DNA of 64,000 nt from Macrocystis pyrifera. Taxonomy: Eukaryota; Sar; Phaeophyceae; Laminariales; Laminariaceae. Positions within the stretch are counted from its first letter, which is position 1, and each line of letters starts with the position of its first letter. The position numbers and the translations under genes are program-made. Positions 1 to 64,000 of this stretch are shown here, piece after piece. The notes under the pieces are model-generated. The model saw nothing but the letters and a program-made list of their open reading frames with translations. It ran no database searches and was not told the origin of the DNA. The DNA is taken from positions 7,748,241 through 7,812,240 of the forward strand of contig JASSKH010000027.1 in the NCBI GenBank assembly GCA_031763025.1, written 5' to 3'.

Positions 1-2040
1 TGCAATATCTGCCCTCGTTGCGTTTAAGTCACTTTCTGCGCGATAGCTCAGCCCACTAGACCCGGCGAGGGAAGGCTCACGCCGCTGCATATGCAGGTTA
101 ACGGCGTACAGCAGACAGTGATTGTGAGAGCGTGTACGCTCTCAAAGCAATTTTGTTATGGTGAATTTGAGCTGGCGCAGCGGCTTCCGAGGGCGGCCGG
201 TTCCTGAAGTGGTGCTGCTGGCGAGTAGATGGCAGGTTATTAGATGCTTGCATCAGTGCTGCTATAGTCAATGCTTGCCGTTTGTTGTATACAGATACTA
301 CCAATATCGGAGGTGAAGGGATCAGTCGGGGGGGCGTGGTCCACGGATAGAGAACGTATCACTTGGAGAGGGGACGACACTTTTGTTTAGCTGTACAATA
401 GTAAGTAGACAACCATCCCAATTTTGGAGGTCGTTCACTACCGCAGTTGTCGGTGCCCAGATTTACGAAGCACATTGTTTATGCCGTGGTATGTCGTGGA
501 AGGGCGTGATGTTTCGAACCAATACCTCGGAATGCTGTGCGCATGGATGTACATGAAACGAGCCTGACGGCACGGGATGAACCCCCTCGTCTCGTTGCCG
601 GTTTCGCACGGGCGTAGAAAGCCATGATGAAGCGCGGCGGTGTGGACGGGAAACGGCTGTACGAGCGGCATAAGGGACCCCTGCATAGCACTGAAGCGTT
701 CTCGATTGTTTACTTGAAACAATATAGAGAAAAGCCAAACGGAAGCCGCCACGTAATGCTCAACCGCAATGTTTGAAGTTTGGGCCAATGCGGCAGTGCG
801 TTCGAGGCAGTCTTCTTGCTTCAGTAGCCATGGCCTCACCTTCCGCGTGGGCTGGTGGGGTCACCCTTCGCGAATAGGCAAAAACGTTTTTTTTCCTCGG
901 CGGGCTTTGATGGACATGATCATAGACCTCTCTTCTTAACGTGGGTTAGATGAACTTTTTCTGGTAGATGCCAGACCCGTTATTGGGGGGTGGGTAGAGG
1001 TGGTGTCCTCGCTTGACTCTCCTTCTCCCCTGTTTTTCTTGGTGAAGATTGCAATAATTTTATGGGCTGAGATGGGCGAGATTCCTCGTACCTCTGTGGT
1101 GGAACAGGGGCTGTGGGGTTCTGGGATAATTATTTGTCCGAATTTTGATAATTCAGCAGATCACGTTGTTACGGTAAGTGCTTAGGTAGTTCGGAATGAG
1201 TCAAGCGGCTTGACCCCCGCTGCTGCTGCCTTTTTCATCCCATTTCATACTGCTCGCAGGTGGATTCGCAGGGTTGGTACACGTTGCAATATTACACAGA
1301 TTGGTTGCCGAAGCCTAGCCGTGACCAGCTCTATTCGGGAATTCGTTGAGTTACCGCTGCCATACCTTGTCCCCATGATCTCGGCGCTGCGACTTCCGCA
1401 TGTGGTCCGACCTGATGTATCACCATGAAGTTTTGGGGGTTTTCGCCTTTTGCGTAGTGGTACTGTAGCCAATGACTTATCATCCTGCTAGCACGCGGGG
1501 TAATGCTGCGTCGGGCCTTACTTGGTGACTGCATCGACAAGGGTTTCATGTCGCTTGCCTCCTCGCGAACTTGTCCATATTATATTCATATGAGTGTTTT
1601 GCTGAAATAGGTCCGTTGTTCCCAGCGTCGCATCACCGCCGCTGTTGTTGGCAACTTTCACCCCTGCGCTGGGTTATTTTGGTAGAATCACGACGAGTGA
1701 TGCTTTCTCCGACAAAAAAAGCAGTGTGGGATAATCAATACCTCGTACGTACCAGGCACCTCGTTAGTGGTGGTAGAGAAACGCGAGGAAGCGCTTGCGT
1801 AGCCATGTAGAGGCAGCCGTTACCGTCCTAGCCAGCGCTTCCGCTCACAGCTATACGCGTGGCCAACATAAAGTCTCGATAATTTTTCCAACTATAAATA
1901 GTACTTTTCTCCGTTGAGTGTATTGTGAAAATCTCCAGACTCCTCGCGAAGGCCCCATCCACCGTCCACATCTAGTATGTACGTTACCGGTATGACGTGT
2001 GGATTGTGTAGAGCCTAACACGTCAGCCACCGCAAAAACA
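1..2040. other. No supported gene; unresolved sequence
   Basis: I see no exon with convincing splice sites or family similarity here. The longest open frames are a 133-codon one on the minus strand (438-839) and a 116-codon one on the minus strand (1851-2201), both of unremarkable composition. Chance open frames of this size are expected at this GC content. Confidence 0.4.
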
Positions 2041-2042
2041 AT

Positions 2043-2171
2043 ATGGCGCCAAAGAAGAAAGTACCTCCGGCAGGTGACAAACCAGGAGTTGAGAGCACCT
2101 GGGACAACAAGACGCTCATACAACGCATCTGTACAGCATGTTATCGCAGCAACATTTCGTCGTCGCTTTAA
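2043..2171 (+). CDS. Possible short ORF or first exon, 42 aa
   Basis: An ATG-initiated frame of 42 residues starts MAPKKKVPPAGDKPG, a lysine-rich start followed by an acidic/polar stretch, and ends in TAA. The composition looks more protein-like than its surroundings. A splice donor before the stop is not obvious, and I find no clear second exon downstream. It may be the first exon of a gene disrupted by the small palindromic element at 2325, a microprotein, or chance. Not recognised. Confidence 0.2.
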   Translation: MAPKKKVPPAGDKPGVESTWDNKTLIQRICTACYRSNISSSL

Positions 2172-2324
2172 GTCGTGCCAGGTGTAAGGTTTGGGATTCA
2201 TGAGGCCCCACCACTGCGATCAGCCGGAGACTCTCACCGAGGGCTACCCCCGCGATGATTCAATGGAAATCAACGCGGCATCTTATCGCAGAGAGTAGCA
2301 ACTCTGGTAAAATAAACACTATTA

Positions 2325-2427
2325 CGGGGGACCACATTAAATAGGACCCACGGTACACACAACATACTATATATTTACCTATTTTTACTAACAATATTTG
2401 GTTCTATTTACTATGTATGGTCCCCCG
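2325..2427. mobile_element. Short palindromic MITE, copy 1
   Basis: About 103 bp with long inverted ends: CGGGGGACC at the left and GGTCCCCCG at the right, with TAAATAGG/CTATTTA continuing the pairing inward. A second copy lies at 3545-3645. No coding capacity. The superfamily cannot be assigned because target-site duplications are not clear. Confidence 0.6.
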
Positions 2428-2476
2428 CAATACTGCAAACAAACTAATAACCGATGTCGTGGTCGACGCATGTCGC

Positions 2477-2965
2477 TCACAACGACGAGCGGACGAGATG
2501 GTCTGCTTTTCCAAACAGTGACCTACTCTCTCGTGCTGCGCTAAGCCACCGAGGATGCAGGTGCCATTGACTTGCTCCTCGTGGACTTTCCAGCAGGATT
2601 TCTTCCCCTCCGGAGTTGCTCTTCGTGCATCCCCGCACTGGGTCGATATTATCTCTTTTCGTCGTTGCTTTATTTCGTACATTGTTCGGGATTAATGAGG
2701 CCTCTCTGCTACGGCAAGATATCACACCCATACTTGTTGTATTTTTGCTTTCCTCAACGCCTTGAGTTTGAATAGTATCTTGACCTCCTTGCCGCGGATT
2801 TCTTCTTAACCTGGTTATCCCCAAGCTTCTATGTACCTTGGCTTCTATATTAGTGGATTCGGCTGCGGTTGTCCCGTGGGAATGCTGTGCATGAGCGTGC
2901 ACACTGTGCCCGGACAGTAGCAAGACGCCCGCCTCTATGAACGCTATTTCGCGAGAATGCTTCAC
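2477..2965 (-). other. Unrecognised 162-codon minus-strand open frame
   Basis: A single open frame of 162 codons with a basic, serine-rich composition and no recognisable domain, lying between a palindromic MITE and a T-family element. No splice sites tie it to neighbours. It could be a fragment of a decayed mobile element or chance. Confidence 0.2.
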
Positions 2966-2981
2966 CCCCGCCGCGTCCTCG

Positions 2982-3302
2982 TGTTAAGGTCTTAATCCGT
3001 TGGGCTAAAAGGTTAACCAATCGCCTACCCAATCTAAGCCTCATAGCACTCTCCCCCCCTGGAACGGACCGGATATACGGGTCGACGCGTGACACCAACA
3101 CGCGGTTCCAATTTCTGGGGAGCCAGAAGTATTATTTCAGATTCTTGACGTGAGGGAATTCGATTTCATGGTGGACGTGAGATTCGAACTCACGACCAAC
3201 GACCCATGTCCTGCCGTCGTCGCCATTTGTTAAGGTTTTAGTCCGTTGGGCTAAAGGTAGAAGGTTAACCAATCGCCTATACCCAATCTAAGCCTCATAA
3301 CA
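2982..3302 (-). mobile_element. T-family TRIM-like element, copy 1
   Basis: About 320 bp. A ~73 bp terminal direct repeat (TGTTAAGG...CATAACA on this strand) stands at both ends. Flanking 4-bp target duplications are CTCG on both sides. Read on the minus strand the order is terminal repeat, primer-binding-like site, tRNA-like stretch, core, purine tract, terminal repeat. No protein-coding capacity. It looks whole for a non-autonomous element; treated as a fossil relative of LTR retrotransposons. Confidence 0.75.
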
Positions 3303-3306
3303 CTCG

Positions 3307-3544
3307 GACGCTGTAACCCTGTATTTGTCTGCGACGGTTACGGGCTTCCCCTCCATATACTGCATGCTATCTCTTCTCATCCTGCAGCTTTTTTTTGAGA
3401 CAAAACTCTGCGAGAGGAGGGGTAGAGATCCCCCCAACGAGGACATAGTATGTAGCAACCTGCCCATTTCAGGCAGGCGGTGGATCGAACAGTTATAGTT
3501 CTTGTTCGTAGATCTATCGGACTCCATGCCGAAAGATCACTATT
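3307..3544. other. Unresolved spacer
   Basis: Between T copy 1 and the second small MITE. No gene or repeat recognised. Confidence 0.3.
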
Positions 3545-3645
3545 AAGGGGGACCATAGTAAATAGGACCTACGGTACAGACAAAGACCTGTATATTTACC
3601 TATGTTTACTAACAATATTAAGTCCTATTTACTATAGTTCCCCGT
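3545..3645. mobile_element. Short palindromic MITE, copy 2
   Basis: Second copy of the element at 2325, with AGGGGGACC at the left end and a slightly changed GTTCCCCG at the right. The internal stretch TATATTTACCTAT...TACTAACAATATT is shared with copy 1. Confidence 0.6.
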
Positions 3646-3649
3646 AATG

Positions 3650-4230
3650 CTAATTTCCACAATATCACAACCTAGAGGAGAAAGACCCGCAAAGCCACGA
3701 CGTCGTGATTGAAAATTTGAATTTTGAAGTAATCAGGAATATTTCTGGCTGTTTCAAGCAAAAAAAAAAAAACGCTTCAACCATGAATGCTGTACGAGTA
3801 TGCAATAGCTGCTCGAATATCACATATTTTATACCTGGTATTATATATACAAGGCGCTTCGCTCCGCGGGCGGCCTACGCCGCCTGCTACGCTCGCTCAG
3901 GAAGGAAAAGTACATCAAATTATGAGAAGCGGACAGAGATCCATGATTGCATGTATATTTTTTCATGATTCTAGTTGCAAACTGGCGACTTGATGATGCC
4001 AAGAGTCCCGCCGCGATGCTTCAGGAGAAAACAGTTCGGACGCCACATTCGCTTCGCGTCGCGGGCGGTTTTCCGCTACGTTCACTCATATGTCCTACGT
4101 ACGTACATACCCCAGATAGGGTACTTATTTTCTCAATTTTAATACGCTCAATGTACTCGTATGTACGAAAGAGAAAAACAGCAACAGCACGGCACAACAG
4201 CACCGCCAAAACAATGGAAATGAAAAAAAA
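3650..4230. other. AT-rich unresolved segment with two short GC-rich repeats
   Basis: Two related GC-rich stretches of about 45 bp (near 3851-3900 and 4045-4090, each with CTTCGC...GCGGGCGG and CTACG.TC.CTCA) interrupt otherwise plain sequence. No exon recognised. Confidence 0.3.
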
Positions 4231-4234
4231 AACC

Positions 4235-4835
4235 GAAAAATTGGGAAATAAAAAAAATCCCCGCCCCCTCTCGTGTAATAATTTCCTGCCTGATTGAAAC
4301 ACCTTATACCGGTCAAAAAAGAAAAAATAAAGAAATCGACCAGCAGAGCTTCTCTCTCCCGCCTCGTACGCCGCCCGCCCCTCTCGCGACCATCTCGCCA
4401 CCGATTTGGTCCGGGTAAAGCTTTCCTCCCCCTCCTTGCCACAGTGAGCCCCGTCCCCCGTGTACCGCGTCGGGTGAAGTCCGATGCTCACCGTGGCCCT
4501 CGTTCGCAGCTCGACAATGTTGGTCCTCAGACTGCCTCGCTTTCTCTGTGATTTTTAGTTTCGTCGCAAAAATAAGCACCGTTTCAATTTTATTCTGCTT
4601 ATCAAAACGACCCTTATATACTCGTACATAGTATAACCGGAACTACACCAGGAGGCCAGACAGAACCCATGCATACTTCTCTCGTGTCTCGACGCACACG
4701 CGACGCCTAGCCACGAAAACGGCGACCGCGCTCCTTGCAACCCCGCCTCTACCCCACCACCACCCGCTGGCACTCGCGACGGTGCCGCGCTCGCCCGCGG
4801 TGCCGTGCTCGGAGTACACGCACGCACACGAAACG
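4235..4835 (+). repeat. Repeat family E, copy 1
   Basis: About 600 bp that recurs in the same orientation at 15780-16350. Shared landmarks include GGTAAAGCTTTCCTCC, AGGAGGCCAGACAGA and the end ACGCACACGAAACGAAAG. Frames open in one copy are not reliably open in the other, so I do not call it coding. Class unknown. Confidence 0.7.
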
Positions 4836-5864
4836 AAAGAAGAAAAAAGGAAAAAAGGACTGAAAGTGCCAAGAGAAATGGAAAAAACAAAGACCCGCTG
4901 GAAAGGTCCGGCAAGTAATAAAAGGAGGCGATTTCCAAGTGGGAGCTCTGAGAGGCCAGGGATATACCAACCGAGCACGCTCAGAGAGTGAGATGTCTGT
5001 AAGTGGTTCTATACCGGTACCAGGTACCGGTATTTGGTATTAAGAAATAGGCAAAAAGTGCATAGATAGCCCATTGAGTCACTGCTTCGTAAGATGCGGT
5101 TCAAGTATGTTACACCGCATCCTGAGCCACGAGATATTTAGAAGACCTTTCAATAGTTCTTGCGGAATACAAATCATTTAAGGAAGGGTATTTGGTTTAT
5201 ATAGTAACGGCATCTACGCTATTTTGTCAGAAGGCACGCATAATAATAATAGTTCTTGCATTCGACGAGATGCAGCGACAAGCCGTCGATCGACGTTGCT
5301 GTAAGAGGACATCAGACATCAAGATTGAGGAACTGGAGTGTTTGCACACACCCCCACGTTCACTCTTCTCAACCGCATCTAAACGTCTTATTGTTCATCG
5401 TTTTGTTGGCCCATCAAGCGCCACTTTCTACCTAACATGCACACATATTCTACATCATCAGTGATGCCCGAGCTCGTCCAACAACGGCACGGCGTTAGCC
5501 TCCGAAGACTCTTGCCGGTCAGCCATCTGAGTGTCTGTTCAATACATTCGTAATAATACCGACCGTAATAAACAACAGCAGAAGAAGAAGCGGATGGCAT
5601 GTATAGCCAGTTTTTTTGTGAAGTGCCTAGGCTGTAGGACTGTGTCTGGCGCTAGCGTCGAAATTTGTGTTCCGACCAACCACAGTAGGCGCGCCTTCAA
5701 AAATCAGAAAGGTCAACGATAGCCAGATGTTTCCGTAAGAAAAAAATATTTTTTCATCATTTTTTTTCGGAACGAAACGGTTCTACGTACGGTAACTCCA
5801 AGGCTTGTGTCTGTAAAAAGGCTTTGCGCGAAAAATACTCTTTGAAATTCGAAGAATTTACTGG
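4836..5864. other. No gene seen
   Basis: Mixed-composition sequence with a tandem run of the TACC(A/T)GGTA motif near 5010-5040. The short open frames lack splice sites or family features. Confidence 0.35.
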
Positions 5865-5868
5865 GTAG

Positions 5869-6899
5869 TGTTATGATACTGCCTTGAATGAGGTTGAAAG
5901 TTCGGTAATTTCCCGGGTTCAGACACTGGGATCGTATTTGTAATACTTAGAAGGCCTATCTAACGTGGAAAACCTGGAGTTTTCCAGAGGGGCAAGAGCT
6001 TGGTCTCAGTCTCCGCGTGCACGAAAGGAATAAAACTGCTCTTCTTCTATCTCTAAGCAACCAAGACACGTGAGTACCAACGAGAGTACCGACTTAATAG
6101 GCAAACCTGACCAGGGATACAAAGTGTCCCGCCTGCATGATCTTAACAAGTGGCGTCGATGTGTTTTGGTTTTGGTTTTTTTTTGGGTTGGGTTGGGGAC
6201 GGTTTTTGCGTATTTTGTCCTGCCTACCCCCCCCGCTCAGTGTCGGGGCTGGTCTGGGTAATCGGGCCACTCATTTGTGGCACAGGACGCGTTTCCTGAG
6301 TAGTGGGTTGGGTTTAGGTGGTTCTTGCCGTCTTCCGTATTATTTTTCTTCTTGTTTTTGGTATTCACTTCTCGTTTTTCCATGCAACTTCCTTACCCCC
6401 CCCCCCGGTGCGGATGGCATAGCGATGGCTTTCGTTGACGATTTCTTCCTGCCCCTTACGGCTAGGTCTTCCCTTTACTTTTTTACGTACTTTGCCGGCT
6501 TCGTTGCCTTGCCGTTCAAAGATGTGGGAGTGGGTTTTGAGGAGCCGCATCTTCGACTCATGTTCTAGCTCGTGGAATCGGGGTTTCCATGAATTCCCAT
6601 AATTCTGCATATACGGCTCATCAGAGTGGGCTAGTGTTATGATACTGCTTTGCATGAGGTTGAAATCTCGGTAATTCCCTGGGTTCAGGCACTGGGAACG
6701 TACTTGTAGTACTTGGAAGGCGTATCTTAGTTGGAAAACCAGGGTTTTCCAGAGACGCACGAGCTTGGTCTCAGTCTCCGCGTGAATAAAACTGCTCTTC
6801 TATCGCTAAGCAAGCAACACACGTGAGTACCAACGATTACCGACTTAAAAGGCAGACCTGTCCAGGGATACAAAGTGTCCCGCAACCTTGACCTTAACA
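5869..6899 (+). mobile_element. L-family non-autonomous LTR-type element, copy 1
   Basis: Two direct terminal repeats of about 280 bp (5869-6148) and 265 bp (6635-6899), starting TGTTATGATACTG and ending CTTAACA, enclose about 490 bp. Target duplications of 4 bp (GTAG) flank it. A primer-binding-like site starting TGGCGTCG follows the left repeat and a purine-rich stretch precedes the right one. The repeats are visibly diverged from each other, so the insertion is older than copy 2. No recognised protein domain; a fossil relative of LTR retrotransposons. Confidence 0.75.
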
Positions 6900-7790
6900 G
6901 TAGACGGGGGTGGTATAGCATACACCTAACTACCCCCCCCCCCCCGCCTGGGAGGGGCCGGATTTTTTCCCCGTATTTTGTTGTGTCTTGGGTATGGTAT
7001 GCGTGACAGTCTCCGCCAACGACAGCCGTATGCTATCTTCACATCAAGTTAAATAACGTGACATCGTATCGCATCCCTCGTACGACAAAATATACCTGGT
7101 ATTGTTCTGCTTTGCTACTTAGTTGTATACTGTATGGTCATGTGGTTAACAGGACATACAATTTAGTGGGAAGTACTCGCAGTTCAGCGCAGTCTTGAGA
7201 ATTACCGTTCCACGGCTTAGCCAGCATTCGATGACGTACCAGGCAATAAATTACCGCTAAGAGCTGATTCCACACTGAAACCAAGTCATGTCGAAAGGAA
7301 CGGTGAAATCTACTGTACATTTGTTCCCTCAAAAGCTCAGAATTTCACGCGTTTTTTTCGAATTAAAAGTTAGACCCTGAAACTTCGCACACATCTTCCG
7401 TCCTACTGTGCCGAGGGGAGCAATTTTTTGTTTTTATTCGCTAAATATCCAGGGTCCCAGAAAGCTCATTATCCAGAAAAACAAACAAGATCCATGCTTT
7501 CGTGTACTTGCAGTGTTGGTATAGCAACAAGAACGGGGAGGGACGGTCGACGGAACTAGTATGCACCTGCCTGCCGCCGGTTGTATGTTAGTTATCCTAT
7601 GAAGCAAATGTCGGTTGTGCGGAGAAACACGCACGATGCTTCACACAAAAGTATACGACAAATTGACAGAGATCTCGGTACCGCAAGATTCCACCAGGAG
7701 GGGGTCGTGATCCCCAACAACCACAACTCCGTATCCGATGTATTTTCTATAGCGGGGTTTCTTGATACAGCGTTTGTACGCACGACGGAC
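6900..7790. other. No gene seen
   Basis: No exon, repeat or RNA gene is recognised here apart from one ATACCTGGTAT motif at 7092. Confidence 0.35.
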
Positions 7791-8224
7791 ACACAGCATT
7801 CGAATATGTCTGTACGACACAGAGTTTTGTTTTCAACAATAAACTAAGAAAATGCACATCATCAGCTGTGAGTTCAACCGATCGGTCGACACTGAACTTT
7901 GCAAGGTGCGTGATGACCGTTCGCGCGTTCTCCATTAAATATTTCCCCCGCGATTGACAACTGGGCCAGAGAGCTGACGCTCCGCCATCGCACGTCGCGA
8001 GCTCGCATGCTCTTGTGTACTTGTGGTGTTGGTATTGCAGTATGGTATATCTACTCGCTCCTCCTGCTCTATCGCCCTGAAGGCGTGTTCTTGTGCCCTT
8101 GACGCTTTGCCATCGCTCGTCGCGCGCTTGCGTGCTCTTGTTGTGTGCTTGTGGTGTAACGATGGTATACAGCTGACGTGCATTTCGTAGTGTTTTATGA
8201 AAAAGTAATAGACAGATAAATAAT

Positions 8225-8510
8225 TAGACAGAAGATGTCTGTACCATACAGAGGATCGCAACATAAAAGCGAAAGCTGGAAGTCAGCTCTGACAACTCCA
8301 CACACAGGGCACCCGATGAGGTGTGGTTTGGACGATGACGATCACCTCCACGAGGGCTTCGACCTGATGCGTGTGGCATGGGCGTAGCCGTTTCGAAAGA
8401 AATTTGTCCGTGGGTGACCATAGATAGAGTGACCCTTATGCGGACAGACAGACAGACAGACAAGTTGTCTGCATCCGTTAGAGAGACCACAAGTGTACCA
8501 CTTGTGGAAC
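8225..8510 (-). repeat. Repeat family D unit
   Basis: A ~290 bp unit sharing the stretch GCTACGCCCATGCC with units at 8950-9292, 37645-37875 and 37900-38200. It ends at a 9-bp-arm palindrome (CCACAAGTG, TAC spacer, CACTTGTGG). No coding capacity recognised. Confidence 0.6.
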
Positions 8511-8744
8511 TAGGGGGAAAACAGCCTTCCGGAAGGCGGCTTCCACCGACTGCTGAGCGTTACAGCCTTGCAGTCTTGCAGAGGATGGCCTGCCTGCAGA
8601 AGTACTTAACGTGAAGCTACGCACCGCCTAACTCTCGGCTTAGACTGACTCCCCTACTGCGAATACTAATTTAGTTTAGACCCCTTTAGGACCACACTAT
8701 CGTTTTAGAGGTCAGAGTACCCACCAGGTACCAGGTACCAGGGA

Positions 8745-8935
8745 GGGCCAGAAGCAAGGATGGGGGGGCTGCCGGCAGGGAAGGAGGAGAGAGGGAGGAA
8801 GGGAGACAGGGAGCGAGGGAGGGAGGGAGGGAGCAAGGGAGGGATGGAGAAAGGGAGGGAGGGAGGGAGGGAGGGAGAGGAGGAGGGAGGGTGGGTGGGA
8901 GGGACGGAAAGAAGCCGGGAGAAGGGAGGAACGGA
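8745..8935. repeat. GGGA-rich low-complexity tract
   Basis: About 190 bp dominated by GGGA and GGA units on the plus strand. The serine/proline-rich open frames on the opposite strand are a by-product of the repeat. Confidence 0.85.
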
Positions 8936-8949
8936 CGAAAACCTTTGCC

Positions 8950-9292
8950 ACTGTTGTGCCGCCGATCGCTCGTAGCACAGTTCCAGAATCCCGCATGAAA
9001 ATAGAGCTGACAAACAATTTTTCCGCTGGCCTCGGGCGAGCTCACGTCCCGTCACCCCGATTGGGATGCTGGAAGTCAACTCTGACAACTCCACCCACAG
9101 GGCACCTGATGAGGTGTGGTTTGAACCATGATGATCGCCTCCGCGAGGGCTTCGACCTGATGCGTGCGGCATGGGCGTAGCCGTTTCGAAATAATTGTTC
9201 CGTTGGTGACCATACATAGAGTGACCCTCATCGGACAGACACTTTTTCTGCAGCCGTTCTAGAGACCACAAGTGTACCACTTGTGGAATGAA
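8950..9292 (-). repeat. Repeat family D unit
   Basis: Second D unit in this arm, again ending in the CCACAAGTG/CACTTGTGG palindrome (about 9268-9288) and carrying the shared central stretch. Confidence 0.6.
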
Positions 9293-9834
9293 TTGCTCGC
9301 GCGAAGCGTGAAACAAAGACGTTACAAAAAGGCGGTTTTCTCGGGCGAGCTACAGTACAAAACACTGAATAAGGACGAGGAAAAAAAATAAACAGGAAAG
9401 CTGGTCCAGCCTGAATTTCAAATTCGGGAAAGGTACGATATAAACTAACTGCAGTATATCCGCTCTCGAATTTCTTATTGTCATTGCCCTCGATGAAAGG
9501 CATTCGAGCACTGTTCTCAGTTTGCTAGTCTTTTTTTTGTGAAGTTGCAGTTAGAGTTGATGCGAGTGTCTAGAGAGACCAGTCGGCACCGGCACAGACG
9601 GCACCCCAGCAGGCGGGGTTTGGCTCAGACTGAACGTTTGTTTTTTTCCTAGGAAAATCTAGAAAACAAGGCTCGCGCGCCTCATTGTTAAATCCGAACG
9701 GTTGCTATAGTACGGGACAAAGTGATATGCCACAGTACAGCAGGACGATAGCACGGCGGGAGCAGGACGCTCCACCCCCCAAAAACAGTCAACAATAGCG
9801 TGTAGCTTGCCTGGTCCATACGGCGGTAGTGTAT

Positions 9835-11275
9835 TGTTAGGGTCTTAGTCTGTTGGGCTAAAGGTAAAAGGTTAACCAATCGCTTACCCAATCTAAGCCT
9901 CATAACACTCTCCCCCCCTGGAACGGATCGGCTATACGGGTCGACGCGTGACACCAACACGCGGTTGCAATTTCTGGGGATCCAGAAGTATTTTTTCAGA
10001 TTCTTGACACGAGGAAATTCACTTTTCTTTAAAAAGCGATTTCATGGTGGACGTGAGATTCGAACTCACGACCAACGACCCATGTCCTGCCGACGACGCC
10101 ATTTGTTAAGGTCTTAGTCTCTTAGGCTAAAGGTAAAAAGTTAACCAATCACCTACCCAATCTAAGCCTCATAACACTTTCCTCCTCCTGGAGGGCGGCG
10201 CGCGACCGCCATTTGCAGTGGAGCTGGTACGCGGCCGGTCTCGGCCATTAGACGGTGGTGGGAGAAGCATCATGGGCCTTCCTGAGGCTGACCACTAGAG
10301 CCATCGTGTAGGCCCGGCGCTGCTGGGCCGCGCAGGAAACATCCGACATTTCCAGCCAAGCGTCGTTAACCGAGAGGCCTTCGGTCGGCATCTCGCGTCG
10401 GAGTAACGGCGAGCGGTTTCTGGCACCCGGCAATGGTCACGTATCGCACGCCGATTGGCTCCGCCGCTACAGCAACACTGTACTTCCCAACGGGGCGCAC
10501 TTTTGGTACAAGGGCGACGACGGTCTTTGGTGGCTCGGGAAAATCAGCGCAACTACACCGACGGATGGAGTATATTTGGTTCGAGTTTTGGACGACCCGG
10601 GACCAATCAAGCTTCCTCTTTCTCCGGCGCGCTACACGACTTCGACGAGAGCTGTACGAGGTTCTTGGTGTCTGCAAATTCACTTGGCTAGCGCGTTTAC
10701 ACGGGGGGTATAGCGTAACGTAGATGAATCTCGAGGTGCCGCCGTGGACAGCTGATTTTCGCTTCTTGACTGCACTCGTTATTGAGTTTTTTTTTTGTCG
10801 TCTTGCTGGGCCTTGGGGGATGAATTTTTGTCTGCCCGATATGTTTCTGGTGTTTTTTTTTTTTTTTTTTGGACTGGGTTGAGGATGTGTTTTTACGTAT
10901 TCTGTCCTGCCGTCGACGCCATTTGTTAAGGTCTAAGTCCGTTGGGCTAAAGGTAAAAGGTTAAACAATCACCTACCCAATCTAAGCCTCATAACACTCC
11001 CCCCCCCCCTGGAACGGACCGGGTATACGGGTCGACGCGTGACACCAACACGCGGTTCAAATTTCTGGGGATCCAGAAGTATTATTTCAGATTCTTGACA
11101 TGAGGAAATTCACTTTTCTTCAAAAAATGATCTCATGGTGGACGTGAGATTCGAACTCACGACCAACTACCCATGTCGTGCCGTCGACGCCATTTGTTAG
11201 GGTCTTAGTCTGTTGGGCTAAAGGTAAAAGATTAACCAATCGCCTACCCAATCTAAGCCTCTTAACCTCATAACA
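9835..11275 (-). mobile_element. T-family composite: two T units joined by captured sequence
   Basis: Four copies of the ~73 bp terminal repeat (near 9835, 10105, 10925 and 11197) and two T cores bracket about 750 bp of other DNA. One pair of 4-bp target duplications (GTAT at 9831 and 11276) encloses the entire 1.44 kb, and the uninterrupted target is visible in the other duplication arm near 42745. The middle holds a fragment of the L-family interior (about 10750-10920) and a coding-like stretch (about 10435-10690) containing GDDGLWWLGKI, which resembles a small Tudor/chromo-like fold but is not firmly identified. Treated as a fossil. Confidence 0.65.
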
Positions 11276-13580
11276 GTATACGGGGAACCACGTCTGCCGA
11301 TATCTGTGTATCACAGAATGTCTCCCCTCGCCTCTAAGAGCCCATGGCTCACGGCTCCGGTTCCGAGCGACGATGGAAGCCGGACGTCTACCCGCCCCTA
11401 CGTACGGAAAATACACACTCCTTTTACGAAGCATGCTATCATAACGTCATGTAGAGTCCAGGCGGTAGTGGGTCAGCAGGTACAGCTTGCAAGAAAAAAT
11501 ATATATTTATTTTTTCTTAAATTGGGGAGACGAAATTTACGACGGTAAAAAAGTGATCGACAGACGAATAGACGGAACTTGTCTGTACCATACAGAGGAT
11601 CGCAAAATTAAAGCGAATTAAAACGTGCCCAGCAAGCAGTTACAAAGCAATCGACAGACAACCGAATAGACAGAAGATGTCTGCACCATACAGAGAATCG
11701 CAAAGGAAAGAGAATTGAACTTTTTCGTGTTGTTGGTAGTAGTGATGCACCAGACTCTTTCACAGCCTACTATTACTAGAAGAGTGGGAATGACGAACGT
11801 GACAGATCTACGGCGGCACAGTGGTCTGCAGCGGGGGGTTTCTTGGCATTTATTGTGCTTGTACGCACAACGGTTACAAAAAGTATAATCGACACTACTC
11901 GTGGTTGTACTGGGCAGGGATATGGGATATTCGTAGTGGCTCTTATGTTTTTTTGTTTATCGCGTGAAATAAACACATCGAATTGCACGGGTACATACGA
12001 CCGCGTACGTAGACGTTCGTTCGTGTTGCTTCAGCACATTACAGAATAATCCGCATTCGCCCAGCATGATGCGTCACTACAGCAGGTATTACTGAAGTCG
12101 CTTCTGGGCGTTTCATTTTCATATTGTTGCACATCCTGGCCCAACAAGAACGCACAGCACACGGCACAGCTCTGCAGCAGCGTGCAGCAGGAGCAGCCAC
12201 GCAGCTCTGCAGCAACAGCGCATATATATAGCACCGCCATACAATCCGAGCCTCCAACCCAGTATAACCCGCTCCTCGGTGTAGTATGAACTCGCAGCCA
12301 TCACCCTGCAACAGCAGCCATGTCGGCAGCAATATGGGGCATCCAGCACTCGTGACTCAACCGACAGCCTCTCGTAGGAACTGGAAATGATCGACCACAA
12401 TATTTCCCCGACTATATCGAGCACACGCAGCACAGCGAACACCACCATGCACTGCACAACCCGGCACATAGGCCGTAATTCCAACGCCCCACCCAACTCA
12501 AGGCCAACTAGCGGATAGTAAGCGTTCACACGATGGCGACCCACCCTGTGAACTCTGCGGTCCCAGACACCTGACACGCTCGTCGCGTGATTGCTCTCTT
12601 GTTCAGCCTGCGCAGCCTGACTACCGTTCTCAACGCCGCCGGCATTGCTCCTGTTGTTGCAGGGTGATGGCTGCCCGTTCATACTATACACCGAGAAGCG
12701 GGTTGTACTTGGTTGGGTTGGGGGTTTGAATTGTATAGCAGTGCTATATGTATGCGCTCCTGCTGCAAAGCTGTGGCTGCTCCTGCTGCATATATATGCT
12801 GCTGCAGAGCTGTGCTCATATGGTTGAGTCCCTCGGTTCAACAGCCTTACCCTTGATATTGGACATGCTCTTCTCGTGCCCTCGTACGGTTGAGCCCCTC
12901 CGGTATCGTGTAGGTACAGTATGGGTATGGTATGGTACGTGGTACGGTACGGTGTGGCATGGTGTGTCGTGTGGCACGGTACGTGATATCGTATGTTGAT
13001 ATGGTATGATGGTACGGTTTGTTTGGTGGATACACTACAGTACATGGAAAAATCACGGTATATGATATGGTATGTTTGTGGTATGGTATGATGGTACGGT
13101 GTGGTGGATGTATTATGCGGCTAAATATTGCCTGGTGTTATGGTATATTTCAGTGTATAAGGCCCGTAAGAGTCGAATACGTCGGACGAATATCATCTGA
13201 AACAGTCTGATATATCGATCATTGGGACGTGTTCGAAAATATAAGACATGCGGACAGACGGACAGACACATTTGCAATTACCGAAACAGAAACTCAGTTT
13301 TACGAACTGATTTTTTTCCTCCCATTTATTTCTAGGGAGGGTTTCTTCACCGGTATATAATATAGTGGACAAGAAAGTGTTTTTTCTTCAACGTTTTACA
13401 TGTCGACTCCAAGTAATAATGCGCATCTCTAATATCCGATTGCAAAACGTTTTTTCACGTTAGATTACTGGTACTTTCCGGACATACTTGCAGTGCCGGT
13501 ACATTTGTTGCAGGTGGAAGGGTTATGGAGGTGGCGTCACAAAATAGGCACGAAAAACTAGAAAAAACATTACCGGTATG

Positions 13581-13925
13581 TGTTGTAAGGCTTAGATTGG
13601 GTAGGCGATTGGTTAACCTTCTACCTTTAGCCCAACGGACTAAGACCTTAACAAATGGCGACGACGGCAGAACATGGGTCGTTGGTCGTGAGTTCGGATC
13701 TCACGTCCACCATGAAATCACTTTTTTTTAAAGAAAAGTGAATTTCCTCATGTCAAGAACCTGAAAAAATACTTCTGGATCCCCAGAAATTGGAACCGCG
13801 TGTTGGTGTCACGCGTCGACCCGTATATCCGGTCCGTTCCAGTGGGGGAGAGTGTTATGAGGCTTAGATTGGGTAGGCGATTGGTTAACCTTTTACCTTT
13901 AGCCCAGCGGACTAGGACCTTAACA
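13581..13925 (+). mobile_element. T-family TRIM-like element, copy 3
   Basis: 345 bp in the sense orientation, the clearest view of the family's parts. A ~73 bp terminal repeat begins TGTTGTAAGGCTTAG and ends CCTTAACA. Next come a primer-binding-like site TGGCGACGACGGCAG, a tRNA T-arm-like stretch ending TCCACCA, a T-run, a core, and a purine tract (GTGGGGGAGAG) directly before the second terminal repeat. Target duplications are TATG. Each terminal repeat carries a sequence fitting the Pol III A box, and the T-arm-like stretch fits the B box. Non-coding; looks whole for a miniature element. Confidence 0.75.
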
Positions 13926-13929
13926 TATG

Positions 13930-14525
13930 TACGAATGCAACTAGCTGCTCTAGAGTGTATCTCTGACGACGCAGAACGATCTCACATGAGCTACTCACCG
14001 CAAAGTGTACTGAGGAAGAGGTATCTCGTCTACAGTGTAATACGACAGTACTATTTAAGTGTATAGAGCAGGGCAAGGGTTGCCCTGATGCTGTCCCCTA
14101 GGTGTTATCATTTAATACAATACTCGTACCGTAGTCTAATGCAGTACTCTAGTACAGCAGTAAGTGCGTTGGTCTTCCTTGGTCAATAGTAGTAGTTACG
14201 ACGTGTATCCCCCATTTTGCGACTTTTTAATCGTTTTTGCGATTATCTCGCTCAGTTTGAATTATTTTCCATTTTTTTTTTTTTTGTTGGGGATACGTGG
14301 TCGATTGTTTTTTTCGTTTTCGTATATTTTTCTCATTTATGCCGATTTTTAACGTTATTCCGTAGGGTCTTGTCCTGCTTTTGTGATTGTTCGGATGCGA
14401 GCTCGCAGTACGCACGCGTATGGTCCGGAGCTATGGAAGGGACGCACGTAAAGCACCGCTAGCATGTTCGTTTTCGAAGAGTTCACGACGTTTACCCCAT
14501 TTTACGATTTTTTCATCGTTTGTAC
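13930..14525. other. No gene seen
   Basis: T-rich sequence without exons. The stretch near 14440-14520 resembles one near 15450-15530, so this is probably old repeat. Confidence 0.35.
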
Positions 14526-14528
14526 CAA

Positions 14529-15153
14529 TGTTAAGATCAACGGTTGCGGGACACTTTGTTTTCCTGGACAGGTCTGCCTTTTAAGTCGGTAAACATTGTA
14601 CTCACATGTGTTGTTTGCTTAGCTATAGCAGAAGAGCAGTTTTATTCCTTTCGTGCACGCGGAGACTGAGACCAAGCTCGTGCTCCTGTTAAGGTCTTAG
14701 TCCGTTGGGCTAAGGGTAAAAGGTTAACCAATCGCCTACCCAATCTAAGCCTCACAACACTTTCCCCCCCTGGAACGGACCGGATATACGGGTCGACGCG
14801 TGACACCAACACGCGGTTCCAATTTCTGGGGATCCAGAAGTATTTTTTTCAAGTTCTTGACATGAGGAAATTCACTTTTTTTCTTGAAAAGCGATTTCAT
14901 GGTGGACGTGAGATTCGAACTCACGACCAACGACCCATGTTCTGTCGTCGTCGCCATTTGTTAAGGTCTTAGTCCGTTGGGCTAAAGGTAGAAGGTTAGC
15001 CAATCGCCTACCCAATCTAAGCCTCATAACACTCCTCTGGAAAACCTGGTTTTCCATCTAAGATACGCCTTCCAAGTACTACAAATACGTTCCCAGTGAC
15101 TGAACCCAGGTAGTTACCGGGCTTTCAATCTCATACAAGACAATATCTTAACA
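14529..15153 (-). mobile_element. Solo L-family LTR interrupted by a T element
   Basis: One L-type terminal repeat (TGTTAAGATC...TCTTAACA on this strand), flanked by 4-bp duplications CCAA on both sides and lacking an internal region, so it is a solo terminal repeat left by recombination. The T element at 14687-15031 sits inside it with its own CTCC duplications, which orders the events: L insertion, loss of the interior (timing relative to T unknown), T insertion. Confidence 0.75.
14687..15031 (-). mobile_element. T-family TRIM-like element, copy 4
   Basis: 345 bp, two ~73 bp terminal repeats, 4-bp target duplications CTCC, inserted into the L-family solo terminal repeat. Parts are the same as in the other copies, read on the minus strand. 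Looks whole for a non-coding miniature element. Confidence 0.75.
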
Positions 15154-15779
15154 CCAACCGTTTTTTTCGCGATTATCTCGCTCAGTTTGGATTATTTTCC
15201 ATTTTTTTTAATTTTTGGTCATCAATTTTATTACTTTTCGGCGTTTTTTTTTTTTTTTCGTTTTCGTTTTTTTGCAGATTCCTAACGTTTTGCCTCGGTT
15301 TCGTCCGTTTTTGGTATTTATCTCATTATGCTTGCCTTCCGACAATATAGCGTAGATGCCGTTCCTATGTAAACCGAATATCCCGTAAACGGCATTCGTG
15401 AGGTATTCGTTCAGAAAAAGGAGCTACGCTTGACTAATCGTATGAGTTGTAGAAGGGTACGCACGTAAAGCATCGCTTGCATGTTCGTTTTCGGAGAATT
15501 TGAGACGTTTACCCCATTTTCCGTTTTTTTTCATCGTTCTTTAATCGTTTTTTTTTTTCGCGAATATGTCGCGCAGTTTTGAATATTTCCCATTATTTTT
15601 TCGAGTTTTGGTCGATCAATTTTTTCGATTTTTTTGCTCTTTTTTTCGTTTACGTTTTTGCCGATTCTTAACGTTTATCCTCGGTTTCTTTCTTTTTTGG
15701 TGATTTTCTCATTCGCGAGGTATTTGTTCAGAAATATAAGTTGCGCTTGACTATTCTTTGAATACGGAAAAGCGCAGAA
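15154..15779. other. T-rich repeat-derived sequence
   Basis: Repeated T-run and TTTTTTCG-type stretches, including two related blocks near 15160-15300 and 15530-15700 that share CGATTATCTCGC/CGAATATGTCGC contexts. No exon recognised. Confidence 0.4.
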
Positions 15780-16350
15780 ATAAATAAAAAATCCCCGTCC
15801 CCTCTGTTGTAATTATTTTCTGCCTGATTGGTACACCTTGAACCGGTCAAAAAGAAAAAAAATCGACAAGCATAGCTTCTCTCTCAGTCTCGTACGCCGC
15901 CCGTCCGTCTCGAGACCACCTCACCACCGATTCGGTCCAGGTAAAGCTTTCCTCCGTATCTGCCACAGTGAGCCCCGTCGCCCGCCTTGCGTGAAGCTCG
16001 GTGCTCACCGTGACCCTCGTTCGCCAGCTCGACAAAGTTGGTGCTCAGACTCGTAGCTCTCTCTGTGAAGATGAGCTTGGTCGCAGAAATCCGCTTCAAT
16101 TTTATTTTGCATGTCAAAACGACCCTTACAGACTCGTACATAGTATAAGCGGAGCCACACCAGGAGGCCAGACAGAGCCCATTCGTGCTTCGCTCGTGTC
16201 TCGAGGCACATGCGACGCCTCGCCACGGAAACGGCGACCGCGCTCCTTGCACCCCCCCCTCTACCCGCCAGCACCCACTGACACCCGCGACGGCGCCGAG
16301 CTCGCCCGCGGTGTCGTGCTCTGAGTGCACGCACGCACACGAAACGAAAG
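15780..16350 (+). repeat. Repeat family E, copy 2
   Basis: Direct copy of 4235-4835, similar across most of its length. Confidence 0.7.
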
Positions 16351-16449
16351 ATTTCTTCAGAAATATAAGCTACACTTGACTAATCGTACGAATACGAATA
16401 CGAGAAGGCGCTTGTATTCATGAACGCGGTTTCTGTTCGTAATTATAAG

Positions 16450-16745
16450 CTACACAATATATTGCCTTTTTACCAGAAAAGGTATACCATAACAGAAAAC
16501 GTCATCTAACTTGGGTTTGGTGTGCCCTGATTACCTCGTTTTGTTTTTTGTACCGTAAACTGACAAAATAACTAGTGTACCGTTTTTTGTCATTTTTGTG
16601 ACTTGGACGGACATTGATATTTTACCAAAAAAAGCGGTATACCGTGACAGAAAACGCCATCGAGCTTGGGCTAGGTGTACCCTGATTTTCTGGTTTTCAT
16701 GTTTTGTACCGTAAAATGGCCAAAAAACGCTGGTGTATCGTTTTG
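16450..16745 (+). repeat. Tandem duplication, ~155 bp unit
   Basis: Two adjacent units (about 16455-16590 and 16610-16745) share the order ACC..AAAA..GGTATACC, ACAGAAAACG, CTTGGG, GTACCGTAAA. They are diverged but collinear. No coding capacity. Confidence 0.7.
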
Positions 16746-16799
16746 GGTTATTTTGTCCAATGGGACAGGTTTTTAATTTCGCTCCTAAGATCTACCTGG

Positions 16800-17632
16800 T
16801 ATATTCCAATGGAAACGCAGAGTTCCCATAAACAGTTTGAATTCCAAAGATAACCGCCAAAACGTTTTAGAACACGCTTCCTATGGGCACGTTTAGGGAA
16901 AAAAAACTTGCAAACTTTTGGAATAGCCTGAAAAAAGCAAATCTGGGGCCGATGTTGGGCCAAGATCGGCTTGAGAAAAACTCAGGCGGATCTTTGGTTC
17001 GAAGCGGCGAGATTCCGAGTCCTTGACAGACATCGATCGACAAAACCAACGAGTGCGTCATGAGCTCTGAACGGAGTGCGCTCGATAGGGGCTACGACCC
17101 ACCCTTCGGTCACCGTCTTCACACAATGGCCAGTGACGTGTGGCGGGCGCTGGCCAGGCGCACGATTAAAAAACAATTAGCTGCTGGTGTATACAAAACA
17201 GAAGACAAAATTTCTCGGTCCGTTTCGAATGGCGAAAAGCAGGCTTTTTTCAGGTTTGGGAGGATACCGCAGGACGCCCCCGGCAAGCTCTCGCCCCCTA
17301 GAGCATGTATCCACTTTATGTCTTCGATGCCGTCATCTATACTCGTTGGCCTTACCCGACACCGAGCGTGTTGGCGGTGGGCTGAGTCTATATCGAAATC
17401 GAGCGTCTATCGTCGCACGAGCTGATATTTATCAGCGTGTTGGCAATTTGCAACGAGAGAAAACAAATTGCGCCGCCTGCAGCCGTTAGAAAAAGAAAAA
17501 GAAAAAATCAAACATTTTTTTCCTGTTTTCCCACAGCGGCGGTACGAGGATATTTTCGGCTGTTTCTTTTAAAGCAATATTTTTGAAAGGAAACTTTTGG
17601 ACTTCGCGTTGCCATTGGCATATATATAGGTC
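16800..17632 (+). mobile_element. Rep-A TIR element, copy 1
   Basis: About 830 bp with inverted ends: CCAATGGAAACGC near the left and GCGTTGCCATTGGCAT near the right. Further copies lie at 47806-48637 and in the 58.9-62.6 kb stack. Conserved landmarks include TGGGGCCGATGTTGGGCC, GACAGACATCGATCGAC and TGGCCAGTGACGTGTGGC. No transposase motif is visible in any frame, so it is probably a non-autonomous DNA element. Confidence 0.65.
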
Positions 17633-17990
17633 TAAATACCCTAGGTACAACCTAGGGAACAAGGATACATGGAGAGTTGTGTGCTGGTGTAACGACGAAG
17701 TTCACAGCATTTTACACAACGCACAGTCTACGCCACCCTCGGCCCTTTCCAAAAAGCATACCTTTGCAATACACCGAAAACGCCGAGACGTTCGTTAGAA
17801 ATAAAACGGACTCTCAATCGTAAAGAGTACCGTCCGCAGCCAGAGCTACAGCAAATCCTGCACGTTAGCCCAACTTCAGTGGCAACTAAAAAACATCCGC
17901 CTCTACGACCACACCAACCCGATCTAGATTCCTAGTACGACCCACGGACCAAAGAGAACTCGCAGGGAAGAAACGCCATTTTCCTCTGCG
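17633..17990. other. No gene seen
   Basis: Plain sequence between Rep-A and the minus-strand gene region. Nothing recognised. Confidence 0.3.
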
Positions 17991-20200
17991 CTTTGACGAG
18001 TACGTTTTCCGTTCCTGGGCGAGGGTCAGCAGGCACGATACATCGTTGCTCGTCCAAAGAGGGGTTCAGCGTCGATCTGAGACCATCCACTCTTGCGGTG
18101 TCCGCACTCCTGGCAACCTCCGGATTTCTTCATCGGTGTACACGACCGCCATTCCCCCCACCCACCCCACCCTGGCGATAGCCCCCCGCACTGCGCGGAC
18201 TCATCTGTGTCCCAGCCCCGACGTCACGGCCGCAACCATGGATGACGCCAACGAGTTCCGCGTTGAGGGGTTGGGAGCCAAAATTCGAGGCGTAGCCACG
18301 GCAATGCTCAAACTCTTGAGCGGTGCTTGCTGCATTATCCCCCTGACGACCCCGCGGCTGCTTTTATGATCCGGGGCCATGCGCACTTCGCGAACACCGA
18401 AGCATAGCTTTGAAGTTGGGTGGCTATCTTCCTGTTAACGGAAATGATGAAGAGGGTGCGAAGATACCGGCGGTAGCCCTGAATATGAGGAACGCAACAG
18501 ACAAGAAGGGTGTTGCCACGACAGCGGTGATTGATTGTACCCCGAAAACGACTTCGAAACGTTTCAGCCGATTTAAGTGAGCAGTCACTCTTTTGTACAT
18601 CCGAAACGTGCGCGAATTTGACCCCGTTTTCATACTTGTATCACATTGTGGAAGTTTTATTACTATTTATAGTACCACTAGCCACTCCCTGCCGACAAGA
18701 GCACTCTCCATGCCTTAGTACGACTCGTAACCGAGACCAGGTTGCTAACACACGTACCGAAGTTTGCGAGCCTTTACCTGTTTTGATAGTATACAAGGAT
18801 CTACACCCACCGCTCACCTGTATATCGCTGCTGCCCGGTCGCATTTGACCCGCGACCTTGTCATCCTGCCCAAGGGCGACACCGATCCACTCGTTGCCTG
18901 CTTGAACTCTACAATCAGCGTCGTCGCTTCCGGCACCAATGTTATCTGGCAATTGAACGGAAAATTATGCGGTCCACGCCACATGAGCGAATAGAACAGT
19001 GAAACCGAAGTTTCGATTACACGCGAGCGCTACACAGAATCGTTCGCTAGCATCAGAAGTTTCAGACTCCACCAAATTCAACAAAACACCCTTAGAAGTT
19101 GACAGACATGCCGTCATCTTTACGTTTGAGCTCCAGTACCCGATCAACTCATCTGCTCCGTTAGCGGTGTTCCCCGTCGAAAGGTCCTCGTTGTTGACGT
19201 CGCCAGTGTACTTCCAGCGGTGGCTGGTAAGATTCCGCCTGTGGATGGTACGTACACCCTGTAACGCTAAATATCCGAAAGACGCTGGTCCAGCGGACTC
19301 TGTCCGTGTTTTGTCTTCGCGTACACCCCCCCCCTTCCTTCACACACCCTCCTCCTTCTTGGGCAGCACGCTCGCCTCTGCGGCTGTATCAAACCCCTTG
19401 TCGCCGTCTGCTGCGATTCCCTGCAGGTGGGAGGTAGGGCGCCGGTTCGGGGCGCTGCGCTCCGGCCTGCCTGAGGCAGTGGATACCGTATGTCGTTCCG
19501 TGCAACGCTTGCTCGTCATTTGCCCGGCCCTTCCACGACAAAGATATCGGCGGCGACCTGGCGTACAGAACGAAGACACCTGGCAATTTTTCCCTCATGA
19601 TCTTGACCGCTCCCCATCGCCCGACTAGCTGCATCCGAGCTTCCCAGTAACAGGAATCACGGGCGGAGAATAGCTGAAGTTGTACAGGCGCACGTGTTTC
19701 GCGGAGAGGGCATGGACGAGACCTGTTTCACTGAGAGGGGCGTGAACGAGGGCGGGAAAGGACGAGGGTACTTCTGTGTATAAAACTTGAGGGGCACTGA
19801 GCGATACGGTTACGTACTGTTACCGTGCGAGGTCCGGTTTATAGCCTGTAGCAGCAATATTGATGTCTCTGGTCTGTGTCAGAAAATATTGATTGCCAAC
19901 TTCTGAATCAACCACATCAAAGAATTTGACATCAGCAGTCACCAACAAGCGATGTATCTCCTCGCCCAGACTTGCTACGCGCTTCCTCCGCCCGCCTCAG
20001 TCCCTCCTCGTCTCGCAGCGTCGCCTATACTCCAAGCCTTTCTGCTCCTACGTACAGCTCACGCTTGTGCTCCTTCGCTAACTCTGTTGCTGCAGCGACA
20101 CCAGGGCGTTGTTGCTCGTTTCCCGTGTGTTCTCTTCGCTCCTCCGGCAGATTCTCGGACGAAGTCCGACCTCCTCTTCGTATAGAGCAACGACCACATC
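17991..20200 (-). other. Coding-like minus-strand segments, unresolved
   Basis: Several minus-strand stretches read like protein but could not be joined. One is open from about 19995 to a stop at 19821 and contains EEIHRLLVTADVKFFDVVDS and ends ATGYKPDLAR. Another spans roughly 19250-18850 and contains GYWSSNVKMTACLSTSKG. A third lies near 18460-18330. They probably continue the gene whose better-supported exons lie at 21.3-22.5 kb, but a decayed gene is possible. Product not recognised. Confidence 0.25.
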
Positions 20201-21268
20201 ACGGGCAGTAGCTGTGTTATTGTGGTGTCGTTCCATCTTATGCTAGTCGCGACACTCCGTAGTGTTCACATCGCGCTTGCTCCTCCCGGCTTGGGACATC
20301 CTCATTCCTGTACAAGCGAAACAATCATCTCTCATTTTCTGCCTGGTGGTCTCTTTTGATTATATGGATAGTCTACTTTCGGCGATAACTTCACATTATC
20401 GAACATAATTAGGCACTCCTTCTGTCACTCATCCTCCCCGGAAACTGATTAGAATGGGGTATCGTTTTCGGCTCCGTCTCCACACAATACATACGCAAGT
20501 TTTGGCCGCTATATATATTCAATACCTGGTGAACAATATGGCGCCATCGCAGAGAGGCATAACAACATGACACACACTTAATTATCGTGTTTTCCAGCCC
20601 TATCGAGGTCGTCAGAGAGGGCGGATCAACGATGTATATCGGCCGGATCAAGAAGGGTGCGGGTTTACAGGTGTTAGCCAAGTTTCAAAACCCAAAATGC
20701 TGACGTGAAATGAGTTAGGCTTGACTTGTATGACGCGCTCTGTTAATAGTGTGCTACATTCAACATATTTTAGGAAAAAAACAAACATATGGCAATCTTG
20801 GCCTCGTTTTTTGTTGGTAATTATGAAAAGTCTTGTAGCATTTCATCAACTTCATCATGCCACAGTTTAGTGATCTTTGAGGACCTCGCGCGGTACCCCA
20901 ACTGTGGTGCCGACATCGTCGATTATAGAGCTTTGGCCGGCCACTGTCTTTCTTCGCTAAATTTCGAACCTGTGCCAGGTCCTCAGGTTCAGGGAATACA
21001 GAAGCGGAGGGACGACGCACTTCAATTCGATCATCGCTTAGTACAGAAGGACCCAGGCGAAGGTATCAAATAGGCTTACGCCGGTTGCGCGTCGTTGAGA
21101 CGAGCGCTCGTGCAGCGGGAGAACTGTACGACGCTCTTCGGAAACGGCTTCCCCAGCAGGCACGTCACTTGGTGGCGTGTTATCGAGACAAGTTTGCCAC
21201 CAATTTCAACTTAGCGAGCGGGTCCAAGTACAAATATTCGCCGCTTCTACGCCGCAGTTCTTGGAGAC

Positions 21269-22474
21269 CTGCGCAGCATCCATTTTGATGGCTACACCAA
21301 TCAGCGCAGGGAGATAATCTATAGCAGAAAGGCGGTCGCCGTGCAACTTGGTGCAAAGACGAAATAATGCAGGTATTCCTGCCACATAATAAGGGACACA
21401 GGTAACGTACTCATGTTATTCGTCATGGCATTTGTGGTTGACTAGTCTCACCTTACTTACGTTGGGGTCCACGAGTAGATCTTCGAGAACAGTAGGGAAT
21501 GTCTCATTCGTGGATGCAGAAGGGACCCTCTGCAAGCGGAGGAGGAAGGACGTGCCGTGCTGGAGGGGCACATCGATGGCCGCTATTTTTGCCCCCCCGA
21601 ATCGACCGTCTCCGACGTCGCGTCTACACCAAGGACATTTTTTCCTTCCATCCGATTGGTCGCTCAAGCGAAGGACATCGACGGCAGCGGCGGCGGCGGG
21701 GGGACGAGCACAATACTCGGCAGGGATTGTTCCAGCAACGTCTTCCTCTCAGGCCTAGTTCTGAGACTAGACTCACCTCATTGCTGACATGATTTTGACG
21801 CAGAAATAGAGTTACCGCCATAAGAGCTCCTCCACAAGCTCGTCAATGGTCACCAACTCCCCAGATCTGTTCATGATGGACGAGCAACGCGTTGAGTAAG
21901 GATTAACCATGCGCGTTGCGGGCGATATGCTTGCACAAGACAGATGGAAATGTGACCAATGGACATATCGCTTGACAGTGGACATGGGGTTCGACTTTGT
22001 TCTCTTTGGTTTGAATGGCTCTTAGAAGTGCCAGGTGGAAGCTCGCTGCCGAAGAGCCTGATCCTGGATTACTGTCGTTTTCTCCATTTTTCCGGGTTCT
22101 CCACGAGCATACGATGGCAGTGCGATGTCGGGAACCCATCCTCTCACCTGCATCTTTCTAGCGGGGAGCTTCGTACGGCTCGACGCTCGCTCTAATGATA
22201 GACCCTCCATGTGGCACTGGCGCAGCAGTCACTCATACATCAAACTATTACCCTGGCGCTCATCGCGTTGCAAAAGGATTCTATTTCCAGCTTTCGGAGA
22301 AGAAGGGCCGCCTGGATCACGGCGGTCAGCTCATTCTCCATGTACAAGCTGATCTCCGTTGCCTCCTGAAGCTCGCGGACCACCCGTTGAAGCATTGGGC
22401 GGTCCGCACAGGAGTCATCTGGGGGTGGATTCAACAAGTGAGCGAGGCAATGTCGAATTTTGTAGAAAAACAAA
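21269..22474 (-). CDS. Unrecognised multi-exon gene, upstream exons
   Basis: Minus-strand exons with good splice signals. 22252-22474 encodes the helical stretch LQRVVRELQEATEISLYMEN. 22148-22216 is exactly 23 codons, starts CHMEGLSLERASSRTK and joins in phase. 21816-21866 contains ELVTIDELVEELLW and leaves phase 2, which fits the next acceptor at 21760 (RPERKTLLEQSLPSIVLVPP). 21461-21623 ends in VLEDLLVDPN before a GTAAGT donor. A further exon candidate is near 21269-21378. One exon between 21.9 and 22.1 kb and the downstream part are unresolved. I do not recognise the family; the helical and proline-rich character gives no function. Confidence 0.45.
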
Positions 22475-22559
22475 CTGCGTCAATCGTTCGAACAAACAGG
22501 CAAGTCTGCTCTTCGCTTCCATCGTAACACTGCTACAAACCTACGTACAGCAGTAGTTG

Positions 22560-23980
22560 TTCTAGTGTGCTCTGGATCAAGCATGTATAATAAATTGTTA
22601 TTTCCCTCGATGAAATGCACTCGGGCGCTGTTCTCAGTTTGCTTGCCTCTTCTTTTGTGAAGTCGCAGGTGGAGTTGTTGAGAGTGACGGGAGAGGCCAG
22701 TCAGGACCAGCACAGACGGAACCCCAGAGTGCTGTGTTTGGCTCAGGCAGAGCGTCTACTTATTGACTATCGGTACCACTAGTACTCGGCGGGGACATAT
22801 ATCCAGCAGCAGCACACGAAGACGAAACGAGCACCCGCACCAGTACCACAGCAATGGGATCGATATCATTGAGGTGTAATTGCGGTTGCAGGGCTAAATA
22901 CAAGACTGTTGGCCAACGAAAAACGAAACATGCACGGGGAGAGATCTCCAACAGTCAGTCAGAAAGCTGACGACGCTCTCTTGGCCAAAGCAAAAACATG
23001 TCGGTTGTTTATTACAACAAGTAAACGACAGATTGACAAGAGATCTCTGTACCGCGAAATAGTTGTTGTTGGCGAAATGAGAGCTGAGGTGGATGCATGC
23101 TCTAACTAGGGGGCAAAAGCTTGCCGCCGGCGTCCTACGGTATCCTCCCAAACCTGACAAAAGCCCATTTTTTGTTGTGTGTTGTTACACATTCGAAAGT
23201 TTGACGTATTTTCAACTGCCGGGTTATTGTTTTTGCGAGTACCGAAACATACGATGAGGATCGCAAAATACAAATAAAGGCGAAAAGTAGAAAGTAATCA
23301 ACTAACTGCTGTTGTAAAAGACCTACGATAGTATGCAATTTTGGGTCATTCTTTTTGCGAGTACCGAAACATAAGACGAGGATCGCAAAATACAAATAAA
23401 GGCGAAAAGTAGAAAGTAATCAACTAACTGCTGTTGTTGTAAAAGACCTACGATAGTTCGTATGCAATTTTTTAGTAGTATGCAATTTTTTAACAGTACT
23501 CGTACGTAGATAATTTGTTGTCGCACAAGAAGTAATCCACTCTTGTTGTAATGTAAAATACCTGCTTGTGCTATATAGTATGCGAAGTTGTTGGCCAAAT
23601 GAGAAATGAGGTGGATGCATGCTCTAGGGGGCAAAAAACATGACTGACTTAAGTACTATGGAAATTTCATATCGTATAGGGGGTATATATAGGGTAGACC
23701 TATATTGATACCAGGCTCTACTGCTATAGTATGCGAATGACGATGCTTTGTTGGCCAATGAAAAACATTTTGTGGGTTGTTACACATTCGACAGATTGAC
23801 ACGTATTTTCAACTGGCGGGTTATTATTTGCGATTACCGAAACATCCGATGAGGATCGCAAACAAATAAAAGAAAAGTAGCAAGTAATCTGCTGCCGGCG
23901 GCGTCCTACGGTATCCCCCCAAACCTGAAAAAAAAAACCCTTTTTTTGCCTTTCGCTGCTGTAAAAGACCTGCGATAGTA
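22560..23980. repeat. Mosaic repeat with Rep-A fragments and a tandem duplication
   Basis: 22570-22760 resembles 9460-9640 and the reverse of 42960-43120. 23085-23170, 23590-23640 and 23885-23945 match parts of Rep-A. 23226-23465 is a tandem pair of ~120 bp units sharing GAGTACCGAAACATA and GATCGCAAAATACAAATAAA. No gene recognised. It directly precedes the LINE. Confidence 0.55.
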
Positions 23981-23984
23981 TATT

Positions 23985-26900
23985 ACTCTCCGGCCTGCCC
24001 CGTCCTTGGGGTGGGCCGAGGAAGCCCGCAAGGACTTACAGCGGTCTAGCAGCAGCCACACGGGCATCGAACCTCGGGCTGGGTAGAGAGGGAACCTCGC
24101 GCGGTTTGGCGAGTGAACTGTTCACTCTAAGGACCGCGCGGGGTGGTGGTGATGAGTTTTATTTTTAACCCGGATGCCGAGGAGTTCATCCCCGAGGCAG
24201 GACGGGTACATCACCACAGCAGAGAGCGCTGCGTGGGCAACCTGGGGAGAGGAAAGGCTGGTACGCAAGCGCGACAGGAAGGATGGGGGTGCCGGAGTTG
24301 GCTGGGACGGCTGCACCCAACCCACGGAAACCAAGGCGCGAACCGGGCTACAAAGCGGAGAGCCAATATTATCATAGAGACAAAGAAGAGACAAAAAAAG
24401 CAAAAAAGGAGGAGGGGACGAGCCTCTCGTCGGCTGGCAAAAAAAGCAGCACGCGAGGCTCGTAAGAGACGGAAGGCGGCACTTGTGGTGGTAGCGACCT
24501 ACAATGTGCGTACCCTGGCCGTAAAGGGGAAGAACGGGTACGGGCGTGACGAGTGCGTACTTGCGAAAGGGCGGCAACTCGGTTGTGACTTCATTGGTCT
24601 GCAGGAAACCCGACGGTCCGGCAACACGAGATTTCGTGCAGCTGGATACTAAGTTTTTGTTCAGGTCAGGAAAAAACAGCAGCGAGACAAGGGTTGTATG
24701 GGGTAGGTTTAGCAGTAAAATACTCAATATGCCGTACGTCTAAGTTCACTCAGCAGTTTATTGACAAACGACTTATGTCTATGCGCTTTGAATTGGACGG
24801 TAAGTGCGATGCGATTAATTTCGTCGTTGCGTACGCCCCAACTGATTGTACCAAAGACTACAAGCAGAAAGGCGTGTTCTGGCGAAAGTTGGAGGACCTG
24901 GTTGAGCAGATTCCTGCTAAAGAGTGTTTGTTTGTGCTTGTAGATGCCAATGGGCGAACTGGGGGGAGGATAGAAGGGTGCGGTGATGATGAATGTAGGG
25001 TGCTCGGAGCATACGGACGAGATGTTCGTAGTGATAACGGCAAACGGCTTTTGTCGTTCGCTACCAGTTGCAAGCTAGCGCTCACCAACACATTTTTCAG
25101 CACGCGCAAGGGCGGAATATCGCATACATGCAACGGCACCAGCCTGAATGATCGTAAGCGAATCGACTACATCCTAACTCGTCAAGTCCACCGACCTAGA
25201 GTACATAATGTTACAGTCGTCCCACAGCCCCCACCCCCTACTAAGGCTGATTCAGACCAAAACATCGTGTACATCAAGGTCCGACTTAGTGGTCACTTTT
25301 CGTCTAACCGAAGATTGCTGAAACCCCCAAAACGCCGAGAATTCGACAGGCAGCTTTTCTTATCCGATGGAGAGCGTCGACACCGAATAGTCGAGAGGGT
25401 CGTTTCCACTCTTAACCAACCTACCCAGCCTCGTAACACGTCTGACATGGTTGAGTTTTTCACCACAACTGTCATGAATGCTGTTGAGAAAGAGGTGCCA
25501 CCTCCACCACGTCGCCACCACCGAAACGGTTGGTGTGAGACCCCCGAAACGTTGGCCGCTTTCAAAGTAGCATGGACAGCGAGGGAGGATGCGAGACAGC
25601 TCTTGCGTGTCTACCCCCGAGATAGTACAGCGTGGAAGAAGTTGGGATCTGTTTGTGCGAATCTGCAGGAAGTGGTCGCCGCAGGAGTCAATGCGTATTT
25701 TGAAGAGTACCTCGCTGAAACCGAGAAATTCCTCGCGAGTTCCGATCAACCAGGGTTCTACAAGCACCTGAAGAGTACGGTAGGGTTGCAAGGTACGAAA
25801 GCGAGGAGTGAACAGTTTATCATGGACGAGGATGGCACGCTGTTGCGGGATCAAGCGCGAATTCGTGAAAGATGGGCGGGGCACTACCACAAACTATTGA
25901 ACACGAAATCGCTGAAACTTGACCCCACGATCATCGACCTAGTGCCACCACGACCGCTGAAACTATCCCTTGGAAATGAACCATCCATTGACGAGATGAT
26001 GGAAGCAGTGAAGGGTATGTCAAACTGGAAAGCCGTTGGACCAGATGGTCTCCCGGTCGAAGTACTGAAACTTGACCACCCCGCTTTCGTGCAGTATTTT
26101 CACAGTATCCTTGTTAACGTTTGGGTAACGGGAGAAGTCCCCCAGCAATGGAAATATGCGATCATAAAAACCCTTCACAAAAAGAAGGATAGAACTGATT
26201 GCAACAACTACAGAGGTATTTCGCTTGTTGCTCACGCAGGCAAGGTGTTGCTGAAAATCGTTGCGTCCCGTCTAAGCAGCTACCGCGAGACCGAGCATAT
26301 ACTCCCTGAAGAACAGTGCGGCTTCCGCCCCGCACGGTCAACACAGTCGATATGCTGTTTGTTGCGCGCCGGTTGGTGGAGCTCGGACGGCAGAAGAAAA
26401 TCCCCCTGTACATGTGCTTCATCGACCTGCAGAAAGCGTACGACTCTGTCGACCGAGAATTGTTGTGGGAGGTACTCACACGCCTTGGTGTACCAACCAA
26501 GATGCTCACAATCATTCGCAATTTTCACGAAGGCATGCGTGCTCGCGTGCGTGCGGATGACGGTGAACACTCGGACTGGTTCAATGTAACCCAGGGGCTG
26601 CGGCAAGGCTGCGTACTATCGCCGTTACTGTTCAACGTGTTCTTCGCCGCTGCGATACACATCGTGCTGGTACGCCTCAGCAAAGACGAATGCATCGTAA
26701 GGGATTTGGTTCATCTCGAAGAGGACAGGGTTGTCGGAAAAGAGGAACCGTTGGCATGCGTGCAAAGGGCTGTGTGGGGTTTGTTGTATGCAGACGACGC
26801 AGGAATAGTCTCGAAGTCGGCGGAAGGCCTTGCAAGAATGATGACAGTCATCGTGACTGTCTTCGAAGCAGTAGGTCTCACGGTATCCGAGAAGAAGACA

Positions 26901-28300
26901 GAGACGATGCTCCTACGAACACCGGATCAGACGTTTACCACCTCACCGCTCGCGATCGAAGCTGCAGGCCAAAAGTATAAACAGACGACCCAGTTTTTAT
27001 ACCTAGGAGGCATTATCCACGAGAACGCTGACCTCTCCTTCGAAATCGAGCGACGAATCCGTCTGATGCGGGCATGCCTCAAACGGTATGGTCCGGAACT
27101 GTACGATAGGACGAACGCACCGCTTAGTCTGAAAGTCCGGACGCTGAAGGCCGAGGTGATTGAGACCTTGCTGTACGGTTGCGTGACGTGGACCCTCATT
27201 GCGGACCACTTCGCCAAGCTTCGATCAGCCCACCACGAAGTCCTTCTGCGAGTCATTGGCTTCCAGCGCCGACTACGCACCGACCACACCACCCTCTCGT
27301 ATGCGAAGGCGCTCAGGATAACACGATGCGAAAGTATCGAAACGACCATCCGTAAACGGCGACTCTTCTTTGCGGGGGCTCTGGTGCGGCAACACGAGGG
27401 GCGATTGCCCAGTCGGTTGATGTTCGGGACGATCGCTGGTGGGGGGAGCCCGAAACCAGGCGGGCAGCCCAAGACTTGGCCTAGGGCCATTGCTGAGGAC
27501 CTTAGAGTGTTCAAAGCCACCGAGGGATCAACGGAAGACTCCCCCTTAGTCTTTGGAGTTGGGACCGCACTGTGGCCCACTGCAGCAAAACAGATGGGAA
27601 AGTGGTACCGGGGAATCCTCGAAGCAGCTGAACAGTTCATGGGCAGGTGGCACGAGGCTGAGGCAAAGCTGAGTAGACAGCGCCGTGCATCCGCTGCAGG
27701 TAGTGGTAGAGGGAATGGGGGGAGGGGTAACAGCAGGAGGGGGAGAAGGAACACCGTACAAGTGTATGGGGGCAGGGGGGGGAACAGGAGGAGTAGAAGG
27801 GAAACCGCGGTAGAAGAGAGTAGCAGAGAGACCGCAGATAGGGTAGCAAGGTACCAGGCCGACTAATAGGTTGGACTTTTCTTTGCTACTCGTACCGCCA
27901 ACTGCTGCGGCCGTTCGGTATGTAGTGGCTTGGTGCTTTGATTTTTTTTCCATGACTTAAACTTTTTCCTATATTTTCCTCTTCTTATCCTTATGAAAGA
28001 AGTACTACATAGTGGGTGGGTGACGAGCGTATTTTGGCCCACTCATTATTTCTCTTTTTACTTAGTTAAGTGTTCACCGGGATGCATAGTCCCCTTTTTC
28101 CTTCTCGTTTATTCCCCCTTGCACGTCCCTTTTGGCTCATGCTCGGGGTAAGTATGTGTCTGAGCTTTGGCTTCCCATTTTATTTACTTATTTGGGATTC
28201 TTCTCCTTTTCTTTTTCTTTTTCGGTTTCGTTTCTTCGTTGCTTCTCTTTCTTCATGGTGTACTTTGGTTGCTGGCGTATGTATGTAGTGTCGGCCGCAC
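23985..28300 (+). mobile_element. LINE retrotransposon (EN + RT), boundaries approximate
   Basis: The coding part (24152-27866) is a single LINE polyprotein. The ~160 bp before it forms strong GC hairpins (for example GGCCTGCCCC pairing with GGGGTGGGCC near 24000-24026, and CCTCGCGCGG with CCGCGCGGGG near 24090-24140), as expected of a structured 5' end. The 3' end is uncertain: about 430 bp of T-rich sequence follow the stop and no poly(A) or clear target duplication was found. The ~4.3 kb length is typical of compact single-ORF LINEs. Confidence 0.7.
24152..27866 (+). pseudogene. LINE polyprotein: PAM2 motif, AP-type endonuclease, reverse transcriptase
   Basis: Order of parts: an N-terminal PAM2-like motif (FNPDAEEFIP, residues 5-14), a lysine/arginine-rich region (about residues 70-110), an AP-type endonuclease ([47 protein letters not shown]), then a reverse transcriptase ([56 protein letters not shown] and the catalytic YADD at 26787-26798). 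A glycine/arginine-rich tail ([15 protein letters not shown]) ends the protein. The open frame is broken twice: near 24650, just after the first endonuclease motifs, and near 26340, within the GFRPARST block, where an extra CA would explain the shift. The element is therefore inactive unless these are sequencing errors. The clade is not fixed; RTE-like affinity is a guess. The ATG at 24152 is chosen because it starts directly before the PAM2 motif. Confidence 0.85.
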
Positions 28301-29500
28301 CTAGTGCGAAGACATGGTATTGCGTAGGCTATTAATGCGTTACGGTGTGTTATCTCTGTGTCGTAGTCTGTGACCACAGAGCTCGTATCTTTCTAGGGTG
28401 AAGAATCAGCACGGACACTGGGCTTGCTGGATGTCGACGGGTAGAAGAACGGTTTAATGTGAAGAACACACACACACATACCAGGTACGCATTTTTTTGG
28501 CCATTCGAGACGGATACAGCATAGTAGTACTCGTAGATAATTTTGCTGTGGAGGCAGAAAAAGTAACCACAAACTGAGAAAACAGAGTAATTCAATCGGT
28601 ACTTCACCTATGAGTTCTTCAGAACGGGCTGCTTCAAGCCGTTACTCCGTAGATCCTTAGCCTGGCCTCGTAGCGGAGCTAGGGCTGCGTCATCGGCTGC
28701 TTCCTGCTGCTGCCTGGTCTGCTGCTACTGCTGTTGCTCCTGCTGCTCTTGTTAATGATTTTGCTGGGGCTTACTGCTGTTGCACTGGTGCTTCTGTTTA
28801 GCACGGCCTTCCCTTTGAACCTGGCTGCTTCGCGGGTTGCTGTTGGTACTCCTCTTGGCAATCAACAAAATCACCCTACCTTTGGGCCCAGTCCCCTCCT
28901 CGTACCGTTGAACTCCCGCGTCCACCGCTGGCATCAGCAACATGCGCTTGGCATGACATGTTGTCGTCGTTGCATGCGAAATCTTACATCACGCTGGCCG
29001 CCTTCATGGGGGCCATCCTTTAGTCCTGGGATGTGTGGTGAAATGGGTAGATTCGTGGGTTCGGCCGAGATATGGATGGGCGGCTGGACAGGATTCCCGG
29101 GTGCATCGCAGGCATCAGCGGCATCAGGAACATCCCCTTGGCCGCCATAGACATGTTGCTATTAATACTACTGCTGTTGTAGTTGTTGCGTCGTACATAA
29201 TCGTGGATCATGCTGGCGGCCTTCATGAGGGCCCTTGCTCGTCCTCGGGCGGGTGGCTGGGTCGATAGGTGGGGTGGATAGATGAGTGGGTTCGGCGGAG
29301 ATATCGATGGGTGGATTATGTACCTAACAACGAGCACATGTCTATGGCGGCAGGCTAAGGGGATGGCACCCAGCACAGCAGACACAGAGCCGGAAAGATG
29401 GAGACAACCCACACCCCTATGAGGAAAAGCCTTTTTTCTTTCTGGAACTCCATTCCGCGGTATATCGCCAAAAGTGCGTCAATCGCCATCCTCCGCGCTA
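28300..29500. other. Degenerate repeats upstream of the LENG8-like gene
   Basis: A CTG/CAG-rich stretch (28690-28800), direct repeats of about 45 bp (29040-29085 and 29272-29316, sharing GTGGGTTCGGC.GAGATAT), and an inverted pair (about 29128-29157 and 29337-29366, core ATGTCTATGGCGGC). The last 300 bp or so before 29508 must hold the promoter of the downstream gene, but I cannot point to a motif. Confidence 0.4.
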
Positions 29501-29507
29501 TCGAGTT

Positions 29508-30485
29508 ATGGCGCAATCGTGGATTACAGAGGTCAGCATGGAGGTGGATGCGAGTGAGACATCTCAGATCCTAAACCCCCCACCCCCACCACCCGTCCCC
29601 GCGCCACCTCCTCATGTAGATCAGCCTCCAAGCACTGCTACCCACGTCTCAGATGGTACCGGGGCCATCGCTACGCTTCCAGGTCCTGCATCGGGCTTCT
29701 ACCAGGATCCCTACAGCTCCTTCTCCCAGTACGGTGCAGCGCAGCAGACAGATCCCCAGGTACGGAAGCTTCCCTAAATACGAATGTGGCAGGACACGCG
29801 GTCGGAAAGTTCCACTCTTTCTCATTTGTTTGATTTTGTGCCAGTCTCGTGAACCTTTATTAGTATGAGAATCTGTCTCCTGGCACTCGGCACTCGTCAA
29901 CAAAGAGGGTAAATGCGGCGTCTCTTGTATAGTTTCGTTCGAGTGGTCGAGTGGGAAGTGCTGCCCCGCATTTCCTGTTGTTTTACTGCTTTACCTGCGT
30001 AGTTTCCACAACAAAGCTACACGCAAAGGGAACCCGGCTCACACTAATATGAACTCCTCCTCAAATCGTTGGCGCCGGACTTCTGCTGTACCTGGTATCA
30101 GATTTCTCAGTGGACTGGCTACTACGGAGGGTATCCAATGAACACCTACGCCAGCAACAACGCGCAGCATCACCCGGGCTTCCCCGCTTCTAGCTACCAG
30201 GGATACAACGGTTTTCACGGCACACAACCTCAGTATGGACAGGCTTACCCACAGCAGCAGTGGCAAGGGTATGCCCCTCTCCCTCATATGCATGGCGTGC
30301 AACCCCAGCCAATCGCCGCACAGGCGCCAGCTTTTGCAAACCAGCCTCCCCAGCCTTACGGTCAACCGTATCTACAGACTCCCGAGACCTCACCAGCAGT
30401 TGTATACGAAGCCCAGCCACCATTACCGGTACAAGAAGCACCAGGTAGTCTGGTATCGTTGCCGCCGCTGCCGCCGCCGCCTCCG

Positions 30486-30516
<31 letters not shown>

Positions 30517-30761
30517 TGCCCCCACAGGTGACCGTGAGCAGAAGCCTGCGCTCTCCCACGACTCGACTTCACACAAACCAGCCGAGGCTGCAGATTTGGC
30601 TCCAGTTGTTGAGGTGATGCTATTAATATTAATATTAAGAATAGTGACTACTGTAGTGGGCATGTCGCACGACCTCAATACCTGCAGTATTTTACCTGTG
30701 TGTACCTGGTATGGTCATTTCGCCCTAAAAAATATCGTCAGCACAACAACAACAACAACAA

Positions 30762-30793
<32 letters not shown>

Positions 30794-33700
30794 CAACAGC
30801 AGCGGCAGCAGCATCAGCAGTAGGACACACCAGGCCAGGGCCAGCGTCGATGTACGCCCGGCTTGTCGGTCTAACCCTTGAACCCTTCGTACACGTCCTC
30901 GATTTGTTGTGTGTTTCCTCGTTCCCGAACGTGGATTTCGGTTTGGTTTCAAGACGAAAAATCTGCACCTGACATCTCCGACAGAGCTAATACTACAGCT
31001 GTACCCGTTGTAGCAGAGTTGCCACCACTACATGTACTACTGCTGTACGACATCTACAGCAGAGCTTTTCCGTCCCCTCATCAGCAGGAGAGTGGGTCTG
31101 ACCATATCACCTGCACCATGTCTCAGGGACACGTTGCTGTGGACTAGACTTTGGACCCTACAAGTATACCCGTCGGAAACGGGTACCCACCCATTTTTGG
31201 AGCCCGGACCCTACCCTAGCCGCCGGGTAATGCCTTTTTGATGGGTACCCGGCATATGGTTTCAAGTTTTTTCTCCCTGTTTCAGTGCCACGATAATTGA
31301 TAATGAGTGCAAGATAGTGCGTACTACCGCTCTTAAAGCGAAACGACCAGTACGAACAGTTTTGATGGTTGATTCGATGCGTATGCCGTCTGGACTTGCC
31401 TTCGCGTGTATTACTTCATTGCGCGAGCATGTGACTGAGTTTTAATGCCCGAAAAACGTAAAAATGTAGGTATGGGGGCGATTGTAATATATCTGTCGTA
31501 GTGAAGTCATCACAGAGCTTGTATCCCTCTGCGTGTACTCTTCACATTAAACCGTTCCTCTTACTCGTTGAAGACTGCAGTGCACATTTTTCGACCCACT
31601 ACATATCGCATACCCGAAAATAGTGATATTGACGATGTATGAAAGGAACAGATGATTGCTGAATTACGGTACCAGGTATGTTGTACCAGGTAGTATTGCG
31701 GAACAATGGATACAATAGCACATCAATACACCGCCTGCGCTCGAAAATCGAAGAATTCGTGAACGGAAAGAAATCACAAAGCTTGAAACAAACAAGTACG
31801 TACGAGTACATGGTTGCTCGCAAAGAAGTGGCTACCCACACCCATACCCCGGAACTCAGCAGGGACCCAAGGCCAACATCGTAGCACACCCGGCTAGATG
31901 GATGGACTCGCAAAAGCACACTCAGGTAACAAGCGCCAATGATGTTATCTGTGCCATAATCGGTGACGTTGCCAGGTCTCTGTCGGTTACCTTATACGCG
32001 ACGGTTCAAGTATCAGCGTTCCCACCCTGTACCGTGTGACGATCATGCCCTGTGTGTGCGAGTGTGTGCGGCGTGTGTGTTTTCAAGGGTTTCCTAGAGA
32101 TATTGTACAGGCATAATGAACCGGGAATACAGATTACCCGCGGGTACCCGGGTACCCGGTTCTCGACGGCGAAACTACCCGCAGGCTCCGAATACTCGCT
32201 GGTAACGTACCCGTCAAACGGATAGGATCCATCCGGGTATACTCGCCGGATACCTGGGTATTTGAAATCAGGGTCCTATTTCTACTACTGTGGACGACAC
32301 ATTCTGCTTGTAGAGATGTGAGCATCGCTCGAAATAACTCTGTTGTTGTGAATTGATTAAAACTAAAAACCATTACCTTATTTTACGTTCCGATTTTGTC
32401 ATAAAATCATTATCCATCCACGTGCCTCTACCAAGTACACGTTGCCGCACCTGGCTCGACCAACTCTGAATAACTTCCAACCACACCAGCACGATAAAGA
32501 TTTGTTAGTATGTGCGTGCACAGAACCCATCGGGACTGGCATTGGTGCCGTGTGCGTTGAGCGTGGTGGACGCAAGTGGCCGAGAACAATGTTGAATCAC
32601 ACACATATATACATACAGTACATGCATACATTTATACACACAGTAAAAAAACTAATAAAAGGCGCCCTACGCGCTCGCAGTAGTAATTGGTGAACACTGG
32701 GACTTTTTTCTGTACCCTATTGCACTTCGAGGCCGATCCAACGGTGCTCATCCCTAGGCACTGATCGCTGTCGCTATTTTTTTCCGTGTTCAACTGAATT
32801 GCACGCCAGCCCCTGTGTATTTGTGTGATGATAGGGTTCCGCACCACACGCTACCTTACCTTGTGCAGGAGCGACAGCTCGACAAGGAGCCTCAAGACAG
32901 TCGAGATAGCGGACACCATGCCGCCAGCAGTCCGATAGGGCGAGCGGAAGCCTCTGACGATCGAGAGCAGGACGGGGAGGACGACGGGGTATGGCCAGCA
33001 TCGCTTAGGCGATATTTGCAGCGAGCATTTGACAACTGCACGAAGAAGCAAGGTTCTCGACAACACGGACAGCTTGAGAGGACCCTTCATAGAATAGTCA
33101 CCGATGCCATGGCAGACAACCGGATGCTCACGACAGACTGGGATAACGAGCCATTGCCTAGGTAAGTTGGCCCACCGCCGATGGAAATGGATCAGTCCTG
33201 TTGGGTTGCTTGTAAAGTTAGCGGACTGCGGTTCGCCTTATGATTACTATTAATAATATTACATGATATTGACGAATTTCGTTACAGCACACCTCGCCCA
33301 CCTTCGTGTGCTCTCCATGTTTGTCCCGTTCTGGCAGCGTGCTGTCTCCAAAGAGAGCACGGTCTCCTCCGCGGTATGTACGAAATCACCAAGAGGAAAA
33401 GAAGAAGAAGAAGAAGCGAGGGCAAGTATTTTGCCTGTCGGTGTCAGTACTGTTTTTCTTTTTACATACCAAGTGCAACAATTGCCATCTTGCAGACAGA
33501 GACGAGAAAAAGTAGGTAGTGAGTAGTGTTAACGTCCGTTTACAGTCCAGGTGCCAGCGTCGGTGGATGCGTGCAGGTGCAGCAAGACCAAAGTGTGCGC
33601 TGAAACACGCCGCTATCATACGTAATTTCTCGTTTTTCACAGCGCTCATCGTTGCAGTTTTGTATTGAACGTTCTCTCGTGTATATATTCCACGGTTGCA

Positions 33701-36140
33701 GATTCAACCAGGTCGGGGAACGGGGGCCGGTTGTGGAGAGAAAGGCGAGAGGTAATCTTTCGAGGATGCCTCGAATCAATCAACAGCGCTTGGATCACCG
33801 CCTGGAGAGGTTCGACTTGGGGATGCGCTCGCCGCCACGTCCTAAATCGGTCGATAATGACTTGGCTTTCCAAAGCAAGCCGATGGTGGACGAGAATGGA
33901 GTGGTAGACTGGGATGCCATCACCATTAAAGGGACTTCAACCAAGCTCGAGAAGGACTACTTGCGCCTAACACAGGTTTGCACTACGCCGTGAAGTCAAT
34001 GCTTAGGACAGACACGCCAGTCGTTGCATCAAGAGCACCGTCCCTTCGGTCCTATGTAGATCATATATAGATAGGCCCCAACATGACCATAGCCTCCAAT
34101 TCTTCAAAAATTGCATATCTGTTGTTTGGGCCTCCGTTTATATATTGAACTTCCACCTAAAGGCTACATATGTAATATGTATGGTACGCTGTTCACAGAA
34201 GTGCTGCAACTGCGTTAAAAATATTTTTGAGGCTTCTACCGATAAAGAAAAATCAATCGCATAATCGTATAGCATAGAGAGCAAGATTTAACCTCCCACG
34301 CGATAACCGACTGCACTTCCCACGGACACTCTACTCGCCTTATGTTCATGAATTTCGAAAATGGTCGCCTAACGTGATCGCTTGCTTACTTGTATCTTCA
34401 TGACTAGGTAAGTGATGATGAAGGTACCCAGTTTGCGCTTTCGTAGTTGTGCGCTACTATAGTCTTGATTATCATGCCCCCGCCAGTTTTGCGGACAGCT
34501 TTGTTTATTTTTTTATTTGGTACGGCCATTCTAATGGTTGGTTCGCCTGGAGTTCTTTTTTTTTTTTCCATTTTGTAGACAGCAAAATAATAAAACGAAC
34601 CAAGTTGACCCCCAGGAGATAGTGGTGTCGACCAAAATGGGTGACTATGGAAATAGGGTAGTATGTGTCCCAAGCTCTTTTCACATCTTTTATTTTGATG
34701 GTTAGCGATCGGAAACCCACTACTGTCGCGACCTTATCCCCAGCCTCCAGACCCGGCGACTGTTCGCCCCCAAGCTGTCCTCGAAGATGCGATGCAGAAC
34801 ATTTTGGAGAAGTGGGCACAGGGAGGCATGGACTACATCTACGCTTGCTCGCAGCTGAAGGCCATCAGACAAGATCTTGTGGTATGGGACACTGCTTTGG
34901 TTGAGAGCTCGCAAAACGCGTTGTTTAATGATTGGCTTACGATGCTTTTGAGTCTTACCGCGGTCGCACATATGTCATTTTTCGTCTTCACTTCGTATTT
35001 CGTTTTTCACATTCACCCTCGATCGTGCATTCCGACAGGTCCAGCGGATAAAGAACACCTTCACGGTTGAGGTGTACGAAGGGCATGCCCGGATCGCTCT
35101 GCAGAAGGTGTGCTGTGCTCATCATTTTTTGTGTTGCTCGAAATCACGTGACGGGGATGTAAGCCGTACAACGCTCGTGTTTTGCTCATATTGCCTGTTG
35201 GTACGTTCTTGTGGTACAGGTACGCTTTTCGTTCAGTGTATCGTTTCCGTTGGGCGTTCTGAACTCCTGTGCTAGAACGAAACTGATCTACTCTAGCTCC
35301 ACCTGTTTGACGAGGTGAAGGATTGTTGAACAGAGCACTGTACAAATTCGTACGCATGACACTAATTTCACTCCATGGTTGCGTGCGGCCTCCCTCGCGA
35401 CAGGGGGACCTGAACGAGTACAACCAATGCCAGACACAACTGCAAGAACTCTACGCCTGCGGACTACCTGGACAGCGCAACGAGTTTACAGCATACCGGG
35501 TGCTGTACTATCTCTACTTGCAAGCTAGCTGCTCTGGAGGATCCACAGGCCTGCTCAAAATTCTCCAGGAGCTGCCGGCTGGGGAACAGCCCCCCGCGAT
35601 CAGCCACGCCTTGCGCGTTCGACAAGCCATATCCCTGACGGACTACCATCTCTTTTTCTCCTTGTACGAGAATACCCCCAACCTTGGTCAGCACATCATG
35701 CAGAAAAACTGCTACAAACGATGCGCGTGGAGGCGTTGCGACGAATAATCAAAGCGTGAGTGAACTGCACGAAAACCGTAATAGTACAGTTGGAGCATGA
35801 TTTATATACGAACTCGAACTGCTACGTATGTATTCGTAGTATGAAGCATGCCCGTCAGATTCTCTGGTTTTGGTTAACCACCTCCGCCGCCTTTGCCGCA
35901 TCCCGCTCTTCTTCGTTCGCACTGACTGCATGCGCGTCGTTATTGCCGTGCAGGTACCGACCGACGATACCTTTACAATTTGTCCTCCATGAGCTCCTCT
36001 TCAACGTGGAAGAGGAGGGAGTGAGTTTCCTTCAAAGGTGTGGGATAACCTTCACGCCAGACGGGCGCGAAGTGGCTTGCAAGACAAGCGCAGTCGATGC
36101 CAGTGGGTTAGACGCAGAGGCACCGAATTCGTTGCTGTGA
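29508..36140 (+). CDS. LENG8: LENG8/THP3-like SAC3/GANP-family protein, 10+ exons
   Basis: Exons: 29508-29759, 30111-30444, 30528-30613, 32869-33161, 33338-33425, 33702-33975, 34744-34881, 35039-35107, 35404-35755 and 35954-36140. Phases agree across the first four introns and from 33702 onward. Short exons at about 33496-33511 and 33546-33576 would restore phase before 33702 but are tentative. The N-terminus is Q/P/Y-rich low complexity. The C-terminal half matches LENG8/THP3 block by block: RRYLQRAF, TDWDNEPLP, EKDYLRLTQ+PPDPATVRP, ACSQLKAIRQDLV, NTFTVEVYEGHARIAL, YNQCQTQLQELYA, EFTAYRVLYYLY, AYRPTIPLQFVLHELLF. The family acts in the nucleus in mRNA processing or export through its SAC3/GANP domain. 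Exon 9 has a length one base short of what its flanking phases need, around the A-run at 35703-35707; see findings. Confidence 0.9.
30445..30527 (+). other. 83-nt intron with a poly-C polypyrimidine tract
   Basis: Donor CCAG|GTAGTC and acceptor CCCCCACAG|GTGACC. Splicing joins phase 1 to phase 1 and yields GDREQKPALSHDSTSH. The tract before the acceptor is an uninterrupted run of almost 30 C. Reading through it would give a proline run and then a stop soon after 30613. Confidence 0.75.
30725..30830 (+). repeat. CAA/CAG trinucleotide tract in intron 3
   Basis: ACAACAACAACA followed by CAGCAGCAGCAG-type units inside the 2.26 kb intron 30614-32868. Open on several frames because of the repeat; not an exon, as no splice sites frame it. 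Confidence 0.8.
31153..32276. mobile_element. Probable TIR element rich in GGGTACCC, inside intron 3
   Basis: The left end reads GGACCCTACAAGTATACCCG and the right end, reversed, starts GGACCCTGATTTCAAATACC. Both ends carry several GGGTACCC or CGGGTA units just inside (31190-31250 and 32130-32260). Target duplications are not obvious and no transposase is seen, so this is a tentative non-autonomous DNA element. Confidence 0.45.
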
Positions 36141-37600
36141 GCATAGTCGTGCTTGTCCGCGCAGTTACTGTTTGCCGCGCATGGTTGGTGCCGCTTTTCT
36201 AAATTGTTAACTAGACCTTTAGTTGTCTCGACAACGTGGCGACGATGGATGTCCCTTTGGGGATCTTGAAGGCGATCTTAACGAAAGCACCCAACGTATG
36301 ATCATCAGACGGATCGGGTTTATTCCGACCTATATCCCAGCCACCTGTTGATGCACCACGCCTGGATAACCCACTCACGCTGCCTGGTAACAAAGGCGGT
36401 TGATCCACATATGCTGGCGACACCTGTGTCGATTGAAGGATTCAACGGCGACAGCAAAACCATCACGCTCATGTTGCGTTATGCCTGGTACCTGGTATTA
36501 ATTAAAGGCATATTCGTAGTCAATCCTTCGGAATTTATGCATCTCGTTGACTTTGATCGCACTGTTAATAATATTATGGTATACTGAACGATAATCATTT
36601 CTTCCGCTATTTTGCTTCGGCGAACACTACAACCCCTGCAAGGCGGTGCACAAAGTTCTTTTTTTTTTATGCGTGCGTGTTCCCCCAGTGTAATAGGTTT
36701 TGTAAGTTGCGGCACAGGATCGATCGTTGAATCTGAAAATTGGGCTGTTCAAAAGTATGACATCTGGCCTCGTACGGTCCAATCATACTGCTCTATGCAG
36801 ACATCTAGATGCACGCCTGTAGTGCCAGCAATGGTATGCAAGTCGCCCGTTTATCTCCAAACCGCGTCAGGGGATTCACTAGAAAAGGTGCTGGGGGGAA
36901 GGGGGGGGGGGGTGCTCGATAGGAGAAATGTGCTCGATCTCATGCATGGCCGCAGTCGTATGACCATAGACCCTCGCATCCCTACAATGCCGGAACGGAG
37001 CATGTCGTGTTTTCACCGACCAGGCAGACATTGCTTGCACCAAGCGCGAAGCGCCGTTAGGTGTTTGGCGAGTGGCATGAAGGGTGAACTGCATCTTCCT
37101 AAGAACCGCGTGTGAGGCGGACTTGCACACGGATGACAGCTTCAATGAGTTAATTTAATTTCAGGTGTAGCGACTTCCAGAGACAGCAATTGGAGTACTA
37201 TGTAACTGCCTCTTGGGTGTCTAACCATAAACACTGCGTGATACGATCATTCCCCTTGTGCGGAGCAAAGGTTCTTCACCTCGCACAAATGATCTAACTC
37301 GACCACCAGCTGTGACCGACCGCCCAGAAAAAAAGCGGTACCCTGGTTGTCTAGCTCAAGCAGTGAGCGGCATGTTTTACAGTGTCGTTGCCAACCGACG
37401 CCAACCCAACCTGTATGAGCAGGGGGGGCTGAATGGTTTGAGACCCCGGATAGGAGTTACGACGAAAGAGCGTGTCCACGCGATGAGCAAAAAAGAATAC
37501 CAGGTAAAATAAAACAAAATTGCGGGCACTATTTCCAACAGCGGCAAAAGGAGCAAAAACTGGCGCGACTGTATAGTGTCACCTGGTATGTATGTAATTC
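36141..37600. other. No supported gene; downstream of the LENG8-like gene
   Basis: A 167-codon plus-strand open frame (36612-37115) and shorter ones lack family features and splice context. A hairpin-forming stretch, CGTGTG with CACACG, lies near 37108-37130. A G-run of 13 bases lies at about 36902-36914. Confidence 0.35.
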
Positions 37601-38679
37601 AAGAATGTAACACGGGAATGTGGCGTGTCTATCTGGTGTAATTCCACAAGTGGTACACTTGGGGTCTCTCAAACGGATTCAGAAAACTTGTCGGTCTGTC
37701 CGCATGAGGGTCACTATGGTCATCTACGGACAAGTTTCTTCCGAAATGGCTACGCCCATGCCGCACGCATCAGGTCGAAGCCCTCGCGGAGGCGATCGTC
37801 ATGGCCCAAACCACACCTCATCGGGAGCCCTGTGTGTTATCAGAGTTGACTTCCAGCATCCCACAACAGGGTGACTGAGAAAGCAGCAGCAATCGCGCGC
37901 CTGAAGCCGGCGGAAAAATTGTTTGTCAGCTCTATTTTCAAGTGGAGTACGGTTGGATGAAGTTTATTTTCGTACAGTGCTCGTACGAGCGATCAGCGGC
38001 GCAACAGTGGCAAAAGGGTTTCCTCCATCCCTGCCTCCTTCCTGTCAAAACGGCTATGCCGCACGCATCAGATCAAAGCCCTCACGGAGACGATCGTCCT
38101 GGTCCAAACCACTCCTCATCGGGTGCCCTGTGTGAGGAGTTATCAGAGTTAACTTCCCGCATCTCAAACGGGGCCACGCGACGAGCAGCAGCAATCACTC
38201 CCCCGATTTCGATATACCTGGTAGCGGTTGTCGTGTGGTACTGTATCTCCTATGAGGTGCATTTTGTTCGGTCCTGGAGCACCCTTTGATATTTTATAAA
38301 AAACAACAAAAGCACGTCAGCTGTGAGTTCAACCGATCGGTTGATACTCAACTTTGCAATCTGCAAGATGGCCGTTCGCGCGTTTTCCATTAATTCCCCC
38401 GCGATTGACCACTGGCCAGTGTGTCTGTGGGACGAGTGAACGATAGATGCGGACCTTTGACGCGTTCTAGTGACATGTTCATGTCACTTCCTTTTTACCA
38501 CGTACGTTCATGGATATTCTCAGTTTGTAAAACTGGGTCTCAGCTGCGGTAATTGCAAATCTGTCTGTCTGTCTGCATGGATTACATTTTCGAACACTTT
38601 CCAATGGTCGATATAAGGTCGATACAGATGATATTCGTACGACGTATTCGACCCTTACGGACCTTATATACTGTAACAT

Positions 38680-38935
38680 ACCATACCACCAAGCAAATTT
38701 AGCCATCTAATACATCCACGACACCGCACCATCATACCATACCACATACCGTGTTTTTCCCATATACCATACCACCCACATACCATATCGCATCCGTGTT
38801 TCTTCCATATAGCGTATCAAACCGTACCCTCATAACATACCAGCAACATGTACCATATCACACACCGTGTTTTTTCCATATAGTATATCAAACTGTAGTA
38901 CCACCATACCACATACCAACAATATCACATCAAGT
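38680..38935 (+). repeat. Degenerate ACCATACC-rich tandem array
   Basis: Units of roughly 60-70 bp sharing CCGTGTTTTTTCCATATA and ACCATACCAC. The reverse counterpart is at 12.9-13.1 kb. Confidence 0.7.
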
Positions 38936-38944
38936 ACACAAGAG

Positions 38945-39440
38945 CATATGTTGAAGGTGCAAGGTGATAAGTGAGGTAAAGGTGCAAGGTGATGAAGTAA
39001 CATATATGAGGAGGTAAGGGTGCAAAGGGAGAGCGATGGCACCAGCGAGCAGAAGCAGCCGCAACGGCAATAGCAGCCACGTCTGCAACAGCAGCAGCAG
39101 GACCACAAGAGTATATGTTGAAGGTGCAAGGTGATGAGATGATATATGAGGAGGTGACGGTACAAAGGGAGAGCGATGGCACCAGGGAGCAGCAGCAGCT
39201 GCAACGGCAACAGGAGCCCCCAGCAGCCACGTCTGCAACAGCAGCAGCAGGACCACAAAAGCACATCTTGAAGGTGCAAGGTGATAAGTGAGGTAAAGGT
39301 GCAAGGTGATAAGTGAGGTAAAGGTGCAAGGTGATGAGGTGATATATGAGGAGGTGAACTTTAAAGGGAGAGCGATGGTACCAGGAAGCAGTAGCAGCCG
39401 CAAGGGCAACAGCAGCCCCAGTAGCCACTGCAACAGCAGC
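38945..39440 (+). repeat. Minisatellite with CAG-rich units
   Basis: Repeated modules GGTGCAAGGTGAT, GAGGAGGT and GGGAGAGCGATGG followed by CAGCAGCAGCAGGAC, in three larger units of about 145-180 bp. Long open frames on the minus strand (leucine/cysteine/alanine-rich) follow from the repeat. Confidence 0.75.
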
Positions 39441-39539
39441 AGCAGGACAAAGTGGGTTCGCTAAGCGCTTGCGACGATCGCCCCGAAGAACAACAGCAGC
39501 AACAAGTGCACAAGAGCATGACATCGCTCGTTAGACATC

Positions 39540-39770
39540 ATACTGCTGTACCAAAACGCTTGTTGGGGATCTCTTATATGACGAGCGATGGCAGAGCGTC
39601 AAGTGCACAAGAGCATATGCCTTCAGGGCGACAGAGCAGAAACGAAGATAGATACTGCTGTACCAAAACGCTGTTGGGGATCTCTTATATGACGAGCGAT
39701 GGCAGAGCGTCAAGTGCACAAGAGCATATTATGCCTTCAGGGCGACAGAGCAGGAACGAGTATAGATACA
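39540..39770 (+). repeat. Tandem duplication, ~115 bp unit
   Basis: Two near-identical units sharing TACTGCTGTACCAAAACGCT and GACGAGCGATGGCAGAGCGT; a diverged third partly follows. The reverse counterpart near 7980-8130 is more diverged. Confidence 0.8.
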
Positions 39771-41001
39771 ATACAGCTGTTCCAACTCGACAAGTACACA
39801 AGAGCACGACCAACACCATAAGCACACAACAAGAGCATTCCTTGAGGACGACAGAGCAGGAGGAGCTAAAACAAACGATAAATTCACAGTCGATTATTTT
39901 TTACTTCGCCTTCATTTTGCGATCCTCGTCTTATGTTTCGGTACTCTCGTAAACAAACCCGCTCTTGAAAACTACATGTCAATCTGTCGTTTGTGTGAAT
40001 AATCGACATGTTTTTCATTGGCCAACAGAGCGTCGTCAGCTCTCTGACCGCTTGTTGGGGATCTCTTACTATATTCCGCGGTCTGGGGCCGTAGAGTTCA
40101 CCGGGCGGATCGCCATCGTGTGAGCGCGTACTCCCCGCCAGTTGATCTTTAATTGGGTTGGGCGTTGGAATTACGGCCTGTGTGCCGGGTTGTGCTGTGC
40201 AGTGTGTGGTGTTTGTTGTGCTGCGTGTGCTCGATACATATTGTGGTCGATCATTTCCAGTTACTACGAGAGGCTGCCAGTTGAGTCACGCTTGCTGGAT
40301 CGGGGTGCATCTCCACGCCGCCGACATTGCTGCTGTTGTAGGGTGATATATAGCTGCGAGTTCATACTGCACCGAGAAGCGGGTTGTACTTGGGTTGGGG
40401 GTTGGGATCGTATGGCGGTGCTTTATGAGCGTGCGTCGTTGCTGCAGAGCTGTGGCTGCTCCTGCTGCATGCAGCGGCAGAGCTGTCCTGTGTGCTGTAT
40501 GTATGTGCTACACAATGAAACTAAAATGCCCGGAAAAGCTTACGACTTACTACCAAATAATATTACATGTACTTGGTCGGAAAAGTGCCCATGTACTTTT
40601 TACAGGGAAAACCATATTTCACGCTGGTCGTTACATATTTTGGCATCGCATAAGACTCGGATAGGTGTTTTTTTTCTCTAATCTTCCCTAAATAAGTACA
40701 TATTCGTAGTCTTAAATGTATCTAATATAATACGACCACGAGTAGTGTCGATTACTTTGTGACCGTCGTGCGTACAAGCGCAATAAATGTCAAGAAACCC
40801 CGCTGCAGACCACTGTGCCGCCGTAGATCTGTCAATTTCGTCATACCCACTCTTCTTCTAGTAATAGTAGGCTGTGAAAGAGTCTGGTGCATCACTACTA
40901 CTAACAACACGAAAGAGTCTAATTCGCTTTCATTTTGCGATCCTCTGTGTGGTGCAGGCATCTTGTCTATATTCGTTAGTCTGTCGATTACTTTGTAACT
41001 G

Positions 41002-42202
41002 TGTTAAGATCAAACTTGCGGGACACTTTGTATCCCTGGACAGCTCTGCCTTTTAAGTCGGTAAACATTGTACTCACATGTGTTGTTTGCTTAGCTATGG
41101 AAGAAGAGCAGTTTTATTCCTTTCGTGCACGCGGAGACTGATACCAAGCTCGTGCGTCTCTGGAAAACCCCTGGTTTTCCATTTAAGATACGGCTTCCAA
41201 GTACTACAAATACGATCCCAGTGACTGAACCCAGGTAGTTACCGGGCTTTCAACCTCATACAAAGCAGTATCATAACACTAGCCCAATCTGATGAGCCGT
41301 ATATGCAGAATTATGGGAAATTCGTGGAAACCCCGATTCCACGAACTAGAACATGAGTCGAAGATGCGGTTCCTCAAAACCCACTCCCACACCTCTCAAC
41401 GGCGAGGCAACGAAGCCGGCAAAGTACGTAAAAAAAATAAAGGGAAGACCTAGCCTTAAGGGGCAGGAAGAAATCGTCGAAGAAAGCCATCGCCATACCG
41501 CCCGCACGGGGGGGGGGGGCGAGGAAGATGCACGCAAAAGCGAAAAGTGCGTACGGGAACGAAAAGAAAAATAACACGGAAGACGGCAAGAACCACCTAA
41601 ACCCAGTCCACAACTCTGAAAGCGCGTCCTGGGCCGCAATTGAGCGACCGAGTGCCCAGACCAGACTCAATACTGAGCGGGGGGGGTAGGCAGGACAGAA
41701 TACGCAAAAACACATCCCCAACCCAGTCCAAAAAAAAGAAAACACACCAGAAACATATCGGGCAGACAAAAATTCATCCCCCCAAGGTCCAGGAAGACGA
41801 CAAAAAAATAAATAAATAACGAGTGCAGTCAAGAAGCGAAAATCAGCTATCCACGGCGGCACCTCGATGGATTCGAAACCCATTGTGATTTCACGCGCAG
41901 GTTCGTGTCCTGCCGACGACGCCACTTGTTAAGATCAAACTTGCGGGCACTTTGTATCCCTGGACAGCTCTGCCTTTTAAGTCGGTAAACATTGTACTCA
42001 CATGTGTTGTTTGCTTAGCTATAGAAGAAGAGCAGTTTTATTCCTTTCGTGCACGCGAAGACTGAGACCAAGCTCGTGTGCCTCTGGAAAACCCCTGGTT
42101 TTCCCTCTAAGATACGGCTTCCAAGTACTACAAATACGATCTCAGTGACTGAACCCAGGTAGTTACCGGGCTTTCAACCTCATACAAAGCAGTATCATAA
42201 CA
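41002..42202 (-). mobile_element. L-family non-autonomous LTR-type element, copy 2
   Basis: Terminal repeats 41002-41278 and 41927-42202 are nearly identical by eye, which suggests a recent insertion. Target duplications are ACTG on both sides. On the minus strand the primer-binding-like site GGCGTCGTCGGCAGGAC follows the first terminal repeat. The ~650 bp interior shares blocks with copy 1, including a shared stretch of translated similarity ending GFEEPHLRLMF, but shows no recognised domain. It looks whole for a non-autonomous element. It interrupts a block whose uninterrupted relative is near 11.6 kb. Confidence 0.8.
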
Positions 42203-43450
42203 ACTGTTTGTTGGGGAAGTTATAATTCGCTTTTATTTTGCGATCCTCTGTGTGGTACAGACATGTTCTGCCGATTTGGCTGTCGATTACTTTGTAGTCG
42301 TCGTATATTTCGGTACTCTTATATTTCGCGGGGCAGAGATCTCTTGTCAATCTGTCATTTGCTTTGTAGTAAAGCACGTCGCAGCCGCAGTATCAACTTC
42401 AAGACGAGAAGTAATTCGCTTTTACTTTCGAATCCTCTGTGTGGTACAGACATGTATGTTCTGTCTAGTCGTCTGTCGATCACTTTGTTGCCGTCGTATA
42501 TTTCGTCTCCCCGATTTCAGAAAATAAATACCTACGTGCAGTAAATACTATTTTTTTAAAGCTGTACCTACTGATCCACCACTGCCTGGACTCTACATGA
42601 CGTTATGATGGCATGCTTCGTAAAAGGAGTGTGTGTCTCCGTACGTAGGGCCATCGTCGCTCGGAACCGGAGCCGTGAGCCGTGGCCTCTTCTTTGAGGC
42701 GATTGGAGACATTCTGCGATATACAGCTATCGGCAGACGTCGTTCCCGTATACACTACCGCCGTATGGACCAGGCAAGCCAGAACCTATTGGTGGCTGTT
42801 GGGAGGTGGGGCGTCCTGCTCCCGCCGTGCTATCGTACTGCTGTACTGGCATACCACTGTCCCGTAATATAGTAATCGTTCGGTTTTAACAATAAGGCGC
42901 GCGAGTGCAAAGCGCGAGCCTTTTTTTCTTGGTTTTCCAAGGAAAAAAAAAACAGATGTTCAGTCTGAGTCGAACCCCGCCTGCTGGGGTGCCGTCTGTG
43001 CCGGTGCCGACTGGTCTCTCGCAACACTCGCACCAACTCCAACTGCGACTTCACCAAAAAAGACAAGCAAGCTGAGAAAAGCGCTCGAATGCATTTCATC
43101 GAGGGCAACAACAATTCGTATAATCTTTGATACTTGTGGGACTGGTGATCGTTGCAGCGTTGACTCTGCCGGAAAAAATGTCCCGATATTCGTGACCACC
43201 CTCTGCATGGCGAATAGTAGAAGCGAGGGGGTTGGGGTTGGTCGAGGATTGGGGTGCTACGTCTTTTATAGCGGTTGTTGTGTGGTAGCTCTCATCAGGT
43301 ATTTGTTTGATGCTGGATCAACCTTCTATGATATTTTGTGGGGCGGGTGATGGTTAGATGCGGACCCTACACGCGTTTTTCTGACGTATTCAGGGCACTT
43401 CCTCTTTACCACGTACTTTTCATGGATATTCGTTTTTTATTTGCAACTCC

Positions 43451-44195
43451 TTGCATGTAGCGAAAGGTTCATCTTGCGAAAGTTTTCAACATTTCACCAT
43501 TCTAACAAGAATGTGTAAACACGTTAGGGCCCATATTATCGAGGACTTTTTTTTTTTTTTCAGTTTGATTTTATTGTGTTTTCTAGTTTAATTTGCATCC
43601 GATTGACCAAAGAGTGAATCACCAAGCAGGCATTCTCTCAGTGAAAAGTCTTTTGGGACTTTTTTCGTGTGATTTTTTTATTTCATTTAGAATTTGGGGG
43701 TTGATCCGCCTTGATGTGGCATGTTCATCATGGGTCAACACCCCCGTTGGAGTCCCTGTGATTCTTGGCCGCTTAGGTGACCACGACCGAGGCGATAAAA
43801 CGCGAACCTCAACGAGAGGCGACCGGAGCAATAGCCGCGCCCACGCTCACAGTCCATAGCACATCGTACCCCGGTAGTGGCGCCTCAAGAAAAAAACATG
43901 CGGCCGCAAGCCCAATTTTTCGGTCTGTTCGATCGGCTATAACCATCACGAAAACCGAGCAAACGAGCAAAAAAAACAGAGGATACGCTCGAGACTTCGA
44001 TAGCTGCATCACCGTTGCTGTTCCGCGCGTGGCACTTGAGGGCTCCCTCCGCTCACCCAAGATACCCTGAGAGTGATAGCTCCCTATCCTGCGCCACCAA
44101 AAAGAAAAATAGGCTGGCGGCGGAACGCACGCGACAACGCAAACCCTCGCTCTCGTCTACGCTCGTCGCTGTTCGCAGGGTGGGCGTTGTGTGAC
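43451..44195. other. No gene seen
   Basis: Short open frames only. The stretch 43440-43520 resembles 44755-44803 joined to 45147-45180, meaning the T element at 44804 interrupted a copy of the same repeat. Confidence 0.4.
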
Positions 44196-44199
44196 GTGA

Positions 44200-44500
44200 T
44201 TTTATGATACTGCTTTGTATGAGGTTGAAAGCCCGGTAATAACCTGGGTTCAGTCACTGGGAACGTACTTGTAGTACTTGGAAGGCGTATCTAGATGGAA
44301 AACCAGGGGTTTTTCAGAGGCGCACGAGCTTGGTCTCAGTCTCCGCGTGCACGAAAGGAATAAAACTGCTCTTCTTCTATAGCTAAGCAAGCAACACACG
44401 TGAGTACCAACGAATACCGACTTAAAAGGCAGAGCTGTCCAGGGATACAAAGTGTCCCGCAAGCTTGATCTTAACAAGTGGCGTCGTCGGCAGGACGGTG
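44200..44500 (+). mobile_element. L-family terminal repeat with start of interior, copy 4
   Basis: One L terminal repeat ending CTTAACA at 44476, followed by the primer-binding-like site TGGCGTCGTCGGCAGGAC (44479-44496). The rest of the element is absent. A fossil fragment. Confidence 0.7.
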
Positions 44501-44803
44501 CATTTTTCAAGTTATTCCGATTTTTTCTTGTTTGACAATTAATACGCCGTTTCCCGATAGGACACAAACACGTTTTTTTTTCGCGAAATCGAATTAAAAT
44601 TCATTGAAATTGCATTTTGATGTCCGAATTACGAAAATTATGGTTCCCCGTTAAGATGGGCCCTTACACCGTTCTTCAACTTGTCGAAATTCAGAACAGG
44701 TTCAAACCTACCATACCCTTTTAGAACTCCAGTCCCGTTTGGGGGACAAACGACTCAAATTATTTGCGATTCTTTGCGTGGAGCGAAAATTTCATCTGGC
44801 AAA

Positions 44804-45146
44804 TGTTAAGGTCTTAGTCCGTTGGGCTAAAGGTAAAAAGTTAACCAATCGCCTACCCAATCTAAGCCTCATAACACTCTCCCCCCCTGGAACAGACCGG
44901 ATATACGGGTCGACGCGTGACACCAACACGCGGTTCCAATTTCTGGGGATCCAGAAGTATTTTTTTCAGATTCTTGACATGAGGAAATTCACTTTTCTTT
45001 AAAAAGCGATTTCATGGTGGACGTGAGATTCGAACTCACGACCAACGACCCATGTCCTGCCGTCGACGCCATTTGTTAAGGTCTTAGTCCGTTGGGCTAA
45101 AGGTAAAAGGTTAACCAATCGTCTACCCAATCTAAGCCTCATAACG
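44804..45146 (-). mobile_element. T-family TRIM-like element, copy 5
   Basis: 343 bp with two ~73 bp terminal repeats and 4-bp target duplications CAAA on both sides. The same parts as the other copies, read on the minus strand. Confidence 0.75.
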
Positions 45147-45150
45147 CAAA

Positions 45151-46550
45151 CGTTTTCAACCATTCATCATTATAAGACAGGATGAAAACAATTCGACGTC
45201 GAAAGTTCGAGATCGAAATCCAAAACATAAAAAGAGAAGAGAGAAAAAACGAAAAAAAAACATGCAAGAATCAAGAAATAAAACTCACAAGAGAATACGC
45301 AGATTTTCGCAGATTTTCAGCGCGAGGGGGTGTTCAGCAGAGACCAAAAGATATGCAGTGTTCCAACTCCTCAAACAAACCTGACCAACAACAACAGATG
45401 TTTACGAGTACAAACACTTGTGGAATAAGCACGCCAACCCCGTTCCTTGGCCGTGCAATAACAATATGTAATACAAGAATGTAACACGGAATTGAGCAAT
45501 CCGCCTTGGTCGATCTGGTGAGTCCGTTTAAAGGAAATACACCTGTTGGGTTAGTTTGTTGAGTCACCCAACACCTGCTACTTCTGATATTTGTTGAGTG
45601 TCCGGTGGGAGAAAATTGGCATTCACAGCTTATGACAGTTATTAGGGCCTACGACAACAGGCTGGTGTTATTTGTACTCAAGTGTGCTCACATGCTCTCA
45701 GGAAAACAATACGTAACAAATGTCTCTACCTTGAGAGTTCCTATGTCTGTCCGCGTATAGAGTTTTTATAGCTTACTAACATCGTGTCCCTCTTGTGGCA
45801 AAATTAATGAATCCACCCCTAGCCCTAAACAAATGATATCTGGATCAATAATACTATAACAGCTGCCGACGTAAAGTCAACTACAGCGGGATAACCGACT
45901 TGAGAGCGCCTCGGAACAGACCAGAAATACGGCTCTCAACTCTCCACCGCTCGTATCCCCGTATAAGAGCGATTGCTTCTTGTCTCGGGATAAGAGCAAC
46001 CTCTCTCATGTGTCGGGAAACGTTTCTGCTCGAAGAGCGCAAAAGCTCTCACGGCGGGAAAAGCCGGAAGCAACCTGGTTATTTATTGCATACTCAAGTT
46101 GAATGCTCGTTAAAGTGGATTCCAGCGGCATACGGTTTGCATGGATCGATCATATTACATCGAGTTGACGTAAGTTAGATAACGGGAGTACATACTATTA
46201 AAAAAAGAAAACACTCCATCTGCTCACACGTCAGCCCACTCCCAGATTCCGTAAACAACGATTCGAAATTATTAACTTTCTCCGTGATCTCAGGCTCCCC
46301 TCAGTAGAACGATATTGTAACGAGACTAATCAGACCAAGAAACAACAAGAATAATATTAAAAAAGTAAAATTCGTCCATGCCGGCACCCATGGCAGAGCC
46401 TTCACCTGCTGCGCAGGGCTTGGTGCAGACGGTTGAGAGAGAGCGACTGCGGCGCCGTTTTTTTATACTCGGGGTATCCTCACTGTCCGAGATAAGAGCA
46501 AAAGGACGAGAGCACCAAGTACAATCGTTCTTATCTGTATGATTTCCGTG
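45151..46550. other. No gene seen; dispersed repeat pair
   Basis: 45680-45765 is related to 47511-47590 (shared CTCAAGTGTGCTCACATGCT and TATGTCTGTCCG). Otherwise nothing is recognised. Confidence 0.35.
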
Positions 46551-46555
46551 CCTAA

Positions 46556-47291
46556 GGCTGTTTCCTATGCGGTTCGATTTCGAGCTTCAGATTTGTATTT
46601 TTCGATCTCAAAAACGAATGACCCTGCTTATGCAGTCCAAATATGCAAAATCCGACCGGATGTTTCCGATTTGAGAATCCGACGACCCAAGTCTTCGGAT
46701 TTTGGCCCAAAATTCGACGACTTGGGTCATCAGATTTTAAAATCGAAAAATGGCATGCTCTCTAAAATTAAGATGTTATATATGACAGCAAACAGCAGCA
46801 GAACGATCGATGAGTGGATGGTGACACAGATGTATAGCGACGTTGCCTCGCGCCCGACGCGCGGGCGGCGGGCAGTGCGTCCCTCCGTGGCCAGACAAGA
46901 GAAGCGCACTCAGCACGCACCTCCTCGTGGATACGCACTCGTAGACTACACTGCAGCTGTACAGCAGCAGCAGTCAGTCACAAAATGAAACACAAAATAC
47001 CAAGACAGGTTGACTCTAGCACACTCGCCACGTCTCTTCGCCGCCAGACCAGAGGCAGTCAGTCTTGGCTCGGACGCTTGGGCCCTACGCGCAGCGAAGT
47101 GTACCCAGCGCGTCTCTTCGCGGCGTCAAACCGCAATAACAATATTGTCTCGGCGTTTGCTCGAATCTCTGCACGCACAATAATCTGATTTCTCCGCAAA
47201 GAAAGACTGTTTCGATTTGCCAAGTTCACATTTGAAAATGCGATCGGGTCAAAATTTGAAGCTCACAAATCATACCGCATAGGAAACGGCC
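46556..47291 (+). mobile_element. H2 MITE-like element with TAA duplication, copy a
   Basis: 736 bp with ends GGCTGTTTCCTATGCGG and, reversed, GGCCGTTTCCTATGCGG, flanked by TAA on each side. A 3-bp TWA duplication with GGC-starting TIRs is the signature of PIF/Harbinger elements. Subterminal repeats of GACGACTTGGGTCATC type and a CAG run are present. No transposase, so non-autonomous. Confidence 0.75.
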
Positions 47292-47294
47292 TAA

Positions 47295-47805
47295 AGAAAA
47301 AAAAACTCCCAACTCCGTGTGCTAGCAAGTCGGGGGAGCTCGTGAGTCGGGTACCCCACTGCAGTATCGTGTTCGTAGTTGAAAACTACTGGTAACGAAC
47401 GTCTTGGATGAGTATGGATAAATAAATAGAATGGCGTTGTGTCGTAGGTTTTGGTGAATATAATGGCATGTGCCAAACGGGGGTCGAACAGGCTGGCATT
47501 AATTGTGATCCATGCTCAAGTGTGCTCACATGCTCTCGAACCAACACTTAATGAACGTCTCTACTTCGAGAGCTCTTATGTCTGTCCGAGTATTACTTTT
47601 ACATACTTTCGTATATACCTGGTAGATCCAACTGAAGCAATAACCGCCGCGGTAAATCCCTTATTGATTGTCTCTTGGCAACGGCCACGATGTATATGTA
47701 GTGTAATATTTATTCCTGGCTGGCTTATCTGATGCTCCCGATTGACTGTTGTGCCGAATGGAGGGCCTCGCTACTCAACTCTAATCTCGTTATAGCAAAG
47801 GCCCA
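47295..47805. other. No gene seen
   Basis: Contains the partner of the 45.7 kb repeat at 47511-47590 and a TACCTGGTA motif at 47616. Nothing else recognised. Confidence 0.35.
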
Positions 47806-48637
47806 AGACCTATGCGAATGAGAAAGGGAAGTATCAATAAAAAGTTTGAATTCCAAAGATACCCGCCAAAACGTTTTAGAACACGCGTCCTATTGGCACG
47901 TTTAGGAAAAAAAAAGTTCCCAACCTTTGGAATAGCCTGAAAAAAGCAAATCTGGGGCCGATGTTGGGCCAAGACCCGGCCTGAGAAAAACTCAGGCCGA
48001 TCTTTGGTTCGAAGCGGCGAGATTCCGAGTCCTCGACAGACATCGATCGACAAAACCAACGAGTGCGTCATGAGTTCTGAACGGAGTGCGCTCGTCAGGG
48101 GCTCCGACCCACCCTTGGGTCACCGTCTTCACACAATGGCCAGTGACGTGTGGCGGGCGCTGACCAGGCGTACGATTAAAAAAACAATTAGCCGCCGGTG
48201 TGTACAAAACAGAAGACAAAATTTCTCGGTCCGTCTCGAATGGCAAAAAGTAGGCTTTTTTCAGGTTTGGAGGGATACCGCAGGACGCCGCCGGCAAGCT
48301 CTCGCCCCCTAGAGCATGTATCCACTTTATGTCTTCGATGCCGTCATCTATACTCGTTGGCCTTGCCCGATACCAAGCGGGTTAGCCGTGGACCGAGTCT
48401 ATATCGAAATCGAGCATCTATCGTCGCACGAGCTGTTTTTTATCAGCGTGTTGACAATTTGCAACGAGAGAAAACAAATTGCGCCGCCTGCAGCCGTTAG
48501 AAAAAAAAGAAGAAAAAATCAAACATTTTTTTCCTCTTTTCCCACAGTGGCGGTACGAGGATATTTTCAGCTGTTTTTTTAAAGCAACATTTTTGAAAGA
48601 AAACTTTTGAACTTCGCGTTTCCATTGGCATAAGTCT
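47806..48637 (+). mobile_element. Rep-A TIR element, copy 2
   Basis: 832 bp from AGACCTATGCGAATG to CCATTGGCATAAGTCT, collinear with copy 1 and with the interrupted copies at 58.9-62.6 kb. No transposase motif; probably non-autonomous. Confidence 0.7.
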
Positions 48638-48639
48638 AA

Positions 48640-50585
48640 CACGCTTCATTTAACCGTTATCACTCGGTATCGCGACACCGTGAACGAAGGTCGTTTGCGC
48701 GTTTGCTTATAGGCATGTTAATTTACGTCGTACACATGTAAAGTTCGCAAGCAACTCCGCGGAGGATAAAAATGTTGCCGCACATACATAATGGAAAGCA
48801 CGACCAGGGTACAAGCGTTGCGTTACACCACTACCAAAGAAGTTGAATAGGCGTTATGATACATACTCTTAGTGTACTCCGGAGAGGGCCGTGTGACATC
48901 CTCAGAGTAGCGCTAATTTTTTTTCAACGCAATTCGATATATTTGGCTAGGCTGGGACTCGTTGAGAATCGGGGATGTTTTTGATGACGTTGGATCGGTT
49001 TCTGACAGGTTTGTTATTACCCGAGCGCAGGGACAAGGATGTGGCAATGTTTTGACATGCTCGTCAAGTGTTGCAAAAACGGCGGCGGGGGGCTCTTTCA
49101 TTGTGCATATTGAGTAGGTAAGTGTTGGTTTGTGTTCAATGTGTTGGAACTGCGAAGGATAAGCTCCTACCTAAGCTGAGCACAAGCGTATCTAACGATG
49201 GTATGATACGCGGAATATGTTCGTCGGCAACGCTTCGGTGACGACGTTGCTTGTTGTCGGCAGGATAGCTGGTCGAAAGACTCACTAGTTGTTCCATATG
49301 ATCGAGAGGCGTTTCCGTGCTTGACGTACTGTAGTACACGAGTACAGACTAGGTAACCCTCGAGAAGCTTCAATGCAGGTATGTGGCACTCCGTTATCGA
49401 CGCTATTCGGTGGGACGAGGGGTAAAACATAGCAAAATAAGTAATTTTACATATGGAAGCCGGTAGGTTCTGGCAACCTGAACATCTTAAATGCTGACGA
49501 AAAGAAACCTGTACGTAAGAGGTGAAGCGCGACACCCTTATATGTTCCAAAAAAAAAATCGAAGGGGATCACATGATAGCGAGAGGGGCTCCAGCAGCGA
49601 ATACTATCGAGTCGATCACATGGGAATAAAAGACCAAACGCTGCACTCATGCCGTTGACGAAATCGCATACGCGACGTGAAATACTTACCACCGGTAGTA
49701 TAATATGACTTTTCGGAATATAATGGTCATTAATTCAACCTTACCGGAGGTCGACGGCTCGCATGTACACATCAACTCAGTTTCAATGGATATTCGAGGG
49801 TATTGCTGCGATACCGCTTCGGGTTTTGTAGCAGCCCTATACCTTTAGTCATCAGTATGTCCCAAGTCCTGCGTTCTGCAGACCCCCCCCGTTTTGTCGC
49901 CGGGGGGGATTTGGGCAACCTGACCACTCATAGTATTGAGGCACAGTATTGCCACTTTTTTGTGTGTTCTGACTTTTTCCTCGAAATAGTTTTGCCCCGC
50001 CACTCCCCTTGCTGGGAATATGGCGGTTGCATCGGTCGTGTTTTTGTTCGAGCCCCTCACGCGGGTGGCACCCCCTTTTCCTTCTTGATAATACTTCAGG
50101 ACACTCAATAGCCTCACAGACAGAGGCGTGAGAGTGGGTTTGGTATTAACGGTTTTCTTAAATACCTGGTATACTGACAAATGTGCGGGGGAATTGTCAG
50201 CCGTAATAATTTGCTTTCGAAAATGTGATATCGGTTGATGTCCGGCCCTCATTTCGTGAAGTCTAAACACGCATGTCACTCGAGCGTGAAATTTCAGCCC
50301 TGGACAAATATTTCAAGGCTGAACGACAAGTGCCACAGCCACGGGAACATGCGCGATGACGTAACTACAGTGCAGTAGCATATTCGGTACGTAGCACAGT
50401 CGGTAGTAAGCACAGTCGGTAGTAGAACAATCTATTCTCGAAGTGGGATGGTGAATTTTGGAATTCGAGGATGAAACCGTTTAAGAGACCTTTATCGATA
50501 TTTTCATCATGAGGAAAAGTAGTACAAGATGCAAGTTATAAATATTAATACCAGGTATCTTTTTATATAAACTGACGAATTCATT
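48640..50585. other. No supported gene downstream of the ARM gene
   Basis: Two minus-strand open frames (49167-49550 and 49845-50279) of 127 and 144 codons have no family features. The part next to 50591 should hold the 3' UTR of the ARM-repeat gene. Confidence 0.35.
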
Positions 50586-50590
50586 GGTTA

Positions 50591-53500
50591 CTAGGGTTGC
50601 TCCTCCTGCTGACATAAGCACAAGCACGACACATCATCTCCATGGCGTGGATCTTGGAGGTATGTCGCAACGTCGAGTAGAAGCCAAAAACAGCGCCGTG
50701 AATAGGAATTTGAGAATGCAAATTGTTCTCACCTCGAAGCCTTGGCAAACGTAGTTTATCCAGGACGGCTGAGCTTCGACAGGGTTCTCACGGACGGATG
50801 CAGCTCGCAAAGTCCACGGTCTGAGATCATGCGCAGATGGCTCTGGAACGGCGATGCTGCCGTCGTCAGTTGCTGTGCTCCCGGTGGCCGTAAGCAAGGA
50901 CACAAGCACATTCACCATCTTGTCGTCAAGCTGTACCATGTCCGGAGGAACTTGATTCAATGCCGTGCTGCACATTTGCTTCACGTTTTCGTCGCCCCTT
51001 CCGGAGAGATCTAGCATGTGTTCAACCAATCCATCTTTTATGAGAACATCGCAGCACCAAACACGGATACAAGGAGGGGTAGCTGGGTCATTTTCGCTAG
51101 CGATGTCATTATTTGGGTATGCGTTTTGGATTAATGTGTTATATTACGTAAATACTTACCGGACGAACGTCAAAAAGCAAACCGCGGGGGGGGGGGGGGG
51201 GGTATCGATGAGCTATTTCGAATTGAAAAAACGACACCTTTACCGTGTAGCAAGCTCGCGCACCGCTACGCGAGGTTTTCGGGCAAAGAAAAATTGACAC
51301 GGCCATTTCGACTAGAGCTTCCGGAGTTCCCGAGTGCGTTTATAGTGTAGAGCGTGACAAGCTGCCTAGTGGCATAAGTAGACGCTTCTCCCCTCCCAGT
51401 ATACCAGTATAGGTGAGTTGACGCTTCTCCCCTCTTATCAGGCACCGTCAAATCGCACGTGCAAGTAACTTCGTACGTAAAGCAAGCCCTGTTGTTCTTT
51501 CTTAGTAAGTACTTGATATATAAGTACTGGTGCTAGTAGCAGTATGATGACTTCCACAGCGGCGAGTGAACATGCTTGAACATGCTTGAACACGAAGAGA
51601 AGAGAAACTAACATCCACGTCTGAATCGTATTCTCAACTTGAACTTTCCTCGTGAGGAGGTGCGATTTGTTGGACAAGTGTATTGCAGCATATTCTCCCG
51701 ATTGGACCATCGTTCCGCAATATACTGACGGTAAGCCTCTCACCTTTATGAAACGCAAGCATAGACTCGCGCATGCCTGTTATTCTCAAGCACACCATGG
51801 CCACGTTGGAGAGGGGCTCTGTATCGCTCGACGCAGATAGGCGCTTCAACACCTTCGAAAACCGCGCACTTTCAGTGGATAGCCTTCTTAGCGCATCATC
51901 GGAGATAACCACGTTGCGACAAACTACGCTACAACGTAGACATACAGATTTGTTCAGGCCTAACAGGTCTTCCAGAGTAAGCCAGTACAGAGCCTCCGGT
52001 AGCCCCTCGTCAACCATGTCGAATGCTACTTCCGTAGTTGTTGAAAGTCGACACAAGGCTGTAGCGACGTCTTGCTTGATCTCAGCGCTTTCGACCTTGG
52101 CGAGGCGCATTAATGCAGGCAACACCTCTTCCTTCATCATCTGCGGGTGACCCGGAACAAAAGACGCCATATCTCTGAGAGCCTTGCTGACCAGTAGCTT
52201 GTCGTCGTCGTCGACAAGAGCCTGAAAATTGAATAATGATTCCGGTTGAGAGCAACGGCAGGAGAAAATAAAGCATGATTGCGTAAGTAACGGGAATATT
52301 GACAGGTGAATCAAGTCAGCGATGAACGCGCCTTAAAATGTAGGCGCTAGGCATGCTGCGGGGCGAGTGTCTCAGACGCACCCCCGTGGTGTGCAGTACT
52401 CCGACAAGACACCCGAGGTGCTTCCAGGATGCACTGCCGTAGTAATCACATTGATACATAAGCTTGAAACAGGCATCGTTGCATGTATTAGCTCTGGCGC
52501 ATACAATTTGATTGGGTCGGCAAGGGGGATCCCCGCCGTGCGCGCCTCGTGACCGATAATAAATCATTCAGACCAGATGCTTGTCCCGAAAAAGAACGCT
52601 CGTTGCACACCCTGGCCGTCTTATGATGCGATCCGAACTCCCCCCGGGTCAGACTCGCTCTGTATCCAAACGGCCGTTCACGCCCACTTCACGAAGCCCC
52701 GTGGCCACCGCGCACTTGCTAGTAAGGCTTTGTCAGGAACTAACTGTCAGACGCAAAAGCCCCGTCTCACCTTGAGGATGACGCAAAGGGCAGAAGTTGT
52801 GGCTGACTCTACAGCCGCTTCTCGCGCGGGAGGGTGATGTGTCACAAGGTTCACCACTGCCTGTAGTGCATCCAGGCGGGTTGCCAAAGAGAGAGAGCCA
52901 GTGCGCACGGTAGTGGCGAGCACGCCGAACGCCGCGCGCGACGCTGAGTTTTGTTGCGCCTCAGGACAGGAAGATAGATTGCACATGGTGGCCACGCAGA
53001 GGTGCTTGACGATGGTGTGTCCTATCTTGTGCAGGGAAACGAGAACGCTGGTTATGTCCTGGGCGGCTAACGTTGGTCGACAGCAGTCCTCGCGACTGAG
53101 GTTAAAGGCGGTCGTCGCGACATACTCAAGGGCATCCTTGTCCTTAACGCACGCAATGGCTCGCAGAGCGCCTACGATTGCTCTTTTGGCAAGAGCACAA
53201 CTCGCCGATTTTCCGGCGGAGGAAATCATCGTTAGTGCAGCCCCGCACATCTTTTTGACGTCAACGCCTCCGTTTGGAAACGATGCCTGGACAACCAACA
53301 CGCGTTCTGCCTCCATCTCGAGCAGCTTTCCTTCGTAACGAGACATTTCACACGTCAAGTTATATATCGCTCGCACGCATATGGTATTGAGATCTGGACT
53401 TTGTAGCCTGGTCAGTCGCACCAACGCAAATACAGCGTCCTGATCGGCGATCAGCCTTCGAGTATCTTCCCTCGCCAACAGATTGAATATTGCCTTCGCC

Positions 53501-56500
53501 AGCGCTTCCTTCGTCTTTATTTCCTCCACACGGAGCACGGTGACCGCAATAAGATCTTGGATCATTCCCTCCTTGACCAAGGACATAACGTGCTCTTTTT
53601 GTACACACACGCTCAACACGTTGCACAACGCAATCGCGGACAAAAACTGAACTTGAGCGGCATCCTTGACACCAGACCGCATCATGGCGATAAGAGCCGG
53701 GACAACATTCTTGTTGGTCCCGAGAGAGGAACGGCCCCGCGGGTATGACGACAAATTGCTCAAAGCTTTGGCACAGCACAACACAAGCGCGGCTTCCGTG
53801 GACGTCGATAGCAGCAGTAGTGACGCCAAGAAGCTCTCGTCCGTGATAACCTTGTGTATGGTCACGTTACAGAAGGCGGCCGCGCAGAGCTGTTTCGTCT
53901 ACTCCGTCAAGAGTCGGAAAAAGTGTCACAGAGGAAACAGCGAACGTCGGTGTGACAAGGAATTTATTTAGATCATAACCTGGCGAACAATGCACCAGGA
54001 TCGTCCTTCGGGGGCACACGCCAATGTGAGAAAGCAAGCATAAAACCAATTTGAGAGACGCAGCAGTGGTACTAAACATTGATTACGATCAAGAACACCA
54101 AACCAACTGCGACAAATTGTACCGTATCAGTGTAAGGCGGATAAGGCATAAAAAGACCTTATCGTGGTCCAAACACGTTTATATCGCGGCGCAGGTGGTC
54201 GCGTTTTTTCTGGAATCCGAAGGGATGGCCAAGCGAAGCAAACTTCGTCAACCGAGGCGTCTTTCACACCCCACAGCACGACTGGATATATGTCGTATCC
54301 CTACGGGCTACCATCCTGCAGAATTTCTGCTCACCTTAACAAAGTTTGAGTAGGACAAATGTGTCACCAAGAAGATGCCCCCGAGGTCCATCATTTGGGT
54401 AATGCTCTTCTCGTGCAGTGAAAAGTTATACAGAACTGCAGCACATTGTGCACTGAGGGCTCCTCCATCAACGTCTTTTGAAGAGTCAAGCGCCTCCAAC
54501 ACCCCTTGCGCAAGCAATCGCTGGTGGAATTCGCTGGTCAAGGATAAATTCTGCATCACCCCAAGGCAGGCAGCCTGCACGGGTGTTTTGTGCTTCTTCA
54601 TGAGGCCCACCAGCAAGGAGATGGTGAGGCTTTCGTCGAGCAAGCTACGGTAAGATCAAATACCAAAAAGCGGATGGACAAGGGGGGAAACGGGCTCATG
54701 GCATCGCATTCCAAGCGCTCGTATGGATAGCGCACAAAAGCAAATGTGGGATATCTCGGACGCGGTGCAGGTATGGTGGGGTTCACGTAAAGGCGGCTAC
54801 GCAACGTCAAAGGCCATTAGGTGCGGTTGCACGGGAAGAGCCACAGACGGGATATCGAAGATCAAGAGGTACATAAATACTAACTGAGAGACGCACATAT
54901 GCTACGTAGTGTCGGCTCGCTGGGAAACACAGACATCGCTCTGTCGATCAACACCTGCAAGGACTTGACGTGGCACCGATCACTCGAGCAACTATTTCTC
55001 GACCATACGACAGCGGCCATGCATACAGCAACAAGGGCGTGAGTGCACACCTGCCGGAGAGGAGAGGATTGCAGGAAATGTTGAATAGGATGAGACTGAT
55101 AGAAGGGGCGTGCGTATCCATATTGCCCATCCCTTGCACCGCCCGCACAACCCCTGACGACACAACTTCTGCTTGCGTGGCCTCGTTCGACACAAGAGCG
55201 CACAACAGACGGAGAATATGATGCTGCGCCGAAGGATGGTCGAGAACCAGTGCCCGGAGTAACATTTTGATCATGTTATTAGATTCGAGAACACGCCAAT
55301 GATTGGCCGGGTCCGCCGCCAAATTGCTCAGACCAGCCGCGGATATAGCAACTGCGAGCGAGGAGGGATGAGAGTAATGGAGAGCAGAGAGTGGGCGGTA
55401 ATAAGCCATTTCGCAATCATGTACGAGCAGCATCGATATGCGGAGCATTTAATATGGCATCGTTACGTCTGGAACTTAGCGCGCTGATCGGCGGTGGTAT
55501 ACGCCCACGGTCTGCAACAGCTGCGCTATGCCCACGCTGAATAGACAATCAGGGTAATATCGCCGTCCGCGGTTCTCGACAACAACCTAATGAACGAGGT
55601 AGCCGCATCAGAGACATACGATACAGTGCAACTGTGAGGTGTAGACAATACATTAGGTACCGACCCTGCTAATGCAATTGAGTAATACTTGAGTATTTGC
55701 GTACCTGATCTTGGATCCGATGCGCTCAGGTTCGTGGAAAAAGTGTCCATGATGCCTTCATCTAGTAAGCGGTTCGCCACGTCGCTGTATTTTGAAAGCT
55801 CTGCCAGTAGGACGGTGCAGCTGTGCCTTGCATCGGCACCACAAACGCTGATCACTCGTTGGCACTCTGCCACTATATGTTTGTCTATAGCCCGAGCTCT
55901 CGATTGTTTTAGGCCCAGGCAATTGAACAGTGTCCCTGTGCAAAGAATGACCGTGTCGTCGCTTTCGGATCCAAGCCTTGCTAGAATGTCCATCGCGATG
56001 CCTGCCACCTGATCATCTAGGTACGCCCTGACGTTGTCGAGAACAGTCAAATTTTTCGCTGCCAAGGCGCAAAAGTGGAGGCAGTCTCCGTCGCAAGCAC
56101 CAGCAAGAAGGTTTGTGATGGTTCGCACCACCACACGCTGCATGGAGTCCGCCTGCGAAGCTGTCAAGGTTATGGCGATATTTACCAGACCGCCTGTAGC
56201 GAGCTGGGCAGTAAGGACCTTCGGACTTTTTGCGAGCGAGTTGAGCGCAGGAAGCGCACCATCTTGAACCTGCGCATCATAACGGAAAGTTAGGTTAGAT
56301 GGTACGGGAACATAAATATACACCGTTGCAAGCTAAGGCGTACGGCGGGATGGCCATGCGACGGGAAATATAAAGGCTCGCACTTACCAGCCATTCCTCC
56401 AGGCCTGAACATGAAGAAACCGCAAGAAGAATGCCGGCGACATACTGCTGGACAAGCTCGTCTTCATGGGCCGAAAGTAGTCTAGCGACTCCTACGAGGC

Positions 56501-57800
56501 CGGCTTCGACGAGCTTGTTGATTTTGTATTCTTCGCTCAATATGTTCATGACGCATGCGAGGCCCATGAGAAGCACGTCGATGGCTTGCTTGGCATGCAT
56601 GATGCCTAGCAGCGGCGGGAGTAGACCATATTCGTCCAAGAAAGCCTTGCTCATCTGTATCGCATGGAAGTCGACAAAAAGCAAGACACAAATCGAAGTG
56701 AAAAACAACTCCAGAACAACGTAGACGAGCAGATATGTGCACGCGTATGTAGCACCCATCGGCCCCTGCAAAAGGTTCGGTTTACAAAGGGCGTACCTGG
56801 TCTCGCATGGACATGTTGAGAAGGGCCAAAGAGCACTTCCGTTGCGCTTGCATCTTGCTTGCAGTGTTCTTGGAGCCTAGCAGGTCGCCTGAATTTCGGT
56901 CGTCTCTCGTTTCGGCGAGCCGAGGAGAAATGCTCCTCCGCCCAAAGTCCTCTCGAATTGCAGCCTGGTCTGTCCTACCGCTGGTGGGTTCGTCGCCATT
57001 ATTGGTACCCTCTTGCCCCCACCGAGACATGTAAATGATGCCGGTCTCCACATAATCGGCGGGCGAGACGGCGTGACGCGAAGAGTCTACCCAAGTCGTG
57101 GCAGTCCGCGAAGAGGCACCCCCTCGCTGTACAAGCAAGTGTCGGAGTCGAGACGTTTTCCAGCGGAGGTCTTACTTTCAGTGATGCCATCCTCGGAGGA
57201 TTGTTACCTTCTCCAGCTGTATTCTGCACCTGTCGCTTCCTGTCGGCTTCCCGCCTTTCCGCTTTTTTATTCTCGATGTTGTCGTGTACGACCTTCATGT
57301 GTCTGATGTGCCGATTCAAGGCGGCTACAACGTCGTCCTTCGAGGGGTTTTCCCTCCAGAAATTTCTCTTGTGGTGCAGATTCCACTTGCGCACAAGTGC
57401 ACGAAGCTCTTCCATGCGTATTGGAGCACTCTCCGGATTGCGACGTGGAGGGAATAACCCAAGCCGAGTCAAATACGGGCGAAGACACTCGACCCTCCCT
57501 GAACAGTGAAGCGCAGAGAATTCGAAAAACCAGAACACAGCCAGTCACACAACAGCAAGGTACGTGTATGTGAGCAATGCGAAACACTGCAGTGCACCTG
57601 GTATGACAGGCCCTCGTACAGTACATGTATGTGTATGCGTGCTTTGCCCAATGATGTATGGGGCGTGGAGTTGCAAGAACGTTCTATAACTGGAACTCAA
57701 CTCAACTGCACGCGAACGGAACTGACTCACCTTCTTTAGGAAACTTGACGTAGCGCTCCTGAGCAAGGGCTGCACATCTTGGCTGAGGCCCAATCACCAT
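50591..57800 (-). CDS. Armadillo-repeat protein, 11 exons, 1376 aa
   Basis: Exons, 5' to 3' on the minus strand: 57731-57800, 57176-57498, 56797-57126, 56388-56654, 55705-56269, 55051-55351, 54335-54644, 52771-53889, 51744-52221, 50733-51082 and 50591-50608. All ten junctions agree in phase and the total, 4131 nt, is divisible by three. The first ~130 residues are basic and include ELRALVRKWNLHHKRNF with KDDVVAALNRHI, which looks SAP-like. From about residue 240 the protein is a long array of ARM-type helices (for example LVEAGLVGVARLL, LVKEGMIQDLIAV, CVRAIYNLTCE, LIKDGLVEHMLDL). ARM arrays bind peptides or act as scaffolds; partner and location are unknown. The donor of exon 9 could lie further downstream, which would add one more helix pair. 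Product family is certain, exact function not. Confidence 0.85.
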
Positions 57801-58269
57801 GGCTGCGCCTACCTCAAATTAATCAGTGTAATTGCCGTCGTTCCTTCTAAACGAGAACGCGACGAAAAAATGTCGAGCTAACGACACAGATCGATTGCTA
57901 AATCGGCAAATCGGCAGATACGGTGCCGACATGCACGTGCTGGCCTCCTACCCTACCCTACCTACTTCACTAAAGGGACACAATACGACGGTACAAACGT
58001 TCAACATGTCGACAAACGATATTTTGCGACATGCGATGATGCGATGAGGCGAGGAATGGACGAAACCGTTGTATAGCAAAACGCCTAAAAATATGTTTAG
58101 AACGCCCGTGTGCGAATTCGTTTTCGTTTCCTTCAACCAATGGGAATGCCTAGTCATTCCCATTGCCTTCAACTGCTGTGAAGCCTGACAGTTGATACCC
58201 TACCTGACCTAGCTTTAGCTTACCCTCGGCAGCGCAGAGACCGGCGTTGAACTCTCAAGCTTCCCTCAA
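57801..58269. promoter_or_regulatory. Divergent intergenic region between ARM and RAD51-like genes
   Basis: Only 469 bp separate the two divergent start codons, so the region must serve both promoters. It holds a CCAAT box (58137-58141) fused to an 8-bp-arm palindrome, TGGGAATG-CCTAGT-CATTCCCA (58141-58162), about 110 bp upstream of the RAD51-like ATG. No TATA box stands out. Confidence 0.5.
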
Positions 58270-58602
58270 ATGTCAGCACAACAAGAGATCCAACAAACTG
58301 GGGAGGTTCAACAATCTGGCGAAGCCGCAGAGGAGGCAAGTGAACTTTTTTCCTATATTTTTGAAAGTTGATGACTCATCGTATTGTTGTTAATAGCAGT
58401 ACGAGTAATGCAACAACACCAACCGCATCACAGACCCCAGACTCGGCTGCTGTCCATTTCCAATACGCCTAAAGAACGCCCCCGTTCCATGCCCCAGCAG
58501 GTTGTTGCGGCTTTCCACCACATCACGGAGCTGGAGGCGCATGGGATTAATCGAAACGATGTTCAGCGCTTGTCCGAGGCTGGCTACTGCACAGTAGAAT
58601 CG
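58270..58602 (+). CDS. RAD51: RAD51-type recombinase, N-terminal exons
   Basis: Exon 1 (58270-58335, 22 codons, MSAQQEIQQTGEVQQSG) is Q/E-rich. Exon 2 (58501-58602, 34 codons) contains ITELEAHGINRNDVQRLSEA followed by GYCTVES, matching the RAD51 N-terminal helix-hairpin-helix domain (human: ISRLEQCGINANDVKKL...GFHTVEAV). Both ends are phase 0. Exon 1 appears to end at a GC donor (GAG|GCAAGT), a rarer but accepted class; exon 2 ends at GTGAGA. RAD51 forms filaments on single-stranded DNA in homologous recombination. The ATPase core is not in this window: 58603-64000 is transposon-filled, so the gene either has a >5.4 kb intron or is cut off. DMC1 is less likely, since its equivalent segment reads differently. 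Confidence 0.6.
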
Positions 58603-58916
58603 GTGAGAGTGTGTGACGTGTCCGCGGCAGCCGCCCGTGTGTCGTGTCTGTGCCCAAGGCCGCTATTAACTATTAATACCTGTGGGTTTACTCTCGACGC
58701 TACGGGGTAGCCAAATCCTAAGGTCTTGAAGGTCGTTGTGATGCGCACTACGAGCACAGACTACTATGGGTAATAACAACATCATCGTACGAGTACACGA
58801 ATACGATACTATTCGTATTAATATTCTGTATAAAAAGTACCAGGTATATACGAGAAGGTACCATTCATGTACGGGATAGGGTACAAGGGTACGCAGCGCC
58901 CGAAATTCAAATGTAT
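58603..58916. other. Start of the putative RAD51 intron 2
   Basis: No further RAD51 exon is seen. A TACCAGGTA motif lies at 58838. Confidence 0.4.
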
Positions 58917-58917
58917 T

Positions 58918-59965
58918 GAGACCTATGCCAATGGAAACGCGAAGTATCAATAAAAAGATAAAAAGTTTGAATTCCAAAGATACCCGCCAAAACATTTTAT
59001 AAGGCCAGATCTTATGCAATTTTTTTTGAGGTGATTATATGGCTGTTTACGGAGGCTTCGGGGTATCTAGTCCCGTTTCTGATCAGATTTTATCAAAATC
59101 ACGTCTTATGGGGCCTGTTTGGTGGAAAAAAAATGTTCCTCCGAGATTTTATCACTCATGAAATTCCAGGAAGTGATTTTTTTTGACAGCCTTTTCTGAT
59201 CAACTCTGAAAGTGATAAAATTTGCTTTTGCACAAGACCTCGGAGGCATTGTACAATTTTGTATAGGTTACAGACAGGGCTCATGATGGGTCACGACGCT
59301 ACATGCTTGGTTACTCTTGTACACAGCTGGGCTCCAGCACTTGTGCATCGGCCACTACGGAGAGAGAGGGCATCAATACCTTGGCCACCATCGCGTCCCT
59401 TGCGGCCGCCCAACTGCAGCTGCTCTAGGCAAAACAACTTTGGATACGAATAGGACGAGACTACAGCAGTATCAAAACAATCTAACGTTCTTCTTTTCTG
59501 ACTACGACGGCCGCAAGCAGCTCATGCTCCGCGAGAGCGAGAGCTCCTTGCTGGTCCAGCGACCCCTTACGCAGCTCCCCAGGAGGTTCCACGTTCCGTT
59601 CCTTCCTTGGAGGAGCTGGTGGTGAAGGTTGATCGCCCAACCCGGCGTGAACGACTCGTTCGTGTCGTGGTCCACGTACGTAGAGTTCAAGGAAACTTCA
59701 AGATCTCGGTTCTGTTCTTTTTTTTTTTTCTCCCATGAAATAAAACCAAAAACACCATAAGACGGCACATGGCGCACCGATCTGGTGTGGCTTTTTTGCC
59801 GCAGGAAAATCCGACTTCCTGCCTTTTTCAATCACTCAAAAAATATTGCATAAGATCTGGCCTAACACGCTTCCTATGGGCACGTTTAGAAAAAAAAAAA
59901 AAGTTTCCAACTTTTGGAAAAGCCCGACAAAAGCAAATCTGGGGCCGATGTTGGGCCAAAATCGG
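58918..59965 (+). mobile_element. Rep-A copy 3, 5' half, interrupted by H1
   Basis: Starts ACCTATGCCAATGG after TTGAG and runs through the shared TGGGGCCGATGTTGGGCC landmark to about 59960, where a sister copy in the opposite orientation begins. Its 3' half resumes at about 61893. A Harbinger-type element is inserted at 59003-59862. Confidence 0.65.
59003..59862. mobile_element. H1 Harbinger-like element, 860 bp, TAA duplications
   Basis: Inverted ends GGCCAGATCTTATGCAAT continue imperfectly to about 33 bp. TAA flanks both sides (59000-59002 and 59863-59865), and removing the element restores the Rep-A sequence TTTTAGAACACGC with one change. The 3-bp TWA duplication and GGCC start fit PIF/Harbinger. 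A 100-codon plus-strand frame (59317-59625, containing FFFSDYDGRKQLMLRES) has no recognised domain. Confidence 0.75.
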
Positions 59966-61893
59966 CTTGCTTGAGACTTGTGCCAATGGAAACGCGAAGT
60001 CCGAAAGTTTTTTTCAAAAATAGAGTGTTTGCGATAGAGGTAAAAAATAAACAAACTTTACTTCCGCTAAAAAAAAGTGAATTTCCTTCCCTTCCTGATT
60101 TCGGTGTGTTTGCGAGTGAGGTAAATCAAATCCTGCAGGCGACGCCTCCGAAAATAAGAAGGGAAGTGGGGAGGTGAGGCAACGCGGCAAACCAAAAAAG
60201 AACGAATGCTGTGAACGGAAAAAAAAAAAAAAAAAAAAAATATTCAGCGTGCGAGTAGCGACGGCAGCCCAGCAACGTTTCGGCGGCACAGTTGACCGCG
60301 AAGCCACCACAGCCATCCCACGACTACAAGCAGCAATAGCAGCTAGCTGGCGCTAGACGCAGCTAGGGGCAGCGTGAGCAACAAAAATAAACAGCGTCAG
60401 CACCAGCACCAGCAAGCACCAGCACCAACCAGCTTCCATTTTTGGATTGCTGTTGCTGCTGCTGCTGCTGGTGCTGCTGCTGCTGTTGCTGCGCTCGGCC
60501 TACGCACGCCACAGCGCCGGCGCGCTCAGCTCCGCCGCCGCCGCCGCCGCCGCCGCTGCTGCGCTGCTGCCGCTGCTGCTGCTGCTGCAGCCGTAGTATG
60601 GTGAAATCGAAATGACACACGAGCTGTCATGCTGTCGCGCTCTCTACGAGCACGAGTACGAGTACGAGTGTGAATACGAGTCCTTTTTTGGGACGACGCA
60701 TCCTCCACGTCGTCACCAAGCGGGCGAAAGCGTGTACCGTAGCAGCGGCGGCGACCCGCTGGCACGATCCAACGCCGCTCGTGCGCGCTATACCCAAGCT
60801 ACACCTCTCGAGCCTCTGTGCTCCCAGCGGTTGTCGTGATGCGTACGGCAAGCAGCATGGTGGCATGGAAGATGCTCGGTGTTTTGATCCTTCGAGATTT
60901 TAGTTGCGTTCTGCGTCGGGATAATGCTCGGTGCGTGTAGGCCAATGAAACAGAGAGCCAAAAGTTACCGTAACTTTCGCTGAAATCCTTACTTCGCTGA
61001 AGTCTTTTCCGGCCGTTTTTTTTTCAGAAATTTACCTCAAAAATTTACCTCGGGAGAATTTTTAGAGAAGTAAAAGTAAAAAAAAAAAAAAAAAAATCGC
61101 AAACACTCCAATATTGCTTTAAAAAAACAGCCGAAAATATCCTCGTACCGCCGCTGTGGGAAAAAAGGGAAAAAAATGTTTGATTTTTTCTTCTTTTTTT
61201 CCAACGGCTGCAGGCGGCGCAATTTGTTTTCTCTCGTTGCAAATTGTCAACACGCTGATAAAAATCAGCTCGTGCGACGATAGATGCTCGATTTCGATAT
61301 AGACTCGGCCCAAGGCCAACCCGCTTGGTGTCGGGCAAGGCCAACGAGTATGGATGACGGCAACGAAGATAGAAAGTGAATACATGCTCAAGGGGGCGAG
61401 AGCTTGCGGGCGGCGTCCTGCGGTATCCTCCCGAACCTGAAAAAAAGCCTGTTTTTTGCCATTCGAGACGGATCGAGAAATTTTGTCTTCTGTTTTGTAC
61501 ACACCGGCGGCTATTTGTCTTTTTTATCGTACGCCTGGCCAGCGCCCGCCGCACGTCACTGGCCATTGTGAAGACGGTGACCCAAGGGTGGGTCGGAGCC
61601 CCTGACGAGCGCACTCCGTTCAGAATTCATGACGCAATCGTTGGTTTTGTCGATCGATGTCTGTCGAGGACTCGGAATCTCGCCGCTTCGAACCAAAGAT
61701 CGGCCTGAGTTCTCAGGCCGATCTTGGCCCAACATCGGCCCCAAATTTGCTTTTTTCGGGCTTTTCCAAAAGTTGGGAACTTTTTTTTTTTCTGAACGTG
61801 CCCATAGGAAGCGCGTTCTGATTTTTTTTTGGTGGGTATCTTTGGAGTTCAAACTTTTTATTGATACTTCGGGTTGTCATTGGCATAGGTCTG
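59966..61893 (-). mobile_element. Rep-A copy 4, inverted, inserted into copy 3
   Basis: Runs from GTGCCAATGGAAACGCGAAGT (left) to TTGTCATTGGCATAGGTCT (right) on this strand, in reverse orientation to copy 3. Near-matching CTTGAG and CTGAG stand at the two junctions, consistent with a short target duplication. It is itself interrupted at 60023-61109. Confidence 0.65.
60023..61109. mobile_element. hAT-like element, ~1.09 kb, inside Rep-A copy 4
   Basis: Ends GAGTGTTTGCGAT and, reversed, GAGTGTTTGCGAT (13 bp identical). The flanks are CAAAAATA on the left and CAATA on the right, which would be an 8-bp duplication if three A were lost from a run. A hAT element would normally start with C rather than G, so the superfamily is likely, not certain. 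The interior holds GCT/GCC trinucleotide runs (60440-60600) and a GAGTAC run; no transposase is seen. Confidence 0.55.
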
Positions 61894-62552
61894 AGAAAAA
61901 CTCAGGCCGATCTGTGGTTCGAAGCGGCGAGATTCCGAGTCCTCGACAGACATCGATCGACAAAACCAACGATTGCGTCATGAATGCTGAACGGAGTGCG
62001 CTCGTTAGGGGCTCCGACCCACCCTTGGGCCACCGTCTTCACACAATGGCCAGTGACGTGTGGCGGGCGCTGGCCAGGCGTACGATAAAAAAACAATTAG
62101 CCGCTGGTGTGTACCAAACAGAAGACAAAATTTCTCGATCCGCCTCGAATGGCAAAAAACAGGCTTTTTTTCAGGTTTGGGAGGATACCGCAGGACGCCG
62201 CCGGCAAGCTCTCGCCCCCTGAAGCATTTATCCAATTTATGTCTTCGATGCCGTCATCTATACTCGTTGGCCTTGCCCGACACCAAGCGAGTTGGCCGTG
62301 GGCTGAGTCTATAACGAGATCGAGCATCTATCGTCGCACGAGCTGATTTTTATCAGCGTGTTGACAATTTGCAATAAAGGAATACAAATTGCGCCGCCTG
62401 CAGCCGTTGGAAAAAAAAGAAGGAAAAATCAAACATTTTTTCCCTGTTTTCCCACAGCGGCGGTACGAGGATATTTTCGGCTGTTTTTTTAAAGCAATAT
62501 TTTTGAAAGGAAACTTTTGAACTTCGCGTTGCCACTGGCATAGGTCTGAGGG
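61893..62552 (+). mobile_element. Rep-A copy 3, 3' half
   Basis: Resumes at GAGAAAAACTCAGGCCGATC exactly where copy 3 was interrupted and ends GCCACTGGCATAGGTCT at about 62547. Together with 58918-59965 it makes one full-length Rep-A. Confidence 0.65.
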
Positions 62553-62575
62553 GTTCATGACATATTTTTTATTTA

Positions 62576-63351
62576 GCCTGTTTCCTATGCGGTTCGATTT
62601 TTTAGCTTCAGGTTTTGACCCGATGGCATTTTCAGATATGAACTTGGCAGATCGAAAGAGTCTACCTATGCGGAAAAATCAGAGTTATTGTGCGTATAGA
62701 GATCCAGCAAACGCCGAGACCAACTGCTGTTGTTGTGATTTGGCGCCGCGAAGAGACGTGCTGGGTGCGCTGCCCTGCGCGTAGGACCCAAGCGTCCGAG
62801 TCACGCTGACTGCCTCTGGTCTGGCAGCGAAGAGACGTGGCGAGTGCGCCAGAGTCAACCTGTGTTGGTATTTTGTTTCATTTTGTGACCGACTGCTGCT
62901 GCTGCTGCTGCTGCACAGCAGTGTAGTCCACGAGTACGTATCCACGGAGAGGCGCGTGCCGAGTGCGCTTCTCTAGGTGTCTAGGCCCGAGCCCGCGCCA
63001 GCCGATTCTAGTCTGGCCACGGAGGGATGCGCCGTCCGCGTGTCGGGCTCGAAGCAACGTCGCTATGCAGCACCTGTACCACCATGCAACTCATCGATCG
63101 TTCTGCTGCTGTTTGCTGTCGTGGATATCATCTTGAATCTAGAGAGCATGCCTTTTTTCGATTTGAAAACCAAAATCCGACGACCTGGGTCATCAGATTT
63201 TCCAAAATCCGACGACTTGGGTCATCGGATTCTCAAATCGAAAATTTTCCGGTCGGATTTTGCATGTTTGGACTGCATAAGCAGGGTCATTCAATTTTGA
63301 GATGGAAAATTCAAATCTGAAGCTCGAAATCGAACCGCATAGGAAACAGCC
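62576..63351 (-). mobile_element. H2 MITE-like element, copy b
   Basis: 776 bp, ends GCCTGTTTCCTATGCGG and, reversed, GGCTGTTTCCTATGCGG, flanked by TTA on both sides (62573-62575, 63352-63354). Opposite orientation to copy a. CAG run and subterminal GACGACTTGGGTCATC repeats present; non-autonomous. Confidence 0.75.
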
Positions 63352-63355
63352 TTAA

Positions 63356-64000
63356 GCGGTTCGATTTTTGAGCTTCAGATGTTGACCCGATCGCATTTTT
63401 AGATGTGGAACAATCAGATTTATTACGCGTGCTGAGATTCGAGTAGACGCCACGACCAAGTGCTTTTGTTGTGGTCTGGCGCCGCGAAGAGACGCGCTGG
63501 GTGCGCTGCCCTGCGCGCAGGACCCAAGCGTCCGAGCTAAGGCTGACTACCCATGGTCTAGCGGCGAAGAGACGTGGCGCGTGCGCCAGGGTCAACCTGC
63601 CTTGGTATTTTGTGTTTCAAAACGTGTCTGACTGCTGCTGCTGCTGCTGCTCGAGTACGTATCCATGGAGAAGTGCGCACCGAGTGCGCTTTTCTTGGTC
63701 TCTAGGCCCAAGCCCGCGCCAACCGACTGTAGTCTGGCCACGGAAGGACGCGCCGCCCCCGCCGACCGCGCGTCGGGCGCGAAGCAACGTCGCTATACAG
63801 CTGTGTCACCATCCAACTCATCGATCGTTCTGCTGCTCTTTGCTGTGGTGGATGACATCCTGAATTTAGAGAGCATGCCATTTTTCGATTTGAGAATCCG
63901 ATGACCCAAGTCGTCGACTTTTGTCCCAATATCCGATGACTTGGGTCATGGCCCAATATCCGACGACTTGGGTCATCGGATCCTCAAAATCGAAAAACCG
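63356..64000 (-). mobile_element. H2 MITE-like element, copy c, runs off the window
   Basis: Begins abruptly at GCGGTTCGATTTTTGAGC, lacking the outermost TIR bases, immediately after copy b and in the same orientation. It continues to the window edge within the subterminal GACGACTTGGGTCATC repeats. Confidence 0.65.

Follow-up and report, generated by a model that had tools for sequence, protein, structure and literature searches.

A LINE of the kelp Macrocystis pyrifera appears to carry, in the first 14 residues of its single protein, a functional PAM2 motif with the MLLE domain of the host's cytoplasmic poly(A)-binding protein (PABP) as its target, probably so that the element captures its own mRNA in cis; we give this reading a probability of roughly 0.6. 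Taken apart, the binding of PAM2 to PABP, predicted from sequence, is likely, and cis capture has about even odds. The PAM2 motif itself is known; what would be new is a LINE that has it at the N-terminus.

Cis-preference, the ability of a LINE enzyme to find its own RNA, has long called for an explanation, and for L1 PABP is under consideration. Since PABP binds the poly(A) tail, it is hard to tell whether the L1 enzyme itself holds PABP. If our reading is true, a mutable ten-residue motif on a LINE without a poly(A) end separates the two roles of PABP and makes the question testable. Further, a transposon would here be putting a short linear motif of its host to use.

The element in the window and its three families

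The window, that is, the whole stretch of 64,000 nucleotides that was analysed, contains a LINE copy that is broken and belongs to a young family, here called family A (Table 1). Its ORF halts at 24652 after 166 aa and the coding for endonuclease and reverse transcriptase (RT) resumes in two other frames, so the copy is broken and an intact window copy is ruled out. Against PF00078 the first of its RT pieces scores below the Pfam cut-off and the second above it. The initial annotation spoke of a LINE polyprotein; this is to be corrected in that the ORF of the window copy is not intact.

Table 1. Layout of the LINE copy, in window coordinates.
Feature	Position	Strand	Remark
LINE copy, family A, broken	23991..28478	+	5' limit: similarity among 40 copies starts at about 23991; 3' junction: 20 longer copies
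5' UTR, with in-frame stop eight codons 5' of the ATG	23991..24151	+	
First ORF piece, 166 aa, premature stop	24152..24652	+	intact copies: 1241-1242 aa
PAM2 12-mer, residues 3-14, FIFNPDAEEFIP	24158..24193	+	core FNPDAEEFIP (residues 5-14) at 24164-24193
Basic Lys/Arg-rich stretch between PAM2 and endonuclease	24353..24475	+	from translation; ORF piece has no Pfam match
AP-endonuclease-like domain, frame broken	24494..25262	+	approximate limits transferred from P0001 (PF03372, residues 119-374)
Reverse transcriptase domain, in two frames	26179..27008	+	PF00078 in both pieces; P0001 residues 681-956
Gly/Arg-rich C-terminal tail and stop codon	27700..27866	+	start approximate; from translation
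3' UTR	27867..28465	+	about 580 nt in L041
(AC)n 3' tail in place of poly(A)	28466..28478	+	window copy, plus 20/20 longer copies

The codons from window position 24152 (ATG AGT TTT ATT TTT AAC CCG GAT GCC GAG GAG TTC ATC CCC GAG) read MSFIFNPDAEEFIPE. This ATG opens MSFIFNPDAEEFIPEAG and has an in-frame stop as the eighth codon upstream; in 39 of 40 family A copies such a stop lies at most 20 codons upstream of the start. In copy L041, whose ORF is intact, no further Met comes before residue 213, which already lies within the endonuclease match, so there is no ATG start between the motif and that domain. A start at a downstream ATG, which the initial annotation had named as fatal to its proposal, is thereby ruled out. 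Its claim of an almost exact PAM2 motif within the first 14 residues of the LINE ORF is borne out: the motif sits at the fixed ATG and recurs in three families.

Family A was collected by a DNA search in which 40 of 804 candidates were scored, the window copy included, at 96-100% identity. The full PAM2 pattern is in frame in 36 of the 40; two of the exceptions are frame-shifted, one has lost Phe10 and one Pro5. Half of the copies that were read further (10/20) have the whole AP-endonuclease/RT ORF of 1241-1242 aa, and all ten of these intact ORFs start with FNP[DE]AEEFIP. The intact protein from L041 (P0001) matches PF03372 at residues 119-374 and PF00078 at 681-956, both above the Pfam cut-off, so that PAM2 precedes the first recognised domain, which starts at residue 119. 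Its RT region has 10 PDB matches, the RTs of L1 ORF2 and R2 among them.

The 3' end is (AC)n in all 20 longer copies and in the window copy, and in the 3' UTR of L041 neither AATAAA nor ATTAAA was found. No clear target-site duplication was seen in 17 sequences (the window copy and 16 others, four copies being skipped), where the longest shared words were of 0-8 bases. By eye, two family A copies (L045, L048) are inserted into other copies of their own or a related LINE; the sites contain CA and adjoin the (AC)n tail, and these insertions also lack a clear target-site duplication. Relatives of the LINE were sought in viral_contigs and none was confirmed.

Family B was reached via the RT domain, with no use of the motif (150 scored of 7470 candidates), and eight short stretches were fetched at the expected position of the N-terminus. 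Five (L074-L078) have the motif, as LNPDAKEFIP: L074-L077 start MFFLLNPDAKEFIPLAGRVHHHS and L078 differs from these by a single change, located after the motif. In L073 the homology is confined to the part downstream of the motif, and in L079 and L080 the LINE N-terminus was not seen.

The first members of family C, which is older than A, were found by motif patterns. It was resampled with a motif-free DNA query, derived from L086 downstream of the motif, with 40 of 237 candidates scored. Of these, 35 were fetched as 85-base segments (two were omitted as their match began too late and three had been fetched earlier), and 31 of the 35 are gap-free over the start. The residue-wise majority of these 31 decayed copies is MSFIFNPNAEEFVPTA, with the core FNPNAEEFVP. 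The strict pattern, [LFP]N[PV].A.EF.P, is present in 13 of the 31, in line with decay. At position 6, 17 of the 31 copies have Asn and 8 have Asp; at position 8, 22 have Glu and 5 have Lys.

Four pattern searches for diverged motifs gave 9, 10, 6 and 5 matches, whereas the reversed controls had 0, 2, 0 and 0. For 15 of the 30 matches the flanking sequence was read: L066-L072, L081, L082, L084, L085 and L086 are LINE 5' ends (L066, by eye, a remnant), while L064, L065 and L083 are not. Relatives found in this manner, through the motif, add the forms LNPNAKEFFP and FNPDAKEFVP. Because they were selected by the motif, pattern-search matches are not counted for conservation, with the exception of L086, which is the family C sequence in the selection counts below and the source of the query. 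At L083 (G000:C204:3524850-3525150) a PAM2-like SLNPQASEFIPSG lies in an open frame and no LINE context was seen; it may be a host PAM2 protein.

A few other features were noted in the window and the genome. Just 5' of the LINE, at 23230-23480, there are by eye neighbouring repeated stretches of the type GCGAGTACCGAAACATA...GATCGCAAAATACAAATAAAGGCGAAAAGTAG. The minus strand at 51634-56759 has adjacent ORFs that look armadillo/HEAT-like by eye and are perhaps exons of one large host gene, and at 30138-30663 an ORF with a long proline run overlaps an antisense ORF. The EsV-1-7 family is expanded in brown algae; here all 150 scored EsV-1-7 repeats, from 1586 candidates in the genome, pass the family cut-off, as one would expect of a brown alga.

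The host PABP and the possible use of the motif

Among 33 scored candidates in the genome, PF00658 has three matches: a single gene on C208 accounts for two of them, as exons, and the third is its intronless retrocopy on C201. No further gene was found among these 33, and an MLLE other than that of PABP is rejected on this basis. From its MLLE and, by eye, its linker we name the C208 gene PABP-like. The gene reads KQKNMIGERLYPLIYEGQPVLAGKITG / [35 protein letters not shown]; in the PDB, MLLE chains of PABPC1 match it best and the MLLEs of UBR5/HYD rank lower. Its MLLE is identical to human PABPC1 at 41 of 60 residues and at 15 of the 18 published contact residues (PMC2854688), the differences being Q560N, F567Y and I588M; with the LARP4B set given in PMC7356810 included, 20 of 24 contacts are identical. 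The retrocopy (L061, G000:C201, about 7875684-7875881) is an intronless copy of the 3' coding part of PABP with the MLLE (KITDMLLE). On the opposite strand it has an RRM-like piece just below the Pfam cut-off (20.0 vs 20.7 bits), which marks it as an inverted processed copy of the kind that LINE machinery could produce by twin priming.

When compared with PDB, the N-terminus of family B aligns to the PAIP2 peptide of 1jgn (LNPDAKEFIP to LNPNAKEFVP) at an E-value of 1.4, and an unrelated chain, matching another stretch of the query, ranks above it (E 0.085). With the N-terminus of family A no PAM2 peptide was found in the PDB set, the single match being unrelated (E 0.85).

The proposed course of events is as follows. 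The PAM2 motif would bind the MLLE of cytoplasmic PABP and, as it is the first part to leave the ribosome, would probably catch PABP that sits on the poly(A) tail of its own mRNA in circularised form. The endonuclease and RT would thereby be held on their own RNA, giving cis-preference, and the basic region would take hold of the RNA; for this Lys/Arg-rich stretch we infer from the translation a possible role in RNA binding or nuclear import. Reverse transcription would then begin at the (AC)n end; the poly(A) tail would serve as a handle, while the 3' end that is copied would be a different one.

That PABP presents poly(A) to the RT is made less likely by the (AC)n tail. The initial annotation had suggested, as one use, the targeting of polyadenylated RNA; in the sense of priming on a 3'-terminal poly(A), this idea is weakened by the (AC)n ends of the longer copies (20/20). 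The absence of a templated poly(A) tail from the elements was also counted against our own preferred reading.

The strongest alternative, although an unlikely one, is that PAM2-PABP binding helps the LINE mRNA to be translated or stabilised, or shields it from deadenylation, without holding the protein on its RNA in cis. Known PAM2 proteins do act in translation, termination and deadenylation (PMC2854688), and as the (AC)n tail means that the element is not copied from poly(A), the role of PABP could be over by the time reverse transcription starts. However, a motif on the element's own enzyme works only once translation is under way, and its N-terminal site would fit co-translational capture at least as well.

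It is far less probable that the motif acts as a competitor, titrating PABP from host PAM2 proteins: it does resemble the PAM2 of PAIP2, from which a family C copy (L091, FNPNAKEFIP, Lys8) differs at two of ten positions. A retrotransposon enzyme is, however, expected to be far less abundant than PABP.

Possible selection on the peptide

The PAM2 definition asks for a hydrophobic residue at position 3 (mostly Leu, sometimes Pro or Phe), usually Asn at 4, Pro or Val at 5, an invariant Ala at 7, preferably Glu at 9, Phe at 10 and Pro at 12, with positions 6 and 8 exposed to solvent (PMC2854688). At all seven informative positions of this refined definition the kelp motif has the expected residue. 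The ten-residue core differs among A, B and the majority of C only at 3, 6, 8 and 11: position 3 remains hydrophobic (Leu in B, Phe in the other two), and N4, P5, A7, E9, F10 and P12 are unchanged.

For the seven contact codons we used Nei-Gojobori counts. Between A and C there are 4.0 synonymous changes on 4.3 sites and 0 nonsynonymous on 16.7; A-B gives 2.0 and 1.0 and B-C 3.0 and 1.0, on few codons, so that A-B alone says little, and with a family C sequence that is decayed and had been picked out through the motif. The contact residues of the family C majority are nevertheless those of L086. After the motif the rest of the N-terminus has nearly equal pS/pN (A-B 0.16/0.13, A-C 0.27/0.25, B-C 0.28/0.26), which may in part be decay, and AGRVHHHSRER, directly after the motif, is also kept between A and B. 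Selection on the motif among LINE copies of the same genome, the check proposed in the initial annotation, is suggested by A-C but hardly by the few codons of A-B. A tag kept while the sequence around it changed suggests a LINE that may grip the host mRNA machinery.

A reason at the level of nucleotides, such as an internal promoter, the start-codon context or an RNA structure, would mean that the motif is kept as DNA or RNA rather than as a peptide. By eye, the families also resemble one another in the part of the 5' UTR next to the ATG, but the dense synonymous change in the motif codons between A and C, with the contact residues staying, makes this explanation very improbable.

The strict pattern has a probability of about 4.6e-9 per position, given the composition of the window LINE protein, and when the whole protein was shuffled 20,000 times it never appeared. 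A looser, ELM-like pattern, used for comparison, turned up in 118 of the 20,000 shuffles and has two occurrences in the window. Translated in six frames, the window (127,996 codons) has just one occurrence of the strict pattern, at the LINE N-terminus. In the genome (537,376,219 bases, 223 contigs) a degenerate 26-base DNA motif has 312 matches, against 0 for its reversed control. A chance resemblance inherited by common descent is least probable of all: the three families do come from one lineage in one genome, but the shuffles, and changes that follow the structural definition of PAM2, rule out a chance match.

Comparison with known PAM2 proteins and LINEs

The kelp motif shares with the PAM2 proteins PAIP2, ataxin-2, eRF3, Tob, PAN3 and LARP4/4B the hydrophobic residue 3, Asn4, Pro5, Ala7, Glu9, Phe10 and Pro12 (PMC2854688), and in LARP4/4B PAM2 is likewise near the N-terminus (PMC7356810). 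It differs from them in that it sits on a retrotransposon enzyme, at residues 3-14, and that its binding is predicted. Judged by titles and the beginnings of abstracts, none of the open-licence papers found on PAM2/PABP motifs and transposons deals with a retrotransposon that has a PAM2, in agreement with the earlier remark that no well-described LINE starts with one.

In the brown alga Ectocarpus, RTE and RTE-X are abundant LINE clades (PMC12477816). Like RTE elements (PMC1291365), the kelp element has a single long ORF with AP-endonuclease and RT, beginning about 160 nt into the element, and a 3' tail of short repeats instead of poly(A); a separate ORF1 was not seen in it. However, the 3' UTR of RTE is very short, with AT-rich repeats (PMC1291365), whereas that of L041 has about 580 nt and ends in (AC)n. 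The kelp element would be RTE-like by ORF layout and repeat tail, but not by its 3' UTR.

A parallel is the ORF2p-PABPC1 contact of human LINE-1 (the PIE element), where also a LINE enzyme is reported to contact cytoplasmic PABP (PMC7617806). In L1 a contact between the ORF2p linker (residues 272-297) and RRM1 of PABPC1 is predicted, substitutions there disrupt retrotransposition, and the contact has been proposed to set cis-preference co-translationally (PMC7617806). PAM2 and MLLE have 0 occurrences in the main text of that paper. The kelp LINE would instead use an N-terminal PAM2 and the MLLE, and it ends in (AC)n where L1 has a poly(A) tail. We tentatively propose, at somewhat less than even odds, that kelp LINEs evolved a grip on PABP independently, with PAM2 at the start of their only protein, co-translational capture and an (AC)n copied end. 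Under such capture by PAM2, cis-preference would be uncoupled from poly(A) priming, and the grip would be convergent in purpose with the ORF2p-RRM1 contact of L1 while its parts are different.
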